This document shows positions 1 through 64,000 of a stretch of DNA of 64,000 bases, piece after piece. Position 1 is the first letter of the stretch. Each line of letters begins with the position of its first letter. The DNA is from Bacteroides caecigallinarum (GTDB lineage Bacteria > Bacteroidota > Bacteroidia > Bacteroidales > Bacteroidaceae), in assembly GCF_016901995.1 (NCBI RefSeq), contig NZ_JACJLE010000014.1:1-64000 (forward strand). The letters run 5' to 3'. Position numbers and translations under genes: made by a program. A model generated the notes under the pieces. It made no database searches. It was not told the DNA's origin and was given only the letters and a program-made list of their open reading frames with translations.

Positions 1-114
1 GTGATAGGGATAAACGCATTAATAAATAAATCCAATACTATAAAAAAAGATTTCTAACATTTTGCCATTTAGCACATTATACTTAAATTTATAACCATAG
101 AAAAAATCACGCTT

Positions 115-876
115 ATGAAAAAAATCATCCTTACATTATTATTTAATATATGGTGTTTATCATTATATTCAACATTCCAAGAAGCTGATATAGTAATAAT
201 AAACGGTATAAAATTCTTTACAGGCACAATAACAGGCAACACACCTTCAATTTTTCCTCCGCATATTAAAAACATTAATATTGCCAACCCATTACGAACA
301 ACTGCTACAGCACGTGGCTATATTGCTACTTGGGAATTAAGTAATGACAGTCTTTTTCTTATCAGCATTGAAAACGGTAAAAATCCGTCAAATCCTCCGC
401 AAGAATTAATAGATTATCCCAAAGAATATATAACTCCAAAAGGTATTTTTGCGTATTGGATATCCCGTTTACTGATAGTGAGAGGATATGAGCATATAGT
501 ATTTGTGGGGAAACTTAAAGATGGAATTGTAGAAAAGAAATTTACCCCTGAAAATTTTAACCCACCAACAAATTATAACGGGAAATGGCTGTACAAAGAT
601 TCTATACGAAATATATTAATACATCTACAAAAAATCAATGATAAGGCCTATAAAGGGAAAATAGAAATAAAATATGATAAAAAAACAGAGAATCGAAAAA
701 ACTTTAAATACAAATTCAAAGGGAGATACGAATGCGATGAAATAAGTACATATATTAAATTTCATAAAGACTCTACTGAAAAATATATTGTGATTTTTCC
801 ATATATAAACGACTCCATCCGTATTAAAACATGGAAATACATAGATAAAAAGATTATCAGTTTCGCAAAGCAATAA
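115..876 (+). CDS. hypothetical secreted protein, AT-rich
   Basis: Encodes 253 residues that I do not recognise. A lysine-containing N-terminus followed by a hydrophobic stretch (about residues 4-19) looks like a signal peptide with no lipobox cysteine. The rest is rich in Lys, Ile, Tyr and Asn, with alternating polar and hydrophobic residues suggesting beta structure, and no catalytic motif. The coding sequence is clearly richer in A+T than the ATP synthase genes next to it, which may indicate acquisition by transfer. It converges on the ATP synthase operon and shares a bidirectional hairpin with it. The ATG at 115 is the only start that includes the signal-like segment. The gene is real with fair confidence; the function is unknown. 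Confidence 0.7.
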   Translation: MKKIILTLLFNIWCLSLYSTFQEADIVIINGIKFFTGTITGNTPSIFPPHIKNINIANPLRTTATARGYIATWELSNDSLFLISIENGKNPSNPPQELIDYPKEYITPKGIFAYWISRLLIVRGYEHIVFVGKLKDGIVEKKFTPENFNPPTNYNGKWLYKDSIRNILIHLQKINDKAYKGKIEIKYDKKTENRKNFKYKFKGRYECDEISTYIKFHKDSTEKYIVIFPYINDSIRIKTWKYIDKKIISFAKQ

Positions 877-884
877 AACATATA

Positions 885-934
885 AAAAAGCATTATGACA
901 TGCCTAAAACAACATATCATAATGCTTTAATTTT
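885..934. terminator. bidirectional hairpin terminator between the orphan gene and atpG
   Basis: A perfect 12-bp inverted repeat (AAAGCATTATGA at 887-898, TCATAATGCTTT at 917-928) is flanked by A-rich sequence on the left and T-rich sequence on the right. It could therefore end transcripts from both converging units. Confidence 0.75.
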
Positions 935-953
935 ATAGAAACATAATTTAATA

Positions 954-1838
954 TCAGGCCATTGTTCCGCCAACAATATCAAGCAATTCGTTCGTAATAG
1001 CCTGCTGACGGCTCTTGTTATATACCAAAGTCAACTCCTGAATCAAATCGTTGGCATTGTCGGTAGCTATCTGCATTGCCATCGTACGGGCAGCATGTTC
1101 CGATGCTGCAGCGTCAAGCAATACCGTATAAATCTTCATCCTCAGAACCTTAGGAACAAGTGATTTCATTATAATTTCAGCCGAAGGTTCAATAATATAG
1201 TCTGAAGACTGTTCTTTTGCCTCAGAGTTGTCTGTATTGCCAACCTGTCCGTTTACATCAACCGGAAGATATGTTTCATGAGTCAGAATCTGGGATGATG
1301 TTGACTTGAAGTGATTATACAGCAAATCTACTTTCTGTATCTCACCTTTCAGGAATTTACTCATGAGTTCAGAAGCCAAATCAGAAGCATCCTGATAATT
1401 GGGCTTCCCACTCATGTGTTGATAATCTCCTGCCACTTCCATTCCCATCTTCTTTACTGCCTCAGCAATTTTCCTTCCTACAGGATAAATCAGGATATTC
1501 TCCTTTCCTACTTTAGCAGAATACTCGTCAACCAGAGCTGACAAATGTCTGATAACATTTGCATTATATCCGCCACAAAGACTGCTGTTCGAAGCAAAAG
1601 CCACTATTGCCACCTTCTTTACCTGTTTGTTGACAGAGAAAGGTGTCTGAACAGAAACGCCGGACGCCAAGAAATCTCTCAGAATTCCATGCAGCTTGTT
1701 CTCGTATGGAAGCATATTTTCTATAGCTTCCTGAGCCTTGTGCAGTTTTGCCGACGCCACCATCTTCATGGCCGAAGTAATCTTCAGCGTACCGTTTATA
1801 GAGTTTATTCTACTTTTAACTTCTTTCAGCGATGCCAT
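954..1838 (-). CDS. atpG: F1 ATP synthase gamma subunit
   Basis: Encodes 294 residues, close to the usual 285-300. It forms the central rotor shaft of F1, coupling c-ring rotation to catalysis in the alpha3beta3 head. The N-terminal helix (MASLKEVKSRINSINGTLKI, then TSAMKMVASAKL) and the C-terminal helix (NANDLIQELTLVYNKSRQQA, then ITNELLDIVGG) are the two conserved coiled-coil strands of the shaft. It is the last gene of the ATP synthase operon, 7 nt after atpA, and is followed by a bidirectional terminator. Nothing is unusual. Confidence 0.98.
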   Translation of the reverse strand: MASLKEVKSRINSINGTLKITSAMKMVASAKLHKAQEAIENMLPYENKLHGILRDFLASGVSVQTPFSVNKQVKKVAIVAFASNSSLCGGYNANVIRHLSALVDEYSAKVGKENILIYPVGRKIAEAVKKMGMEVAGDYQHMSGKPNYQDASDLASELMSKFLKGEIQKVDLLYNHFKSTSSQILTHETYLPVDVNGQVGNTDNSEAKEQSSDYIIEPSAEIIMKSLVPKVLRMKIYTVLLDAAASEHAARTMAMQIATDNANDLIQELTLVYNKSRQQAITNELLDIVGGTMA

Positions 1839-1845
1839 AATATAA

Positions 1846-3435
1846 TTACTGTTTATATTGAACTGCAGTTTCTGCTGCTACCTTTTCTATAATAGCCGTT
1901 ACAGCATCATTTATCTGTCCGCTGGCCAAAACATCTATCACATCTTCCTTATGGTTCACACGAAGAGTTGAAAGGAATGTATCCTGGAAGCTACGTACTT
2001 TGTCAAGTGGAACTTCACGCATCAAACCGTGTGTACCGCAATAAAGGATTGCAATCTGCTCGCCAACCGGCATAGGTGAGTACTGAGGCTGAATAAGCAA
2101 CTGGTTATTCTTACGTCCACGGTCGATAGCCATAGCTGTAACAGGGTCCATATCACTGCTGAACTTAGAGAAAGCTTCAAGTTCACGATACTGTGCCTGG
2201 TCAATCTTCAGTGTACCGGCAACCTTCTTCATACTCTTGATCTGCGCACTACCACCCACACGTGATACAGAAATACCCACGTTGATAGCAGGACGGAAAC
2301 CTTGGTTAAAGAGGTCTGTTTCAAGGAATATCTGTCCGTCAGTGATTGAAATCACATTTGTAGGAATATATGCTGATACGTCACCAGCCTGAGTTTCAAT
2401 AATAGGCAATGCTGTGAGCGAACCACCGGCCTTAACCTTTCCTTTCAGGCTTTCAGGCAAATCATTCATCTGTTCTGCCACTTCCTGCTGGCTTATTATC
2501 TTAGCCGCACGTTCAAGCAAACGTGAATGCAGGTAGAAGATATCACCAGGATAAGCCTCACGTCCAGAAGGACGGCGAAGGATAAGTGATACTTCACGAT
2601 AAGCTACAGCCTGTTTTGACAAGTCGTCATATACTACCAATGCATGACGACCGGTATCACGGAAATATTCACCTATAGCTGCACCGGCAAACGGAGCGAA
2701 ATACTGCATAGCTGCAGGATCAGAGGCTGTAGCTGCAACTACCACTGTATAATCCATAGCACCACGTTCACGGAGTGCATTAACTATACTTGCCACAGTA
2801 GAACCTTTCTGTCCTATCGCCACATAAATACAGTAAACCGGATTTCCTGCCTCATAATTAGAGCGCTGATTGATGATTGTATCAATAGCAATAGCTGTCT
2901 TTCCTGTCTGACGGTCACCGATAATCAACTCACGCTGTCCGCGTCCTATAGGGATCATGGCATCAATAGCCTTCAGACCAGTCTGCAACGGTTCTGTTAC
3001 AGGCTGACGGAAAATAACTCCCGGAGCCTTACGTTCAAGCGGCATCTCGAATGTTTCTCCAAGTATGTCGCCACGTCCATCCAATGGAACACCCAGAGGG
3101 TCTATTACACGTCCCAACATACCCTCACCAACATTGATGGAAGCGATGTGTTTGGTACGTTTCACTATCATTCCCTCCTTAATCTGGTCAGTAGGACCTA
3201 GCAGGACTGCACCCACATTGTCCTCTTCCAGATTCATTACCGTACCCATGATACCGTTCTCGAATTTCAGCAACTCGTTTGCTTCAGCATTACGCAAGCC
3301 ATATATACGAGCCACACCATCACTTACCTGCAACACGGTACCTACCTCATCAAATTTAAGCGAGGTATCTATACCTTCAAGTTGCTGGAGCAATACTTCC
3401 GAGACTTCGCTGGGTTTTATAGTATTATCTGCCAT
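1846..3435 (-). CDS. atpA: F1 ATP synthase alpha subunit
   Basis: Encodes 529 residues; the family is usually 500-550. It is the non-catalytic nucleotide-binding subunit of the F1 hexamer. The Walker A motif GDRQTGKT lies at about 173-180, and the arginine-finger segment [10 protein letters not shown] near residue 385 contributes to the neighbouring beta active site. The N-terminal delta-contacting helix and the beta-barrel domain ([16 protein letters not shown]) are intact. The gene lies between atpH (19 nt) and atpG (7 nt) in the operon. Confidence 0.99.
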
Positions 3436-3454
3436 TCTTTGTCAATTCAAATAA

Positions 3455-4009
3455 TTAAACTATTCTTCTGTTCTTCTCAATAAACTGACGCTTAACTTTT
3501 TTAAGCTGGTAATCGACGCTGGCATCAAGACGATATCCATCTATTTCCATAATGTAACCGCCTATAATAGAAGGATCTATCTTAGAAGTTATTTCTATCT
3601 TGGAATTAGTTTTCTGGCTACCTATTTTTTCAAGATGCTTCACCAATTCCGGAACTTCGATTGCAGTTGTCAGTTTACCCATCAATATATGCTTCCTTTC
3701 CCTATACAGGTCAATATACGACCATGTCATGAATTGCAAGAATTTCTCTCTCTTACCATTAAGTACCAGCAAGAGGAAACGTTTCATTTCTTCAGTGACA
3801 TCTTTACCTCCCGCTGCCTCAACAAGTAAATTCAATTTTTCTTGTTTCGTAACAACCGGATTATCAATAGTCCTTCTCAAATCAGGAACATTAGCAAAAT
3901 GTCTGGCCAGCGTTTTTACCTCTTCATATATCTTGTCTTCATTGCCTCTGTCCATTGCAAAGTCCAACAAAGCCTTGGCATAACGCCTTGAAACAACTCC
4001 TGTATTCAT
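3455..4009 (-). CDS. atpH: F1 ATP synthase delta subunit
   Basis: Encodes 184 residues of the OSCP/delta family. It sits on top of F1 and ties the alpha subunits to the peripheral stalk. The N-terminal motif VSRRYAKALLDFA and the C-terminal segment DPSIIGGYIMEIDGYRLDAS are both recognisable. Spacing is 6 nt to atpF upstream and 19 nt to atpA downstream, so translation is probably coupled. Confidence 0.97.
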   Translation of the reverse strand: MNTGVVSRRYAKALLDFAMDRGNEDKIYEEVKTLARHFANVPDLRRTIDNPVVTKQEKLNLLVEAAGGKDVTEEMKRFLLLVLNGKREKFLQFMTWSYIDLYRERKHILMGKLTTAIEVPELVKHLEKIGSQKTNSKIEITSKIDPSIIGGYIMEIDGYRLDASVDYQLKKVKRQFIEKNRRIV

Positions 4010-4015
4010 ACTAGG

Positions 4016-4516
4016 TTATTTAGAAGATTCAACCATTTCGTCCACCAACCGACTGATAAGTTCAGTCTGTTCCTTCTCATCGGCCAATTTTGTACGCATT
4101 ACTTTTTCAGCAATACCTACAGAGAGTAAAGCCACCTGACGCCGGATATCGCGGATTGCACTTTCTTTTTCGGTTTCAATCTGCTTTTTCATTTCCTCCA
4201 TCAAACGGTCACCTTCCAGACGAGCCTTTTCCTGAGCTTCTCTAATGATACGGTCACGCGTTTCTGTTGCCGATTTCAGGATTCGGGCTTGCTCCTCATG
4301 GGCCTGAGCCAGGATTTTCTCGCCTTCAATCTTCACGTTTGCCAATTGTTCGTTAGCTTCACGTGCAGCTTTAAGCGAGTTGTCAATATACGCTTTCCGA
4401 TCGTCAACCATTTTGATGATAACAGGGAATCCGAATTTTGCCAACAAAAAGAAGACAATACCGAATACTACTACCATCCAAAACAGTAACCCCGGATCCG
4501 GAGTCAATAATCCCAT
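4016..4516 (-). CDS. atpF: F0 ATP synthase b subunit
   Basis: Encodes 166 residues. It forms the peripheral stalk that holds F1 still against the rotating c-ring. One N-terminal membrane helix (about residues 10-30, FWMVVVFGIVFFLLAKFGFP) is followed by a long charged helix that should form the dimeric coiled coil (AREANEQLANVKIEGEKILA onward). It lies 10 nt after atpE and 6 nt before atpH. Only one b-type gene is present, as expected for a homodimeric stalk. Confidence 0.97.
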   Translation of the reverse strand: MGLLTPDPGLLFWMVVVFGIVFFLLAKFGFPVIIKMVDDRKAYIDNSLKAAREANEQLANVKIEGEKILAQAHEEQARILKSATETRDRIIREAQEKARLEGDRLMEEMKKQIETEKESAIRDIRRQVALLSVGIAEKVMRTKLADEKEQTELISRLVDEMVESSK

Positions 4517-4526
4517 ACGCTGATTA

Positions 4527-4793
<267 letters not shown>

Positions 4794-4834
4794 TTAAGTT
4801 TGTTATTTTTTAATTTATAAAGTAATAATTCTAC

Positions 4835-4852
4835 TACGGCAATTTTGCCGTA
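4835..4852. repeat. intercistronic hairpin between atpB and atpE
   Basis: TACGGCAATTTTGCCGTA can pair as a perfect hairpin of up to 8 bp. It lies in a 97-nt AT-rich gap that is unusually long for this operon, upstream of atpE on the transcript. No T-run follows it, so it is more likely an RNA stability or processing element than a terminator. Confidence 0.6.
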
Positions 4853-4878
4853 CATTTTCATCACTATTTTTTGTTAGT

Positions 4879-5940
4879 TTAATTTTCTTCTTTTTCCTTT
4901 ACCTTGGAAAGACCGATAAATACGGCTGAAAGCATAGTAAACACATAAGCCTGAATGAAAGCTACCAAAAGTTCAAGAGCAGTCATGAATATACCAAAGG
5001 CCACTGACACAAAAGTCATTGTACCATTCAATAACGGACCAATCTTCACTGTTATGAAAATTATGGACAGCAAACTGAGAATAGCTGCGTGGCCTGCCAT
5101 TATATTGGCAAAAAGACGAATCATAAGAGCGAAAGGCTTAGTGAACAGGCCAAAGAATTCTATCACCGGCATCATAGGTATAGGAGCCTTAAGCCATACC
5201 GGAACATCAGGCCAAAATATATCTTTCCAATATTCTTTGGTTGCAAAAGCATTCGTAAAAAAGAAAGTCAGCAAAGCCAGCACAAGTGTAATAGCTATAT
5301 TACCTGTTACATTGGCACCTCCAGGAAATATTGGAATAAGTCCCATCAGGTTATTAACCAATATAAAGAAAAATGCAGTCAGCAGATACGGTGCATAACG
5401 TTCATAACCAGGACCTATACCTTCCTTGATTACATCATTATAAATCATTAACACCATCGATTCTACCATACCTACACCACCTCTTGGCGCACCGTTCTCT
5501 ACAGGATGTTTTTTATACCATCTAGCACATCCAAGAACTATCCACACCAGAATAGTGCTGTTTATTATAAGTCCAACAACATTCTTTGTTATGGACATGT
5601 CCCATGGACGAACTTCCTCGCCTGAAGAATTACGCTCTACTATCTTTCCGTCGTATGTTCCACCTTCGGCAATATAAAGTCCTTCATACTCACCATCTTC
5701 AAGTTTCTCAGATGAGAATACATGCCATCCGGTACTGCTTTTCACTATTACCGGCAATGGTATTGTGATATGAGTATCCCCTATGCTGAGAATATGCCAA
5801 GAGTAGGCATCGTTGATATGTCCGAACACCAGTTCATTGACATCCACTTCACCACCTTCATTAGAAGTCTCGGCAGATGCGAAACCCGATGTAAAAACCA
5901 TCAGTAACACCAAAGTCCATATATAACGTACTTTTTTCAT
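4879..5940 (-). CDS. atpB: F0 ATP synthase a subunit with N-terminal extension
   Basis: Encodes 353 residues, against about 230-270 in most bacteria. It is the membrane stator subunit that carries the two proton half-channels. The essential arginine is Arg275 in ALMIRLFANIMAGH. The excess length is N-terminal: a signal-peptide-like segment (residues 1-23, ending TSGFASA) and about 95 residues of soluble sequence precede the first membrane helix of the conserved core (about 119-138). Such extensions are known in Bacteroidota a subunits. The start codon overlaps the end of the upstream membrane gene by 4 nt. Confidence 0.97.
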   Translation of the reverse strand: MKKVRYIWTLVLLMVFTSGFASAETSNEGGEVDVNELVFGHINDAYSWHILSIGDTHITIPLPVIVKSSTGWHVFSSEKLEDGEYEGLYIAEGGTYDGKIVERNSSGEEVRPWDMSITKNVVGLIINSTILVWIVLGCARWYKKHPVENGAPRGGVGMVESMVLMIYNDVIKEGIGPGYERYAPYLLTAFFFILVNNLMGLIPIFPGGANVTGNIAITLVLALLTFFFTNAFATKEYWKDIFWPDVPVWLKAPIPMMPVIEFFGLFTKPFALMIRLFANIMAGHAAILSLLSIIFITVKIGPLLNGTMTFVSVAFGIFMTALELLVAFIQAYVFTMLSAVFIGLSKVKEKEEN

Positions 5941-6356
5941 TGTTTCTGTTTTAGTTTTTTCTTCTTTATAAGTCTCAGTTCGATATTAGTAAAATATACA
6001 GTTTCGAATATCAGAAAAGAAATATAGAATACCAGAAAGGTTGCAAAAAAAGCCACAATTTCATGCTGTACCGCATAACAGTATATAGAAATTATCAGCA
6101 CACTGACAAGAAACTTTGTTCCTTTGCAAACCAGAAACAGTGGAACCATTTTATCTTCTCCCAACCGATAAGCCAGAGAAAACATGTTGATGTAGAACAG
6201 ACCGAAGAGGTAAAAAAACACAGGAATGGCAGGAAACCACGGAAAATACCTGTCTGGTATAAACAAATGGTAAATCAAACCTATCACAACAGACAATATC
6301 AAAGTCAATATTGTCATTTTTTTTATAAATATCCTCTTTGCCTTGAGCAAAAACAT
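5937..6356 (-). CDS. AtpI-like four-helix membrane protein of the ATP synthase operon
   Basis: Encodes 139 residues with four predicted membrane helices (about 14-36, 38-60, 70-95, 99-122) and a very basic C-terminus (KKKKLKQKQ). Its place directly before atpB, with a 4-nt overlap, matches the position of AtpI/Atp1 assembly factors that help build the c-ring or import Mg2+ in other bacteria. Sequence similarity to classical AtpI is not obvious by eye, so the assignment rests on topology and context. Confidence 0.75.
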   Translation of the reverse strand: MFLLKAKRIFIKKMTILTLILSVVIGLIYHLFIPDRYFPWFPAIPVFFYLFGLFYINMFSLAYRLGEDKMVPLFLVCKGTKFLVSVLIISIYCYAVQHEIVAFFATFLVFYISFLIFETVYFTNIELRLIKKKKLKQKQ

Positions 6357-6375
6357 GTTTTTCAGATTTTTCGGT

Positions 6376-6648
6376 TTATAATTCTACGCACACTGAGACC
6401 AAATTATCTTTAACCTCAACGAATCCTCCTGTAATTTTCAATCTTTGCGTATCTCTCTGCACCCTGTAATGTGCCTCGCCACACTGATAGACCACTTCAC
6501 CATCCTTTAACGAAGATATTATCGGAGCGTGGTTTACAAGCACCTGAAACTTTCCCAGTTCACCCGGAAGTTCCACCCAGTTGACAGGACCATCGAAGAG
6601 AGTACGCTCCGGTGAAATAATCACCAGATGCAAATTCTTCCTGTCCAT
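6376..6648 (-). CDS. atpC: F1 ATP synthase epsilon subunit, short form
   Basis: Encodes only 90 residues, against about 130-140 in E. coli or Bacillus. The whole protein corresponds to the N-terminal beta-sandwich that contacts gamma and the c-ring (LHLVIISPERTLFDGPVNWV, and GELGKFQVLVNHAPI). The C-terminal helical hairpin that can extend and block ATP hydrolysis is absent. The stop codon is followed by a 19-nt gap and the next gene, so this is not a frameshifted longer gene. It lies 5 nt after atpD. Confidence 0.95.
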   Translation of the reverse strand: MDRKNLHLVIISPERTLFDGPVNWVELPGELGKFQVLVNHAPIISSLKDGEVVYQCGEAHYRVQRDTQRLKITGGFVEVKDNLVSVCVEL

Positions 6649-6653
6649 AGGCG

Positions 6654-8183
<1,530 letters not shown>

Positions 8184-8218
8184 CTAATCTGTTAAATAAT
8201 TATCTTAATTGTATATCG

Positions 8219-8226
8219 CAAATTTA
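8219..8226 (-). promoter_or_regulatory. -7 box of the ATP synthase operon
   Basis: TAAATTTG on the minus strand matches the Bacteroides -7 consensus TAnnTTTG. It would give a leader of about 30 nt before atpD. No clear TTTG is seen at -33. Confidence 0.55.
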
Positions 8227-8358
8227 ATATATTATCCAGTAAAGATGTACCATAATGTAACATTTTTTAGCCGTTAAACAATGTTATAGGACATAATAAG
8301 AGAAATATTTCCCAATACCATTTACATATTATCACACCACATAAAGACTTTTTATACT

Positions 8359-9537
8359 TTATATTATAGCATTGACTTTTCTCCTTATTGCAATTATGTT
8401 ATATGCGGATACAAACAGGAACAATATAACGCCTACCATACATGAAACAAATATTCCACCGCCATCAATACCTTGTATAATATCAGACAACATACCGGAA
8501 TACATTCCTCTTATTACAATCAATAAAAATACGGCAATGACCAGCACCGCAAAGTTTATCGCAACCGTTAGTATCTGATATGGCATCGAAACACGTGATG
8601 CACTGTATCCCATAAGAATTAGATTCTCCAATTTATCAGTGTTTTTCTGTAAAAGCAGATAGATGCTCAACAATAATATATAGAATGAAAGCGCACTTAT
8701 TACAAGCCCTATTGCCATGACTATTCCTACAGCCATCTTGAGAAACCATGTAATTTTTCCTGCATCCAGTTTATTATCCTCAGTTTCATATCCGTTATCT
8801 CCGAAAAAACGAGCTATTCTTTCATCAGCAGGATTATCCACTTCAATGATTATTCTTGAAGGCTTCAGTTCGTTGCTTCCGCCATATTTATGATTTGCCA
8901 GATTCATAAACGATTCCGGAACTAGAATTGTATTCAGTCGGTTGGAAAATCCCACTATACGACCTTTCTTCATTTCACTCATTCCATTGCCGGAAATGTA
9001 TAAATCCAGCGATACCATACCTATCATTCCTTCAGACAACTGTGGAAGATTTCTGCTTCTGGCAAAACCGAAATTGTACAGGTTAAGATAGTTTTTGGGA
9101 ATTATTATCGGGATTTCCTTTTGTCCTTCTACATATTTCCAGTCATCAGCCTTTACATCCACAAAATTGTCGGGAACAGATTCAAGAAACATTGCCGTGC
9201 TCATATTCATTCCCCCGAAAGATACTCCGGCAGAAACCTTGAATTGTGCCGGTTGGAATTCTCCTACTTCCACTGTGAAAGGCTGCGACTTGATATCTTC
9301 TACCTCACGCAAAGAAAAAGTAGAGCTTTTCCCTGACAGACTTCCGATAGTACTTACTTTCTTTGTGACAACTACATAATCTTTTTTTATGAAGCTATCC
9401 TCTTCCTCAAACACAGGCGACACGTCACTATAGAACTGAATGCCAAGCATCACAATAACCATACCGCACAGATTGGCAATAAAAAATCCTGCCAATTGAG
9501 CCACGCTTATATGTTGTCTTAATAATTTCCAAAGCAT
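8359..9537 (-). CDS. FtsX-like ABC transporter permease
   Basis: Encodes 392 residues with the FtsX/MacB/LolC layout: one N-terminal membrane helix (about 15-37), a periplasmic domain of some 220 residues, then three C-terminal helices (about 266-297, 322-345, 362-385). Permeases of this fold work by mechanotransmission, for lipoproteins, macrolides, or control of cell-wall hydrolases, rather than by forming a pore. The gene starts 13 nt after its ATPase partner. Substrate cannot be told from sequence. Only one permease is present, so it would act as a homodimer. Confidence 0.85.
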   Translation of the reverse strand: MLWKLLRQHISVAQLAGFFIANLCGMVIVMLGIQFYSDVSPVFEEEDSFIKKDYVVVTKKVSTIGSLSGKSSTFSLREVEDIKSQPFTVEVGEFQPAQFKVSAGVSFGGMNMSTAMFLESVPDNFVDVKADDWKYVEGQKEIPIIIPKNYLNLYNFGFARSRNLPQLSEGMIGMVSLDLYISGNGMSEMKKGRIVGFSNRLNTILVPESFMNLANHKYGGSNELKPSRIIIEVDNPADERIARFFGDNGYETEDNKLDAGKITWFLKMAVGIVMAIGLVISALSFYILLLSIYLLLQKNTDKLENLILMGYSASRVSMPYQILTVAINFAVLVIAVFLLIVIRGMYSGMLSDIIQGIDGGGIFVSCMVGVILFLFVSAYNIIAIRRKVNAII

Positions 9538-9550
9538 ATTCCCTATCTAC

Positions 9551-10195
9551 TTAGAGTTTTATTTCCTCACTATAATTCATCTGTAAACGGCGACCGATGG
9601 ATGTCACTATCACTCCTACTCCTCTCTCTCTTATTTCATTTTCAATAATCGAAGCCATAATATCGCCATTTGCATTATCCAAATGACTGACTGGCTCATC
9701 CAGGAAAAGGAAGTCTGAAGGCTGACACAACATCCTTATAAACGCTACTCTCTGCTGCTGCCCAAACGACATCCTGCCTATAGGTTCCGACCATTTATTG
9801 TCAATGCCCAACATTTCAAACCATTGTCTGATTTGTTTTTCTTCCCTAAACGCAGTAAGATTATTTTTCAGTATGACATTTTCTCCGGCCGTAAGTTCAG
9901 GAAAGAGCCTGAGTTCCTGAAACATCAAACCTATGTTATTTTGTCTCACGAAAGTCCAATCTTTGCCGGAGAATGTTCTGATATCAGTTTCGTCAAAACA
10001 TATTTTCCCCTCATAATCTTTCCTGTATCCGTATATAAAACTGATAAGCGACGATTTTCCTGTACCGGATGCAGCTTCAATCAGATAAGACTTCTCTTTC
10101 TGAAAAACAACATCTCTTCTCCAGATACCGGAATCCATCTTTTCTACAGACGAGAATATAGAAGGTACGATATTATTCAAACATATTTTTTCCAC
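9551..10195 (-). CDS. ABC transporter ATP-binding protein with divergent motifs
   Basis: Encodes 214 residues from a GTG start; an in-frame stop lies just upstream. The LolD/MacB-like fold is clear: Q-loop (LMFQELRLF), Walker B with catalytic Glu (FLFLDEP) and D-loop (SHLD). Three motifs deviate. Walker A is AASGTGKSS, lacking the first Gly. The signature is MSFGQQQ instead of LSGGQ. The switch-loop His is replaced (VTSIGRR where VTHD is usual). It should still bind ATP, but hydrolysis may be slow. It pairs with the permease 13 nt downstream and lies 57 nt after a DUF4836 gene. Confidence 0.85.
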   Translation of the reverse strand: MEKICLNNIVPSIFSSVEKMDSGIWRRDVVFQKEKSYLIEAASGTGKSSLISFIYGYRKDYEGKICFDETDIRTFSGKDWTFVRQNNIGLMFQELRLFPELTAGENVILKNNLTAFREEKQIRQWFEMLGIDNKWSEPIGRMSFGQQQRVAFIRMLCQPSDFLFLDEPVSHLDNANGDIMASIIENEIRERGVGVIVTSIGRRLQMNYSEEIKL

Positions 10196-10252
10196 CTTAT
10201 ATCACTTTATTAAATTCCATATGTAACATGCATGACGACAAACCTTACATTA

Positions 10253-11779
10253 TCAATAATTCAGCAATGTAGCCAATGGATTTTTATTGTTATCTTTCAT
10301 CAATATCTCAATATGCACATTTTCTCCATCGGCAGATTCCACTGTAAAACAATCAAGTCCACCGAAGAAAGCCAATGCAGAAGCCATTGTTCCCTTGAGA
10401 TGCTTCAAGTCAAAAATACGATTTAACGACGTCAAATCGGAAACCATAAAGAACTTCTGACCGACTACCCTGTCACCCCATTTGCGATTTCTCAACGAGA
10501 GTCCCAACACACGCCTGTCAATCAATGACTCCTTGTTGGTTACATATAATTTCCCGTCCTTGACTCCTATCCATAATGATAAAGGACCGGAAGACAATCC
10601 TACAAGGCTTCCGTCAACAGTCTTGAATTCATATCCTTTGTCACCATAATTTTTCAGAACTACCTGCCCTCCTGAGAGCAGAGCCATAGCTTTAAGTCGC
10701 TCAAAGGACTCCATAAAAGAATCTGAATTCACATCTGCATAGGCTATGAATTCTCTTCCGTCAGTACCGGACATAGCCAAAGCCACATCTCCGCTTATCG
10801 CATTGAAAAACGAACGAAAATCCAAAGGTATCATGGAGTTGTCAAAATATCTTCTCATTGCCGGATTTTCACACAAGAAATCATAGAATTCACCTCCTTT
10901 AATATTTGCCGTTGCCCAAAAAGGAGTATTCGACGGGAACAGGTCAAGGTAATTGCCTTTTATACTTGAAGTCACCTGCTGTTTCTTCTCAAGGATATTT
11001 TTCATCACTTTATCGGCAATCATTGTCTCTATATCAACAACAGTTTTTCCCTGCTGAAAATCAACCACCGACAAAGCTTTTACATCTTTCAGTTTCAGTT
11101 CGGCAGAAACTCCCATTGTCAACGGATATACAGCCTCCTGAGGCAAGAGTTCAAGCGATGTCCACATCACTATATCACCGCTCTTGCTCTCGATAGATGT
11201 AAAATCTTCTGATGCGGAAAATCCTTCACCGTCTTTCTGTCTCAACCACATTGAAGCCTGACGCACCAACGATTCAGGGTCTGACCCCTTATTGTCAGCA
11301 ACAAGAATAAAAGCACTTTTACTATACGCCAGAAGCCAGTCTCCAACTATAGCCCACCTGCATCCGTCTGCCTCTTTCACCGACGAACACAACTGCTGTT
11401 TTTTGAGAACATCAAGAAGTTCTTCCAATTTATCCCTGTCAGTAACCTTTACAAGCAAACCACCCATTTTTGCCTGCTCACCGGCAAATAAGTAAATCTT
11501 ATCCTTCAGGCCTAATCCACTCTCAGTGCCATCATCAAAGATCTTTTCTATCAAAGCATCCGATCCTGTCAATCCGCTCTTAACCATATTTTCCAGCTTG
11601 TCAAGAAGAGGTTTGTCAACTTTTTCACCACTGAGCCCCATCTTCTCCGACATGGAATTCAAATCAACAGCCACAACTGCTGCAGATCTTGACGGGATGG
11701 CATTTCTATAATCAGAACCTTTATCACATGCCGACATAATAAATGCCAGTACAAGAATATATATAAATCTTAGTTTCAT
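10253..11779 (-). CDS. DUF4836 family lipoprotein
   Basis: Encodes 508 residues with a lipoprotein signal (lipobox IMSAC at residues 14-18), so it should be exported and lipid-anchored. The sequence matches my recollection of the Bacteroidota-restricted DUF4836 family: repeated segments such as AIPSRSAAVVAVDLNSMSEK and PFWATANIKGGEFYDFL in a large alpha/beta domain without catalytic residues. It lies between rsmE (22 nt) and the ABC ATPase (57 nt), so it may work with that transporter. No biochemical function is known to me. Confidence 0.85.
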   Translation of the reverse strand: MKLRFIYILVLAFIMSACDKGSDYRNAIPSRSAAVVAVDLNSMSEKMGLSGEKVDKPLLDKLENMVKSGLTGSDALIEKIFDDGTESGLGLKDKIYLFAGEQAKMGGLLVKVTDRDKLEELLDVLKKQQLCSSVKEADGCRWAIVGDWLLAYSKSAFILVADNKGSDPESLVRQASMWLRQKDGEGFSASEDFTSIESKSGDIVMWTSLELLPQEAVYPLTMGVSAELKLKDVKALSVVDFQQGKTVVDIETMIADKVMKNILEKKQQVTSSIKGNYLDLFPSNTPFWATANIKGGEFYDFLCENPAMRRYFDNSMIPLDFRSFFNAISGDVALAMSGTDGREFIAYADVNSDSFMESFERLKAMALLSGGQVVLKNYGDKGYEFKTVDGSLVGLSSGPLSLWIGVKDGKLYVTNKESLIDRRVLGLSLRNRKWGDRVVGQKFFMVSDLTSLNRIFDLKHLKGTMASALAFFGGLDCFTVESADGENVHIEILMKDNNKNPLATLLNY

Positions 11780-11801
11780 ACCTTTATCCGATTATACATT
11801 A

Positions 11802-12503
11802 TTATTCAGCGTTCAACAGATTCATAGTATGAACGGCAACCAATGCCGCCGTTTCAGTACGCAAACGCGACTTTCCGAGACTTACAGGCTTAAAACCTTT
11901 CCTGATGGCTGTTTCCACTTCCTCTACACTGAAATCACCTTCAGGACCAATAAGCACCAAAGCATCATTTCCTGGCACTATGGCATCTTTCAACAATGTT
12001 TTTTCACCCTCATTGCAATGAGCAATAAACTTATCGCCCTTGAAGTCCATATTCATGAACTTTTCAAAATCAGTCATTTCATTTATCACCGGCTTACGGG
12101 CTTTCAAAGACTGTTTTACTGCAGAAACAACAATTTTCTCAATTCTTTCTGTCTTAATAACCTTACGTTCGGAATACCTGCAATTAAGGAAAGTAATCTC
12201 GTCAAGACCTATTTCCGTAGCTTTCTCGGCAAACCATTCTATTCTGTCCATCATTTTGGTTGGAGCCATAGCTATATGCAGATGACCTTTCCATAATGGT
12301 TCCTGGAATATTTTTTCTTTAATACTTACTTGGCATCTCTTTGAAGTGGCAGCACTTATAACTGCCTTATAGAAATAACCTTTTCCATCGGTAAGTAGAA
12401 TTTCATCTCCAATGTTCAAACGTAAAACTCTCACACAATGTCCTGCTTCTTCTGCAGGCAATTCCGGATCTGTAAGAATGTCAGGTGTATAAAATACGTG
12501 CAT
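11802..12503 (-). CDS. rsmE: 16S rRNA (uracil1498-N3)-methyltransferase
   Basis: Encodes 233 residues from the ATG at 12503 (MHVFYTPDI). A longer frame is open to 12554, but the family starts at this methionine and a -7 box lies inside the longer reading. RsmE methylates U1498 of 16S rRNA using S-adenosylmethionine. The N-terminal PUA-like domain (EAGHCVRVLRLNIGDEILLT) and the C-terminal SPOUT knot (ALVLIGPEGDFS and LGKSRLRTETAAL) are clear. The usual GPEGGF is GPEGDF here. It is the first gene of a four-gene unit. Confidence 0.95.
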   Translation of the reverse strand: MHVFYTPDILTDPELPAEEAGHCVRVLRLNIGDEILLTDGKGYFYKAVISAATSKRCQVSIKEKIFQEPLWKGHLHIAMAPTKMMDRIEWFAEKATEIGLDEITFLNCRYSERKVIKTERIEKIVVSAVKQSLKARKPVINEMTDFEKFMNMDFKGDKFIAHCNEGEKTLLKDAIVPGNDALVLIGPEGDFSVEEVETAIRKGFKPVSLGKSRLRTETAALVAVHTMNLLNAE

Positions 12504-12529
12504 AATAATAAACTTGATATAAAAACGAA

Positions 12530-12537
12530 CAAATGTA
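12530..12537 (-). promoter_or_regulatory. -7 box of the rsmE unit
   Basis: TACATTTG on the minus strand fits TAnnTTTG and predicts a leader of about 20 nt. It lies inside the longer reading of the rsmE frame, which supports the start at 12503. A second candidate, TATCTTTG at 12599-12606, lies further upstream. Confidence 0.55.
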
Positions 12538-12653
12538 GCTATTTTTTCCGACACATCTGATGCTGCATACGTCTAAATTAAAACGACATGTCATTTAACA
12601 AAGATAAACAAATAGAAATAATCCATTATATCATCCCAAAAAGATTTTTTATA

Positions 12654-12661
12654 TACATTTG
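12654..12661 (+). promoter_or_regulatory. -7 box of the DUF4468 gene
   Basis: TACATTTG matches the -7 consensus exactly, 28 nt before the ATG at 12690. Confidence 0.5.
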
Positions 12662-12689
12662 CTGATAATAACAAGAAAAACAAACACAC

Positions 12690-13715
12690 ATGAAAAAATT
12701 ACTATTAATTATGCTGGCGATTATGCCATTTTTCGCTATTGCCAAAGACAATAAAAAAAATGACAATTCGAATCCAAAATATTTGGAAGGTGCAATAACT
12801 TTCAAAGATGACAAGATAACATTCGAGGATGAAATAAAAGTCCCGACAATGACAAAAGATGAACTATACAAATCAATGCTCGAATGGGCCGAAAAAAGAT
12901 TTGTATCCGATAATAAACTAACAAGCCGTGTAGTATATACAAATGAGGAAAACGGTGAAATTGTAGCATCGGCAGAGGAATACATCGTATTCAGTTCTTC
13001 GGCACTGTCATTAGACAGAACAAGAATTTACTATCATTTCTACATTCAGGTGGAGAATGGTACATGCCATCTCACAATGAGCCGTATCAGATATTGGTAT
13101 GACGAAAACAGAGACGGAGGTGAACGCTATTCTGCCGAAGAATGGATTACAGACGATATGGCACTGAACAAGAAAAAAACAAAACTGGCACCTATCTGTG
13201 GAAAATTCAGACGTGAGACTATAGATTTGAAAGATGAGCTGTTCAGCTCAGCAAGAGAAAGTCTGGGACAAAAGCTTATTGACAATCCTACAACAACTCC
13301 TGTACAGTCTCCTGCCAATACATCAGGAAAAGTTTCCGTATCACAATTACCGGGAAACCTCAACGATATAGCTGCCAAAGGTAGAATTACAATTACATCC
13401 GGAAATAAAGAAACCGAAGTGTCACACCAGTCATGGGGAGGCTTCGGAAAACTGTTCAACAAAGACGTAGCATATATCCTCATAGACAAGAAGAATTCCG
13501 AGATATGTAAAAATATGGAAGAAAACTCAGAGTATAAGATTTCATTCTATGTAGGAAAATCAATAGATGCTGCAATCATCATAGAATGCAAGAAGACCAT
13601 GACACAAAATATGTCTTCAGAAGAACTTAAATCTCTAAATCAGAACATCGACACTTCTAAAGAATATATAATGTATATATGCGAAGTGACATCAGCTGAA
13701 ATAAACAACCTGTAA
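12690..13715 (+). CDS. DUF4468 domain-containing secreted protein
   Basis: Encodes 341 residues with a cleavable signal peptide (about 1-18, ending FFAIA). Residues about 30-150 fit the DUF4468 pattern: a beta-rich domain with IKVPTMTKDELYKSMLEWAE, then TCHLTMSRIRYWYDE. A Thr/Pro-rich linker near residue 205 leads to a second domain (about 215-341) that reads like a flavin-reductase-type barrel (GNLNDIAAKGRITITSGNKE), which I assign only tentatively. It is a single-gene unit with its own promoter box and terminator. The role is unknown. Confidence 0.8.
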   Translation: MKKLLLIMLAIMPFFAIAKDNKKNDNSNPKYLEGAITFKDDKITFEDEIKVPTMTKDELYKSMLEWAEKRFVSDNKLTSRVVYTNEENGEIVASAEEYIVFSSSALSLDRTRIYYHFYIQVENGTCHLTMSRIRYWYDENRDGGERYSAEEWITDDMALNKKKTKLAPICGKFRRETIDLKDELFSSARESLGQKLIDNPTTTPVQSPANTSGKVSVSQLPGNLNDIAAKGRITITSGNKETEVSHQSWGGFGKLFNKDVAYILIDKKNSEICKNMEENSEYKISFYVGKSIDAAIIIECKKTMTQNMSSEELKSLNQNIDTSKEYIMYICEVTSAEINNL

Positions 13716-13738
13716 ATCATATACATAATAAAATCATC

Positions 13739-13767
13739 AAAGCCAACCTCCGACGGTTGGCTTTTTT
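13739..13767 (+). terminator. Rho-independent terminator of the DUF4468 gene
   Basis: A perfect 10-bp stem (AAAGCCAACC at 13739-13748, GGTTGGCTTT at 13755-13764) closes a 6-nt loop and runs into six T residues. Confidence 0.9.
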
Positions 13768-13833
13768 CATATAAAAAAGTTATATTCTGTTCAAATACAT
13801 CACCTAACAGTAACAATATTACAAAAAAACATA

Positions 13834-13841
13834 TATCTTTA
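13834..13841 (+). promoter_or_regulatory. possible -7 box of the GH3 gene
   Basis: TATCTTTA differs from TAnnTTTG only in the last base, 54 nt before the ATG at 13896. Confidence 0.35.
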
Positions 13842-13895
13842 CCCACAGTTTTAATGTATGAAATACACTATATAAACATAAACTCTTAATATCTT

Positions 13896-16487
13896 ATGAA
13901 AAATAGAAAAACATGGCGTTTCTTCGCATTGGCCGGCTGCGGAATTCTCTTGTTCTCATGCCAGGAACCGGCCTACAAAAACACTTCATTATCGCCCGAA
14001 AAAAGGGCTGAAGACATTATCAGCAGATTAAATCTGGAAGAAAAAGTATCGTTAATGCAAATGAACTCACCTGCCATTCCACGACTTGGAATAAAGAAAT
14101 ACGACTGGTGGAACGAAGCATTACACGGTGTAGGAAGAGCCGGAACAGCAACGGTATTTCCACAATGTATAGGTATGGCTGCATCATTTGATGATGAGTT
14201 ATTATACGATGTATTCACAGCCGTTTCCGATGAAGCCAGAGCCAAGAACACAGAATTTTCCAAATCCGGAGACTTGCAAAGATATCAGGGACTGACTTTC
14301 TGGACTCCTAATGTAAACATCTTCAGAGACCCGCGTTGGGGAAGAGGTCAGGAAACCTATGGTGAAGACCCGTATCTGGCAGGAAGGATGGGTATCAGCG
14401 TAGTAAAAGGATTACAGGGACCTGACTCCACAAAATACGACAAGCTGCACGCATGTGCAAAACACTATGCAGTACACAGCGGACCGGAATGGAACAGACA
14501 TGTGTTCAATGCCGAAAATATTGATCCTCGCGACTTATGGGAAACTTACCTTCCGGCATTCAAGGATCTGGTGACAAAAGCCGGAGTAAAAGAAGTGATG
14601 TGTGCATACAACAGATATGAAGGCGAACCTTGCTGCGGAAGCACAAGGCTTTTACAGCAGATTTTGCGCGATGAATGGGGATTTAAAGGTATCGTTCTGT
14701 CCGACTGTTGGGCTATAGCCGATTTTTATACCGAAGGACATCATAACACTGAACCTGACGCTGAGCATGCGAGTGCAAAAGCTGTACATTCAGGAACAGA
14801 CCTGGAATGTGGCGAGAGCTACGGTTCGCTGGTTGACGCCGTAAAACAAGGATTGATAAAGGAAGAGACTCTCGACAATTCATTGAAACGCCTTATGACC
14901 GCACGTTTCGAACTAGGAGAAATGGACGAAAATGTATCATGGAAAGAAATCCCTTACAGCGTTGTCGATTGCAAAGAACATAAAGACCTTGCATTGAAAA
15001 TGGCTGAAGAATCACTTGTCCTACTTCAAAACAAAAACAACATACTCCCATTAAACAAGAACATGAAAATAGCGGTTATCGGTCCTAACGCTAACGATTC
15101 TGTAATGCAGTGGGGTAATTATAACGGATTTCCAAGCAAGACTATAACACTGCTTGAAGGACTGAAAGAAATCATTCCCGAATCACAGATTATATATGAA
15201 CAGGGATGTGACCACACTTCTGAAGTATCTTTGCAAAGTCTGTTCGATTTGTGCAGTGCCGATGGTGAAAAAGGATTCAAGGCTTTGTACTGGAACAAGA
15301 TGAAGCAGGAAGGCGATCCTGACGTTACCGCTCATGTAGGTACTCCTTTCCATTTCACCACAGCCGGTGCCACAGTATTTGCTCCTGGCGTAAACCTCGG
15401 AAATTTCTCGGCAAGATATGAATCGGAACTGAAACCGGTAAAAGATGAGACTATAGCATTCAGCTTCCAGACTCAGGGATATATCAGATTATATATAGAC
15501 GGAAAAGAAGTTGCATCGGGACTTAACGTTAAGAACTCGCACGCTTACGAGATGAACGTCGAAAAAGGAAAAACATATGATATAAAGGTAGATTATGTCG
15601 CTACCGAAGGAAACTGTGCGACACTGAATTTCGATTTCGGACGCGAAGTTCCATTAAACCTTTCTTCAACCGTAAACAAAGTAAAAGATGCAGATGTAGT
15701 TATATTTGCAGGTGGTATTTCACCTCAGCTTGAAGGCGAGGAAATGCCTATCAGAATACCAGGATTTAACGGTGGAGACAGAGAAAGTATAGAACTGCCA
15801 GCAATACAGACCAAGTTGCTTACCGCACTGAAAAAAGCCGGAAAGAAAATCGTTATGGTCAACTTCTCAGGCTCGGCTATGGCACTTACAAAAGAAGCAC
15901 AGCTGTGCGACGCTATCCTTCAAGCATGGTATCCAGGACAGGCAGGAGGTAGAGCTGTAGCGGCAACTCTTATGGGTGACTATAATCCTGCCGGAAGACT
16001 TCCGCTCACTTTCTACAAGAGCACAAGCCAATTGCCTGACTTCGAAGATTACTCGCTGAAAGGACGTACATACAGATATTTCACAGACGAACCGTTATTC
16101 CCGTTCGGCCACGGTCTGAGTTATACATCTTTCAAATATGGAGACGCAACTTTAAGTTCTCAAACTATAAAGGCTGATGAAACACTTTCGCTTGAAATTC
16201 CTGTAAGCAATGTAGGCAAACGCGATGGAGAAGAAGTTGTTCAGGTTTATTTGCGCCGTCCGGACGACAAACAAGGTCCTATTTTGACTTTAAGAGAATT
16301 CAAACGTGTAAATATAGGTCAGGGAGAGACAAGCAATGTGAAATTCCAACTTACTCCTGAAAGCTTTGAATGGTTTGACACAAACAGCAATACGATGCGT
16401 ACACTTGAAGGTGAATACGAAATCCTTTATGGTGGAACATCAGACATCAAGAAGCTGAAATCGGTTAAGGTTACGATAGCCGAATAA
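13896..16487 (+). CDS. glycoside hydrolase family 3 protein (beta-xylosidase or beta-glucosidase type) with PA14 insert
   Basis: Encodes 863 residues with an N-terminal export signal and a likely lipobox (LLFSC, Cys22). The GH3 N-domain carries KHYAVHSGPEWNRH (about 189-202) and the nucleophile Asp270 in GIVLSDCWAI. The C-domain is interrupted by a PA14-like module (about 480-590, FSFQTQGYIRLYIDGKEVAS) and continues with a fibronectin-III-like domain at the end (about 760-855). This layout fits enzymes removing xylose, arabinose or glucose from plant glycan oligomers. No SusC/D pair is adjacent, so the substrate is uncertain. Confidence 0.93.
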   Translation: MKNRKTWRFFALAGCGILLFSCQEPAYKNTSLSPEKRAEDIISRLNLEEKVSLMQMNSPAIPRLGIKKYDWWNEALHGVGRAGTATVFPQCIGMAASFDDELLYDVFTAVSDEARAKNTEFSKSGDLQRYQGLTFWTPNVNIFRDPRWGRGQETYGEDPYLAGRMGISVVKGLQGPDSTKYDKLHACAKHYAVHSGPEWNRHVFNAENIDPRDLWETYLPAFKDLVTKAGVKEVMCAYNRYEGEPCCGSTRLLQQILRDEWGFKGIVLSDCWAIADFYTEGHHNTEPDAEHASAKAVHSGTDLECGESYGSLVDAVKQGLIKEETLDNSLKRLMTARFELGEMDENVSWKEIPYSVVDCKEHKDLALKMAEESLVLLQNKNNILPLNKNMKIAVIGPNANDSVMQWGNYNGFPSKTITLLEGLKEIIPESQIIYEQGCDHTSEVSLQSLFDLCSADGEKGFKALYWNKMKQEGDPDVTAHVGTPFHFTTAGATVFAPGVNLGNFSARYESELKPVKDETIAFSFQTQGYIRLYIDGKEVASGLNVKNSHAYEMNVEKGKTYDIKVDYVATEGNCATLNFDFGREVPLNLSSTVNKVKDADVVIFAGGISPQLEGEEMPIRIPGFNGGDRESIELPAIQTKLLTALKKAGKKIVMVNFSGSAMALTKEAQLCDAILQAWYPGQAGGRAVAATLMGDYNPAGRLPLTFYKSTSQLPDFEDYSLKGRTYRYFTDEPLFPFGHGLSYTSFKYGDATLSSQTIKADETLSLEIPVSNVGKRDGEEVVQVYLRRPDDKQGPILTLREFKRVNIGQGETSNVKFQLTPESFEWFDTNSNTMRTLEGEYEILYGGTSDIKKLKSVKVTIAE

Positions 16488-16501
16488 TCTACATACAGTA
16501 T

Positions 16502-16545
16502 AAAAACAAATCAGGCTGCCCTCATGGACAGCCTGATTTGTTTTT
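16502..16545. terminator. strong bidirectional terminator between GH3 and DPP-IV genes
   Basis: A perfect 17-bp inverted repeat (16502-16518 with 16529-16545) has an AAAAA start and a TTTTT end around a 10-nt loop. It serves both converging genes. Confidence 0.92.
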
Positions 16546-16563
16546 ATATATAAGAAAGTTATA

Positions 16564-18984
16564 TCACCTCTTAGGAATATCTACCGATTTTTCACTTTGT
16601 CCCTTCAGATGCTCTGAGAAATAATCTACAAGTCTCCAGTAGAAATATTCATTCATATCTCCAAAAGCATGACGTTGTCCCGGAAGATATAGCATATCGA
16701 AACGCTTGCCTGCCCTGATAAGCGCGTTTACTACGCGTGTAGTATTTGCCGGATGAACATTGTTGTCTATGTCGCCGTGAACCAGCAAAAGATGACCTTT
16801 CAATTGCTTTACTATCTCAGGGTTAGTAGCTATCTTATATACGAATGTAGTATCACCTTTCTCAGAAACAGTTTCTTTCACTCCATGGTGTGTTTCACTC
16901 CACCAGCGGTTATAGATACGGTTATCATGGTTTCCTGCGCATGAGACTGCAGCCTTGTAGAAATCAGGATACTGACATATTGCGGCTGTTGACATAAAAC
17001 CGCCACCGGAATGACCGTGAATACCTACCTTATTTATATCTATATATTTATATCGTGCAGCCAGCTGCTCAACCGCTGCCTTGTGGTCTGCCAAAGGATA
17101 ATCGCGCATATTTCCGTAACCATAATTGTGATACCACTTCGAACGGCTTGGATGTCCTCCTCTCTGACCTACAGAAATGACGATAAATCCAGCCTGAGCC
17201 AAACGGTCGGTACGGATACTCATGCGTGTAAACGGATAATATACAGCCTCAACCTGAGGTCCCGGATATACATAATCTATGATAGGATATACCTTTGTTG
17301 AATCAAAGTCATATGGCTTGTACATCACTCCATAAAGGTCTGTCACACCATCGGCAGCCTTAACCTTGAACAGTTCAGGGAACTTATATCCCGCAGCCTT
17401 AAGGTTTGAGAAATCACTTTCCTGAATAGTCATCACCTTGTTTCCGTTTTTGTCAATCAGGTCTGCACACGGCACTGTGTTTACACGCGAGAAATTATCT
17501 ACCGCAAACTGTGCATCGTCCGACAATGAAATCTGATGGAAGTAATCTCCTTTTGTCAGTCTTGTAAGCCCGCTTCCGTTTACGTTTACCTTATACAGAT
17601 GTTCGTAATAAGGGTTCTCATCCTTTTCCTTACCGTTTGCCAGGAAATATACGGTACGTGTAGCCTCATCTATCTTCAATACCTGCTCCACATGCCATGG
17701 TCCTTCGGTAATTCTGTTCTTCAGATTTCCCTTGTCGTCGTATAGATAAAGATGCGCCCAGCCGTCGCGTTCGCTCCACTGTACAAATTCCTTACCCCCG
17801 TTCAATACATGTATAGGACGAGTTTCCTGATAAGTATTCATGCGTTCCTTCACTATTGGAACGATGGAATCCTCTCCTACTGTATATGTACACACGTCAA
17901 TACGGTGAAGATCTCTGCTATATCGTGTAACAAAGAAACGGTTATTGTCGCCCTGCCATACCGAAGGACGGAATTCCATGTCTCTCTGTCTCTTTTCCAT
18001 TGGTTTTTCTTCAAGTCCCAACCACTGGTTCTTCCATGCCGACACTTTAATCTCCTTACGTGTGTTCGATGTCATATCGAATATATAGAGATGTTCTTCC
18101 GGTGCCTCCATTTCCCCCGGCATCTGATACTTGTATGTCTCAAGTGTAGGGCGAGGTTCAGCTATGGAATTTATTACCCACAAAGGCTTTACAGCCCTGT
18201 CATCCGAAACTATAGTAACAAAATGCTTTGAATCGGGCGACCAGCAGCCCCATGCTCTACGGCGTTTGCCATTACATAGAGTGTCTGTATTCAGTATGCT
18301 GTAAGGAATACCATAGCCGAAATCAGGCATACCGTCTGTGGTAAGCTGAATTTCCACTATAGTGCTGTCCTTCTCATCCTTCTGAGCCTTACGGTAATCG
18401 GCAATGCTCATACGATACAGGTTGCAGTCCTTGGCATACACCACAGACTGTCCGTCGGGTGAAACAGACGCCCAGCCTAGTTTCTTAGGTTCTTTTTCCT
18501 TATCTGCAAGGTGAGTCAGTTTCCTGGATGGAAAATCATACGAGAAATAGAAAACCTTCTTTTCAGTTTTCTTGTCCTTATCATTTTTTTCATCCTGCGA
18601 CGACACTACTTCGAAAGTAAAAGTACGTCCGTCAGCTTCAGCCTTAAGATTCTTAACAGGAAGCTGTCTTGCCTCAAACGGGTCTTTCACTATTTCAGTG
18701 AGTTGTGCTGCCAGCTTATCACGGTCGAACAACAGTTCCTTCTTCTTTTGCGATGGATTTACCACATACCAGAACTTACCTTCGGAAGTCTTATATTCAT
18801 ACCAGAAGCCGTTTCCATTCTGAAACCAGTGAGGATCGACCATGGTAGAAAACAACATGTTTTTAAGCTTACTTTCGGTAAACTTTTCAGCCTGCAGATA
18901 TTCCGGAAGTCTTTCCTGTGCCTTGCCCAATGTAGCAGAAAGCATCATACTTCCCAATATTGCAGAAAACAAAATTCTCTTCAT
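16564..18984 (-). CDS. S9 family dipeptidyl peptidase IV
   Basis: Encodes 806 residues with an N-terminal signal (about 1-22). The central beta-propeller (DPPIV_N, about 90-520) is followed by an alpha/beta-hydrolase domain. The catalytic triad is Ser659 in GHSGGG, Asp740 in HGDIDNNVH and His772 in GQRHAFGD. Such enzymes release Xaa-Pro dipeptides in the periplasm; Bacteroidales use them for protein feeding, and related gut enzymes act on host incretins. It lies 14 nt after rseP, the last gene of an eight-gene run, and ends at a strong terminator. Confidence 0.93.
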   Translation of the reverse strand: MKRILFSAILGSMMLSATLGKAQERLPEYLQAEKFTESKLKNMLFSTMVDPHWFQNGNGFWYEYKTSEGKFWYVVNPSQKKKELLFDRDKLAAQLTEIVKDPFEARQLPVKNLKAEADGRTFTFEVVSSQDEKNDKDKKTEKKVFYFSYDFPSRKLTHLADKEKEPKKLGWASVSPDGQSVVYAKDCNLYRMSIADYRKAQKDEKDSTIVEIQLTTDGMPDFGYGIPYSILNTDTLCNGKRRRAWGCWSPDSKHFVTIVSDDRAVKPLWVINSIAEPRPTLETYKYQMPGEMEAPEEHLYIFDMTSNTRKEIKVSAWKNQWLGLEEKPMEKRQRDMEFRPSVWQGDNNRFFVTRYSRDLHRIDVCTYTVGEDSIVPIVKERMNTYQETRPIHVLNGGKEFVQWSERDGWAHLYLYDDKGNLKNRITEGPWHVEQVLKIDEATRTVYFLANGKEKDENPYYEHLYKVNVNGSGLTRLTKGDYFHQISLSDDAQFAVDNFSRVNTVPCADLIDKNGNKVMTIQESDFSNLKAAGYKFPELFKVKAADGVTDLYGVMYKPYDFDSTKVYPIIDYVYPGPQVEAVYYPFTRMSIRTDRLAQAGFIVISVGQRGGHPSRSKWYHNYGYGNMRDYPLADHKAAVEQLAARYKYIDINKVGIHGHSGGGFMSTAAICQYPDFYKAAVSCAGNHDNRIYNRWWSETHHGVKETVSEKGDTTFVYKIATNPEIVKQLKGHLLLVHGDIDNNVHPANTTRVVNALIRAGKRFDMLYLPGQRHAFGDMNEYFYWRLVDYFSEHLKGQSEKSVDIPKR

Positions 18985-18998
18985 ATTTCGATATTTAA

Positions 18999-20339
18999 TT
19001 ATAACAAGAATCTAAGTACGTCATTGAAATTTGCCCAGATAAGCAATGCAAAAAGCAGGAACATACCAACCATCTGAGCATATTCCAGGAACTTGTCGCT
19101 AGGCTTGCGGCGGGCCACAATCTCATAGATAAGGAAGAGCACATGCCCACCGTCGAGTGCAGGAATAGGCAGAATGTTCATAAATGCCAATATAATAGAC
19201 AGGAATGCTGTCATTGACCAGAAACGTTGCCAGTCCCAAACCTTAGGGAAGATGCTTCCGATAGTACCGAAACCACCAACACTCTTGGCTCCTTCCTTAG
19301 TGAATACATATTTAAGGTCGTTCACATACCCTTTCAATGTATTTACACCAAGAGTAACTCCTGCAGGGAATGACTCGAAGAAACCGAATGAACGCACCGT
19401 AGGAGTATAGTTAAGCAGTCCTCCAAAGGCAGCCACTTTGAACTGCTCGTCAGTAGTCACATTTACGGTATCTCTTACTCCCGCACGCGAATACACCAAA
19501 GAAAATTCAGCTGTAGTCTTTTCTGCAACTTCAGCCCTAAGTTTCAAATCGGCAATCTGGTTCTGGAAATCATTCCATGAATTAAGAGTTTTTCCGTTGA
19601 CAGCTATAAGCGAGTCGCCTTTCTGTATTCCGGCATTTGCAAATCCGCCACCTGCAAGCACTGAATCGACTACATTAGGATGGAATACATCAACAAACAT
19701 AGGATCCTGCTGTGCCACATCAATAAGGCTCAATTCAGGCATGGCAATATTAACAGTTTCTCCATTACGCAATACAGTCACTTCCTTGGCTTCAACCATA
19801 CTGCGTATCATATCCATACCGAAACGGTCAAGTTCTTTTCCATCGGCACTGATAAGTATATCACCATCGCGGAAACCTATTTCCTGAGCAGTTTCGTTAA
19901 ACTTCAACCCATAGCTCATATCCTTGAGTGCGATATACTTGTCACCCCATGTGAACAGAATCATTGAATAGATGAACAAAGCCAGAATGAAGTTCATCAT
20001 CACTCCTCCTATCATCACCAGCAATCTCTGCCATGCAGGTTTTGAGCGGAACTCCCAAGGCTGTGCAGGCTGCTTCATCTGCTCGGTATCCATCGATTCG
20101 TCTATCATACCTGCAATTTTACAGTATCCGCCTAACGGCAACCATCCTACACCATATTCCGTATCTGAATTCTTAGGCTTGAATTTGAACAAAGAAAACC
20201 ATGGATCGAAAAATATATAGAATTTCTCAACCCTTATTTTGAATAAACGCGCAAAAAAGAAGTGTCCTCCTTCATGTACTATGACCAGAATAGACAAGCT
20301 TAGCACCAATTGAAGGGCACGGATAAAAAATGTCTCCAT
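18999..20339 (-). CDS. rseP: RseP-type site-2 intramembrane metalloprotease
   Basis: Encodes 446 residues. The zinc motif HEGGH lies at about 22-26 in the first membrane helix, and the second ligand region PALDGGH lies near residue 397. A PDZ-like region is seen between about 190 and 300 (GGFANAGIQKGDSLIAVNGK). RseP homologues cleave anti-sigma factors and remnant signal peptides within the inner membrane. The gene follows dxr by 36 nt, an arrangement also seen in many other bacteria. The target anti-sigma factor is not in this window. Confidence 0.95.
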   Translation of the reverse strand: METFFIRALQLVLSLSILVIVHEGGHFFFARLFKIRVEKFYIFFDPWFSLFKFKPKNSDTEYGVGWLPLGGYCKIAGMIDESMDTEQMKQPAQPWEFRSKPAWQRLLVMIGGVMMNFILALFIYSMILFTWGDKYIALKDMSYGLKFNETAQEIGFRDGDILISADGKELDRFGMDMIRSMVEAKEVTVLRNGETVNIAMPELSLIDVAQQDPMFVDVFHPNVVDSVLAGGGFANAGIQKGDSLIAVNGKTLNSWNDFQNQIADLKLRAEVAEKTTAEFSLVYSRAGVRDTVNVTTDEQFKVAAFGGLLNYTPTVRSFGFFESFPAGVTLGVNTLKGYVNDLKYVFTKEGAKSVGGFGTIGSIFPKVWDWQRFWSMTAFLSIILAFMNILPIPALDGGHVLFLIYEIVARRKPSDKFLEYAQMVGMFLLFALLIWANFNDVLRFLL

Positions 20340-20375
20340 TGATTTTTCTTACTTTTTTTATTAATAGGTTATTGA

Positions 20376-21533
20376 TTAAAAGCCCGAGTTTATGACAAAC
20401 TCTGCAGCTATACGACATGCTATTGCATCAGTCTCTACATAATCCTGATATGTAGGGTTACTGATGAAAGTCACCTTATTCATTGTTTTTTCGATTACAT
20501 CACTCATTCCCAGGAAAGAAATCTGGTCTTTCAGGAAAGCTGCAACTACGACCTCATTGGCTGCATTCAATATACAAGCCATATTACCTCCACGGTTCAT
20601 AGCCTCGTATGCAAAAGCAAGGTTTCTGAAACGTTTTGTGTCAGGAGCTTCAAATGTAAGTGTATTGCATTTCATGAAATCAAGACGTTCGCCCGACAGA
20701 CTCTCGCGTTTAGGATAAGAGAACGCGTATTGTATCGGCAGACGCATGTCTGGTACACCAAGCTGGGCCTTTACCGCACCGTCCTTATATTCCACCATAG
20801 AGTGTATGACCGACTGTGGATGAACCACCACCTCAATCTGTTCAGGCTTAACTCCAAAAAGCCATTTGGCCTCTATAACTTCAAATCCTTTATTCATCAT
20901 AGAAGCAGAATCTATGGTAATCTTTGCTCCCATACTCCAGTTAGGGTGCTTCAAAGCCTGTTCCTTGGTTACTGTTGCCAGTTGTTCCATGCTGAATGTA
21001 CGGAAAGGCCCTCCTGATGCCGTGAGAATAACCTTACTGATAGGATTATTCATTTCAAGACACTGGAATATTGCCGAGTGTTCAGAGTCAACCGGCAAAA
21101 TAGGAGTCCTGTACTGCTGTGCAAGTTCTGTTATAAGCTCTCCTGCAACTACCAGTGTTTCCTTATTGGCAAGTGCAATTGTTTTTCCGGCCATTATGGC
21201 ATTCATGGTCGGTTTCAGACCTGCATAACCCACCATTGCAGTGAGAACTATATTGACGGGCCCCGATTCCACTATCTCACACAATGCTTCTGCTCCAGCA
21301 TAAACCTTTATAGGCAGGTCAGCCAAAGCATCTTTAAGTTGCTGATACTTATCTTCGTTTGCTATAACTACAGCCTCAGGCTGAAACTTTCTGGCCTGTT
21401 CAATAAGTTTTTCTACTTTATTATTAGCTGTCAGAGCATACACTTCGTATAAATCAGGATGTTCCTCTATCACTTGTAAAGCCTGGGTACCAATAGACCC
21501 AGTAGAGCCCAAAATTGCTATCTGTTTCTTCAT
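20376..21533 (-). CDS. dxr: 1-deoxy-D-xylulose 5-phosphate reductoisomerase
   Basis: Encodes 385 residues, the normal size. It converts DXP to 2-C-methyl-D-erythritol 4-phosphate with NADPH, the first committed step of the MEP isoprenoid pathway. The NADPH loop GSTGSIGTQALQ is at the N-terminus, the metal and substrate motif PVDSEHSAIFQCL is intact, and TIDSASMMNKGFEVIEA is conserved. It lies 4 nt after the M23 gene and 36 nt before rseP. This enzyme is the known target of fosmidomycin. Confidence 0.98.
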   Translation of the reverse strand: MKKQIAILGSTGSIGTQALQVIEEHPDLYEVYALTANNKVEKLIEQARKFQPEAVVIANEDKYQQLKDALADLPIKVYAGAEALCEIVESGPVNIVLTAMVGYAGLKPTMNAIMAGKTIALANKETLVVAGELITELAQQYRTPILPVDSEHSAIFQCLEMNNPISKVILTASGGPFRTFSMEQLATVTKEQALKHPNWSMGAKITIDSASMMNKGFEVIEAKWLFGVKPEQIEVVVHPQSVIHSMVEYKDGAVKAQLGVPDMRLPIQYAFSYPKRESLSGERLDFMKCNTLTFEAPDTKRFRNLAFAYEAMNRGGNMACILNAANEVVVAAFLKDQISFLGMSDVIEKTMNKVTFISNPTYQDYVETDAIACRIAAEFVINSGF

Positions 21534-21537
21534 AATC

Positions 21538-22401
21538 TTAGAAAACTACATATTTTTCCGGATTGATTGGCGTACCCCTGTGCCAAAGTTCAAAGTGAAG
21601 ATAATGTCCGCTTGGCTTTTCCTTACTTTTTCCCACCAAAGCAATGACATCGCCACCTTTCACCTTATCTCCAGGTTGTTTCATCAATGAACCACAGTGT
21701 TTATATATACTGATAAAATTTTGCGAATGCTGGATTTGTATTACGTAACCATCGTCTATTGTATATGCAGCCATGATTACAGTTCCATCCAATACAGCCA
21801 GAACGTTTGCATTAGGACCAGTTATCACATCTATCCCGTAATGTTTCTTTTCAGGATCGAAATTCATATCCATAACTCCGTTTACAGGCTTGAAAAACAC
21901 CAGTCCTGCCACCGCATTCCCTGTATCTATGGCACGCAAATTATAACGTTCCTTCTGTTCATACTGCTGACGGAATTCCTCTTCTTCCTTGGTTCTTTCC
22001 ATAAGCTGTTCAGCACGCAGATTGGTGAGCGAATCTATCGACTGAACCGTGTCAGCCTTTATTTTTCCACTGAAAATATCCTGTATATTCATTATATACA
22101 TGTTCTGTTTTTCCAATGCCTGTCTCAATGAATCAGCCCTTAAAGCATTGGCGACAACCATTTCGCGCACCTCACTGTTCATATAACCAGGCAAATAGTT
22201 TCTCAGTGGCGTAAATGCGATTATCAACGCAGCAATAATAAATATTACAGTGCAAGCAAATATAAGGACAGAAAGCCCATTCAGTTTGGAAACATGTATT
22301 CCTACCACCTCTTCCAACGTATTTTCGTTGATGATAGTCAGTTTATATTTAAACTTAATATTATGCCAAAACGCCTTACGTCCTTTCTTTCTCATGCTCA
22401 T
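21538..22401 (-). CDS. M23/LytM-like membrane-anchored protein, possibly non-catalytic
   Basis: Encodes 287 residues: a basic cytoplasmic N-terminus, one membrane helix (about 44-68), a charged helical linker (to about 155) and a LytM domain. Of the zinc and catalytic residues, HYGID (His and Asp ligands) and IYKH are present. The usual HLHFEL reads YLHFEL, so the first catalytic His is Tyr. It may therefore be a scaffold or amidase activator like EnvC/NlpD rather than an endopeptidase. It is tightly packed between rimM (9 nt) and dxr (4 nt), pointing to cell-envelope work. Confidence 0.88.
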   Translation of the reverse strand: MSMRKKGRKAFWHNIKFKYKLTIINENTLEEVVGIHVSKLNGLSVLIFACTVIFIIAALIIAFTPLRNYLPGYMNSEVREMVVANALRADSLRQALEKQNMYIMNIQDIFSGKIKADTVQSIDSLTNLRAEQLMERTKEEEEFRQQYEQKERYNLRAIDTGNAVAGLVFFKPVNGVMDMNFDPEKKHYGIDVITGPNANVLAVLDGTVIMAAYTIDDGYVIQIQHSQNFISIYKHCGSLMKQPGDKVKGGDVIALVGKSKEKPSGHYLHFELWHRGTPINPEKYVVF

Positions 22402-22410
22402 CAGTTTTTA

Positions 22411-22926
22411 TTATTCCAACAATCCTTCAGGAATATCCACTTTCACACACTTCTTCTTATGGTCAATATCAAGTATGAATTCTTCGTGTGCAGGCAACAG
22501 GATCTCGCTTCCGTCTTCCTTTTCAATAACGAACAGTACATTTATAGTAGCATCATCCACATCAACTATCCTGCCAAGTATTCCATGATTTACATCATTC
22601 ACTTCGAAGCCCACAAAATAGTTCCACGATGTTACTTCGTCCTGTTCCTCCACATATTTCATAGGGAAAAACACTTCCACATTGGTAAACATTTTGGCCT
22701 TTTCTGCCGTATCCACATCCTCAAATTTCACCAAAGCAGAATTATCCGAACGGAAACGATATTCCTCTATAAAAAACGGTACAAGAATCCCGTCCATAAG
22801 CAAAATAAGATAATCACAATCCACACGGTCGAATATATCATCAGTGAAAGTAAAGGAAACCTCTCCTTTCACCCCATGAGGTTTGTTTATCACTCCTATT
22901 TTATATACTTCTTCTTTTCTAATCAT
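22411..22926 (-). CDS. rimM: 16S rRNA processing protein RimM
   Basis: Encodes 171 residues. RimM helps mature the 30S head by binding ribosomal protein S19. The N-terminal motif [19 protein letters not shown] and the PRC-barrel domain ([20 protein letters not shown]) are both present. It lies 9 nt from murA and 9 nt from the M23 gene. It is separated from rpsP and trmD, its partners in Proteobacteria. Confidence 0.95.
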
Positions 22927-22935
22927 CTGTATTAA

Positions 22936-24240
22936 TTAAATTCTTGTGATACGAGCCCCCAGTGCAGTCAGACGTTGTTCTATATTCTGATATCCACGGT
23001 CTATCTGTTCTATATTGTGAATCCGGCTTGTGCCTTCTGCTCCCATGGCAGCAATAAGCAACGCAATTCCGGCACGTATATCCGGCGAAGTCATATTTCC
23101 ACCTCTCAGACTGAAATTATGGTCATGACCGATAACTACTGCTCTATGCGGATCGCACAATATAATCTGCGCTCCCATGTCTATGAGTTTGTCAACAAAG
23201 AACAGCCTGCTTTCAAACATCTTCTGATGTATAAGCACACTACCCTTAGCCTGGGTAGCCACCACCAACATAACACTAAGCAAGTCAGGAGTAAGTCCTG
23301 GCCATGGTGCATCGGCTATAGTCATAATAGATCCGTCTATAAACGACTCTATTTCATAATGTTCCTGCTGAGGCACCAATATGTCATCACCTTTCTGCTC
23401 GAGTCTGATACCCAATCTGCGGAAGCTGTCAGGGATTATACCAAGGTTCTCGTATGAAACATTCTTAATGGTAATTTCACTTCTGGTCATAGCTGCCATG
23501 GCTATGAAACTACCTACCTCAATCATATCAGGCAATACCGTGTGAGTGCAACCTTTCAATTCCTTTACACCTTCTATAGTAAGCAGATTTGATGCTATTC
23601 CGGAAATCTTTGCTCCCATACGGTTCAGCATCTTGCATAATTGCTGAAGATAAGGTTCACAAGCTGCATTATATATAGTCGTCACTCCCTCGGCAAGTAC
23701 AGCAGCCATCACAATATTGGCTGTACCCGTCACAGAAGCCTCGTCAAGCAACATGTATGTTCCTTTCAAATTGTCTGCAGAAAGCGTATATACCCCACGT
23801 TCCGCATCATATTCGAATGAAGCTCCCAGTTTCTGAATACCGATAAAATGTGTATCCAGTCGGCGTCTGCCTATCTTGTCTCCTCCCGGCTTTGAAATCA
23901 TAGCCTTACCGAAACGCGACAACAGTGGTCCGACAAGCATAACAGAACCTCTCAGTTTGGAACATCTGAGCAAAAACTCCTCACTTTCCAGATATGACAG
24001 ATTTACGTTATCAGCCTTGAACGAATAAGTGTCAGCATTCAGTTTTGAAACCTTCACACCCATGTCGCTGATAAGTTGAATCAGATTGTTCACATCCAGT
24101 ATATTAGGGATATTATGAACCGTAACTTCTTCCGAAGTGAGCAATGTGGCACATAATATCTGCAGAACTTCATTCTTTGCTCCCTGAGGTGTTATCTCTC
24201 CATGAAGTTTGTGTCCGCCTTCTATTACAAATGAGCTCAT
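22936..24240 (-). CDS. murA: UDP-N-acetylglucosamine 1-carboxyvinyltransferase with Asp in place of the catalytic Cys
   Basis: Encodes 434 residues. MurA transfers enolpyruvate from PEP to UDP-GlcNAc, the first committed step of peptidoglycan synthesis. The substrate loop AKNEVLQ (Lys22, Asn23) is present. The active-site loop reads ISKPGGDKIGRRRLDTH; the position normally Cys (PGGC, Cys115 in E. coli) is Asp121, codon GAC at 23878-23880. Cys-to-Asp enzymes in Mycobacterium and Chlamydia remain active and resist fosfomycin, so intrinsic resistance is predicted. The gene lies 64 nt after DUF4290 and 9 nt before rimM. Confidence 0.97.
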   Translation of the reverse strand: MSSFVIEGGHKLHGEITPQGAKNEVLQILCATLLTSEEVTVHNIPNILDVNNLIQLISDMGVKVSKLNADTYSFKADNVNLSYLESEEFLLRCSKLRGSVMLVGPLLSRFGKAMISKPGGDKIGRRRLDTHFIGIQKLGASFEYDAERGVYTLSADNLKGTYMLLDEASVTGTANIVMAAVLAEGVTTIYNAACEPYLQQLCKMLNRMGAKISGIASNLLTIEGVKELKGCTHTVLPDMIEVGSFIAMAAMTRSEITIKNVSYENLGIIPDSFRRLGIRLEQKGDDILVPQQEHYEIESFIDGSIMTIADAPWPGLTPDLLSVMLVVATQAKGSVLIHQKMFESRLFFVDKLIDMGAQIILCDPHRAVVIGHDHNFSLRGGNMTSPDIRAGIALLIAAMGAEGTSRIHNIEQIDRGYQNIEQRLTALGARITRI

Positions 24241-24304
24241 ATTCTTAATTATTAAGCCAGTCTGTCATTAGTCATTCCACACGATGACATATGATAACCG
24301 ACAA

Positions 24305-24916
24305 TTACTTATCATTATTGTTTTTACGCTTCTGCTGATTGTTGTTTGTCTGACGACGGCGTTGTGTAAACACACGATGTTCAAACATTTTCACATCATC
24401 TACAGTAATTTTTATTCTACCGTCGGACAACTCACACAGGTCGTCAACAATTCTCTGATTATCGACACCATCCTTATTCCAGTTCTGATAGTCCTTCTTC
24501 ATCTGGTTGGCAATAAGATTGATGAGCTGTCTTTTCTCTTCACCATCCTCATATCCTGCAGCAACATTAATCATATCCTGCACAAAACGGCCATAATGCT
24601 TATAACGCAATTTTGACTGAGGATAAGGAACCCTATCAGGCTTCACATGCAGGCTTTCCTTCTTTACAATCTCCACCGGATAATCAATATCAAGCTTAAA
24701 ATCAGACATAATAGCCAAATGATCCCAAAGTTTCTGATTCAGGTCTGCATTGTCCTTATATTGCGGAAACATTCCGCGCATAATCTTGATTATAGTGTTT
24801 GCACATATCTGCCTTTGCTCACGGTCTTTTATCGTAAGCGCATGGTCAACCATGTTCTGCACACTTCGTCCATATTCAGGAAGCGGAAGACGGCGTTGCT
24901 GTGTATTATATTCCAT
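24305..24916 (-). CDS. DUF4290 family protein
   Basis: Encodes 203 residues, without signal peptide or membrane helix. The start MEYNTQQRRLPLPEYGRSVQ is typical of the Bacteroidota-wide DUF4290 family. It is helical with a basic, Asn/Gln-rich tail (QRRRQTNNNQQKRKNNNDK), which could contact nucleic acid. It lies between tsaB (27 nt) and murA (64 nt). No function is known to me; conservation beside murA suggests a housekeeping role. Confidence 0.88.
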   Translation of the reverse strand: MEYNTQQRRLPLPEYGRSVQNMVDHALTIKDREQRQICANTIIKIMRGMFPQYKDNADLNQKLWDHLAIMSDFKLDIDYPVEIVKKESLHVKPDRVPYPQSKLRYKHYGRFVQDMINVAAGYEDGEEKRQLINLIANQMKKDYQNWNKDGVDNQRIVDDLCELSDGRIKITVDDVKMFEHRVFTQRRRQTNNNQQKRKNNNDK

Positions 24917-24943
24917 ATATTCGTAATAATGATAATATTTATG

Positions 24944-25633
24944 TCAAAGTAGTTTTTTAGGCGTAGAAGCTACAAATTCCTTCAGATAGAAAGGCTCAAA
25001 ATAAGCGACATCCTTATAATCTTCATTGGCGACAGCCTTTTCCGCCAAAGGGAACATCCATTTTGCCAACGGATGAATGTCATCAATGAAATGAGCATTA
25101 GGATGAGTAATCTTCTCGCGACATTTAGCCGCACCGTTGCCAAAGAAATAAACGGGATGCTCGTCAAGGAATTCCTTATAAGAATTCTCGTCTATTATGT
25201 CGGCACTGATTTCACGACATGCCTTCAGAGAACGGTCATATATTGCGGCATAAACCTCCATACGACGCGCGTCAATCATAGGACAAAGCAAAGCATCATC
25301 AGGCAAATCATGATTGAGAAGTACAGGAACACACATCACCTCAAGCGTAGGAATACCTATCAGATGGATATTTCTTCCATAGCAAATACCTTTTGCCATA
25401 GAAACCCCAATTCTCAGTCCGGTATATGAACCCGGTCCGCAACTCACCGCCACGGCATCGAGCGGAATAGCGTGATTATCAACAAATGACAAAGCCTCAT
25501 CAACATATACTCCAAGCACTGTGGCATGAGATGGTCCGTTAAAATCTTCTTTTGTAAAAATAGAAGCCCCGTCCTGACTTACAGATACGGAACATACTTC
25601 TGTAGAAGTCTCAATATGTAAAATACACGACAT
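24944..25633 (-). CDS. tsaB: tRNA threonylcarbamoyladenosine biosynthesis protein TsaB
   Basis: Encodes 229 residues of the ASKHA fold. TsaB is the scaffold that pairs with TsaD and TsaE to make t6A37 in tRNAs reading ANN codons. The N-terminal strand ILHIETSTEVCSVSVSQDG and the motif VSCGPGSYTGLRIGVSMAKG are characteristic. It is the first gene of the eight-gene minus-strand unit, with a -7 box 28 nt upstream. It is divergent from yicC. Confidence 0.95.
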   Translation of the reverse strand: MSCILHIETSTEVCSVSVSQDGASIFTKEDFNGPSHATVLGVYVDEALSFVDNHAIPLDAVAVSCGPGSYTGLRIGVSMAKGICYGRNIHLIGIPTLEVMCVPVLLNHDLPDDALLCPMIDARRMEVYAAIYDRSLKACREISADIIDENSYKEFLDEHPVYFFGNGAAKCREKITHPNAHFIDDIHPLAKWMFPLAEKAVANEDYKDVAYFEPFYLKEFVASTPKKLL

Positions 25634-25660
25634 AGTTTACTTTTAATATATTATTGTTTG

Positions 25661-25668
25661 CAAATATA
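25661..25668 (-). promoter_or_regulatory. -7 box of the tsaB-murA-dxr-rseP unit
   Basis: TATATTTG on the minus strand matches TAnnTTTG and lies 28 nt before the tsaB start. It is back to back with the yicC promoter box 45 nt away. Confidence 0.55.
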
Positions 25669-25712
25669 CACTTTTTATCCCACTCTCTTTCTATAAATTC
25701 CTCACTTTTCCT

Positions 25713-25720
25713 TACTTTTG
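25713..25720 (+). promoter_or_regulatory. -7 box of the yicC-gmk-nadD unit
   Basis: TACTTTTG fits TAnnTTTG exactly, 20 nt before the yicC ATG, giving a leader of about a dozen bases. Confidence 0.55.
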
Positions 25721-25739
25721 CAAAAAAATAGAATTTGTT

Positions 25740-26615
25740 ATGATACAATCAATGACCGGTTACGGTAAATCAACAGTTACTTACAACGATAAAAAAATTA
25801 TCGTAGAGATAAAATCACTAAACAGCAAGGCACTTGACGTATCAGCCAGAATAGCCCCATTGTACAGAGAAAAAGAAATGGAAATCAGAAACATGATTTC
25901 CAAAAGTCTTGAACGCGGAAAAGTTGACTTCAGCCTGTGGATAGAAAAGGAAGCTTCGGACGCAGCAACTCCTATCAACGCCGCACTGCTCCAGAATTAC
26001 TACTCACAAATAAAGAATATATCAGAAACATGTAATATTCCATTACCTTCCGACTGGTTTGCCACCCTGCTCCGCATGCCCGACGTACTGACAAAGGTTG
26101 ACATGCAGGTGCTGGAAGACGAGGAATGGGAAGTGGCCAAAGGTGCTGTGGAAGAAGCCATCAATGCCCTGGTAAACTTCCGCAAACAGGAAGGAGCGGC
26201 TCTTGAAAAGAAATTCAACGAAAAAATTGACAACATCGAACGTCTGCTCGCATCCATCGAACCATTCGAAAAAGAAAGAGTGGCACGCATAAGAGAAAAA
26301 ATCACCGATGCACTGGAGAAGACAATAAGCGTTGACTATGACAAGAACCGTCTGGAACAGGAACTGATATATTATATCGAAAAGCTTGACATAAACGAAG
26401 AGAAACAACGTCTCGCCAACCACCTGAAATACTTCCGCGAAACAATGGCAGGCGGACACGGTCAGGGCAAGAAGCTTGGATTCATAGCTCAGGAAATGGG
26501 ACGTGAAATCAACACTACAGGCAGCAAATCAAACCATGCAGAAATGCAAAACATAGTAGTCCAGATGAAAGACGAGCTGGAACAAATCAAGGAACAGGTA
26601 TTAAACGTAATGTAA
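25740..26615 (+). CDS. yicC: YicC/YloC family endoribonuclease
   Basis: Encodes 291 residues, the normal size. The family signature starts MIQSMTGYGKST, followed by EIKSLNSKALDVSARI, and it ends with the conserved HGQGKKLGFIAQEMGREINT and GSKS region. YicC proteins are now described as a structural class of endoribonuclease that acts on RNA, including small RNAs. It lies 2 nt before gmk, a pairing conserved across many bacteria. The central part (about 120-220) is a charged helical domain. Confidence 0.93.
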   Translation: MIQSMTGYGKSTVTYNDKKIIVEIKSLNSKALDVSARIAPLYREKEMEIRNMISKSLERGKVDFSLWIEKEASDAATPINAALLQNYYSQIKNISETCNIPLPSDWFATLLRMPDVLTKVDMQVLEDEEWEVAKGAVEEAINALVNFRKQEGAALEKKFNEKIDNIERLLASIEPFEKERVARIREKITDALEKTISVDYDKNRLEQELIYYIEKLDINEEKQRLANHLKYFRETMAGGHGQGKKLGFIAQEMGREINTTGSKSNHAEMQNIVVQMKDELEQIKEQVLNVM

Positions 26616-26617
26616 TC

Positions 26618-27181
26618 ATGGGAAAACTTATAATCTTTTCAGCCCCATCAGGTTCAGGCAAATCAACGATAATAAACTATCTGCTGAAACAGAACCTTAA
26701 TCTGGCATTTTCAATATCGGCAACAAGCCGCCCACCACGCGGTACAGAACAGAACGGAGTGGAATATTTTTTCCTTACTCCTGATGAGTTCAGACAGAAA
26801 ATAGCAGACGGAGAGTTTCTTGAATACGAAGAAGTATATACCGACCGCTTCTACGGAACACTGAAATCGCAAGTCGAGAAACAGCTTTCGGAAGGTCAGA
26901 ACGTGATATTCGATGTTGATGTAGTAGGCGGATGCAACATAAAGAAATTCTATGGCGAACGTGCCCTCTCCGTATTCATCCAGCCACCATCAGTGGAAGA
27001 ACTGCGCAAACGACTTAACGGACGCGGCACAGACTCTCCAGAAGTAATAGAAAGCCGTATAGCAAAAGCCGAGTTCGAATTAAGCTATGCCGACAAGTTC
27101 GATGTAGTGATAGTGAACGACGTGCTGGAAAAAGCACAGGCCGAAGCACTTGAAACCATCAGTAATTTCCTGAAAAAATAA
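26618..27181 (+). CDS. gmk: guanylate kinase
   Basis: Encodes 187 residues. It phosphorylates GMP to GDP with ATP. The P-loop APSGSGKST lies at about residues 8-16, the GMP-binding region SATSRPPRGTEQNGVEYFFL is intact, and the lid segment KRLNGRGTDSPEVIESRIAK follows. It is the second gene of the yicC unit, 2 nt after yicC and 1 nt before a small membrane gene. Confidence 0.98.
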   Translation: MGKLIIFSAPSGSGKSTIINYLLKQNLNLAFSISATSRPPRGTEQNGVEYFFLTPDEFRQKIADGEFLEYEEVYTDRFYGTLKSQVEKQLSEGQNVIFDVDVVGGCNIKKFYGERALSVFIQPPSVEELRKRLNGRGTDSPEVIESRIAKAEFELSYADKFDVVIVNDVLEKAQAEALETISNFLKK

Positions 27182-27182
27182 T

Positions 27183-27365
27183 ATGGCCAGAAATCCTAAA
27201 AAGATAATGCAACTGATGGCGATTTTAACAATCGTCATCGGTTTTGCAGCTATTGCCGTAGGCATAGTGGCAATCGCCAAGGAAGAATATATAATAGCTA
27301 CAGCCATGATACTGGTTGCGGCATGGCAAGTTGTCAACTACAGATTATGGAAGAGAAGAAGTTAA
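27183..27365 (+). CDS. small two-helix membrane protein
   Basis: Encodes 60 residues with two predicted membrane helices (about 8-30 and 34-51) between basic ends (MARNPKK and RLWKRRS). I do not recognise the family. It lies 1 nt after gmk, and its 3' end overlaps the nadD start by 19 nt in another frame, so it is almost certainly translated as part of the unit. It has no known function; a coupling role for nadD translation is possible. Confidence 0.75.
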
Positions 27366-27931
27366 GAACAGGCATTTTCGGAGGCTCGTTTAATCCAATC
27401 CACATAGGACATCTGGCATTGGCCAACTACTTGTGCGAGAATGATTACATTGACGAATTGTGGTTTCTCGTTTCCCCACAAAACCCGTTCAAGCAAAACG
27501 AAAAGCTTCTTGACGACAATACCCGTCTGAGGATGGTGCACGCTGCTGTAGGTGGATACGAACGTTTCCGCGTCTCCGATTTTGAGTTCAGTCTTCCAAA
27601 ACCTTCATATACCATAAATACCCTTAACAAACTGTCCGAAACATACCCTGACAGGGATTTCTACCTGATAATCGGAGCTGACAACTGGGCAGCTTTCGAC
27701 CGTTGGAAATCGCCGGAAGAAATCATATCAAAGCATCATGTATTGGTCTATCCACGACTCGGATATGATATTCCAGAAACATTACCACAAAACGTAAGAG
27801 CCGTTGACAGTCCACTGATAGAAGTAAGCTCAACCTTTATCCGCCAGAGTATATCACAGGGTAAAGACGTGAGGTATTTTCTGCATCCTGCTGTGTATGA
27901 GATAATAACAGAAGAAGAATTATACATATAA
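27347..27931 (+). CDS. nadD: nicotinate-nucleotide adenylyltransferase
   Basis: Encodes 194 residues from the ATG at 27347 ([11 protein letters not shown]); an in-frame ATG at 27323 lies deeper in the preceding gene and would add residues not typical of the family. NadD adenylates nicotinate mononucleotide to deamido-NAD. The nucleotidyltransferase motif [16 protein letters not shown] and the C-terminal [10 protein letters not shown] motif are both present. It is the last gene of the unit and is followed at once by a hairpin terminator. Confidence 0.95.
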
Positions 27932-27935
27932 AAAA

Positions 27936-27968
27936 ATATGATGAATAAAAAGATTTTATTCATCATAT
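27936..27968. terminator. bidirectional terminator between nadD and the DUF6377 regulator
   Basis: A perfect 15-bp stem (27936-27950 with 27954-27968) closes a 3-nt loop AGA. It begins a few bases after the nadD stop and is preceded by an A-run that would be a T-run for the minus-strand regulator transcript. Confidence 0.85.
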
Positions 27969-27991
27969 ATAACTGCGTCTATTTATACCTA

Positions 27992-29599
27992 TCAACACAA
28001 ATCCATAACACGCTTTTCAAAAGTATCTTTGTCTCCTTTTGCTTTGCTGCGCATTTTACTTCGATAATTATAAATTGTAGTCAACGAGTAACCAAGGAAA
28101 TGAGCTATTCTGCTTGAGTCTGTAACACCCAAACGGATCAAAGCAAATATTCGCAATTCAGTAGTCAGCAACTCGCCAGGTTTTACTACTATCTCTTCAC
28201 CTTCAACCAGCAAATCATTGAAGTTCTTTATAAAGTCAGGAAACAGATCCAGGAAAGAGCGGTCAAATTCCGCATAAAACTTCTTACGTTCATCACTGAT
28301 GAAGCTTGTCTTTTTTATAGCTTTAAACAAATCGTCAATCTTCGATGACATTGCCAGTTTTTCCAGCGAGCGGCGATACTGCTCCAGAGTTTCCAAATAA
28401 TTGACACACTTGTCCAAATAATGTGCTATATATGTTTCCTTGATTTTTCCTGTCATCGTCAGCTCATTGTTTGAGTTTTCCAATTTCAAATTCATGTCAG
28501 CAAGTTCAGCTCTCATTTGAGATATTTTCTTTGTCCAGAAAGCCAATCCTACCACCATTACCAACAACAAGACAAACAATACAGTTCCTACAGCCATAAA
28601 CTTTCTTGTAGCTTTCTGCGCCTTAACAGTCTTTTCGTTGATCTCATTCTGAATTATTTTCTGAAAATTTCCACTTTCCATAGAGCGCAACTGAGCATAA
28701 CAGGCGGTAGCATCTTCTACCGAACATTGTGCATATTTATATGCACGTTCCACATCACCAATATTATATAAACTCCAAGCCAATTTTTGAAGAGCAGCAT
28801 ATTCACGTACAGAATGGCCAATATCTGAAATTGCAGTTTGTGCTAAATGATACATCATACTTAAAGTATCATTCTTCAATTTATATGCTTCAGATAGTGT
28901 ATAATGTAAATAGGTTCTACTTTTATCATCATAAGATACATCCAACAATACTTCCAAACGAGACACAACCTCATCCAATTTATCATGATGTAATAACTGT
29001 TCGGAAAAGACCAAATCATGATTTACCCCTTCAGGAAGTAAATTCAATATTGAGTCGCGATAACATTCTGCAATTTTCGAATATTTTGTTCCTCCATATC
29101 TTTGAGGTACATATTCAGCCATATTAGTATAATGAGAACAGCACACTGAATAATAATACTGTAACATACCCTGATCCATAAGTTTTTTGTCAACAGCTTT
29201 CAACATTTTCTCTGTTTCCATCCTTAGCCCCATTACCCTTAAAACTTCTGCCCTGTTTATCAACACTTCATTTTTCAAATGTGGCATATTTAACGATGGT
29301 AACAATTCTTCCTTCTTGCTTACATAATAATAGGAAGAATCCGACTGATAATGCAAATACTCGTAAAACAAAGACCCATACAACATATACCGTTGCCATA
29401 AATCATCCGTATGTGCTGCCAGTTTCTTCAAGCTGTCAAGCTTCGCTTCGTGTCTGGCGTGAATAGTTGGTTTAACTTCGACCAACGAGTCCAGACGGAT
29501 TAAAACTTCATTCAATTGAGCCCTTTCAATCGTAGCAGATGAAACCGGACTAAGTATAGACAATACCAGACAAAACAATAAAAACAATTTAGTTCTCAT
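27992..29599 (-). CDS. DUF6377 membrane-bound transcriptional regulator next to the fimbrial locus
   Basis: Encodes 535 residues from the ATG at 29599 (MRTKLFLLF), chosen because it opens a clean signal peptide; the frame extends to a TTG at 29641 and an ATG at 29611 is also possible. After the signal come TPR-like helices (to about 320), one membrane helix (about 334-355), a coiled coil and a C-terminal helix-turn-helix (about 476-518, SSRIAHFLGYSLTTIYNYRS). The layout suggests a one-protein sensor: periplasmic sensing, cytoplasmic DNA binding. It is divergent from the fimbrial genes, which are its likely targets. Confidence 0.88.
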   Translation of the reverse strand: MRTKLFLLFCLVLSILSPVSSATIERAQLNEVLIRLDSLVEVKPTIHARHEAKLDSLKKLAAHTDDLWQRYMLYGSLFYEYLHYQSDSSYYYVSKKEELLPSLNMPHLKNEVLINRAEVLRVMGLRMETEKMLKAVDKKLMDQGMLQYYYSVCCSHYTNMAEYVPQRYGGTKYSKIAECYRDSILNLLPEGVNHDLVFSEQLLHHDKLDEVVSRLEVLLDVSYDDKSRTYLHYTLSEAYKLKNDTLSMMYHLAQTAISDIGHSVREYAALQKLAWSLYNIGDVERAYKYAQCSVEDATACYAQLRSMESGNFQKIIQNEINEKTVKAQKATRKFMAVGTVLFVLLLVMVVGLAFWTKKISQMRAELADMNLKLENSNNELTMTGKIKETYIAHYLDKCVNYLETLEQYRRSLEKLAMSSKIDDLFKAIKKTSFISDERKKFYAEFDRSFLDLFPDFIKNFNDLLVEGEEIVVKPGELLTTELRIFALIRLGVTDSSRIAHFLGYSLTTIYNYRSKMRSKAKGDKDTFEKRVMDLC

Positions 29600-29649
29600 A
29601 ATATCAAACATTCTTAGTATAAAATGCAATACTTTTTTCAATTTGTAGA

Positions 29650-29736
29650 TGTTAAAAGTAGTACGAAGATATAAAAACTTTGCAAATTAGCAAATTAATA
29701 CCACTAATAATTATTTAAGTTTTCCTACTTTTAGCA
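29650..29736. repeat. short inverted repeat flanking the regulator promoter
   Basis: TGTTAAAAGTAG at 29650-29661 and CTACTTTTAGCA at 29725-29736 are inverted copies matching at 11 of 12 positions, including 9 consecutive. The 63-bp interval holds the promoter of the DUF6377 gene. It could be a site for promoter inversion or a regulator binding pair. Confidence 0.4.
29664..29694 (-). promoter_or_regulatory. promoter of the DUF6377 regulator
   Basis: TTTG (29691-29694), 19 nt, then TATCTTCG (29664-29671) on the minus strand: an exact -33 element and a -7 element with one mismatch to TAnnTTTG. It lies between two inverted-repeat half-sites. Confidence 0.6.
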
Positions 29737-29874
29737 CTATATCCATCAATGTTATAACACTGGATATCAGCTATTTGTCTCAATACAGCATTTACATTTA
29801 TTTTAAATTTTCGCATTCCTGTTTTCCCTTCATATAATTTTACGACAAATCAAAAAAATACTAAAACACGCACT

Positions 29875-30447
29875 ATGAGAAAAGAAGCACTATTCATAAT
29901 TTTCATAATTGCAAGCATATATCCTATGATATCTTCTGCACAGGAAGTGGTCCTTAAGAGTAATCTGCTTTATTGGTCCACAGGTACACCAAACATAGGT
30001 ATTGAACTTGCCGCCGGCAAGAAATATTCTATCAATATATCCGGAGGTTATATGCCATTTGAATATTCGGAAAACAAGAAACTGAAACATTGGGTCATAC
30101 AGCCCGAACTCAGATACTGGCCATGCGAAACATTCAACGGTCACTTCTTTGGAATACACGCATTGGGAGGACAATTCAACAGCGGAGGTATAAAAATGCC
30201 ATTCAATATATTTCCGTCTTTGGAAAAAAACAGATACCAGGGATGGGGAGCCGGAGCAGGCATTTCCTATGGCTATCACCTGATGCTAAGCAGAAGATGG
30301 AGCCTTGAGTTCAGCCTGGGTCTGGGATATGCCTATCTTAAATACAAGAAATACAAATGTGTACAATGCGGAGGCCCGCAAAAGGAAGACCACACAAATT
30401 ATTTGGGGCCTACCAAACTAGCCATTAACCTGATTTATGTACTATAA
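29875..30447 (+). CDS. DUF3575 family outer-membrane protein of the fimbrial locus
   Basis: Encodes 190 residues with a signal peptide (about 1-22, ending MISSA). The rest alternates hydrophobic and polar residues and ends in an aromatic/aliphatic strand (LAINLIYVL), typical of a small outer-membrane beta-barrel. It fits the DUF3575 pattern (LKSNLLYWSTGTPNIGIEL). DUF3575 proteins accompany fimbrillin genes in many Bacteroidales loci. It is the first plus-strand gene of the locus, 21 nt before the DUF3868 gene. Confidence 0.85.
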   Translation: MRKEALFIIFIIASIYPMISSAQEVVLKSNLLYWSTGTPNIGIELAAGKKYSINISGGYMPFEYSENKKLKHWVIQPELRYWPCETFNGHFFGIHALGGQFNSGGIKMPFNIFPSLEKNRYQGWGAGAGISYGYHLMLSRRWSLEFSLGLGYAYLKYKKYKCVQCGGPQKEDHTNYLGPTKLAINLIYVL

Positions 30448-30468
30448 ACAAGAATAACTTAATTAGCG

Positions 30469-31905
30469 ATGAAAACAAATACATTCATATTTTCCATATT
30501 GTTTGGTCTTTTAGCGGTGTGCAGAGTTCATGCCGAAAAAGAGCCGAACTATACGGTAGAAGTATTTTCCGATACGATACGTACATATGGAACAGACAAA
30601 GTAAAAATCTGTTTTTCAGTCGATTTGGGTGAATATGTCATATCCGGACAGCATAAACGCATAATCACCCCTATAATATGTACCCCCGACCGCAAGAAGC
30701 AGATTTGCCTGCCTGCAATGATCATTAACGGCCGTAAGCGTTCTATAAAGGAATTGCGCGACGGAAATGTACAGGAACCGTCAGCCGGAGAGTACATAAC
30801 CCTGAACGGGAACAAAAAAGAAAACCGCATAATCAACTATCGCACCGAAACGGACTATACGCCATGGATGGAAGACGCTCAGATTCTTCTCAGACACGAA
30901 GTTATAGGATGCGCTTCGTGCGGACTCCTTGAAGAAGAATACGGAGTGAGCAACAGCCTGCTTTACAAACCTGAATTCAAGGTAAGTCCGGAGATGGAAT
31001 GCCCCAACGATTTCGTACAACGCAAAATCCGCAAGGACGCATTTCTTATATATCCTGTAAACCAGACAGTTTTATACCCTGAACGTTACGGCAACGAGCG
31101 TGAGCTTGAAAAGATTGATTCCGCCATAAACTATGTGCGTTTTAATCCTGATTACGAAATACGCCACATTGACATTGCAGGATTCGCATCTCCCGAAGGA
31201 AGCTATAAGCATAACATAAAACTGGCCGAAGGACGTGCCGAAGCACTGAAGAAATACATTACAAAATACTATCCATATATTTCCACACCACTTAATGTGG
31301 TTTCTGGAGCCGAAAACTGGGATGGACTGAAAAGCATACTTTCCGCCAGCCAGTTGCCACACAAAGAGAAAATGCTGTCCATCATAGACAGCATAGACAG
31401 TCCGGACCGTCGCGAAGAAGCCATAAAAAGCATAGACAACGGTCGTACCTACCAAACACTACTGACCACAGTTTTTCCGGTATTGCGTAAAAACACATTC
31501 ACCATAAGCTATATCAGTAAAGAACGGACTCCGGAAGATGCCAGACGTCTGGCATTCAGCCAACCTCAGGAGCTAAACGCCTATGAGTTCTACAATGTTG
31601 CGCACCGCTTCTATGCTGACGATACCGAGACATACAGACGTCTTCTGCTTATAGCAGCCGACACCTATCCAGAAAACTCCATAGTATGCAATAATGCCGC
31701 AGCGATATGCCTTTCTACAGGCGACTACAACAAGGCAGAGAAGTATCTTTCGCAAACAGCCAACGAGCCTTTCACATGGAACAACCGTGCATATCTGCTC
31801 TGGATGACAGGCAGAAAGGAAGAAGCCAAAGTGTGGTGGGAAAAGGCGGCTGGAAACGGTGATGCCATAGCGGAATATAATTTACAGGAATTGGGAAAAA
31901 GATAG
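30469..31905 (+). CDS. DUF3868 protein with OmpA-like and TPR-like regions
   Basis: Encodes 478 residues with a signal peptide (about 1-22). The N-terminal half fits DUF3868, with a CASCG motif near residue 150. Residues about 220-270 (HIDIAGFASPEGSYKHNIKL) resemble the peptidoglycan-binding loop of OmpA C-terminal domains. The last 90 residues (AADTYPENSIVCNNAAAICL onward) form TPR-like helices. It could anchor the fimbrial machinery to peptidoglycan. It lies between the DUF3575 gene and the major fimbrillin gene, 84 nt upstream of the latter. Confidence 0.83.
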   Translation: MKTNTFIFSILFGLLAVCRVHAEKEPNYTVEVFSDTIRTYGTDKVKICFSVDLGEYVISGQHKRIITPIICTPDRKKQICLPAMIINGRKRSIKELRDGNVQEPSAGEYITLNGNKKENRIINYRTETDYTPWMEDAQILLRHEVIGCASCGLLEEEYGVSNSLLYKPEFKVSPEMECPNDFVQRKIRKDAFLIYPVNQTVLYPERYGNERELEKIDSAINYVRFNPDYEIRHIDIAGFASPEGSYKHNIKLAEGRAEALKKYITKYYPYISTPLNVVSGAENWDGLKSILSASQLPHKEKMLSIIDSIDSPDRREEAIKSIDNGRTYQTLLTTVFPVLRKNTFTISYISKERTPEDARRLAFSQPQELNAYEFYNVAHRFYADDTETYRRLLLIAADTYPENSIVCNNAAAICLSTGDYNKAEKYLSQTANEPFTWNNRAYLLWMTGRKEEAKVWWEKAAGNGDAIAEYNLQELGKR

Positions 31906-31989
31906 GCGCATTTCCTGCCGTACCTTATACTTAAACAGAATATCAAAACAATTAAATAACTTTTTTTTATAATTAAAAACTCAAAAAAC

Positions 31990-33552
31990 ATGAAAAATTT
32001 ATTTTTAACAGGCCTTATCGGCCTAGGTGTCTTCAGTTCATGCAGCAACGAAGGCGATCCTGTGAACAATCAACAAAACGATGGCACTGCATACACGCAG
32101 ATTATGATTAATGTGGCTTCAACCAGCGCAACACGTACAAACACAAGTGGTAGCACTGGTGAAAGTGCTTATGGTGAGGACACTGAATACACCATCAGCG
32201 ACATACGCGTTGTACTTGCTGACCCAACAACCAATATTGCCAAGTACATCTATGACCCGGAAATGAAAGAAGCAACAAACAATGGTGATGATGATAAAGT
32301 TATCCGCGTTACCAAACCGTTTTTGGTAGAAGCAGGCGAATACAACGTTTATGTGCTTGCAAACTATAAGGATAACCAAAACAACTTGTCACCTATTATT
32401 GCCAACAGTACCGACATGAAACAGGCATTTACAATCACAAATGCTGCAGGACTGGCTACAAGCGAAAAATTCTTTATGACTAATTCAGAAGTAACTAAAC
32501 AGACTCTTCAAACAACTGATGTATCTGGAACTGAGGTTGATGACGCAGGACAGACTGTTTCAGAAGGAGCAACAGTAAACCTTCTTGCTATTGACATTGA
32601 ACGTGTAGTCAGCAAAGTTACTTTTAATAATAGTGATAGCCAGTCTTTTGAAGTTAAAAGTGGTAATGACAAGATAGCTACCGCAACACTGGAAGGTGTA
32701 TCACTCATCAACCTTAACACAAAGATGTTTTTAGTAAAGGAGAAAGACAGTAATGTAAATCCAGCACTGTCATGGTCTGGTTATTTCTACGTGAAAGATC
32801 CTAACTATGACAAAACACTTTCTGGTTCAGACGACGAAGCAACTTGGTTACCAGATAACTTTAGCCAAGCAGAAGCTACTGTTTTTACAACTCCTAATGC
32901 CGCAAAGCTTTACTGCCCTGAAAATACTATGGTAGCTACAGCACAACAACACGGTCAAACTACAGGAGTAGTTTACAAAGTTAAATACACTCCTGAAGAG
33001 ATAGGATTTTCAATACTTGACAAGGACGGCAGCGATACATACTCGCAGATTTATGGCAAATTATTGGCTGGTGCATCTTATGATGAAGACATCACAGATA
33101 ATATGTTTACAACAGCCGTAGCAGAAGACAAAAATTTTTACGAATACAACGGCTTTATTTTCAAAACCAAGAATGCTGCCATTTTGTACTATACTATTGA
33201 TAAAGCTGCAAGCAAATCTACAGACGATAGCAACATCAGTACCATAAACGGGGCTTTTTCAACAAACAAAACAAGTGTTCCTGCTGACGTCCATACCTAT
33301 ACAGAAGGCTACTGCTATTACACAGCATGGATTAAGCATAATCCAAATGGTTCTCATATGGAAGCAGGTAAATTTGGTACAGTGCGTAATCACTGGTATG
33401 AACTTACTGTAAATGGTATTAATGGTTTAGGAAATTACGAACCTACTTACGAAGATCCAGAAGACCCAGATGAAGAGGCTAAAGCTAATATTCAAGTCGA
33501 AGCCAAGATTAAGAAATGGGTACTCGTAAAACAAGATGTAACATTGGAATAA
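31990..33552 (+). CDS. Mfa1-type major fimbrial subunit
   Basis: Encodes 520 residues. The lipobox VFSSC (Cys18) marks a lipoprotein precursor; in type V pili an Arg-specific protease later removes the N-terminus to trigger strand exchange, and Arg residues occur early in the mature part (SATRTNTSG). The C-terminus carries the fimbrillin signature: TVRNHWYELTVNGINGLG, then an acidic linker and a terminal strand (AKIKKWVLVKQDVTLE). It is Ala/Thr/Asn/Asp rich, as expected for a surface polymer. It is followed by a 193-nt gap with a hairpin that may limit read-through into the minor subunits. Confidence 0.93.
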   Translation: MKNLFLTGLIGLGVFSSCSNEGDPVNNQQNDGTAYTQIMINVASTSATRTNTSGSTGESAYGEDTEYTISDIRVVLADPTTNIAKYIYDPEMKEATNNGDDDKVIRVTKPFLVEAGEYNVYVLANYKDNQNNLSPIIANSTDMKQAFTITNAAGLATSEKFFMTNSEVTKQTLQTTDVSGTEVDDAGQTVSEGATVNLLAIDIERVVSKVTFNNSDSQSFEVKSGNDKIATATLEGVSLINLNTKMFLVKEKDSNVNPALSWSGYFYVKDPNYDKTLSGSDDEATWLPDNFSQAEATVFTTPNAAKLYCPENTMVATAQQHGQTTGVVYKVKYTPEEIGFSILDKDGSDTYSQIYGKLLAGASYDEDITDNMFTTAVAEDKNFYEYNGFIFKTKNAAILYYTIDKAASKSTDDSNISTINGAFSTNKTSVPADVHTYTEGYCYYTAWIKHNPNGSHMEAGKFGTVRNHWYELTVNGINGLGNYEPTYEDPEDPDEEAKANIQVEAKIKKWVLVKQDVTLE

Positions 33553-33599
33553 ACTCATGATTATTAAGTGCATTAATAGTTTTCAATAGGTACAAAATA

Positions 33600-33690
33600 T
33601 AGGAAGAAGGAATTCTGCAATTCTATATTCCATTATCAAGAGAATTCTATATAGGAATAAAGGCAGACCTTCTTCTTATATTCTTTTTAC
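33600..33690 (+). terminator. imperfect long hairpin after the major fimbrillin gene (attenuator-like)
   Basis: TAGGAAGAAGG (33600-33610) can pair with CCTTCTTCTTA (33668-33678), with further pairs inside (TCTGC with GCAGA, TTCC with GGAA). T-rich sequence follows (33679-33697). The shape suggests a partial terminator or 3' stabiliser that raises major over minor subunit mRNA. Confidence 0.6.
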
Positions 33691-33745
33691 TTTTTTCACT
33701 CATAACCGGAGCCATATTATGGCGCTATAAAAAATTATTTATATT

Positions 33746-34741
33746 ATGAATCTCCTTTATAAACTGACAATAACAGCACTATGCTTCTCACTGATGGGAA
33801 TCCTCAACTCATGTATCTACGAAGATGAGGTGGTATGCCCGTGCGAAGTCCGCTTCGTTTACGACTACAATATGGAGTTTGCCGATGCATTTCCATCACA
33901 AGTAAACGACGTCACGCTTTTTGTCTTCGACTCTGAAGGACGGTTCATCTTTTCACGCAGAGACAGCGGCGACCATCTGGACGCTGACTACAGAATGCCA
34001 CTTGAACTTTCGCCCGGACATTACCGGCTTATCGTATGGGCAGGACTTGACGAAAACAATACCGGAATCACTCTAAAAAACACCCTCCAGAGCAACGTAT
34101 CCACCATAAATGACCTGGAGTTGAATCTGAATATCAACAATTATATTTGCGACAGCCACCTTTCAGACGTATGGTATGGCAAGGTGGAAGACTTCGAAGT
34201 AAAAGACGACGCTCCATCATACGCAACTATATCGCTCGTAAAAGACGTAAAACGATTTAAAATCCTATTGCAGGATACAGAAGGCAAAACACTATCGAAA
34301 GAAGACTATTCATTCACCATCTCAACGGCCAACAAGGCGCTGGACCATAATAACTTGCCTTCGGACAACAACAATGTTGCCTACCTACCCTATAGCCTTC
34401 AGGAAGTTACTATAGAAAATGAAGCCGACTCGCGCAGCAATACAGACATAAACGCTCTGGTGGCAGAAATGGCTTCCCTCAGACTGACAGATGAAAGACC
34501 TGCACGGTTCACAGTCAGAAACAAACGCACGCAAAAAGATTTATTCGACATAGATCTGGTGAAATATCTCAACATGATGAAACTTGACGAATATTCGGAC
34601 ATGACATTACAAGAGTTTCTCGACAGAGAAAGCACCTATCAGATTATCCTCATAATAGGAAAAAACGATTCAGGACAGGATGTGACATTGTCAATACGTA
34701 TTAACGCCTGGACTTTAGTATTCAATCAAACTGAGCTATAG
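33746..34741 (+). CDS. FimB/Mfa2-type fimbrial anchor subunit
   Basis: Encodes 331 residues with a lipobox (ILNSC, Cys23) and the family signature: two Cys near the mature N-terminus (VCPCEVRFVYDYNME) and PSQVNDVTLFVFDSEGRF. Mfa2/FimB proteins cap the base of the fimbria and hold it in the outer membrane, limiting its length. A C-terminal segment (VTLSIRINAWTLVFNQTEL) ends the second beta domain. It lies 12 nt before the first large minor subunit. Confidence 0.92.
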   Translation: MNLLYKLTITALCFSLMGILNSCIYEDEVVCPCEVRFVYDYNMEFADAFPSQVNDVTLFVFDSEGRFIFSRRDSGDHLDADYRMPLELSPGHYRLIVWAGLDENNTGITLKNTLQSNVSTINDLELNLNINNYICDSHLSDVWYGKVEDFEVKDDAPSYATISLVKDVKRFKILLQDTEGKTLSKEDYSFTISTANKALDHNNLPSDNNNVAYLPYSLQEVTIENEADSRSNTDINALVAEMASLRLTDERPARFTVRNKRTQKDLFDIDLVKYLNMMKLDEYSDMTLQEFLDRESTYQIILIIGKNDSGQDVTLSIRINAWTLVFNQTEL

Positions 34742-34753
34742 AAACACAATACC

Positions 34754-37489
34754 ATGACCAAACATATAATTTACAGACTCATTTCATTTACAATATTGCT
34801 GACAGGACTTCTGTCGTGCACATCATCCATTCCGGAAAAGAATATAGTAAAATCCGGAGACGAAGAAGGTGTGCTGTATATCAGCGTGCCTGTCAACACC
34901 CCCACTTCGCGTGCACAAAACACCCTTGGCGAGCAGAATGCCACACAGGACGAGATGCGTATCACTTCGCTATGGTTTATGGCTTATCCCACCGGCGGCG
35001 ATGGCACTACTGTAATCACCAAATTAGACACAGACCAGCTGACACACGACAACAAAACATTCTCCATAAAAATGAAATACGGCACTTACCGCATATATGT
35101 AGCAGCCAACGTACCGGAAATATATGCAGGAATTGACGAAGAGTCGTTGAGGGCCATTGTACTGAAATATAAGGATGGAGATAATATCACGCTGCCAGAT
35201 ACAGACAATCACGGCCTGCCTATGTTCTACGAAAAGCAGGAGCCATTCACACTAACATACGGAAAATCGGAATGTATAGTTGCCGATTTGACATATACTT
35301 GCGTAAAAATACGCTACACACTAGTGTTCGACAATACCGAAAACGGAATTTCCAATCCCACATTCGGCACGAATGTGGTAAAAATTGATGGTATAAGCGT
35401 GCAAAACATTGCAGACCGCGCACCTCTGGTTCCTGACAACGACATAAGCGGCTCCATCACACTTTTTGACACGGATGCCTCGGGAGCATTCAACGGTATG
35501 TACTGTCCGGGAGTGTACAATCCGGATAATGCGGACAACTATACATTCGACCTTGAAACAATTGACAATACACAAGCCGGACAATGGGCATACAGAGGCA
35601 TATTCTATCTGCCCGAACACTTTATAACACAAGAGACACAGGACAGCCAGACAAAAATGACCGTGCATGCATCGCTATATACAGCCGAAGGTGTGTCGCG
35701 CGCATCGTTGGAATATACCATTGAACTGGGCGATACTGAAGATACACAAGAAAATTTGCGTCAATTGCCCAGAGGACGAATGTACGACATTACAGGACGC
35801 ATAACAGGACTGGGCGACAAAATAGAAACCACTGCTGCCGTTAAAGACTGGACATTACAGACCATCAGTACAGATCTGAACGGCCCGTATTATCTTTATG
35901 TCGAGAAAACCAGCGTAGCACTTGAAGCCGGCAAGGACGTAACCGTGCCGTGTCATTCTGACTTCAGCAGCCTGGACTATGAAAGTCCGCAATACACCCT
36001 GTCCGACGGCACAGTGACAGACATATATCAGGTGGAATTCAACAAAGACGAGAACGGGAATTACGAATCATTCACAGTCCGCATACATCCCAATATGCCT
36101 CCTGTAGCAAATGCGGAAAACATTGAAGCAATAGACAAATATTTTTATATAGTAGCCGGAAGCATCAGAAAAAAGATTGTAGTCAACCCTCTGAAACTTG
36201 AGCCATACCTGATTGTAACACCGCAAAACTATACCATATATATAAAAGAGATATCAAACCTTACGTCATATGACGTAACTTATACATATCGCACCAACCT
36301 TCCTTCAATAACAATAAAAGCCGATAAAGATATCAATTATTTGTCAACCAAGGCAGGCGAAAATGTATTCAGTGCCACATCACCATACAGCGGGAATGTG
36401 ATTGAAGGAACAGGACAAATGACGTGTACGCTGGAAGACCCTTATATTTCAGGCAATTTTCCGATTTCCAGTTCGGCTACATACACATTTACAGCAAGCG
36501 AATACGGACATACATTAACCCAAACAGCAGACATTAAGATAATTCCAAATTCCACCGTATATAGGTTGCATTTCCGTCCGATTACCGACGACTGGGAGAA
36601 TCCGCACATTTACATATACGAACCCCTGTACACTCCTAACGGAACTGAAATTACTATTCCAAGTAATCCTGAAGGCGAAAATGCCATACAATACGGATTC
36701 ACAGGGAAAATAACCTTTATGGGATGGACAAATCAGGGAGGAACTGTAAATAACCCTGTTCCATCCTATATGGATAAAACGGGAAATAAATATCAGGTAG
36801 GTTCCGACTATGACCCCAATATTATAAATACAAATATTTATAATATTGACATAGACTATTGCCCGTCTTTCCGTACAGATTGCTGTGCCGGTAATGCCGT
36901 CAACAGGAAATGGCCTGGAGTAAAGATGAAACCTGACGACAGCAACCCCGGATGGTTCTATTTTGACCTGCCGGTGTTGGCCGAACCAGGAAAATCACTT
37001 ATAATGTTCGCCAATGGACATGATGGTCCTTCAAGCACAGATTATAGCGGACACTACCGTTACCCTGCCCATATGGTTCCGGGTGTGCCGCTTTATAATT
37101 TTGCAGACAAGGACGGCTGGTTTTTATACGACTATACACAGGGAGATAAAAATGAATTTGTTGATGACAAACCAAACATTATGGACAAAGTCAATTCTTT
37201 ACCGGACGGAGTCTATCGCATATGGTGTAAGACTGAGCATTCACGTATTCACATATGGATAGACGAAGCCGATTATACAGGTTGGAATGATGGACTTGGT
37301 GAATTAAGAGATAATGGTGACGGATATAAATACTTTGATATTAAAGTTTCAGACAGCTGGAGACCAAGCGGAACAATCAATTATATTTTGCATACAGTAG
37401 GAGGTGGGCAAACAGACGACCTTACCATCAGCACAAAACAATGGAAATCTACAACAGGAAAAACTTATGACTATGAAGTATATATTTAA
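34754..37489 (+). CDS. large fimbrial minor subunit with starch-binding-like C-terminal modules
   Basis: Encodes 911 residues. The lipobox is LLSC (Cys22). The N-terminal third resembles fimbrillin (ISVPVNTPTSRAQ, then KYGTYRIYVAANVPEIYAG), so it is probably an accessory or tip subunit. From about residue 600 the sequence changes: a module with ITFMGWTNQGG, KWPGVKMKPDDSNPGWFYFD and SLIMFANGHDGPS, then a second with RIHIWIDEADYTGWNDG and YILHTVGGGQTDDLTIS. Both resemble CBM26-type starch-binding modules. The pairing with anchor and fimbrillin suggests a surface adhesin for glycans. The family match is by eye. Confidence 0.82.
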   Translation: MTKHIIYRLISFTILLTGLLSCTSSIPEKNIVKSGDEEGVLYISVPVNTPTSRAQNTLGEQNATQDEMRITSLWFMAYPTGGDGTTVITKLDTDQLTHDNKTFSIKMKYGTYRIYVAANVPEIYAGIDEESLRAIVLKYKDGDNITLPDTDNHGLPMFYEKQEPFTLTYGKSECIVADLTYTCVKIRYTLVFDNTENGISNPTFGTNVVKIDGISVQNIADRAPLVPDNDISGSITLFDTDASGAFNGMYCPGVYNPDNADNYTFDLETIDNTQAGQWAYRGIFYLPEHFITQETQDSQTKMTVHASLYTAEGVSRASLEYTIELGDTEDTQENLRQLPRGRMYDITGRITGLGDKIETTAAVKDWTLQTISTDLNGPYYLYVEKTSVALEAGKDVTVPCHSDFSSLDYESPQYTLSDGTVTDIYQVEFNKDENGNYESFTVRIHPNMPPVANAENIEAIDKYFYIVAGSIRKKIVVNPLKLEPYLIVTPQNYTIYIKEISNLTSYDVTYTYRTNLPSITIKADKDINYLSTKAGENVFSATSPYSGNVIEGTGQMTCTLEDPYISGNFPISSSATYTFTASEYGHTLTQTADIKIIPNSTVYRLHFRPITDDWENPHIYIYEPLYTPNGTEITIPSNPEGENAIQYGFTGKITFMGWTNQGGTVNNPVPSYMDKTGNKYQVGSDYDPNIINTNIYNIDIDYCPSFRTDCCAGNAVNRKWPGVKMKPDDSNPGWFYFDLPVLAEPGKSLIMFANGHDGPSSTDYSGHYRYPAHMVPGVPLYNFADKDGWFLYDYTQGDKNEFVDDKPNIMDKVNSLPDGVYRIWCKTEHSRIHIWIDEADYTGWNDGLGELRDNGDGYKYFDIKVSDSWRPSGTINYILHTVGGGQTDDLTISTKQWKSTTGKTYDYEVYI

Positions 37490-40331
37490 AATAAAATTGT
37501 GTGTCTTCCTGTTTCTTCTTTCAGTTGCTTCTTGCACTGAAAAGAAGATATTCGGCGATATGCCGCAAGACGGCGATTTGGTAGAAATGACATTTATACT
37601 CAACATAGCACAGACACAGGAAGTTGATATGAGCCGTGCTACAGCAGACGAGAACACCATCAACAATATATATTTGATGGTATTCCCGTCACAGGAACCC
37701 GATGCCATTCTTGAACAAACTCAAGAATTAAACCCGTCCGACATGACAGACGCAGGAAATGAGAGCGGATACAGAAAGAAATTCACTACAACACTCAAAG
37801 CATCAAGTACTCCCAAATATATCTTCATAGTAGCAAATGCGGCAAAACAACTGTCAGGCATTGAAACAGGGAAAACAACTCTGGAAGATATAAGGAACAA
37901 GACCACAAACTGTTCCGAAAATCCATACGTAATGAGCGGTGTAATAAATTCAACTATTCCGGGAATAGGGCTGATAGCTGAAGATATACCTTTAATACGT
38001 ACGGTAGCGAAAATAACAGTACAAACCGGTGGAAATGTGAACAATTTCAGCCTGGACGGTTTTGAACTCAGAAACGGGAACAGCACCGGCAGTATCCTTG
38101 CAGGAGCAGACCAGACTGTGCCAACTACAGCCGGAACCGAAACCCTCTCTGCTACAAAAAACGGACCACTTTATACTTGCCCGGGCAGCCATACATCATC
38201 CGGACACTTCCTTATAATTAAAGGTACCTACAACGGGACAGAAGGATATTATCGCATAAACCTGAGAACTCAAGATTCAGAAGGAATTGACATTCTGCCA
38301 AACCATCACTATGAAATCATGATTACAGAAGTAACCACTCATGGATATGCCATAGCTGATGAAGCAGCAGAAAGCAACCCAACCGGCATAACAGCCACGA
38401 TATATGACCACCAGCCTGATATCAACAATATGATTACGGACGGCAATGTGGAACTCGGTGTAAGTGACACTATAGAAATAGGCGCACAGACAAACTCCAC
38501 ACAAACTTTTGAAATAAAGTATTATCCCGGCACACCAACCGATTTAAAAGTTGAATTAGACAGCAAGGACACCTATTGGCTTGCACTGGACAACAATGGA
38601 AATCCTATTTCGACAACAACTCTTAATGACGGAAAAGAAACCGGAACACTCTATGAATACAGAGTAAAAGTCATTTCAGGCAATCTGTCAGGAGACAGCC
38701 GATATGCTACAATACATCTGTCGGCAGGGAACCTGAGCCGTGACGTCATTGTAAAACAGACCAACGAATTTATCAACGATGAATTCGGAAGCATATCATT
38801 AAAAGTAAAAGAGTACGATAGAGACGAAAACACATGGGCTGCAACGCTCAAGAATGAATACGGTCCTTACGACAACTATTGGAAATTCATCAGAGGAGAG
38901 GAAACTACTGACCCAACCAAGACCCTTTATGGAATAAATCCTGAAGATATGGGTGGCAAGATACGAAATGAAGGCTTTCATGCTCCTATGTCCGACTTCA
39001 TGCAGTTCGTATATACATTTACAATGCCGGACGAAAGCAATAATGCAGATTACAATAATGTTTCGTGGAAAGTAGAACTGGCAGAAGGCTATGAGGACAA
39101 GCTGTTATTTTGGGATGGTATATATTCTCCTGAGGGTCAAGGAACTTCCACTCCTCCAAGAGGAGATAATTTGGCAGGTCAGTTGTTCACATTCACAAAC
39201 AAACTGCTCGACCTGCAAAAGCCTGATGCCAGTATAATATCAGATGCTTACCGATATGGAAAAGATGTGTTCAGAATTGTCCTTACGAACAAAAATACAG
39301 GACGTACTACAACTCTTTCATATGACTTGTATCATACCGGAGTATTTGCATACGACGACGGGAAAGGTACATACCAGACCGGAAATGCGAACTCACAAGG
39401 ATGGTACTATTATGAGGTGATTCTGATGGGAAACAACTATTGGCTGGACCGCAACCTCGGAGCCAAATCCAGCGGATACTATATACAGGATGAAAACGGC
39501 AACAGTCTGCTGGGAAACGGAAGTTGGCCATTCGACGATGACTCGGCAGGAGGATTATACTGCATAGCAGAATCTCCAATAAATAACGAACCAAATATAA
39601 TTGACGACATTTGCCCCAAAGGATTCAGAGTTCCGTATATGTCGGAATTTAATGCACTCGTATCAAATCCTAATTTCAAAAACGAGTATATCGTCAATAC
39701 CGGTCTGAACTACTGGAGCAGTCATTACATCTCGGACAAGGGGACAGTGTTTTTCCCTAAAAACCGAATGTACTATGATGATACTCAAACAGCAGGCGAT
39801 GCCAATGCGGGTTACTACTGGACCCGAACCGCCGCTGTAGGTACAAGCGGTTCAGAGCGTGGCTTCTGGCTACAATTCATGAAATTTTCAGGAAGCAACG
39901 CCTCCGCAGGACGATACAGAATCTTCCAGGGAAATGATCCGAACTCACGCAGAAACGGAATGTCGGTCAGATGTGTATATGCATCGCGTACGGTAGAGAC
40001 TTCGTATGACATTGAGTTTTACGTTAAAGGCTATACACACGTCTTTCTATACAATGATGAAGGAAACGGAAAAATGACATACCTGAACTCATGGCCAGGA
40101 GAAATGATTGCCATATACGACGACAGCTCATTAAATATGTACCACACGTTTACATACAACAGCGTAACCGAGTATGACAATCTGAAAGTGGTATTCAACG
40201 TAGTTGACAACGACGGTTCCATAAAAAGCAGTTATCCTGCCGACTATGCAGTAAATGGAGGAATAGGATTTTCAAGAACTCAGAACGAAAAATTTTTCCG
40301 AAACGGTGCGTGGAGTTCTACTGCAAATTAA
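37467..40331 (+). CDS. large fimbrial minor subunit with FISUMP-like and starch-binding-like domains
   Basis: Encodes 954 residues from the ATG at 37467, chosen for the AGGA 7 nt upstream and because it opens a lipoprotein signal (lipobox SVASC); the frame extends to 37404. It overlaps the previous gene by 23 nt. The N-terminus is fimbrillin-like (MTFILNIAQTQEVDMSRATA). Residues about 650-840 read like the FISUMP fold (NYWLDRNLGAKSSG, CPKGFRVPYMSEFNALV, YYWTRTAAVG, MSVRCVYAS). The last 110 resemble a CBM26-like module (VKGYTHVFLYNDEG, LNSWPGEM, NLKVVFNVVDNDG). It is probably a tip protein presenting a carbohydrate-binding end. Confidence 0.82.
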   Translation: MTMKYIFKIKLCVFLFLLSVASCTEKKIFGDMPQDGDLVEMTFILNIAQTQEVDMSRATADENTINNIYLMVFPSQEPDAILEQTQELNPSDMTDAGNESGYRKKFTTTLKASSTPKYIFIVANAAKQLSGIETGKTTLEDIRNKTTNCSENPYVMSGVINSTIPGIGLIAEDIPLIRTVAKITVQTGGNVNNFSLDGFELRNGNSTGSILAGADQTVPTTAGTETLSATKNGPLYTCPGSHTSSGHFLIIKGTYNGTEGYYRINLRTQDSEGIDILPNHHYEIMITEVTTHGYAIADEAAESNPTGITATIYDHQPDINNMITDGNVELGVSDTIEIGAQTNSTQTFEIKYYPGTPTDLKVELDSKDTYWLALDNNGNPISTTTLNDGKETGTLYEYRVKVISGNLSGDSRYATIHLSAGNLSRDVIVKQTNEFINDEFGSISLKVKEYDRDENTWAATLKNEYGPYDNYWKFIRGEETTDPTKTLYGINPEDMGGKIRNEGFHAPMSDFMQFVYTFTMPDESNNADYNNVSWKVELAEGYEDKLLFWDGIYSPEGQGTSTPPRGDNLAGQLFTFTNKLLDLQKPDASIISDAYRYGKDVFRIVLTNKNTGRTTTLSYDLYHTGVFAYDDGKGTYQTGNANSQGWYYYEVILMGNNYWLDRNLGAKSSGYYIQDENGNSLLGNGSWPFDDDSAGGLYCIAESPINNEPNIIDDICPKGFRVPYMSEFNALVSNPNFKNEYIVNTGLNYWSSHYISDKGTVFFPKNRMYYDDTQTAGDANAGYYWTRTAAVGTSGSERGFWLQFMKFSGSNASAGRYRIFQGNDPNSRRNGMSVRCVYASRTVETSYDIEFYVKGYTHVFLYNDEGNGKMTYLNSWPGEMIAIYDDSSLNMYHTFTYNSVTEYDNLKVVFNVVDNDGSIKSSYPADYAVNGGIGFSRTQNEKFFRNGAWSSTAN

Positions 40332-40374
40332 CTACAAAATCCGACAAGCATAACCGTAAAAATAAAAGTGTGCG

Positions 40375-40440
40375 CACGTTCGAAACAAAATGGACGCCCA
40401 TTCGAGACAAAATGGACGCACGTTTCAGGTAAAACGTGCG
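40375..40440. repeat. three degenerate 22-bp tandem repeats
   Basis: Units at 40375-40396, 40397-40418 and 40419-40440. The first two share 19 consecutive positions with one difference (TTCGAAACAAAATGGACGC and TTCGAGACAAAATGGACGC); the third agrees with the first at about 14 of 22. The array overlaps the terminator hairpin and may be a dispersed intergenic element. Confidence 0.7.
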
Positions 40441-40452
40441 TCCATTTTTTTT
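40409..40452. terminator. very strong bidirectional terminator after the fimbrial operon
   Basis: A perfect 17-bp stem (40409-40425, AAAATGGACGCACGTTT, with 40432-40448) closes a 6-nt loop and runs into T residues. It separates the fimbrial operon from the converging META-domain gene. Confidence 0.93.
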
Positions 40453-40466
40453 AAACGTATCAAGAC

Positions 40467-41252
40467 TTATTCTGACACTGTTCCGTCTTCGCTCTTAACC
40501 AGCAGAAGAACCTCATTATCAGCAACATCTATAAGCGACAAAGTTCCGTCTTCATTAACAACGAATGAAGCTACTTTATTCATGGCAGAAAGGACCTTAC
40601 GCTCTGTTTCCATACCCGGACCTGCCATCATGGTGCTTATCATCTGACCGAATTTAAGAGAAGAAGGATTGCCCTCTTCCTGAGAGAATGAACCGTTGAT
40701 GATGTTGCATCCGCCGTTTCCGTGGACAGCGTTCTCTGCCACATTGAATGAGATGAAAGGAGTCTTGTCAGCAATCTCTACAGCCGCACCTTCCACCTTT
40801 GTTATATTCCATTTGCCATTGATGTCATTTACTGATACGGCAGGAGCTTCTTTCTTTTCGAGCGACATCAAGACATTGCCGTCCTTGTCAGTAAGCTCTA
40901 CTCCGGCAGACGAAGCCTGATATCCGGCAACCTCGTTCAATGCCTCAAGAACTTTCTGTTCTGTTTCCATATCAGGACACATCATACGTGTTGCACCTAC
41001 TCCGGTAAATCCTATTTTGCCCGGATTGACAGAGTCAACCTCTACTCCACCCATTATTCTGTTACATCCGGCATTTCCGTATATACGTCCTTCTGCAAGA
41101 TCAAAACCTATGTAAGGATTGCCTTCTACCTGTTCACCCTTTACAGATACAACATTCCACTCGCCCGAAATATCTACTGATTTGCCTGTTGTTCCACAAG
41201 ATGACAAAACAACCGCAGCAAAGGCTGCTGCACTGATTAACATTTTCTTCAT
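40467..41252 (-). CDS. lipoprotein with two META/HslJ domains
   Basis: Encodes 261 residues with a lipobox (VVLSSC, Cys19). Two tandem META domains follow: about 28-130 (ISGEWNVVSVKGEQVEGNP, GNAGCNRIMGGVE) and about 140-255 (INGKWNITKVEGAAVEIADK, GNGGCNIINGSFS). Each has the GxxGCNxixG signature. HslJ-type META proteins are envelope proteins linked to heat shock and novobiocin tolerance in E. coli; the mechanism is unknown. It is a single gene with its own -7 box and a strong shared terminator. Confidence 0.92.
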   Translation of the reverse strand: MKKMLISAAAFAAVVLSSCGTTGKSVDISGEWNVVSVKGEQVEGNPYIGFDLAEGRIYGNAGCNRIMGGVEVDSVNPGKIGFTGVGATRMMCPDMETEQKVLEALNEVAGYQASSAGVELTDKDGNVLMSLEKKEAPAVSVNDINGKWNITKVEGAAVEIADKTPFISFNVAENAVHGNGGCNIINGSFSQEEGNPSSLKFGQMISTMMAGPGMETERKVLSAMNKVASFVVNEDGTLSLIDVADNEVLLLVKSEDGTVSE

Positions 41253-41314
41253 ACCTTTTTCCTGTTTTTTTATATTTCAAATACTATAACAAAAACAATT
41301 ATCCATTGTTCACA

Positions 41315-41322
41315 CAAAAGTA
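41315..41322 (-). promoter_or_regulatory. -7 box of the META-domain gene
   Basis: TACTTTTG on the minus strand matches TAnnTTTG, 63 nt before the start codon. Confidence 0.5.
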
Positions 41323-41405
41323 ACAAACAATGTTATTGTTTTTTCTATTCTGATATAAAAATAATGATATTTGAACAATACTGCATGCAATTTTGAAAAA
41401 AGTCT

Positions 41406-41413
41406 TATCTTTG
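41406..41413 (+). promoter_or_regulatory. -7 box of the recA cluster
   Basis: TATCTTTG matches TAnnTTTG exactly, 54 nt before the dehydrogenase ATG. The palindrome at 41423-41437 falls at or just after the expected transcription start. Confidence 0.6.
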
Positions 41414-41422
41414 CATATTGAA

Positions 41423-41437
41423 CGGTAACGTTTACCG
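41423..41437. promoter_or_regulatory. operator-like palindrome at the recA cluster start site
   Basis: CGGTAACGTTTACCG has perfect 6-bp arms (CGGTAA and TTACCG) around CGT, 9 nt after the -7 box. Its place fits a repressor site or a 5' mRNA hairpin; no regulator can be named. Confidence 0.45.
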
Positions 41438-41466
41438 GGAATTAAAATTTCACATTAATATATTAA

Positions 41467-42660
41467 ATGAGTAAAGTATTGATTATCGGTGCAGGCGGTG
41501 TAGGTACCGTTGTTGCACACAAGGTGGCTCAGCATCCTGAAGTTTTCACAGAAGTGATGATTGCTAGCCGCACCCAGTCAAAATGTGACGCGATTGTAAA
41601 GGCAATCGGCAACCCAAACATCAAAACCGCTAAGGTAGATGCAGACAATGTGGCCGAACTGGTGGCTTTATTCAACAGTTTTAAACCCGAAATCGTTATT
41701 AACGTAGCTCTTCCTTATCAGGATTTGACTATCATGGAAGCTTGCTTGCAGGCAGGAGTGAACTATCTTGATACAGCCAACTATGAGCCAAAAGACGAAG
41801 CTCATTTCGAATACAGCTGGCAGTGGGCTTACAAGAAACGTTTCGAAGATGCAGGTCTGACTGCCATCCTCGGATGCGGATTCGACCCGGGAGTGAGCGG
41901 TGTATATACTGCATATGCAGCTAAACACCACTTCGACGAAATGCATTACCTCGACATCGTTGACTGTAATGCAGGAAATCATCACAAGGCATTTGCAACA
42001 AACTTCAACCCTGAAATAAATATCCGCGAAATCACTCAGAACGGACGTTACTGGGAAGACGGGAAATGGGTAACTACAAAACCTCTGGAATTCCACAAGG
42101 ATCTGACTTATCCAAACATCGGTCCGCGCGATTCATACCTACTTTATCACGAAGAGCTCGAATCGCTCGTAAAGAACTTCCCTACCATCAAGCGTGCACG
42201 CTTCTGGATGACATTCGGACAGGAATACCTCACTCACCTGAGAGTGATACAGAACATCGGTATGGCAAGCATCGAGCCTATCAACTACAACGGAATGGAA
42301 ATCGTTCCATTGCAGTTCCTGAAAGCCGTATTGCCTAACCCACAGGATCTTGGCGAAAACTACGAAGGTGAAACTTCTATCGGTTGCCGTATCCGCGGTG
42401 TGAAAGACGGAAAGGAACGTACATACTACGTTTACAACAACTGTTCTCACCAGGCTGCTTACAAGGAAACAGGTATGCAGGGAGTAAGCTACACTACAGG
42501 TGTTCCGGCAATGATCGGTGCCATGATGTTCCTGAAAGGATTATGGAAACGTCCGGGAGTATGGAACGTGGAAGAATTCGATCCGGATCCATTCATGGAA
42601 GCATTGAACATGTACGGATTGCCATGGCATGAAGTGTTCGACGGAGATTTGGAACTTTAA
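41467..42660 (+). CDS. carboxynorspermidine dehydrogenase (saccharopine dehydrogenase family)
   Basis: Encodes 397 residues. The Rossmann motif LIIGAGGVGTVVAHKVAQ opens the protein, and PYQDLTIMEACLQAGVNYLD plus GCGFDPGVSGVYTAYA fit the carboxy(nor)spermidine dehydrogenase branch. The enzyme condenses aspartate semialdehyde with a diamine using NADPH, on the route to spermidine or norspermidine used by gut Bacteroidales. The decarboxylase partner is not in this window. It is first in the cluster with bcp and recA, an arrangement I recall as the recA stress operon of Bacteroides fragilis. Confidence 0.88.
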   Translation: MSKVLIIGAGGVGTVVAHKVAQHPEVFTEVMIASRTQSKCDAIVKAIGNPNIKTAKVDADNVAELVALFNSFKPEIVINVALPYQDLTIMEACLQAGVNYLDTANYEPKDEAHFEYSWQWAYKKRFEDAGLTAILGCGFDPGVSGVYTAYAAKHHFDEMHYLDIVDCNAGNHHKAFATNFNPEINIREITQNGRYWEDGKWVTTKPLEFHKDLTYPNIGPRDSYLLYHEELESLVKNFPTIKRARFWMTFGQEYLTHLRVIQNIGMASIEPINYNGMEIVPLQFLKAVLPNPQDLGENYEGETSIGCRIRGVKDGKERTYYVYNNCSHQAAYKETGMQGVSYTTGVPAMIGAMMFLKGLWKRPGVWNVEEFDPDPFMEALNMYGLPWHEVFDGDLEL

Positions 42661-42673
42661 TACAATAACATAA

Positions 42674-42735
42674 AAAGTCCGCTTCGGAATATGTATCCTC
42701 AGTATGACTTATTCCGGAGCGGGCTTTAATTATCT
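42674..42735 (+). terminator. attenuator-like hairpin between the dehydrogenase and bcp
   Basis: A 17-bp stem (42674-42690 with 42711-42727) contains two G-U pairs and a 20-nt loop, then TTTAATTATCTTTAT. The weak T-tail suggests partial rather than full termination, so bcp and recA may be transcribed by read-through or from their own promoter. Confidence 0.65.
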
Positions 42736-42746
42736 TTATATATACC

Positions 42747-43196
42747 ATGAATGTAGGAGACAAGGCGCCCGACTTTTTGGGACTGAACGAAAAAGGCGAA
42801 GAAATACGCCTGAGCAATTACAAAGGAAAGAAAGTAGTACTTTACTTCTATCCTAAAGACATGACCAGCGGATGTACTGCACAGGCATGCAATCTGCGAG
42901 ATAACTACGAGGCTCTGCAAAATGCAGGATACGAAATTATAGGTGCAAGCATACAGGATGCCAAATCGCACCAGAAATTCATTGAAAAGAACAGTCTGCC
43001 ATTCACCATCATTGCCGATACGGAACAGAAACTGGTTCAGGAATTCGGTGTTTGGGGTGAAAAAAGCATGTACGGAAGAAAATATATGGGAACTTTCCGT
43101 ACTACCTTCATCATCAACGAAGAAGGGGTGATAGAAAGAATCATTTCTCCTAAAGAGGTGAAGACAAAAGACCACGCAGCACAGATTTTAAAATAA
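42747..43196 (+). CDS. bcp: thioredoxin-dependent thiol peroxidase (peroxiredoxin Bcp/PrxQ)
   Basis: Encodes 149 residues. Bcp reduces hydrogen and organic peroxides with thioredoxin as electron donor in the cytoplasm. The peroxidatic Cys lies in YPKDMTSGCTAQACNLRDNY (first Cys); the resolving Cys four residues later is also present, as in two-Cys PrxQ proteins. It lies 25 nt before recA, which joins peroxide defence to DNA repair in one transcript. Confidence 0.96.
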   Translation: MNVGDKAPDFLGLNEKGEEIRLSNYKGKKVVLYFYPKDMTSGCTAQACNLRDNYEALQNAGYEIIGASIQDAKSHQKFIEKNSLPFTIIADTEQKLVQEFGVWGEKSMYGRKYMGTFRTTFIINEEGVIERIISPKEVKTKDHAAQILK

Positions 43197-43221
43197 TAAC
43201 AACATATAAACTCAATCATAT

Positions 43222-44271
43222 ATGGCAAAGAAAGACGAACTGGAATTTGAAGGTGGCATAGACAGCCCTTCAAAACCTAACAACTCGGAAAAACTGAAGG
43301 CACTGCAGGCTGCCATGGACAAGATAGAAAAGAACTTCGGAAAAGGTTCAATCATGAAAATGGGTGATGACCATGTGGAAGAAGTTGAAGTAATTCCTAG
43401 CGGTTCAATAGGACTTAATGCCGCACTTGGTGTAGGCGGTTATCCTAAAGGACGTATCATAGAAATCTACGGTCCTGAATCATCAGGTAAGACCACTCTG
43501 GCAATACATGCCATTGCAGAAGCACAGAAGGCAGGCGGTATAGCAGCCTTCATCGATGCTGAGCATGCTTTCGACCGTTTCTATGCTGCAAAACTTGGAG
43601 TTGACATCGACAATCTGCTTATCTCACAGCCGGACAACGGTGAACAGGCTCTCGAAATTGCAGACCAGCTGATACGTTCATCAGCTATCGACATCATTGT
43701 TATCGACTCTGTAGCTGCACTTACTCCTAAAGCCGAAATAGAAGGCGACATGGGCGACAACCGCGTAGGTCTTCAGGCACGACTGATGTCGCAGGCATTA
43801 AGAAAGCTGACATCAACCATCAACAAGACAAACACTACCTGTATCTTCATCAACCAGTTGCGCGAGAAAATCGGTGTAATGTTCGGTAACCCTGAAACTA
43901 CTACCGGCGGTAACGCTCTGAAATTCTATGCGTCAGTAAGACTTGACATACGCCGTACTACACAATTGAAGGACGGAGAAGATGTTATAGGTAACCAGGT
44001 AAGAGTGAAAGTTGTGAAGAACAAAGTAGCACCTCCTTTCCGCAAAGCCGAATTCGACATTATGTTTGGCGAAGGTATTTCCAGAAGCGGAGAAATAATA
44101 GACCTGGGAGCTGAACTAGGAATAATCAAGAAAAGCGGATCATGGTATAGCTACAATGATACAAAACTGGGACAGGGAAGAGACGCAGCCAAAGTTTGCA
44201 TACAAGACAATCCTGAACTGGCAGAAGAACTTGAAAAACTGATTTTCGAAGCTCTTAAAGACAAAGAATAA
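43222..44271 (+). CDS. recA: recombinase RecA
   Basis: Encodes 349 residues, the normal size. RecA forms filaments on single-stranded DNA, drives strand exchange and, where LexA exists, its self-cleavage. The P-loop GPESSGKTT lies near residue 86, the core motifs MKMGDD and [20 protein letters not shown] are conserved, and loop L2 reads [20 protein letters not shown]. No LexA-type box is evident upstream. It is followed by a long hairpin terminator. Confidence 0.99.
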
Positions 44272-44285
44272 GGATATATCATAAT

Positions 44286-44376
44286 AAAAAAGCCATTCAC
44301 AAACCAAGTTTCTTTTTACGGATGCGATATAAAAAAACGTAAAAGATAAAGCTTGATATATGTGAATGGCTTTTTT
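44286..44376 (+). terminator. long two-part hairpin terminator after recA
   Basis: Outer arms AAAAAAGCCATTCACA (44286-44301) and TGTGAATGGCTTTTTT (44361-44376) pair perfectly over 16 bp and end in T residues. An inner imperfect stem (44306-44320 with 44338-44354) nearly fills the loop, making a palindrome of about 91 bp. Confidence 0.88.
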
Positions 44377-44434
44377 TTATTTAAATTTACGCTGTTGTAA
44401 ATCAAAATAAATATAATCATAAAAAATCTCGATT

Positions 44435-45379
44435 ATGAAAATATCGCATTTAGTATTATCGGCAATATTACTTTGTATCTCAACTGTAGCACTGGCACAG
44501 AAAAAAATATCCTATCGTTTCGCCACAAAGGCTGAAGCACAAATGCTTATCACAGACATAGATAACTTCACCAATAAATTGAACAGCCTGGATATAAATT
44601 TACGTCTGGGAAAAGAAGACGGAAGAAAATCAGAACTGCTCAGACTTGCAATGAACGAGACATTGAACTGGAGCGACGAAGACAAGAAAAAGATTACAGC
44701 AGCGTTCAAATCGCTTCAAGCGAAGATAGACAAACAAAAACTGAAAATAAAATATCCTCATGAGATTGTACTTGTCAAGACATCAATGAAAGAAGAGATG
44801 AACGTGACGGCATATACCAGAAAGAACTGGATTGCCCTGGGAGAGGATTTTATCAATAAGGCAACAAAAGACAATCTGGAATATCTTCTTGCTCATGAAA
44901 TGTTTCATCTTTTAACTAGAAACGACAAGAATTTCAAAAAATCTGTTTATTCTGTAATAGGATTCGAAGTAACTGACAGAGAACTGTTTTTCCCTATAGA
45001 CATAGTGGAAAGGAAAATCTCAAATCCGGACATCGAACAGTACGACAGCTATGCCGAATTTACTATTGACGGAACAAAACAGAAATGCTCGATGATTATA
45101 TATTCAGACAAGGCATACACTACCGGAGGACTTGGCGACTATCTGAACGTAGGTCTTATACCGCTGGATGATAATCTTATACCTTTGCGCACAGACGGCA
45201 AGACCATCATATACGGTATTGACAAGGCTGAAGATTTTTATGACAAAGTGGGAAGAAACACTAAATACACAATAAATCCGGAAGAAATTCTGGCAGACAA
45301 TTTCGCTTATCTGCTCATTCAGAAAAAAGATTTGCCTAACCCGGAAATAATCAAAAATATAGCAGCCATACTGAAATAA
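44435..45379 (+). CDS. secreted zinc metallopeptidase-like protein (HEXXH)
   Basis: Encodes 314 residues with a signal peptide (about 1-21, ending VALAQ). The zinc motif HEMFH sits in LEYLLAHEMFHLLTRND at about 153-157. A downstream acidic motif, NPEEILADNFAYLL near residue 292, could supply the third ligand, as in gluzincins. I cannot place it in a named family. It lies 13 nt before a YfcE-like gene, with which it is probably cotranscribed. The substrate is unknown. Confidence 0.75.
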   Translation: MKISHLVLSAILLCISTVALAQKKISYRFATKAEAQMLITDIDNFTNKLNSLDINLRLGKEDGRKSELLRLAMNETLNWSDEDKKKITAAFKSLQAKIDKQKLKIKYPHEIVLVKTSMKEEMNVTAYTRKNWIALGEDFINKATKDNLEYLLAHEMFHLLTRNDKNFKKSVYSVIGFEVTDRELFFPIDIVERKISNPDIEQYDSYAEFTIDGTKQKCSMIIYSDKAYTTGGLGDYLNVGLIPLDDNLIPLRTDGKTIIYGIDKAEDFYDKVGRNTKYTINPEEILADNFAYLLIQKKDLPNPEIIKNIAAILK

Positions 45380-45392
45380 TTCATACTGTGGG

Positions 45393-45884
45393 ATGAAAAG
45401 AATCGGATTATTGTCTGACACGCACGGATATTGGGACGAGAGGTATCTGAAATATTTTGAGGAATGTGACGAGATATGGCATGCAGGAGACATAGGCTCA
45501 AAAGAAGTCATGGACAGGCTTGCCGGATTCAGGCCGTTCAGAGGTGTATATGGCAATATTGATGGACAGGATATCCGCAAAATACTACCTGAAACAAACA
45601 GATTTACCGTAGAGGGTGCCGATGTCATTATGAAACATATAGGAGGATACCCAGGAAAATATGACAACAGCATAAAAAAGGTATTGCAAGAGTCCTCTCC
45701 CAACCTATTCATAAGCGGTCATTCGCATATTCTGAAGGTGAAATATGACAATGAACTTGGCTTCCTGCACATCAATCCGGGAGCTGCCGGCAAATATGGT
45801 TTTCACACCGTACGTACGCTTGTGAGGTTCAATATCAATAATTGTAACTTCTCAGACCTAGAGGTAATTGAGCTAAAAGATTAA
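45393..45884 (+). CDS. YfcE/MJ0936-type metallophosphoesterase
   Basis: Encodes 163 residues. The calcineurin-like fold shows SDTHGYWD, DEIWHAGDIG, VYGNIDGQ and SGHSHILKV in order, supplying the two-metal site. Such small enzymes hydrolyse phosphodiesters in vitro; the physiological substrate is usually unknown. It has no signal peptide, so it is cytoplasmic. It lies 13 nt after the secreted HEXXH gene. Confidence 0.9.
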   Translation: MKRIGLLSDTHGYWDERYLKYFEECDEIWHAGDIGSKEVMDRLAGFRPFRGVYGNIDGQDIRKILPETNRFTVEGADVIMKHIGGYPGKYDNSIKKVLQESSPNLFISGHSHILKVKYDNELGFLHINPGAAGKYGFHTVRTLVRFNINNCNFSDLEVIELKD

Positions 45885-45895
45885 TTGCAAAAATA

Positions 45896-45927
45896 TTTGT
45901 CAGTTAAAGAAATCTTTCCCAAATTTG
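45896..45927 (+). promoter_or_regulatory. promoter of rfbB
   Basis: TTTG at 45896-45899, 20 nt, then CAAATTTG at 45920-45927: a good -33 element and a -7 element with one mismatch (C for T), 23 nt before the ATG. Confidence 0.55.
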
Positions 45928-45950
45928 CACTCGAATTATAAACACTTTTT

Positions 45951-47090
45951 ATGAAAACGTATTTAGTCACAGGAGCAGCAGGTTTCATAGGTTCTAATTA
46001 CATCAAATACATTCTGAAAAAACACGATGATATTAAAGTCGTAATATTGGATGCTTTGACGTATGCCGGAAATCTGGCTACAATAGACAGCGATATTGAC
46101 AATGAACGCTGCTTTTTTGTAAGAGGTAATATATGCGACAGCGAACTTGTAGAACGTCTGTTTGCTGACTATAAATTCGACTGTATTGTGAATTTTGCAG
46201 CAGAAAGTCACGTTGACCGCAGCATAGAAGACCCTCAGTTGTTTCTACAGACCAACATATTAGGCACACAAAACCTCATGGATGCAGCCCGCAGAGCCTG
46301 GGTTACTGGTAAAGATGAAACAGGCTATCCTACATGGAGAAAGGACGTGAGATTCCATCAAGTTTCTACCGATGAAGTTTATGGCTCGTTAGGTTCGGAA
46401 GGATATTTCACTGAAACCACTCCATTATGTCCACATAGCCCTTACAGTGCATCAAAGGCAAGTGCGGACATGATTGTCATGGCATATCATGACACATACA
46501 AGATGCCGGTTACAATTACCAGATGTTCAAACAACTATGGGCCGTATCACTTCCCTGAAAAACTAATTCCGCTCATCATAAAGAATATACTTGAAGGAAA
46601 AAGACTGCCTGTATATGGCGACGGATCGAATGTGAGAGACTGGCTGTATGTGGAAGACCACTGCAAGGCCATTGACCTGGTGGTAAACAAAGGCAGATGC
46701 GGAGAAGTTTACAACGTAGGCGGACATAACGAAAAGAAAAATATAGATATAGTAAAGCTGACAATAAGCACCATCCACGACATGATGGCGGAGAAACCTG
46801 AATTGAGAAAAATACTAAAGAAAAAGGAACTCAACGAAAACGGTGAAATATCTATAGACTGGATTAATGATTCGCTAATTTCTTACGTAAAAGACAGATT
46901 GGGACACGACAAACGTTATGCTATTGATCCAACCAAGATTTCTGAAGAACTGGGATGGACGCCGGAAACGAAATTCGAAGACGGCATAGTAAAAACCATA
47001 GAATGGTATCTGAACAATCAGGAATGGGTGAAAAACGTAACAAGCGGAGATTATCAGAACTATTACGAAAACATGTATAAAAACAAATAA
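45951..47090 (+). CDS. rfbB: dTDP-glucose 4,6-dehydratase
   Basis: Encodes 379 residues of the extended SDR family. It makes dTDP-4-keto-6-deoxyglucose, the precursor of dTDP-rhamnose and related sugars. The NAD motif TGAAGFIGSN, the catalytic segment STDEVYG and the YSASKAS motif (Tyr, Lys) are all intact. The other rhamnose genes (rfbA, rfbC, rfbD) are not adjacent. It converges on a polysaccharide O-acetylation module, consistent with surface glycan synthesis. Confidence 0.96.
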   Translation: MKTYLVTGAAGFIGSNYIKYILKKHDDIKVVILDALTYAGNLATIDSDIDNERCFFVRGNICDSELVERLFADYKFDCIVNFAAESHVDRSIEDPQLFLQTNILGTQNLMDAARRAWVTGKDETGYPTWRKDVRFHQVSTDEVYGSLGSEGYFTETTPLCPHSPYSASKASADMIVMAYHDTYKMPVTITRCSNNYGPYHFPEKLIPLIIKNILEGKRLPVYGDGSNVRDWLYVEDHCKAIDLVVNKGRCGEVYNVGGHNEKKNIDIVKLTISTIHDMMAEKPELRKILKKKELNENGEISIDWINDSLISYVKDRLGHDKRYAIDPTKISEELGWTPETKFEDGIVKTIEWYLNNQEWVKNVTSGDYQNYYENMYKNK

Positions 47091-47108
47091 ATGTTTTCAT
47101 GAAAACAT
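47091..47108. repeat. 18-bp perfect palindrome after rfbB
   Basis: ATGTTTTCATGAAAACAT begins directly after the rfbB stop codon. It may form a small hairpin at the 3' end of the mRNA or be a protein-binding site. Confidence 0.55.
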
Positions 47109-47110
47109 AA

Positions 47111-47150
47111 AGCGGTGCAAGGTTCATAATGAATTTTGCACCGCTGTTTT
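47111..47150. terminator. bidirectional terminator between rfbB and the MBOAT gene
   Basis: A perfect 10-bp stem (AGCGGTGCAA at 47111-47120, TTGCACCGCT at 47136-47145) is followed by GTTTTTAT on the plus strand and by a T-containing tail on the minus strand. Confidence 0.88.
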
Positions 47151-47154
47151 TATA

Positions 47155-48675
47155 TCAGAACTGGAAATATATAAATGGTTGTATATCGCTGCTCTTTATC
47201 TGTATTACTATAAATATGACTATTATAATCAGGAGTGCCTGCATTATCAAAGGCATCTTGGTTACAGTATTTGAACATGCATTCTGCCACCTGTCCGGGC
47301 ACCAGTGCAGAGCAAATCCTAGAACCATAAGCAAGAATACCTTCCAATAGCCGGATACAAGCTGTCCGAACAATTCAGGATGGAAAGACGAGAATATCTG
47401 TTTTATCATTGTCACAGAGCCATCGAAAGTGGTATTCCGGAAAAATATCCAGCAGAAACATACAAAATGGAAGGTTATGATTACAGCAAAGAACTTCTTT
47501 ATTCCCCTGCTTTGATAATTTTTCTCTCTTCCCAATATACTGCGTATAAATTTATGTACTGCCAAAGCCACACCATGAAGACCTCCCCAAACAACGAAAT
47601 TCCATGATGCGCCATGCCATAATCCTCCAAGGAGCATTGTCAATATGAGATTTATATATGTACGTATTTTCCCTTTACGGTTACCTCCCAATGAAATATA
47701 AAGATAGTCCCTGAGCCATGTGGACAGTGATATATGCCATCTGTGCCAGAACTCTGTAACGCTATCCGATTTGTAAGGAGAATTAAAGTTCATAGGAAAA
47801 CGGAAACCGAGCAGTAATGCCAAACCTATTGCCATGTCACTATACCCGGAAAAATCACAATAAATCTGCAATGCGTAACAGTATATACCGAAGAGGTTTT
47901 CAATACCGGAATACAAGCCGGGATTTTCGAATATACGTTCCACAAAATTTACGCTTATATAGTCGGATATTACAGCTTTCTTGAATAAACCGCTAACTAT
48001 AAAAAATACTCCTTGACCAAACATCTCATTGCTCACGAAAAGCGGCTGACGTATCTGTGGAATAAAATCACGTGCACGAACAATCGGACCTGCCACCAGT
48101 TGTGGGAAGAAAGATACATAGAATATGTAATCAAGCAAGCTACGTAGAGGTTTCAGGTCGCCACGATACACATCGATGGTGTAACTTAACGACTGAAAAG
48201 TAAAAAATGAAATTCCTACTGGCAAGAATATGTCCAAAGGTTCAAAATTTCCTCCTAATAACGGAGCAAACATTTCATAAAAGAAATTGGTGTATTTGAA
48301 ATAGCACAAAAGCCCAAGATTGACACATAAGCTTATAATTACCAATAGTCTGCGCTTAGCCTTTTCTGCGGTGTTCTCCATTATTCTGGCAAGAATAAAG
48401 TCGGTAACAGTCACAATACCCAGCAAAAAGAAATAAAAGCCGCTGCTTTTGTAATAGAAATAGTATGAAAAGGCCGAAACAAACAGTAGCCTGGCTGTGG
48501 TATGGTTACGAAGCAACACATATACTAAACTGAACGCCAAAAACAGAAAGACAAACAAGCCACTGCTGAATATCAACGGCTGCTGCGGATTGTATGTCAA
48601 TACATCCAATATTTTATGGTAATCAATTCCGAAATTCTCCAAAATATCAATAAACTTTTGTAGCCACATAATCAT
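47155..48675 (-). CDS. MBOAT O-acyltransferase (AlgI/DltB family)
   Basis: Encodes 506 residues from the ATG at 48675 (MIMWLQKF); the frame is open to 48852 but that part lies inside the preceding gene. About a dozen membrane helices surround the conserved histidine motif LLGGLWHGASWNFVVWGGLHG (split: LLGGLWHGA and WGGLHG). AlgI-type proteins pass acetyl groups across the inner membrane to a periplasmic SGNH partner that modifies polysaccharide. It overlaps the second SGNH gene by 29 nt. The target glycan is not evident. Confidence 0.92.
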   Translation of the reverse strand: MIMWLQKFIDILENFGIDYHKILDVLTYNPQQPLIFSSGLFVFLFLAFSLVYVLLRNHTTARLLFVSAFSYYFYYKSSGFYFFLLGIVTVTDFILARIMENTAEKAKRRLLVIISLCVNLGLLCYFKYTNFFYEMFAPLLGGNFEPLDIFLPVGISFFTFQSLSYTIDVYRGDLKPLRSLLDYIFYVSFFPQLVAGPIVRARDFIPQIRQPLFVSNEMFGQGVFFIVSGLFKKAVISDYISVNFVERIFENPGLYSGIENLFGIYCYALQIYCDFSGYSDMAIGLALLLGFRFPMNFNSPYKSDSVTEFWHRWHISLSTWLRDYLYISLGGNRKGKIRTYINLILTMLLGGLWHGASWNFVVWGGLHGVALAVHKFIRSILGREKNYQSRGIKKFFAVIITFHFVCFCWIFFRNTTFDGSVTMIKQIFSSFHPELFGQLVSGYWKVFLLMVLGFALHWCPDRWQNACSNTVTKMPLIMQALLIIIVIFIVIQIKSSDIQPFIYFQF

Positions 48676-49630
48676 TGTATGCTTTAATGAATGCTTCGTG
48701 TAATAATAATCCCTGAAGCGCGTATCCTTCGCGCGTGAAATGTATTTTGTCTCTTTGGTACATACCTGCTGCGGTCCAGTTCTTGCAAGCAAACTTTTCA
48801 CCTCCAACCACGTCGTAAAGGTCCCACACTGCAATTTTGTTTTCGGTAGCAAAATCTTTTTCTGTCCTGACCACTAACGGTGTACGTACATTTATAATCC
48901 TGTTTCTCCTTCCAGATTTTACATATGCTCCCGGCGGTGTGGTTATAAGAAATCCTGCATTTATACAACCTTTCCTTAGTTCACTTATCAGATTCATCAT
49001 CTGAACACGATGCTGATCTGACCTGTAACTCCTGCCATGCGCCTCGTTGGTTCCGAATGACATTATTATCAAATCCGGATTTAATGACGTGATTTCATTT
49101 ATTCTTTCCGGTTTGTTGAAAGATTCACAAGTGGCTCCGTTCACTCCCAATATATGATATACGATTCCAGACCTGCCTGTCTCGGATGCTATGCCTGTGG
49201 TATGATAGGAAACATTATAATCAAGTACTGCATCTGCTCCAAAATCCTCTTCCAGCAATTTTCTCATCTTATAAGGGAATATATGCCCCCTAACATGCGA
49301 ATCGCCTATATGAACAATACGTACAGGGCGTTCCATCGTTGACAATTTTTCCCAAAATACGTCAAGCGTCCTTTCAGGATCAATTATCACATTCTCCATT
49401 GTATCTTTGAAGGATGCAGGCATGGGACTTTCAACAGAAATAAATCTCATAAGATGTTCCATGGCAGTACTTGAATATACAGGACCGGAATTGTGATCCC
49501 TCTTTGCCTTTTCAGGCACAACATCTTGAGCATACATTTCTGAGAATGTCTGCAGAAAGACCGACAGCACAATAATGATGCATCTGTATCCAACTGCTTT
49601 ACTGCATCTCGTATGATTTCCTTTTCTCAT
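48647..49630 (-). CDS. SGNH/GDSL hydrolase-type protein, second of a pair
   Basis: Encodes 327 residues from the ATG at 49630, preceded by a strong Shine-Dalgarno AAAGGAG; an alternative ATG lies at 49645. An N-terminal signal segment (about 15-34) leads to an SGNH fold: block I GDSHVRGH, block III FGTNEAHG and the catalytic pair DKIHFT (Asp and His). In O-acetylation modules such proteins transfer or remove acetyl groups. It overlaps the first SGNH gene by 32 nt and the MBOAT gene by 29 nt, so translation is coupled. Confidence 0.88.
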   Translation of the reverse strand: MRKGNHTRCSKAVGYRCIIIVLSVFLQTFSEMYAQDVVPEKAKRDHNSGPVYSSTAMEHLMRFISVESPMPASFKDTMENVIIDPERTLDVFWEKLSTMERPVRIVHIGDSHVRGHIFPYKMRKLLEEDFGADAVLDYNVSYHTTGIASETGRSGIVYHILGVNGATCESFNKPERINEITSLNPDLIIMSFGTNEAHGRSYRSDQHRVQMMNLISELRKGCINAGFLITTPPGAYVKSGRRNRIINVRTPLVVRTEKDFATENKIAVWDLYDVVGGEKFACKNWTAAGMYQRDKIHFTREGYALQGLLLHEAFIKAYNDYVATKVY

Positions 49631-50975
49631 ATTGCTCCTTTCCATACATTATTGCATCAAACAGTAATCCTGCAATGTATTTTCCTCCACGGAAATTTAT
49701 ATGTGTATAATCATAGTTTGCCATAGCCGGATTAGAATTTACCATCTTCGACATACTACCTTCCCCACCCATTGCATTATAAAGGTTCCAGAATGCAACA
49801 TTTGTTTCTGCCGCTAGCATTTGCTGGCTTCTTATAAGCCCCTTAACAGCGGGCATGGTTCTGAGATTTCCGTTTTCATCTTTAGTTTCTCTGTCACCTA
49901 TACCTACTATAAGGATGGAGGCATCTGGGAATGCTTTCTTGAAATGCTGAATAACGGACTTCATTCCATCCTTATAATATCCGTAATCCAAACCTCCCTC
50001 GAAAGCTACATTCAGACCATACTGAAAAACAATCAGATCATATTTACGCAGTTTGTTGTACTTCTTCAGGAGAGATGAAGGTATTCCCAACAATTGCTGT
50101 CCGCTACTACCGCGAGTACTGAAATTATCAAGTATTATACCGTTGTTACTGTCCATTGTTACAGCATAGAACAATGCATCCTGAGACGATTTCTCAATAT
50201 TCCACTTCACTTTCTTTATATTACCATTTACGGTAAGACACTGCAATGTGCTATCTCCTTTCACACGGAATTTCTGCTCGCTGCTACCGTTTATTTCTGC
50301 CGAAATATACAATGAATCGTCCGTTAGGTAGAAGATAGACGAGGAAGTACAACCGTCAAGACAAGAAGCATATTTTGAAGTGGCTTCCAAACTGGTGTAT
50401 GCTCCTTCTGTTGCATTAAAATAACTGTTTGCAATACCCTGCCTGTTGCGGATAAAACCAATTGAATCTGTTACATTGTGCGAAGCCCATCCTGAGAAAC
50501 TATGTCTTACAGTCGGTCGGAAACCAGGGAATTTGGACGTTATACTTACGTAGCCTACCCCTTTTCCTCCAAACTCTGTCTGCAAAAGACTTCGTAAATC
50601 TGCCGTAAGAATATCTCCCTCGATAAATGAATCGCCAAAATATGCAATCCTTACAGGAGACTGCCTGTTTTCAATATCCGACAACGCTTCGTAAAAGTGA
50701 GACATGCCATACTCTGTAGAATCAGAATAGTCTTCTATACACTCTATTCCTGCCTTGCAAGAGTCAACAAACGGTGGTTTTACAACCGGCTCTGAAAAAA
50801 GAGAATCAAGATTTAAAGTATCGGCAACATGTACGTCGCAACGTATATCTGACAATAAATCAACTTTTCTAAATGTTTTACCGCATAAATTTATATCGGG
50901 TAAATAATGCAGAGACATCAACCCCAGCATCACGAACAAAGCTATTAGAAATGTATAGTGCAGTCTATTCTTCAT
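49599..50975 (-). CDS. SGNH/GDSL hydrolase-type protein, first of a pair
   Basis: Encodes 458 residues. An N-terminal hydrophobic segment (about 7-24) is a signal or anchor. Catalytic blocks are GDSFIEGD (nucleophile Ser), FQYGLNVA (GxN) and DYTHINFRGG (Asp/His pair). An insert of about 150 residues between blocks I and III could bind glycan. It leads a three-gene unit with a second SGNH protein and an MBOAT transporter, so a role in O-acetylating a surface polysaccharide is inferred. Confidence 0.88.
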   Translation of the reverse strand: MKNRLHYTFLIALFVMLGLMSLHYLPDINLCGKTFRKVDLLSDIRCDVHVADTLNLDSLFSEPVVKPPFVDSCKAGIECIEDYSDSTEYGMSHFYEALSDIENRQSPVRIAYFGDSFIEGDILTADLRSLLQTEFGGKGVGYVSITSKFPGFRPTVRHSFSGWASHNVTDSIGFIRNRQGIANSYFNATEGAYTSLEATSKYASCLDGCTSSSIFYLTDDSLYISAEINGSSEQKFRVKGDSTLQCLTVNGNIKKVKWNIEKSSQDALFYAVTMDSNNGIILDNFSTRGSSGQQLLGIPSSLLKKYNKLRKYDLIVFQYGLNVAFEGGLDYGYYKDGMKSVIQHFKKAFPDASILIVGIGDRETKDENGNLRTMPAVKGLIRSQQMLAAETNVAFWNLYNAMGGEGSMSKMVNSNPAMANYDYTHINFRGGKYIAGLLFDAIMYGKEQYEKRKSYEMQ

Positions 50976-51029
50976 GAAAATACAAAAACGTTATTTTGTA
51001 GGACAAAATATATACTATTAAAAACGCTG

Positions 51030-51037
51030 CAAATATA
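51030..51037 (-). promoter_or_regulatory. -7 box of the O-acetylation unit
   Basis: TATATTTG on the minus strand matches TAnnTTTG, 55 nt before the first SGNH gene. Confidence 0.5.
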
Positions 51038-51060
51038 CATCTTTATTTTATATCCATATA

Positions 51061-51100
51061 CAAAAAAATGCCGGTACATACATTATAGCAGTACCGGCAT
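51061..51100 (-). terminator. terminator of the RND efflux operon
   Basis: A perfect 10-bp stem (ATGCCGGTAC at 51068-51077, GTACCGGCAT at 51091-51100) is followed on the minus strand by seven T residues. Confidence 0.9.
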
Positions 51101-51116
51101 ATACCAAATATTTAAA

Positions 51117-51884
51117 TTAATGAATAATACCAAGCTTTGATGATGACACAAAGTCTATTATCATATCAATATACTGACTGCCCGGCACCTGCTCCTTTAT
51201 TCTGATCAAGGCATCGTGCTGTGATGTGTTTGCCTTATAAAGAATTCTGTAAGCCTGCGCAATGTGCTTGATCTGTGTTTCAGGAAATCCTTCATGCTCC
51301 AACACATGAGTATTGATGCTATAGAATGATATTGGCTCATGAGCCGCAACTATAAATGGAGGTATATCTTTTGTAAAACGACAACCGCCCTGAACTATCG
51401 AATAACTGCCCAGACGGGTATTTCCCTGCATCAGGACATTAGAAGTAAGTATTGCACGGTCGAAAATCTTACAGTTACCAGATACTTGCGAACCGTTTCC
51501 TATAATACATTCGTTGCCAATCTCTACATCATGCGAAATACGTACTCCCTGCATGATGAAATTACCGTCACCCACTACTGTATCATGAGTAGAATGGGTA
51601 CCCCGTGTAATGACAGCATTTTCACGAATCACATTATTATCACCTATTCTTACCAATGTTTCTTCACCAGTATAACAAAAATCCTGAGGTACGGCAGCTA
51701 TCACCGCTCCTTGATATACGGTATTTCCATTACCCATACGTGTTCCACTCATAAGACTGGCGTATGGCATTATCACATTGTTGTCGCCTATCTCGACATT
51801 CTTGTCGATATAGGCAAACGGATGCACTGTTACATTGTTGCCCAACTTTGCAGAAGGATCAACATAAGCTAAAGGACTAATCAT
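51117..51884 (-). CDS. LpxA-like acyltransferase paralogue
   Basis: Encodes 255 residues. A left-handed beta-helix of hexapeptide repeats (GNNVTVHPFAYIDKNVEIGD) is followed by the helical C-domain of LpxA. LpxA adds a hydroxyacyl chain to UDP-GlcNAc in lipid A synthesis. The general-base His is kept (His118 in RISHDVEIGN), but positions equal to E. coli His122 and His144 are Arg and Met by my alignment, so activity or acyl choice may differ. It is the last gene of the RND efflux operon, 23 nt after the outer-membrane factor. It may be a second lpxA rather than the main one. Confidence 0.82.
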   Translation of the reverse strand: MISPLAYVDPSAKLGNNVTVHPFAYIDKNVEIGDNNVIMPYASLMSGTRMGNGNTVYQGAVIAAVPQDFCYTGEETLVRIGDNNVIRENAVITRGTHSTHDTVVGDGNFIMQGVRISHDVEIGNECIIGNGSQVSGNCKIFDRAILTSNVLMQGNTRLGSYSIVQGGCRFTKDIPPFIVAAHEPISFYSINTHVLEHEGFPETQIKHIAQAYRILYKANTSQHDALIRIKEQVPGSQYIDMIIDFVSSSKLGIIH

Positions 51885-51907
51885 GTGTTTATCTGTTTTT
51901 AAGGTTA

Positions 51908-53290
51908 TTATTCACGTCCGCCACCAAGTGCGCTATACAGGTTTATAACAGCCTGAATACGCTGGAAATTATCAGAAACTTCTGTCAATTCCGCACTCAA
52001 CAGGTTCTGCTGTGCTGTAAGAATTTCAAGATATGTAGCCTCAGCACTCTGGAACAAAGCTTTTGTATAAGTCACGGCTTTTTCAAGTTGCTCTACTCTA
52101 CCACGATCTTCTATCAGCTTCTTGTCAACTGTCTCATACAGACACAAGGCATTGCTGACTTCCTGACCTGCTTCAAGAATAGTCTGCTGATAGTTCATGC
52201 GGGCTATCTCCTCTTCAGCTTTTGAAACTTTCAGGTTTGCCACCAGTTTGCCGTGATTGAATATAGGCTGTGTCAAAGAAGCCAAAGCCTGGAACATAAA
52301 CTGTCCCGGATTGGAAACCTGAACACCTGAACCGTTTGTCCATCCTGCAGTACCACCAATAGTAATGCTAGGATAGAAAGCCGAACGAGCCTGATTTGTC
52401 GTATAATATGCACTTGCAAGTGTCATTTCTGCAATCTTCACATCAGGACGGTTTTCCAACAGCTGCAATGGCACTCCGGCTGTCAATTCTTCAGGCATAA
52501 CCTGATCGGCAAGTTTGCCTCTTTCTATTGCCTGCGGAGCTTTTGCAAGAAGTACAGCCAATGAATTTTCAGTCTCACGAACCTGACGTTTCAAGTCAAG
52601 CAATGAAGCCTCAACCTGATGACTGGCAGCACGCATCTGAGTGACAGCTGCCTCATTTACATATCCGGCCAACTTCATAGCCTCCATTGCGCGTACATTT
52701 TCTTTGTAGATAGCAGCCGTTTCTGTAGTGATTTCCACCTGACGGTCAAGCATCAACAATGTATAATATACGTTTGCAATGCCACAAATAATCTGAGAAC
52801 GAACAGCCTGCTGGGCGTACTGACTCTGCAAATACACAGCCTGTTGTCCACGTTTAGCATTAAGAATCTTACCGAAAAGGTCTATTTCCCAGCTTGCAGC
52901 TACAGGCAACTGGTAAGCCTTTACCATATCTCCACCTCCAATGGTAGTCATTGTACCCTGAGGAGCAAGATTAATTGAAGGCAGGTAAGACAAACGTGCA
53001 GAAGTAAGCATTACTTTAGCTTCCTTCACACGAAGCACAGCTGCCTGCATATCAACATTGTTTTGAAGTCCTTCTTCAATCAATGCCTGAAGTTTTGCAT
53101 CCTTAAACACTTCCTTCCAAGGTAAGTTACCCATATTTGTAGTGTCTGATACCAATGTATCATTAGCCGCAACAGGGTCTCTATAAATACCGGAAGCATC
53201 AATAGTGTCAGGACGGTCGTAAGCTTTATAAATGTGGCAACTGCTCAAAGCAGCAGCTGCACACATTGTCAATATGATTTGTTTCTTCAT
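51908..53290 (-). CDS. TolC/OprM-type outer-membrane factor of an RND pump
   Basis: Encodes 460 residues with a lipobox (ALSSC, Cys18). The NodT/OprM family has two repeats of coiled-coil helices and barrel strands; here about 60-240 and 270-450, with YLPSINLAPQGT and FYPSITIGGTAGW marking the matching strands. It forms the trimeric exit duct of a tripartite efflux pump. It lies 11 nt after the RND transporter and 23 nt before the LpxA-like gene. Confidence 0.95.
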   Translation of the reverse strand: MKKQIILTMCAAAALSSCHIYKAYDRPDTIDASGIYRDPVAANDTLVSDTTNMGNLPWKEVFKDAKLQALIEEGLQNNVDMQAAVLRVKEAKVMLTSARLSYLPSINLAPQGTMTTIGGGDMVKAYQLPVAASWEIDLFGKILNAKRGQQAVYLQSQYAQQAVRSQIICGIANVYYTLLMLDRQVEITTETAAIYKENVRAMEAMKLAGYVNEAAVTQMRAASHQVEASLLDLKRQVRETENSLAVLLAKAPQAIERGKLADQVMPEELTAGVPLQLLENRPDVKIAEMTLASAYYTTNQARSAFYPSITIGGTAGWTNGSGVQVSNPGQFMFQALASLTQPIFNHGKLVANLKVSKAEEEIARMNYQQTILEAGQEVSNALCLYETVDKKLIEDRGRVEQLEKAVTYTKALFQSAEATYLEILTAQQNLLSAELTEVSDNFQRIQAVINLYSALGGGRE

Positions 53291-53301
53291 TATAGTCTTA
53301 A

Positions 53302-56300
53302 TTATTTAGTATGAGAATATTGTTCAATTTCAGCTTCCACTTCGCTTTCATCCAAGCTATCCCATTCGATAGGCTTGAATTTCTCCTGAAGCCACTGGAA
53401 TATTACGAACAATACCGGAACAATGAATATCTGGAATATCATACCTACCAACATACCACCAATGGCTGAAGCACCAAGTGTACGGTTACCATGCGCACCT
53501 ACACCCACTGCAAGCATCAACGGGATAAGTCCGACAATCATTGCAAGTGATGTCATAAGGATAGGACGCAGACGGGCAGAAGCACCAAGCACAGCCGCCC
53601 ATGCAATACCCATACCCTGCTTACGGCGGTCGAGGGCGAACTCAACGATAAGGATTGCATTCTTAGCCAACAATCCCATAAGCATGATAAGAGCAATCTG
53701 CATATAGATATCGTTTGACATTGTACCAATTATCATCTTTAATGCAGGTATGCTACCCAAAGCACTGAAACCGTTTACGAACAAGAAGCTTCCCAACAAA
53801 CCGGCAGGAACTGAAAGCAATACGGCCAACGGCAATATATAACTTTCGTATTGGGCACTCAACAGCAAATATACAAAGACGAAACACAGAACGAAGATAA
53901 TGGCTGTTGTACCACCACTGGTTTCGGCTTCCTCACGGGCCATACCTCCAAGTTCGTAACCGAAACCTGTAGGAAGGTTTTCTTTTGCAACCTCGGCAAT
54001 AGCCTGAAGTGCCTGACCTGAAGTATAACCTGATGCAGGTGCAACCATCACCTTAATAGAAGTATAAAGGTTGAAACGGCTGATGACGTCAGGTCCGTAT
54101 ATTTTCTTCAAAGATACAAACTGAGTAATAGGAGCCATCTCGTTTCCGTTACGTATTTTTATACGGTTCAATGATTCCATATTCTTCGTAGCTTCCGGAG
54201 ATGCCTGTATCATTACACGGTACATCTTACCGAAACTGTTGAAGTTTGATGCATACAAACCTCCGAAATATCCCTGCATGGTAAGCAAAATATCCCTTGG
54301 ACTTATACCTGCTTTCTTACATGCAGCAGCATCAATATCCATCATGTATTGTGGGAAACTTGGGTTAAATGTAGTCTGTGCAGAGTTGATTTCCGGACGT
54401 TGCTTCAATGCGTCCATATAGCTATGTACTACATCATTGAACTTGTTCAGATCACCACCAGTTCTATCAAGCATGTTCAACTCGATATCACTTGAAGCCG
54501 AATATCCAGGAATCATAGGCGGTGTAAAGAACAATACCTGGGCATCCTTAATGATTTTTTGTGCACGCATGAACAATGTTCCTACTACTACACTTGAATT
54601 TTGCATCAAGGAACGTTCTTCCCAGTCTTTAAGTTTGATAATCACAGAACCGTATGAAGGACCCTGTCCACCGATAAATCCGAAACCGGAAACAATAGTT
54701 CTTGAACTTACAGCAGGTTCTGCAGCAATCAGGCTATCAACCTTATCCATGATTTCCATCGCGCGTTCCTGTGATGTACCAGGAGGAAGTGTCACTGCAC
54801 CCATAATAGTACCTGTATCTTCTGTAGGCACCATTCCTGTAGGAGTAGTGTTCATGAAGAATACCAATAATACTATAGAAACAGCTACAAGTCCCATAGA
54901 GAACCATTTCTTATGTATAAAGAATACAACACGCTTCTTATAACTGCTCAACAAAGAATCGTATGCAGCATTGAAGGATGTATGGAAACGGTCTATCATA
55001 GACATTTTCTTCTCGCCATGTTCAGCCTTATGAGGTTTCAAGAATAAAGCACACAACGCCGGTGACAGAGTCAACGCATTCAGTGCTGAGAAACCGATTG
55101 AAATAGCCATTGTCAAACCAAACTGACGATAGAAAGTACCGGCAGTACCACCCATGAAACTAACAGGAATGAACACTGACATCATGACAAGTGTAATAGA
55201 TACGATAGCTCCACCAAGTTCACTCATGGCATCAATAGAAGCCTCTCTTGCCGACTTATATCCCTGGTCAAGTTTAGCGTGTACACCTTCAACCACCACT
55301 ATGGCATCATCCACCACTATGGCAATAGCCAACACCATGGCAGAAAGAGTAAGCAAATTGACACTAAATCCGATAAGTTTCAAAACGAAGAATGTTGCAA
55401 TCAAAGCAACCGGAATTGCAATCGCCGGAATAAGTGTTGAACGCATATCCTGCAAGAACACATAAACCACGATAAACACAAGCACGAATGCCTCAATCAA
55501 AGTCTTGATTACCTCATGTATTGAAGCGTAAAGGAAGTCGTTGGCATTCTGGGCAATATTGATTTTCAATCCTGTAGGGAGTGATTCCTGTGCCTTGGCA
55601 AGAACCTCTTCCAAGTCAGAAATAGTCTGTGTAGCGTTTGTTCCGGCCATCTGGTAAACGATAACAGATACAGCCTTATGTCCGTTAACCCTATTATTAA
55701 ATGTATAAGCCAGACGTCCAAGCTCTATCTCTGCTATATCACCTAAACGTAATATTTCACCATCAGGCAATGCCTTTACTACGATGTTCTCAAATTCCTC
55801 TGCTTTCTGCAGACGTCCTTTATACTTAATAGTATATTGGAATGTCTGGTTTCCGCGTTCACCGAACTGTCCCGGTGCAGCTTCGATGTTCTGTTCAGCA
55901 AGAACTGCAGAGATATCAGAAGGAACAAGTTTATATTGCGCCATGATATCAGGCTTCAACCAAATACGCATAGAGTAGTCCATACCCAACACATTGGCAT
56001 CACCCACACCGTTTACACGCTTGATTTCAGGCACGATGTTAATGTTGGCATAGTTTTCAATAAACTCTACATTATATTCGTCAGTCTCATCGTAAAGAGA
56101 GAAAACCATCAACATTGAGTTCTGGCGCTTCTGTGTTGTAACACCAATCTGTGTAACTTCAGCAGGCAGCAAACCTTGAGCCATTGACACACGGTTCTGT
56201 ACGTTGACAGCCGCCATATCAGGGTCAGTTCCCTGTTTGAAGTAAACACTGATATCAGCAGAACCGGTATTAGTGGCATTTGATTGAATATACATCATGT

Positions 56301-56523
56301 TTTCAACACCGTTTATCTGTTCCTCCAAAGGAGCGATGACAGAATTCAATACGGCAGAAGCACTGGCACCTGTATAAGTGGCCCTTACGGACACTGTAGG
56401 TGGTGCGATATCCGGATACTGAGTAATAGGCAAAGTTGCCAGACCTATAACACCCAAGATAACCATCAAGATAGAAATCACCGTTGACAGTACCGGACGA
56501 TTAATAAATTTATCTAGTTTCAT
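53302..56523 (-). CDS. RND multidrug efflux transporter, AcrB/HAE1 family
   Basis: Encodes 1073 residues with the AcrB layout: twelve membrane helices and two large periplasmic loops. The N-terminus MKLDKFINRPVLSTVISILM and the proton-relay Asp pair in LAIAIVVDDAIVVVEGVHAK (about 405-410) are typical. HAE1 pumps export drugs, bile acids and detergents by proton antiport. It lies between the fusion protein gene (66 nt) and the outer-membrane factor (11 nt). The exact substrates cannot be read from sequence. Confidence 0.97.
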   Translation of the reverse strand: MKLDKFINRPVLSTVISILMVILGVIGLATLPITQYPDIAPPTVSVRATYTGASASAVLNSVIAPLEEQINGVENMMYIQSNATNTGSADISVYFKQGTDPDMAAVNVQNRVSMAQGLLPAEVTQIGVTTQKRQNSMLMVFSLYDETDEYNVEFIENYANINIVPEIKRVNGVGDANVLGMDYSMRIWLKPDIMAQYKLVPSDISAVLAEQNIEAAPGQFGERGNQTFQYTIKYKGRLQKAEEFENIVVKALPDGEILRLGDIAEIELGRLAYTFNNRVNGHKAVSVIVYQMAGTNATQTISDLEEVLAKAQESLPTGLKINIAQNANDFLYASIHEVIKTLIEAFVLVFIVVYVFLQDMRSTLIPAIAIPVALIATFFVLKLIGFSVNLLTLSAMVLAIAIVVDDAIVVVEGVHAKLDQGYKSAREASIDAMSELGGAIVSITLVMMSVFIPVSFMGGTAGTFYRQFGLTMAISIGFSALNALTLSPALCALFLKPHKAEHGEKKMSMIDRFHTSFNAAYDSLLSSYKKRVVFFIHKKWFSMGLVAVSIVLLVFFMNTTPTGMVPTEDTGTIMGAVTLPPGTSQERAMEIMDKVDSLIAAEPAVSSRTIVSGFGFIGGQGPSYGSVIIKLKDWEERSLMQNSSVVVGTLFMRAQKIIKDAQVLFFTPPMIPGYSASSDIELNMLDRTGGDLNKFNDVVHSYMDALKQRPEINSAQTTFNPSFPQYMMDIDAAACKKAGISPRDILLTMQGYFGGLYASNFNSFGKMYRVMIQASPEATKNMESLNRIKIRNGNEMAPITQFVSLKKIYGPDVISRFNLYTSIKVMVAPASGYTSGQALQAIAEVAKENLPTGFGYELGGMAREEAETSGGTTAIIFVLCFVFVYLLLSAQYESYILPLAVLLSVPAGLLGSFLFVNGFSALGSIPALKMIIGTMSNDIYMQIALIMLMGLLAKNAILIVEFALDRRKQGMGIAWAAVLGASARLRPILMTSLAMIVGLIPLMLAVGVGAHGNRTLGASAIGGMLVGMIFQIFIVPVLFVIFQWLQEKFKPIEWDSLDESEVEAEIEQYSHTK

Positions 56524-56589
56524 TCTTTTATTCTTTTTAAAATCTCATTAAATAAGATTGATATATCTGTTTCTGACCAAGATATGCAA

Positions 56590-57801
56590 TTAATTGAAGG
56601 CAGTCTGTATATTACCGTCACGCTGGTCCTGCAAATGTTTCTGATACTTTGCTTCCTTTTCAGCAGTTGTAATAGGTACGATCTTCTGTCCGTCAGTCAA
56701 GATCTGAACACCTTCAACCACAATCTGGTCACCAGCCTTCAAACCACCAGTCACGATATAATTCTTTCCATCGCTAAGATTTGAAATCTGAATTTCAGTA
56801 TGTTTCAAAGTGCTGTCCGGCTGCAATACATAAACAAATTTCTTATCCTGTATTTCCTGTGTTGCATACTGTGGTATCAAAATAATATCCTGCATTTCAT
56901 AAGGGAATATGATATTTGCAGTTCCACCGCTTCGCAAAATATTTCTACTGTTAGGGAATATTGCACGCATACTTACAGAACCTGTAGTCTGGTCAATAAC
57001 ACCACTTACAGCATCAATCTTTCCTGCAGCTTCATAAATTGAGCCATCAGCCAATTGAAGTTTTACTTCAGGCATAGCAGCAAGCTGATCCTTCAGTGAT
57101 TGTTCAGATTTTGTCATTTCCAGCAATTGCTTCTCTGTCATTGAGAAATACACGTACATGTCACCTATTTGTGAAACAGTAGTCAAAGGCTCTTGTACTG
57201 AAGGGCTTACCAGACTACCAACCCTGTATGGGAAAGTTCCGATAACACCATCAGACGGACTTGTAACGGTACAGAAGCCCAAATTCTGTTTTGCTGCAGT
57301 ATATGCAGCTTCAGCCTGTGAATAGTTGGCTTTTGCTGAAAGCAGATTATTCATAGCTGTCTGATACTCAAAATCACTGATGATTTTTTGTTCGTGAAGC
57401 ATTTTCTTGTTTTCAAGAGTTGAAGTCACAGTTTCAAGGCTAGCCTTAGCAGCTTCCACACCGGCCTTGGCCTGATCGTATGCAGCCTTATACTGTGTAG
57501 GATCTATTTGGAATAATGCCTGTCCACGTTTGACTGTAGCACCCTCGTCAACACACAGTTTTACGATAAAACCTGAAACCTGTGGACGGATTTCAATATC
57601 CTGAAGACCCTTTATTGTGGCAGGATAAGTTTTTGTCTGATGACTTGAAGTATAAGCCGTTGTCATAACAGCAAATTCATTGTCACCCATCTTCATACCA
57701 CCCTGGCCACCGCCACAAGCAGTAAGAACAGAAACACCCAACATAGCTATGGCAATACGGCCATTGCTAAAATTCAATTTACTTTTCACGCTCATTTTCA
57801 T
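56590..57801 (-). CDS. RND efflux periplasmic adaptor (AcrA family)
   Basis: Encodes 403 residues with a lipobox (VLTAC, Cys29). The adaptor bridges pump and outer-membrane factor. Biotinyl-lipoyl half-motifs (VSGFIVKLCVDEGATVKRGQ and VTSPSDGVIGTFPYRVGSLV) flank a helical hairpin (about 105-180), and a beta-barrel and membrane-proximal domain follow. It is the first gene of the operon, with an exact -7 box 67 nt upstream. It is divergent from maeB. No TetR- or AraC-type regulator is adjacent. Confidence 0.96.
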   Translation of the reverse strand: MKMSVKSKLNFSNGRIAIAMLGVSVLTACGGGQGGMKMGDNEFAVMTTAYTSSHQTKTYPATIKGLQDIEIRPQVSGFIVKLCVDEGATVKRGQALFQIDPTQYKAAYDQAKAGVEAAKASLETVTSTLENKKMLHEQKIISDFEYQTAMNNLLSAKANYSQAEAAYTAAKQNLGFCTVTSPSDGVIGTFPYRVGSLVSPSVQEPLTTVSQIGDMYVYFSMTEKQLLEMTKSEQSLKDQLAAMPEVKLQLADGSIYEAAGKIDAVSGVIDQTTGSVSMRAIFPNSRNILRSGGTANIIFPYEMQDIILIPQYATQEIQDKKFVYVLQPDSTLKHTEIQISNLSDGKNYIVTGGLKAGDQIVVEGVQILTDGQKIVPITTAEKEAKYQKHLQDQRDGNIQTAFN

Positions 57802-57867
57802 ATAAAATTATTATATATTTTTTTCAAATACCTTAGTTCGCCAACTATTTTCATAAAAACACACGTG

Positions 57868-57875
57868 CAAAGATA
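57868..57875 (-). promoter_or_regulatory. -7 box of the RND efflux operon
   Basis: TATCTTTG on the minus strand matches TAnnTTTG and gives a leader of about 60 nt. Confidence 0.55.
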
Positions 57876-58065
57876 TAAAATTCGGGCCATCTAAAATTAA
57901 CAATTAACTAAGAATAACCAATAAATCTGACGATATTAAAATTGTACTAGTGAATATGATTATTAGACAAAAAAAAGAAGAGTTTATGAAGAAACAATTT
58001 CAGAAAAAGAAAAAACAATTTAGAGATTTTAATTACAAATGAAGCTTATATTAGATTTTTATTCA

Positions 58066-58073
58066 TACATTTG
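58066..58073 (+). promoter_or_regulatory. -7 box of maeB
   Basis: TACATTTG matches TAnnTTTG, 40 nt before the maeB ATG. Confidence 0.5.
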
Positions 58074-58113
58074 TGCATCTTAATAAACAAATAACAACAA
58101 AATGTAATAACTT

Positions 58114-60399
58114 ATGGTAAAGATAACAAAAGAAGCCGCCCTGCTTTATCACTCACAGGGCAAACCGGGAAAAATAGAGGTTATTCCCACCAAACCATAC
58201 CAGACACAACGCGACCTCTCATTGGCATACTCACCTGGAGTAGCAGAACCATGTCTGGAAATCCAGAAGAATCAGGAAACAGCATACGACTATACAGCCA
58301 AAGGTAACCTGGTAGCAGTTATTTCAAACGGAACAGCCGTATTGGGATTAGGCGATATAGGTGCCATGAGCGGAAAGCCAGTTATGGAAGGTAAAGGACT
58401 TCTGTTCAAGATATATGCAGGAATCGATGTATTCGACATTGAAGTAAACGAAAAGGATCCTGAAAAATTCATCGAGGCCGTTAAAGCAATAGCACCAACT
58501 TTCGGAGGTATCAACCTTGAAGACATCAAAGCTCCTGAATGTTTTGAAATCGAAAACAGACTTAAGGCAGAGCTTGACATTCCGGTAATGCACGACGATC
58601 AGCACGGAACAGCCATCATCTCAAGTGCAGGACTTCTGAATGCCCTCGAAGTTGCCGGAAAGAAAATCGAAGACGTCAAGATTGTAGTTAACGGTGCAGG
58701 CGCATCAGCTACATCATGTACAAAACTATATATAGCACTTGGAGCACGCAAGGAAAATATCCTTATGCTCGACAGTAAAGGAGTAATCACAAGCGACCGT
58801 CCTAACCTGACAGAAAGCAAAAAATTCTTTGCTACAGACCGTCGTGATGTACACACTTTGGAAGAAGCCATCAAGGGAGCAGACGTATTCCTCGGTCTTT
58901 CAAAAGGAAACGTCCTCACACAAGACATGGTACGAAGCATGGCACCAAGCCCTATAGTATTCGCACTTGCCAACCCTACTCCTGAAATTTCATATGAAGA
59001 CGCCATGAGCGCCCGCCCTGACGTTTTGATGTCAACAGGACGTTCGGACTATCCTAACCAGATCAATAATGTAATCGGTTTCCCTTACATCTTCCGTGGA
59101 GCATTGGATACACGTGCCAAAGCCATAAACGAAGAAATGAAACTGGCTGCCGTACATGCCATAGCTGATCTGGCGAAGAAACCAGTTCCAGACGTTGTAA
59201 ACGAAGCATATCACGTAAACAACCTTTCTTTCGGACCAGACTATTTCATCCCGAAACCAGTCGATCCACGACTCATCACAGAAGTATCAATGGCAGTAGC
59301 CAAAGCTGCAATGGATTCAGGTGTCGCACGTAAAGAGATAACTGACTGGAATGAATACAAGAACCATCTTCTTGAGCTCATGGGTCAGGAAAACAAACTT
59401 ACACGCAAGCTTTATGAAACAGCCCGCAGCTGTCCTCAGAGAGTTGTATTTGCCGAAGGTATCCACCCTAACATGCTTAGAGCCGCAGTGGAAGCCAAAT
59501 CAGAAGGCATCTGTAACCCTATCCTTTTAGGAAACACAGAAAGAATACAGAAACTTGCCAAAGAGCTTGACCTCAGCCTTGAAGGTATAGAAATCATCAA
59601 CCTCCGCCACGACAGCGAAGCTGAAAGAAGAGAAAGATACGCACGCATACTTTGCGAAAAACGCGCACGCGAAGGAGCCAACTTTGCAGAAGCAAACGAT
59701 AAGATGTTCGAACGCAACTATTTCGGTATGATGATGGTCGAGACAGGCGAAGCAGACGCATTCATCACAGGTCTTTACACCAAATACAGCAACACTATCA
59801 AGGTTGCCAAGGAAGTAATCGGCATACAGGAAGGATACAAACACTTCGGAACTATGCACATCCTCAACTCAAAGAAGGGTACATACTTCATTGCTGATAC
59901 ACTTATAAACCGTCATCCGGACACAGATACACTGATAGATATAGCACGTCTGTCTGCCAAGTCAGTACGTTTCTTCAACCATGAACCAGTTATGGCAATG
60001 CTTTCATACTCCAACTTCGGTTCCGATCAGGAAGGAAGTCCGGCAAAAGTACACGAAGCTGTAGCCTACATGCACAAGAACTATCCTGAATTGGCAATCG
60101 ATGGTGAAATGCAAGTAAAATTCGCTCTTAATGACGAATTGCGCGATGAAAAATATCCGTTCACAAAACTGCTAGGCAAGCAGGTCAATACACTGGTATT
60201 CCCTAACCTAAGCTCAGCGAACTCAACTTACCAGCTCATACAGAACATGAGTGAAACAGAAGTCATAGGCCCTATCCAGATGGGATTGAACAAACCTATC
60301 CACTTTACCGACATCGAAAGTTCAGTACGCGATATAGTGAACATCACAGCTATAGCATGTATTGACGCCATAGTTGACAAAAAGAAAAAAGGATGTTAA
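58114..60399 (+). CDS. maeB: NADP-dependent malic enzyme with phosphotransacetylase-like domain
   Basis: Encodes 761 residues, the MaeB size. The malic enzyme part (about 1-425) makes pyruvate, CO2 and NADPH from malate; it has [13 protein letters not shown], the catalytic region MHDDQHGTA and the nucleotide-binding [12 protein letters not shown]. The C-terminal part (about 430-761) resembles phosphate acetyltransferase ([20 protein letters not shown]) and in known MaeB proteins is regulatory, binding acetyl-CoA. It is a single-gene unit with its own promoter box and terminator. Confidence 0.97.
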
Positions 60400-60425
60400 T
60401 CATAATATGACGAAGCATTAATTTG

Positions 60426-60477
60426 ACGAGTTGACAAGGTTTCCGTTCCAAAGAAAAGACCTTGCCAACTCGTTTTA
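60426..60477 (+). terminator. terminator of maeB
   Basis: ACGAGTTGACAAGGT (60426-60440) pairs with ACCTTGCCAACTCGT (60459-60473) at 14 of 15 positions, followed by TTTATTAT. It lies upstream of the small gene start at 60509. Confidence 0.85.
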
Positions 60478-60508
60478 TTATATACTCACTTTATTAAAGA
60501 AACCTGCT

Positions 60509-60688
60509 ATGCGAAAGCCACTTACGAATACACAATGCGTCCTGCTCACACTGTTCTGGGCAGCACTCTGTTTTGTAGTCATAACATCATCACCACGGAT
60601 AGACGGACCGCTAATTGTAACTATAATCATATCAGGAGCCTTGGTTTTCATACCGATAGGCAAGTCAATCAACAGCCGAAAGAAATAA
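60509..60688 (+). CDS. small two-helix membrane protein
   Basis: Encodes 59 residues from the ATG at 60509 (MRKPLTNTQ). The frame is open from 60431, but that part crosses the maeB terminator hairpin. Two predicted membrane helices (about 9-27 and 32-52) are followed by a basic tail (SINSRKK). I do not recognise the family. It stands alone between maeB and gdhA; a promoter is not obvious, so it is a moderate-confidence gene. Confidence 0.55.
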   Translation: MRKPLTNTQCVLLTLFWAALCFVVITSSPRIDGPLIVTIIISGALVFIPIGKSINSRKK

Positions 60689-60757
60689 GCATTTCAACAC
60701 ATTTTATGCAATAAAAGTATAAAAAAGATATTTTTCTTATTTTTTTTAATCAAAATG

Positions 60758-60788
60758 TTGCATAAACCAATTCTTTGATATATTTTTG
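60758..60788 (+). promoter_or_regulatory. promoter of gdhA
   Basis: GTTG (TTG at 60758-60760), 20 nt, then TATTTTTG (60781-60788). The -7 element is an exact match; the leader is about 58 nt. Confidence 0.6.
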
Positions 60789-60853
60789 CATCATCTACTA
60801 GAGAGATAAAAAACAACAAATAGTAACAACCAATTAATTTTAAGGTAAAGATT

Positions 60854-62188
60854 ATGAATGCAGCTAAAGTTTTGGAGGATCTTAAGAGAAGATTTCCTAA
60901 TGAACCTGAATACCATCAGGCAGTAGAAGAAGTTTTGGGAACAATCGAAGAAGAATACAACAAACACCCTGAATTCGACAAAGTAAACCTCATCGAACGT
61001 CTTTGTATTCCAGACAGAGTATATCAGTTCCGCGTAACATGGATGGACGATAAAGGCAACATCCAGACTAACATGGGTTATCGTGTTCAGCACAACAACG
61101 TTATCGGCCCTTACAAAGGCGGTATCCGTTTCCACTCTTCAGTAAATCTGTCAATCCTTAAGTTCCTTGCTTTCGAGCAGACATTCAAGAACTCACTTAC
61201 TACACTTCCTATGGGTGGTGGTAAAGGTGGTTCAGACTTCTCTCCACGTGGAAAGTCAAACGCCGAAGTAATGCGTTTCTGCCAGGCATTCATGTTGGAA
61301 TTATGGCGTCACATCGGTCCTGAAACAGACGTTCCTGCAGGTGATATAGGTGTAGGTGGTCGTGAAGTAGGCTACATGTTCGGTATGTACAAAAAATTGG
61401 CTCACGAATTCACTGGCGTACTTACAGGTAAAGGCCGCGAATTCGGCGGTTCACTCATCCGTCCTGAAGCTACCGGTTACGGAAACATCTACTTCTTACA
61501 GGAAATGTTGAAGACACGCAATATTGACATTGCAGGCAAAACATGCCTTGTATCAGGTTCAGGAAACGTAGCACAATATACAGTTGAAAAACTTATCCAG
61601 TTGGGCGCTAAAGTCGTTACAATGTCCGATTCAGACGGTTACATCTACGATCCGGACGGTATCGACCGCGAAAAACTCGACTACATCATGGAACTCAAGA
61701 ATTTGTATCGTGGCCGTATCCGCGAATACGCAGAGAAATACGGATGTAAATACGTTGCAGGTGCACGTCCATGGAATGAAAAAGCAGATATCGCTCTTCC
61801 ATCAGCTACTCAGAACGAAATCAACGGTGATGATGCCAAAGCTCTTATCGCAAATGGTGTATTCGCTGTATCAGAAGGTGCAAACATGCCTTCTACTCCA
61901 GAAGCAATCCGCGTATTCCAGGAAGCTAAGATTCTTTACGCTCCGGGTAAAGCAGCCAATGCAGGTGGTGTATCTGTATCAGGTCTTGAAATGACTCAGA
62001 ACTCTATCAAGTTAAGCTGGAGTGCAGAAGAAGTTGACGAAAAACTGAGAAGCATCATGAAGAACATCCACGAAGCTTGTGTACAGTACGGTACAGAGCC
62101 AGACGGATATATCAACTATGTGAAAGGTGCTAACGTAGCCGGCTTCATGAAGGTTGCTAAAGCAATGATGGCTCAGGGTATTGTTTAA
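60854..62188 (+). CDS. gdhA: NADP-type glutamate dehydrogenase
   Basis: Encodes 444 residues, the usual size of the hexameric NADP enzyme. It makes glutamate from 2-oxoglutarate and ammonia, the main nitrogen entry in Bacteroides. Substrate motifs GPYKGGIRFH and LPMGGGKGGSDF (catalytic Lys) are present, and the dinucleotide fold reads VSGSGNVAQYTVEKL. Codon use is strongly biased, as expected for an abundant enzyme. It has its own promoter and terminator. Confidence 0.97.
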   Translation: MNAAKVLEDLKRRFPNEPEYHQAVEEVLGTIEEEYNKHPEFDKVNLIERLCIPDRVYQFRVTWMDDKGNIQTNMGYRVQHNNVIGPYKGGIRFHSSVNLSILKFLAFEQTFKNSLTTLPMGGGKGGSDFSPRGKSNAEVMRFCQAFMLELWRHIGPETDVPAGDIGVGGREVGYMFGMYKKLAHEFTGVLTGKGREFGGSLIRPEATGYGNIYFLQEMLKTRNIDIAGKTCLVSGSGNVAQYTVEKLIQLGAKVVTMSDSDGYIYDPDGIDREKLDYIMELKNLYRGRIREYAEKYGCKYVAGARPWNEKADIALPSATQNEINGDDAKALIANGVFAVSEGANMPSTPEAIRVFQEAKILYAPGKAANAGGVSVSGLEMTQNSIKLSWSAEEVDEKLRSIMKNIHEACVQYGTEPDGYINYVKGANVAGFMKVAKAMMAQGIV

Positions 62189-62232
62189 TCCCCGACTCTA
62201 CGCTAAAACAGTATAGTTTAAATAATAATAAT

Positions 62233-62280
62233 AATGAGACTGTCGTCATCATATTAATGTTGAGGCAGTCTCATTTTATT
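62233..62280 (+). terminator. terminator of gdhA
   Basis: A perfect 10-bp stem (AATGAGACTG at 62233-62242, CAGTCTCATT at 62266-62275) is followed by TTATTTT. Confidence 0.85.
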
Positions 62281-62309
62281 TTCCAGCACAAAGCTTATTT
62301 ATACGTTAT

Positions 62310-63012
62310 TCAAAGCATCATCCTTATCCGATGCCCATGTGGTTCTAGAGTAAACTCAGGATTAAATGGATTAAAATAATAAATATCCATATCATCAAGC
62401 AATTCAAGATAATATGGTAATTTTTGCTTAAAACGGCTAGTTTCTTTTACATCTACCGAAGTCCAATAGGCCTCAGCCACAACTATAAGTCTTGGAAATG
62501 CCATAAAATCAAGTCTCTTCACTTAAGCTACACGTTCTGTCCATAAACTGAACTGAATTTCATAGCCATGAAAAAGATTTACCAAGTATTCAGAAAAATT
62601 ACAAATATCCTCTATCGGATTATATCTATTCCATCTACGGCCAATATTATGAGTTCTATACTAAAAAAATCGGCATATAAAGGACAACGCGGAGTCTAAA
62701 TAACGCACATTCCGGATTCATTGGATGCTGTAAGTTTTACAGTATCAGGAGTCAGCTTTAATCCGTTATTTGTAATTGTTCTTTCATTATTACACCCGAC
62801 AAGACAGATTTGGTGGGAATATCGCTCAATGTTTCCTTTAAATTTGAAATAATCTTTTTAGAATAACTATCATTGCTACATATTTCAACATCCTTACCAA
62901 CCACGAAAAAATCTTTTCCTTCTTTTATATGTGCTGGAGCAGGAAATAATGAGACTTGTGATAAAATAGGTTATACAATAAACAAGCAATTAAAGACAAT
63001 TTTTCTATACAT
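62310..63012 (-). pseudogene. decayed GH20 beta-N-acetylhexosaminidase
   Basis: Pieces of a GH20 protein can be read on the minus strand. A start and signal remnant (MYRKIVFNCLFIV) at 63012 ends in a stop. Next comes a GH20b-type N-domain (FPAPAHIKEGKDFFVVGKDV) that shifts frame near 62800 and goes on as NNGLKLTPDTVKLTASNESG. The catalytic barrel is missing. The end of the enzyme follows (RYNPIEDICNFSEYLVNLFH, then IQFSLWTERVA), a TAA stop, and VKRLDFMAFPRLIVVAEAYW to 62310. About 700 bp remain of some 1.6-2.3 kb. It cannot make an active enzyme. Confidence 0.85.
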
Positions 63013-63328
63013 TTATAATTTTAGATTCAAAAATAACTTAAATCCATAATATTAAATAGATTTAAAATTTAATCAACAGAAGAAATCAGGTATTTTACTA
63101 TACAAAATATCCATTTCTACTATTAATGTAAAAATAAAATCTTCAACTTGCGTTACAAAAATAAGCATTTTATGTATATATTGATATACAAACACTATTT
63201 TTTGTAAAAGTCTCAAGTCTCTACATAAAACAGTATCAATACAGAACTACACGGGTAGAAACAATAATCCCTCCCCACCCATGTAAAAACCATACATGGA
63301 ATAAGGAAGGACATATTACGTATTAAAA
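63013..63328. other. 316-bp intergenic region
   Basis: Very AT-rich. It contains a TATTTTTG box on the minus strand (63156-63163), perhaps the old promoter of the GH20 remnant, and a CCATGTA/TACATGG hairpin (63279-63299) that may end the DUF4493-like gene. No ORF or RNA gene was seen. Confidence 0.5.
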
Positions 63329-64000
63329 TTATTTTTTCAAAGACAAAGATTGAGTACTCCAATTATAAATCACCGTATATATCGTGTTGATATTCACAGT
63401 TTCATCATCCATCTTTCCCCATTCACCGTTCAAAACATTCACTTCCGAATCCGAATTAGTCATCGACAACTGATAGCTGAAAGAAATACCCTCTGAATGA
63501 GGGAAATAAGCTGTTTCTCCATTTAGCAGCGAAACCTTCCTTTCACCCGCAGTAACCGTAAAGCTATAATCATGCAACCAATCGCCAAGCACTTCAGAAA
63601 TATCTAAACTTACAGCAAAAGTAATCATAGGAACTTGAACTTTTAATCCAGTTGTTTCACCCTGCTTCACAATAAAAGGTACTTCCTTATAATAAACTGG
63701 TACGCCTTTTTCATCATTAGTCCAATTTTTTTCTGATCCATAATTCGGACTATATACTTTCAACATATAATCATCTGCTACATCCAACTCAATTTTATCC
63801 TGCATATCTTCTGCAGAAAGTGTGCGGAGCATCTCATTGCCTTTCCATAGTTCAACAGTCCAGATTATATCATCAGTTGAACGCGAAGCAACTTCTGTAT
63901 TTGTTTGTGTCTGAATTTCTATACCAGAAACCGACAAAAATCCTTCTCCATATAGAACTTCTTTTTGCTGACAAGCAATCAGTAAAAAGATTCCACTTAA
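63329..64000 (-). CDS. DUF4493-like lipoprotein, partial (5' end outside the window)
   Basis: At least 223 residues. Reading to the window edge gives a lipoprotein signal (FLLIACQQKEVLYGEGFLSV) in frame, so the true start lies beyond position 64000 and the TTG at 63937 is not the start. The body is beta-rich with Thr/Ser/Asp and repeated TVxL-type strands, resembling DUF4493 surface proteins of Bacteroidales. The C-terminus (YTVIYNWSTQSLSLKK) looks complete. It is probably exported and outer-membrane anchored; function unknown. Confidence 0.75.
   Translation of the reverse strand, partial: LSGIFLLIACQQKEVLYGEGFLSVSGIEIQTQTNTEVASRSTDDIIWTVELWKGNEMLRTLSAEDMQDKIELDVADDYMLKVYSPNYGSEKNWTNDEKGVPVYYKEVPFIVKQGETTGLKVQVPMITFAVSLDISEVLGDWLHDYSFTVTAGERKVSLLNGETAYFPHSEGISFSYQLSMTNSDSEVNVLNGEWGKMDDETVNINTIYTVIYNWSTQSLSLKK

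Follow-up and report, generated by a model that had tools for sequence, protein, structure and literature searches.

The type V pili of the Bacteroidales (Mfa1/FimA) have tip subunits that include FimC/FimD/FimE and Mfa3-5, and SusE and SusF are starch-binding lipoproteins of the cell surface. Starch modules of the CBM26 family are represented by those of Bacillus halodurans (2c3g/2c3h), of Amy13K from Eubacterium rectale (6b15) and of Sas6 from Ruminococcus bromii, while Sas20 contains a CBM26-like one. As stated in PMC12632263, tip pilins with C-terminal ligand-binding domains, some of them lectin-like, are already known, the ligands of Bacteroides type V pili are little known, and SusR is named as the mediator of maltose-dependent regulation. 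In the open-access literature that was searched, a type V pilus that carries carbohydrate-binding modules or binds starch was not found.

Here we describe a locus in the window, i.e. the whole stretch of 64,000 nucleotides that was analysed, that appears to unite elements of these three systems. Judging from its sequence, we consider it rather probable that it encodes an accessory, glycan-regulated type V pilus that tethers cells to starch-like alpha-glucans.

Composition of the gene block

The locus consists of seven genes between positions 27992 and 40331, a divergent regulator gene and six operon genes on the plus strand, with the following features.

27992..29641, minus strand: SusR-family regulator (DUF6377), divergent from the pilus operon; NCBIfam NF058541 481.2 bits, Pfam DUF6377 263.2 bits
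29875..30447, plus strand: DUF3575 protein, operon gene 1; Pfam PF12099 248.8 bits
30469..31905, plus strand: OmpA/TPR protein (DUF3868-like); Pfam TPR_2 above its cut-off, OmpA and DUF3868 below theirs
31990..33552, plus strand: stalk pilin, Mfa1 family; NCBIfam NF038041 278.8 bits against a cut-off of 130, Pfam Fimbrillin_C
33746..34741, plus strand: anchor pilin, Mfa2; Pfam PF08842 212.2 bits against a cut-off of 21.2
34754..37489, plus strand: P0001, putative CBM26-bearing minor or tip subunit of 911 residues; Pfam CBM26, FimD-like N-terminus
37473..40331, plus strand: P0002, putative tip subunit; FimA-type N-terminus, FISUMP domain, CBM26-like C-terminal tail
36551..37189, plus strand: module 1 of P0001 (residues 600-812), CBM26-type with an insertion; Pfam core 36902-37018
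37190..37486, plus strand: module 2 of P0001 (residues 813-911), possibly a degenerate CBM26-like module, on a weak basis; W835, W844, Q886
39984..40328, plus strand: module 3, CBM26-like tail of P0002 (residues 861-975); F881/Y883 and W897, profile 18.6 bits
27935..40442, no strand: accessory block enclosing the whole cassette; boundaries from the comparison with genome G055

The stalk and the anchor, the two components by which a type V pilus of the Mfa1/FimA type is recognised, both exceed their curated cut-offs, and by gene order and family membership the predicted products make up a type V pilus operon of this type. The earlier note had read P0001 as a fimbrial minor subunit, and its position as structural gene no. 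3, after the Mfa1-family stalk and the Mfa2-type anchor genes, agrees with this reading. The N-terminus of P0001 resembles the tip adhesin FimD (NF052322, 64.4 bits, below the cut-off of 170); the window copy gives no Pfam FimA match, and three of five homologues exceed the Pfam FimA cut-off in this part of the protein. The open reading frame itself (34754-37489, plus strand, 911 residues) is real, and the motifs previously listed for it are all present, with WPGVKM at residue 720, GWFYFD at 733, IMFANG at 750 and GGGQTDDLTI at 883. The open reading frame of P0002 begins with a GTG at 37404, and its start was set by homology to the ATG at 37473. Its N-terminus matches Pfam P_gingi_FimA with 30.7 bits against a cut-off of 21.4, and its FISUMP domain reaches 30.2 bits with Fib_succ_major, just below the cut-off of 33.9.

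C-terminal modules of P0001 and P0002

Two CBM26-type modules had been proposed for the C-terminal part of P0001. The first of these is borne out by a Pfam match over its cut-off and by homologues, while the second is without Pfam match and its profile score was equalled by 27 of 1000 shuffles. The start position given for the region, 36550, misses the reading frame by one base, the codon of residue 600 beginning at 36551. Module 3, at the end of the following gene, and the SusR-family regulator had both been missed.

In module 1 the Pfam CBM26 profile (PF16738) matches residues 717-755 with an E-value of 7.6e-7 and 29.6 bits against a cut-off of 28.1 when the whole protein is scored, and with 31.8 bits when the segment is scored alone; a six-frame search of the genome, which scores a single stretch, finds the same match at 21.8 bits, below the cut-off. 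A custom CBM26 profile, for which 57 module rows were taken from other genomes of the order, gave module 1 a score of 29.2 bits. Not one of 1000 shuffled versions of its letters scored as high (958 reported, best 7.7), and 389 open reading frames at 40 other congeneric pilus loci, drawn from 60 Mfa2 matches outside the window's own genome, scored at most 5.9 bits. The profile places the N-terminal half of the module at 'DDWENPHIYIYEP', from about residue 611, and as this lies far upstream of the WPG at 720, the module seems to be interrupted by an inserted stretch of, as a very rough estimate, 85-100 residues. Module 1 probably starts near residue 600.

CBM26 is reported in all five P0001 homologues scanned, in one of them over the cut-off. 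Identity between the window and four relatives is 59-68% in the module-1 core (residues 713-812), as opposed to 43-44% in residues 21-380 and 13-38% in module 2, so that module 1 is held tighter than the pilin part of P0001. The residues of the putative aromatic platform, Y620, Y622 and W720, are present and invariant across four aligned cassettes; note that their equivalence rests on a profile alignment across the insertion and on an inference by spacing from Y60/W72 of Sas20d1. Taken together, the designation of module 1 as CBM26-type is supported by profile matches and homologues. An AF2 model of residues 590-911, computed from a four-sequence alignment, had a pLDDT of 39, too low to be used, and matches of the P0001 C-terminal profile in the PDB (ThreeFoil, GH61) were taken as chance.

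Module 2 yields no Pfam match up to an E-value of 10, and its 4.6 bits with the custom profile are the score that was reached by the 27 of 1000 shuffles mentioned above (999 reported). The WPG motif is absent from this module in the window, L177 and L192, whereas L178 and L179 have 'GAWPG' in its place, and the counterpart in one relative scores 13.2 bits within the whole protein. In L192 a stop truncates the P0001 homologue inside module 2. As a CBM26-like module it is weakly supported.

Module 3 appears better supported than module 2 as a CBM26-like module. Its custom-profile score was reached by none of 1000 shuffles (1000 reported), and the tail scores 13.9-21.8 bits in all five P0002 copies, the window included, against a maximum of 5.9 in the 389 open reading frames from other pilus loci. 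In the window's copy the tail of P0002 is not matched by Pfam CBM26; among four P0002 homologues only the one from L177 has one, at 16.1 bits and below the cut-off. With relatives the tail shares 46-60% identity, compared to 34-40% for the N-terminal part and 47-59% for the preceding FISUMP region, and by these alignments it seems to be conserved about as well as the neighbouring FISUMP domain, not better. An AF2 model of the tail had a pLDDT of 72.5 and a pTM of 0.66. Foldseek searches with this model gave no match at E <= 0.001, and in VIA-align the CBM26 module 2c3h, with bound maltose, came third, with a Z-score of 5.9 (values below 8 being indecisive) and an rmsd of 4.0 over 83 residues. 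By titles and ranges, 20 of the 50 rows listed were starch-binding modules (CBM20, 25, 26, 41, Sas6, Sas20), and 18 were pore-forming toxins, apparently matched through their last domain. Pilotins rank above 2c3h and toxin domains beside it, and since both stand above or among the starch-binding modules and a Z-score of 5.9 is within the range of a common fold, the comparison is only mildly supportive.

For Sas20d1, whose fold is CBM26-like, PMC9112005 describes maltotriose on Y60 and W72, with Q127 hydrogen-bonding. Judging from the spacing, the WPG tryptophan of the CBM26 profile would correspond to W72, and its 'YAW' aromatic to the aromatic residue 12 positions before W72. Candidate aromatic pairs in the window are Y622/W720, W835/W844 (spacing 9) and Y883/W897 (spacing 14), while the ligand-contacting glutamine of the CBM26 consensus is, by reading, evident only in module 2 (Q886) and not in module 1 or the P0002 tail. 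When ten CBM26 modules from the order are combined into a profile, it matches solved starch modules, namely Amy16, Amy4 and Amy10 of R. bromii, Sas6 (7uwu), Amy13K (6b15) and 2c3g. Within the family, 62 of 399 genomes match CBM26 at E <= 0.005, 57 of them over the cut-off. Among 38 other open reading frames of the family that bear the CBM26 profile, 34 match Pfam CBM26 and 30 match Alpha-amylase, and none of the 24 families listed for these 38 is fimbrial. Docking to starch or glycogen, as the earlier note had suggested, is plausible, and it gains strength from the SusR-family regulator in the same cassette. Nothing in the analysis points to mucin, which had also been named, as a particular ligand.

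Relatives, distribution and regulator of the cassette

A first search for relatives covered 148 other genomes and found none for P0001 at E <= 1e-5. The protein had no match by phmmer among the 389 open reading frames of 40 congeneric pilus loci; a single-protein scan of genome contigs also found nothing, and neither did searches of viral contigs and plasmids. An open reading frame of G739 is a P0001 homologue within a homologous operon and is 42% identical (393 of 933 columns). An alignment search of genome contigs retrieved L177 (uncultured Bacteroides sp., CALUOT010000001.1), L178 (Bacteroides sp. ET71, coinciding with the G739 locus) and L179 (Candidatus Bacteroides merdipullorum), and a profile search of 149 genomes of the genus of G739 gave matches in nine, six of them strong (G739, G850, G892, G891, G924 and G898). 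Several of these are the same loci under other labels: G892 is L177, G850 is L179, and G891, G924 and G898 correspond to L191, L192 and L193. Weak matches in G819, G835 and G925 were left uncounted; of two loci examined, L194 and L195, neither contains a cassette homologue or a match to the CBM26 profile.

The regulator and all six operon genes occur together in six genomes, the window's and those of L177, L178, L179, L191 and L192; the five other than the window belong to one Bacteroides genus. Several cassette genes of L191 are in pieces. L193 is a more divergent locus on a contig that ends before the place of the regulator.

The site of the block could be compared through a nadD-like gene that precedes it and is present in 59 of 61 genomes of the window's genus; 30 loci, the window's own included, were compared. 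At three of the 29 other loci (G055, G015 and G045) this gene is directly followed by the gene for a META-type lipoprotein that lies downstream of the block in the window, with no block between them; the label 'META' is a reading of the sequence. Two of the three carry, among the loci compared, the nadD-like proteins closest to that of the window (G055, 93% identity; G015, 87%), and that of G045 is 80% identical. Alignment to the block-free genomes ends at window positions 27932-27937 and picks up again at 40443-40495, 90-164 bases lying between the two points. As these boundaries enclose both regulator and operon, the block of about 12.5 kb is accessory here, and at this site it is present or absent as a unit. 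The other 26 loci are uninformative, the downstream neighbour being unrecognised, different or beyond about 1.5 kb; four of them have 81-84% identity.

With the SusR family profile NF058541 the regulator scores barely over the cut-off of 480, and its counterpart in L178 stays below it with 463.5 bits. The window's own genome holds five SusR-family members, this one included, with different neighbours. In a tree of 40 rows the six cassette regulators form one clade (100/100; one of them is listed twice, as L252), which is nested in a clade of 13 rows (100/100) together with L223, a copy from the window's own genome that adjoins an MFS transporter, and with L239, L240, L241, L245 and L249. The latter are genes of the genus of G739, and all five adjoin a SusA-type gene (Cyc-maltodext_N and alpha-amylase by Pfam). 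By this phylogeny, the window regulator groups with predicted SusR-type genes beside SusA-type amylase genes; note that neighbours were examined for those five, L223, L226, L228 and the own-genome copies, so that amylase neighbours may also occur outside the clade. As the six cassettes are one lineage, they represent one well-conserved association and not six independent events. In none of 20 further congeneric pilus loci for which about 9 kb of upstream sequence was available (20 of the 60 non-own matches) was a SusR-type regulator found; all 20 have DUF3575 and OmpA/TPR genes. A search for an operator shared between the intergenic regions of the cassettes and those on the SusR side gave a best 11-mer with 15 mismatches in total over nine of twelve regions (L179, L245 and L223 left out), compared to 13-18 in 12 shuffles, and a shared operator was therefore rejected as no better than the shuffled sequences.

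At E <= 0.05, CBM26 matches were obtained in four of 61 congeneric genomes, i.e. the window's own and those of L004, L005 and L006. L004 and L006 are GH92-like proteins by reading of the sequence, and L002 in the window's own genome is a helicase/nuclease-like protein; all three matches were taken as chance. The match of L005 falls in a frame of 56 residues. The regions covering eight of 18 rows from other genomes were, by reading, type VI secretion-like or unrelated, with the exception of G119 (L030), which has true CBM26 repeats. CBM26-like modules also reside on lipoproteins that look SusE/F-like by reading (L057, L059, L168).

Proposed function, alternatives and known systems

In the mechanism we propose, the stalk would polymerise from Mfa1-type pilins with Mfa2 as its anchor, and two minor or tip subunits would bear C-terminal beta-sandwiches of the CBM26 type: P0001 a clear module and perhaps a second, degenerate one, and P0002 a single module that follows the FISUMP domain and closes the protein. 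Starch or glycogen chains would stack against an aromatic platform (Y622/W720, Y883/W897 and possibly W835/W844), the SusR-type regulator would turn the operon on upon release of maltose or malto-oligosaccharides, and cells in the vicinity of starch would thereby tether themselves to it. A wider reading, for which our confidence falls a little short of even, sees a mobile 'Sus-pilus', a horizontally moving cassette in which a SusR copy would be combined with a type V pilus bearing as many as three alpha-glucan modules of the CBM26 type for starch grappling triggered by malto-oligosaccharides, as an adhesion arm separate from SusC/D uptake.

The CBM26-type fold might instead serve another glycan, such as glycogen of the host, alpha-glucan in the capsule of a neighbouring cell or a glycan of mucus; the pilus would then act as a lectin on cells or host surfaces, with a regulator that senses a different sugar. 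The five SusR-family members of the window's genome, with their different neighbours, fit this picture in that the family spans several systems, and so do the lack of an evident consensus glutamine in both module 1 and the tail, and the P0002 tail itself, which between two near relatives is 51% identical against 77% for the rest of the protein, as in adhesins that face varied ligands. Nevertheless, the closest regulators include the five adjacent to SusA, and CBM26 in the same family resides mainly on amylases (30 of the 38 open reading frames scanned), and we hold this alternative to be rather unlikely.

If, on the other hand, the modules had a CBM26 ancestry but had lost sugar binding and now served as structural beta-sandwiches that join pilins or cap the tip, the long insertion in module 1 would be readily accommodated, as would a module 2 that lacks WPG in three of five genomes (window, L177, L192) and is cut short by a stop in L192. 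This is improbable in our view, given that no other stretch of P0001 that was compared is as conserved as the module-1 core and that the WPG tryptophan and the aromatics upstream of it are invariant in four aligned cassettes. A resemblance to CBM26 by mere coincidence of motifs, as might be suggested by a Pfam match that spans only positions 27-60 of 70 and by scores in relatives that mostly stay below the cut-off, is very improbable and already largely refuted, as none of 1000 shuffles reached the score of module 1 or that of the tail, and as the matches recur in homologues.

On the preferred reading, that of a pilus for starch-like alpha-glucans, the sequence names a likely ligand class and a likely inducer for a Bacteroides type V pilus. 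If it is true, attachment to starch particles in the gut would be controlled together with starch use, and starch attachment would pass from one species to another as a cassette-borne trait.

With the Sus system the locus shares a regulator that falls in a clade with SusA-adjacent genes, but the cassette is devoid of transporter and amylase, and its output would be a pilus instead of an uptake system. The known CBM26 starch modules are resembled in the WPG core, in the pattern of the aromatic platform and, tentatively, in the beta-sandwich predicted for the P0002 tail; the difference is that the window's modules are located on predicted pilus subunits, not on amylases or amylosome proteins, and that module 1 has a long insertion. 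Gene order (stalk, anchor and minor or tip genes), the family matches of stalk and anchor, and the additional C-terminal domain on tip subunits are shared with the type V pili of the Bacteroidales, from which the locus is set apart by the CBM26-type modules that appear to end two of its subunits and by the SusR-family regulator within the cassette.

Divergence of the CBM26-like tail in tip subunits

Homologues of the tip subunit P0002 are compared here for two of the relatives that carry the pilus cassette.

L178:12755-15751, P0002 homologue, Bacteroides sp. ET71
L179:12773-15775, P0002 homologue, Candidatus Bacteroides merdipullorum

Ahead of the CBM26-like tail the two share 77% identity (668/872), but within the tail only 51% (54/106), and the L179 tail is nearer to that of the window (58%) than to that of L178. 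Judged from these alignments, the tip module looks to have been exchanged or to be fast-evolving.

C-terminal modules of P0001 relatives

L192:9962-12772, homologue of the minor or tip subunit P0001 in G924, with a stop codon within module 2
L193:7294-10281, minus strand, more divergent P0001 relative in G898, with CBM26-profile matches

Given its stop codon, the G924 homologue probably lacks the last module. The matches in the G898 protein lie at residues 636-694 and 920-969; it is the same kind of pilus subunit as P0001 of the window, but with another module arrangement.

Related modules and neighboring genes

L030:5593-8118, minus strand, 842-aa GDSL-esterase-like protein of G119 (assigned by inspection)
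Window 13896-16487, GH3 beta-xylosidase, Xyl3A type (1411.7 bits, cut-off 1250)

The G119 protein ends C-terminally in four tandem CBM26-like modules, and a gene nearby encodes one more. The beta-xylosidase gene is upstream of the pilus cassette and outside it.

P0002 and other pilus subunits of the genus

Among the matches listed, several of the pilus operons L097-L136 of the window's genus have a subunit with a FISUMP-like C-terminus, read by inspection from the terminal sequence '...RCVRD'. P0002 is of the same kind, with an extra module behind the FISUMP-like part.
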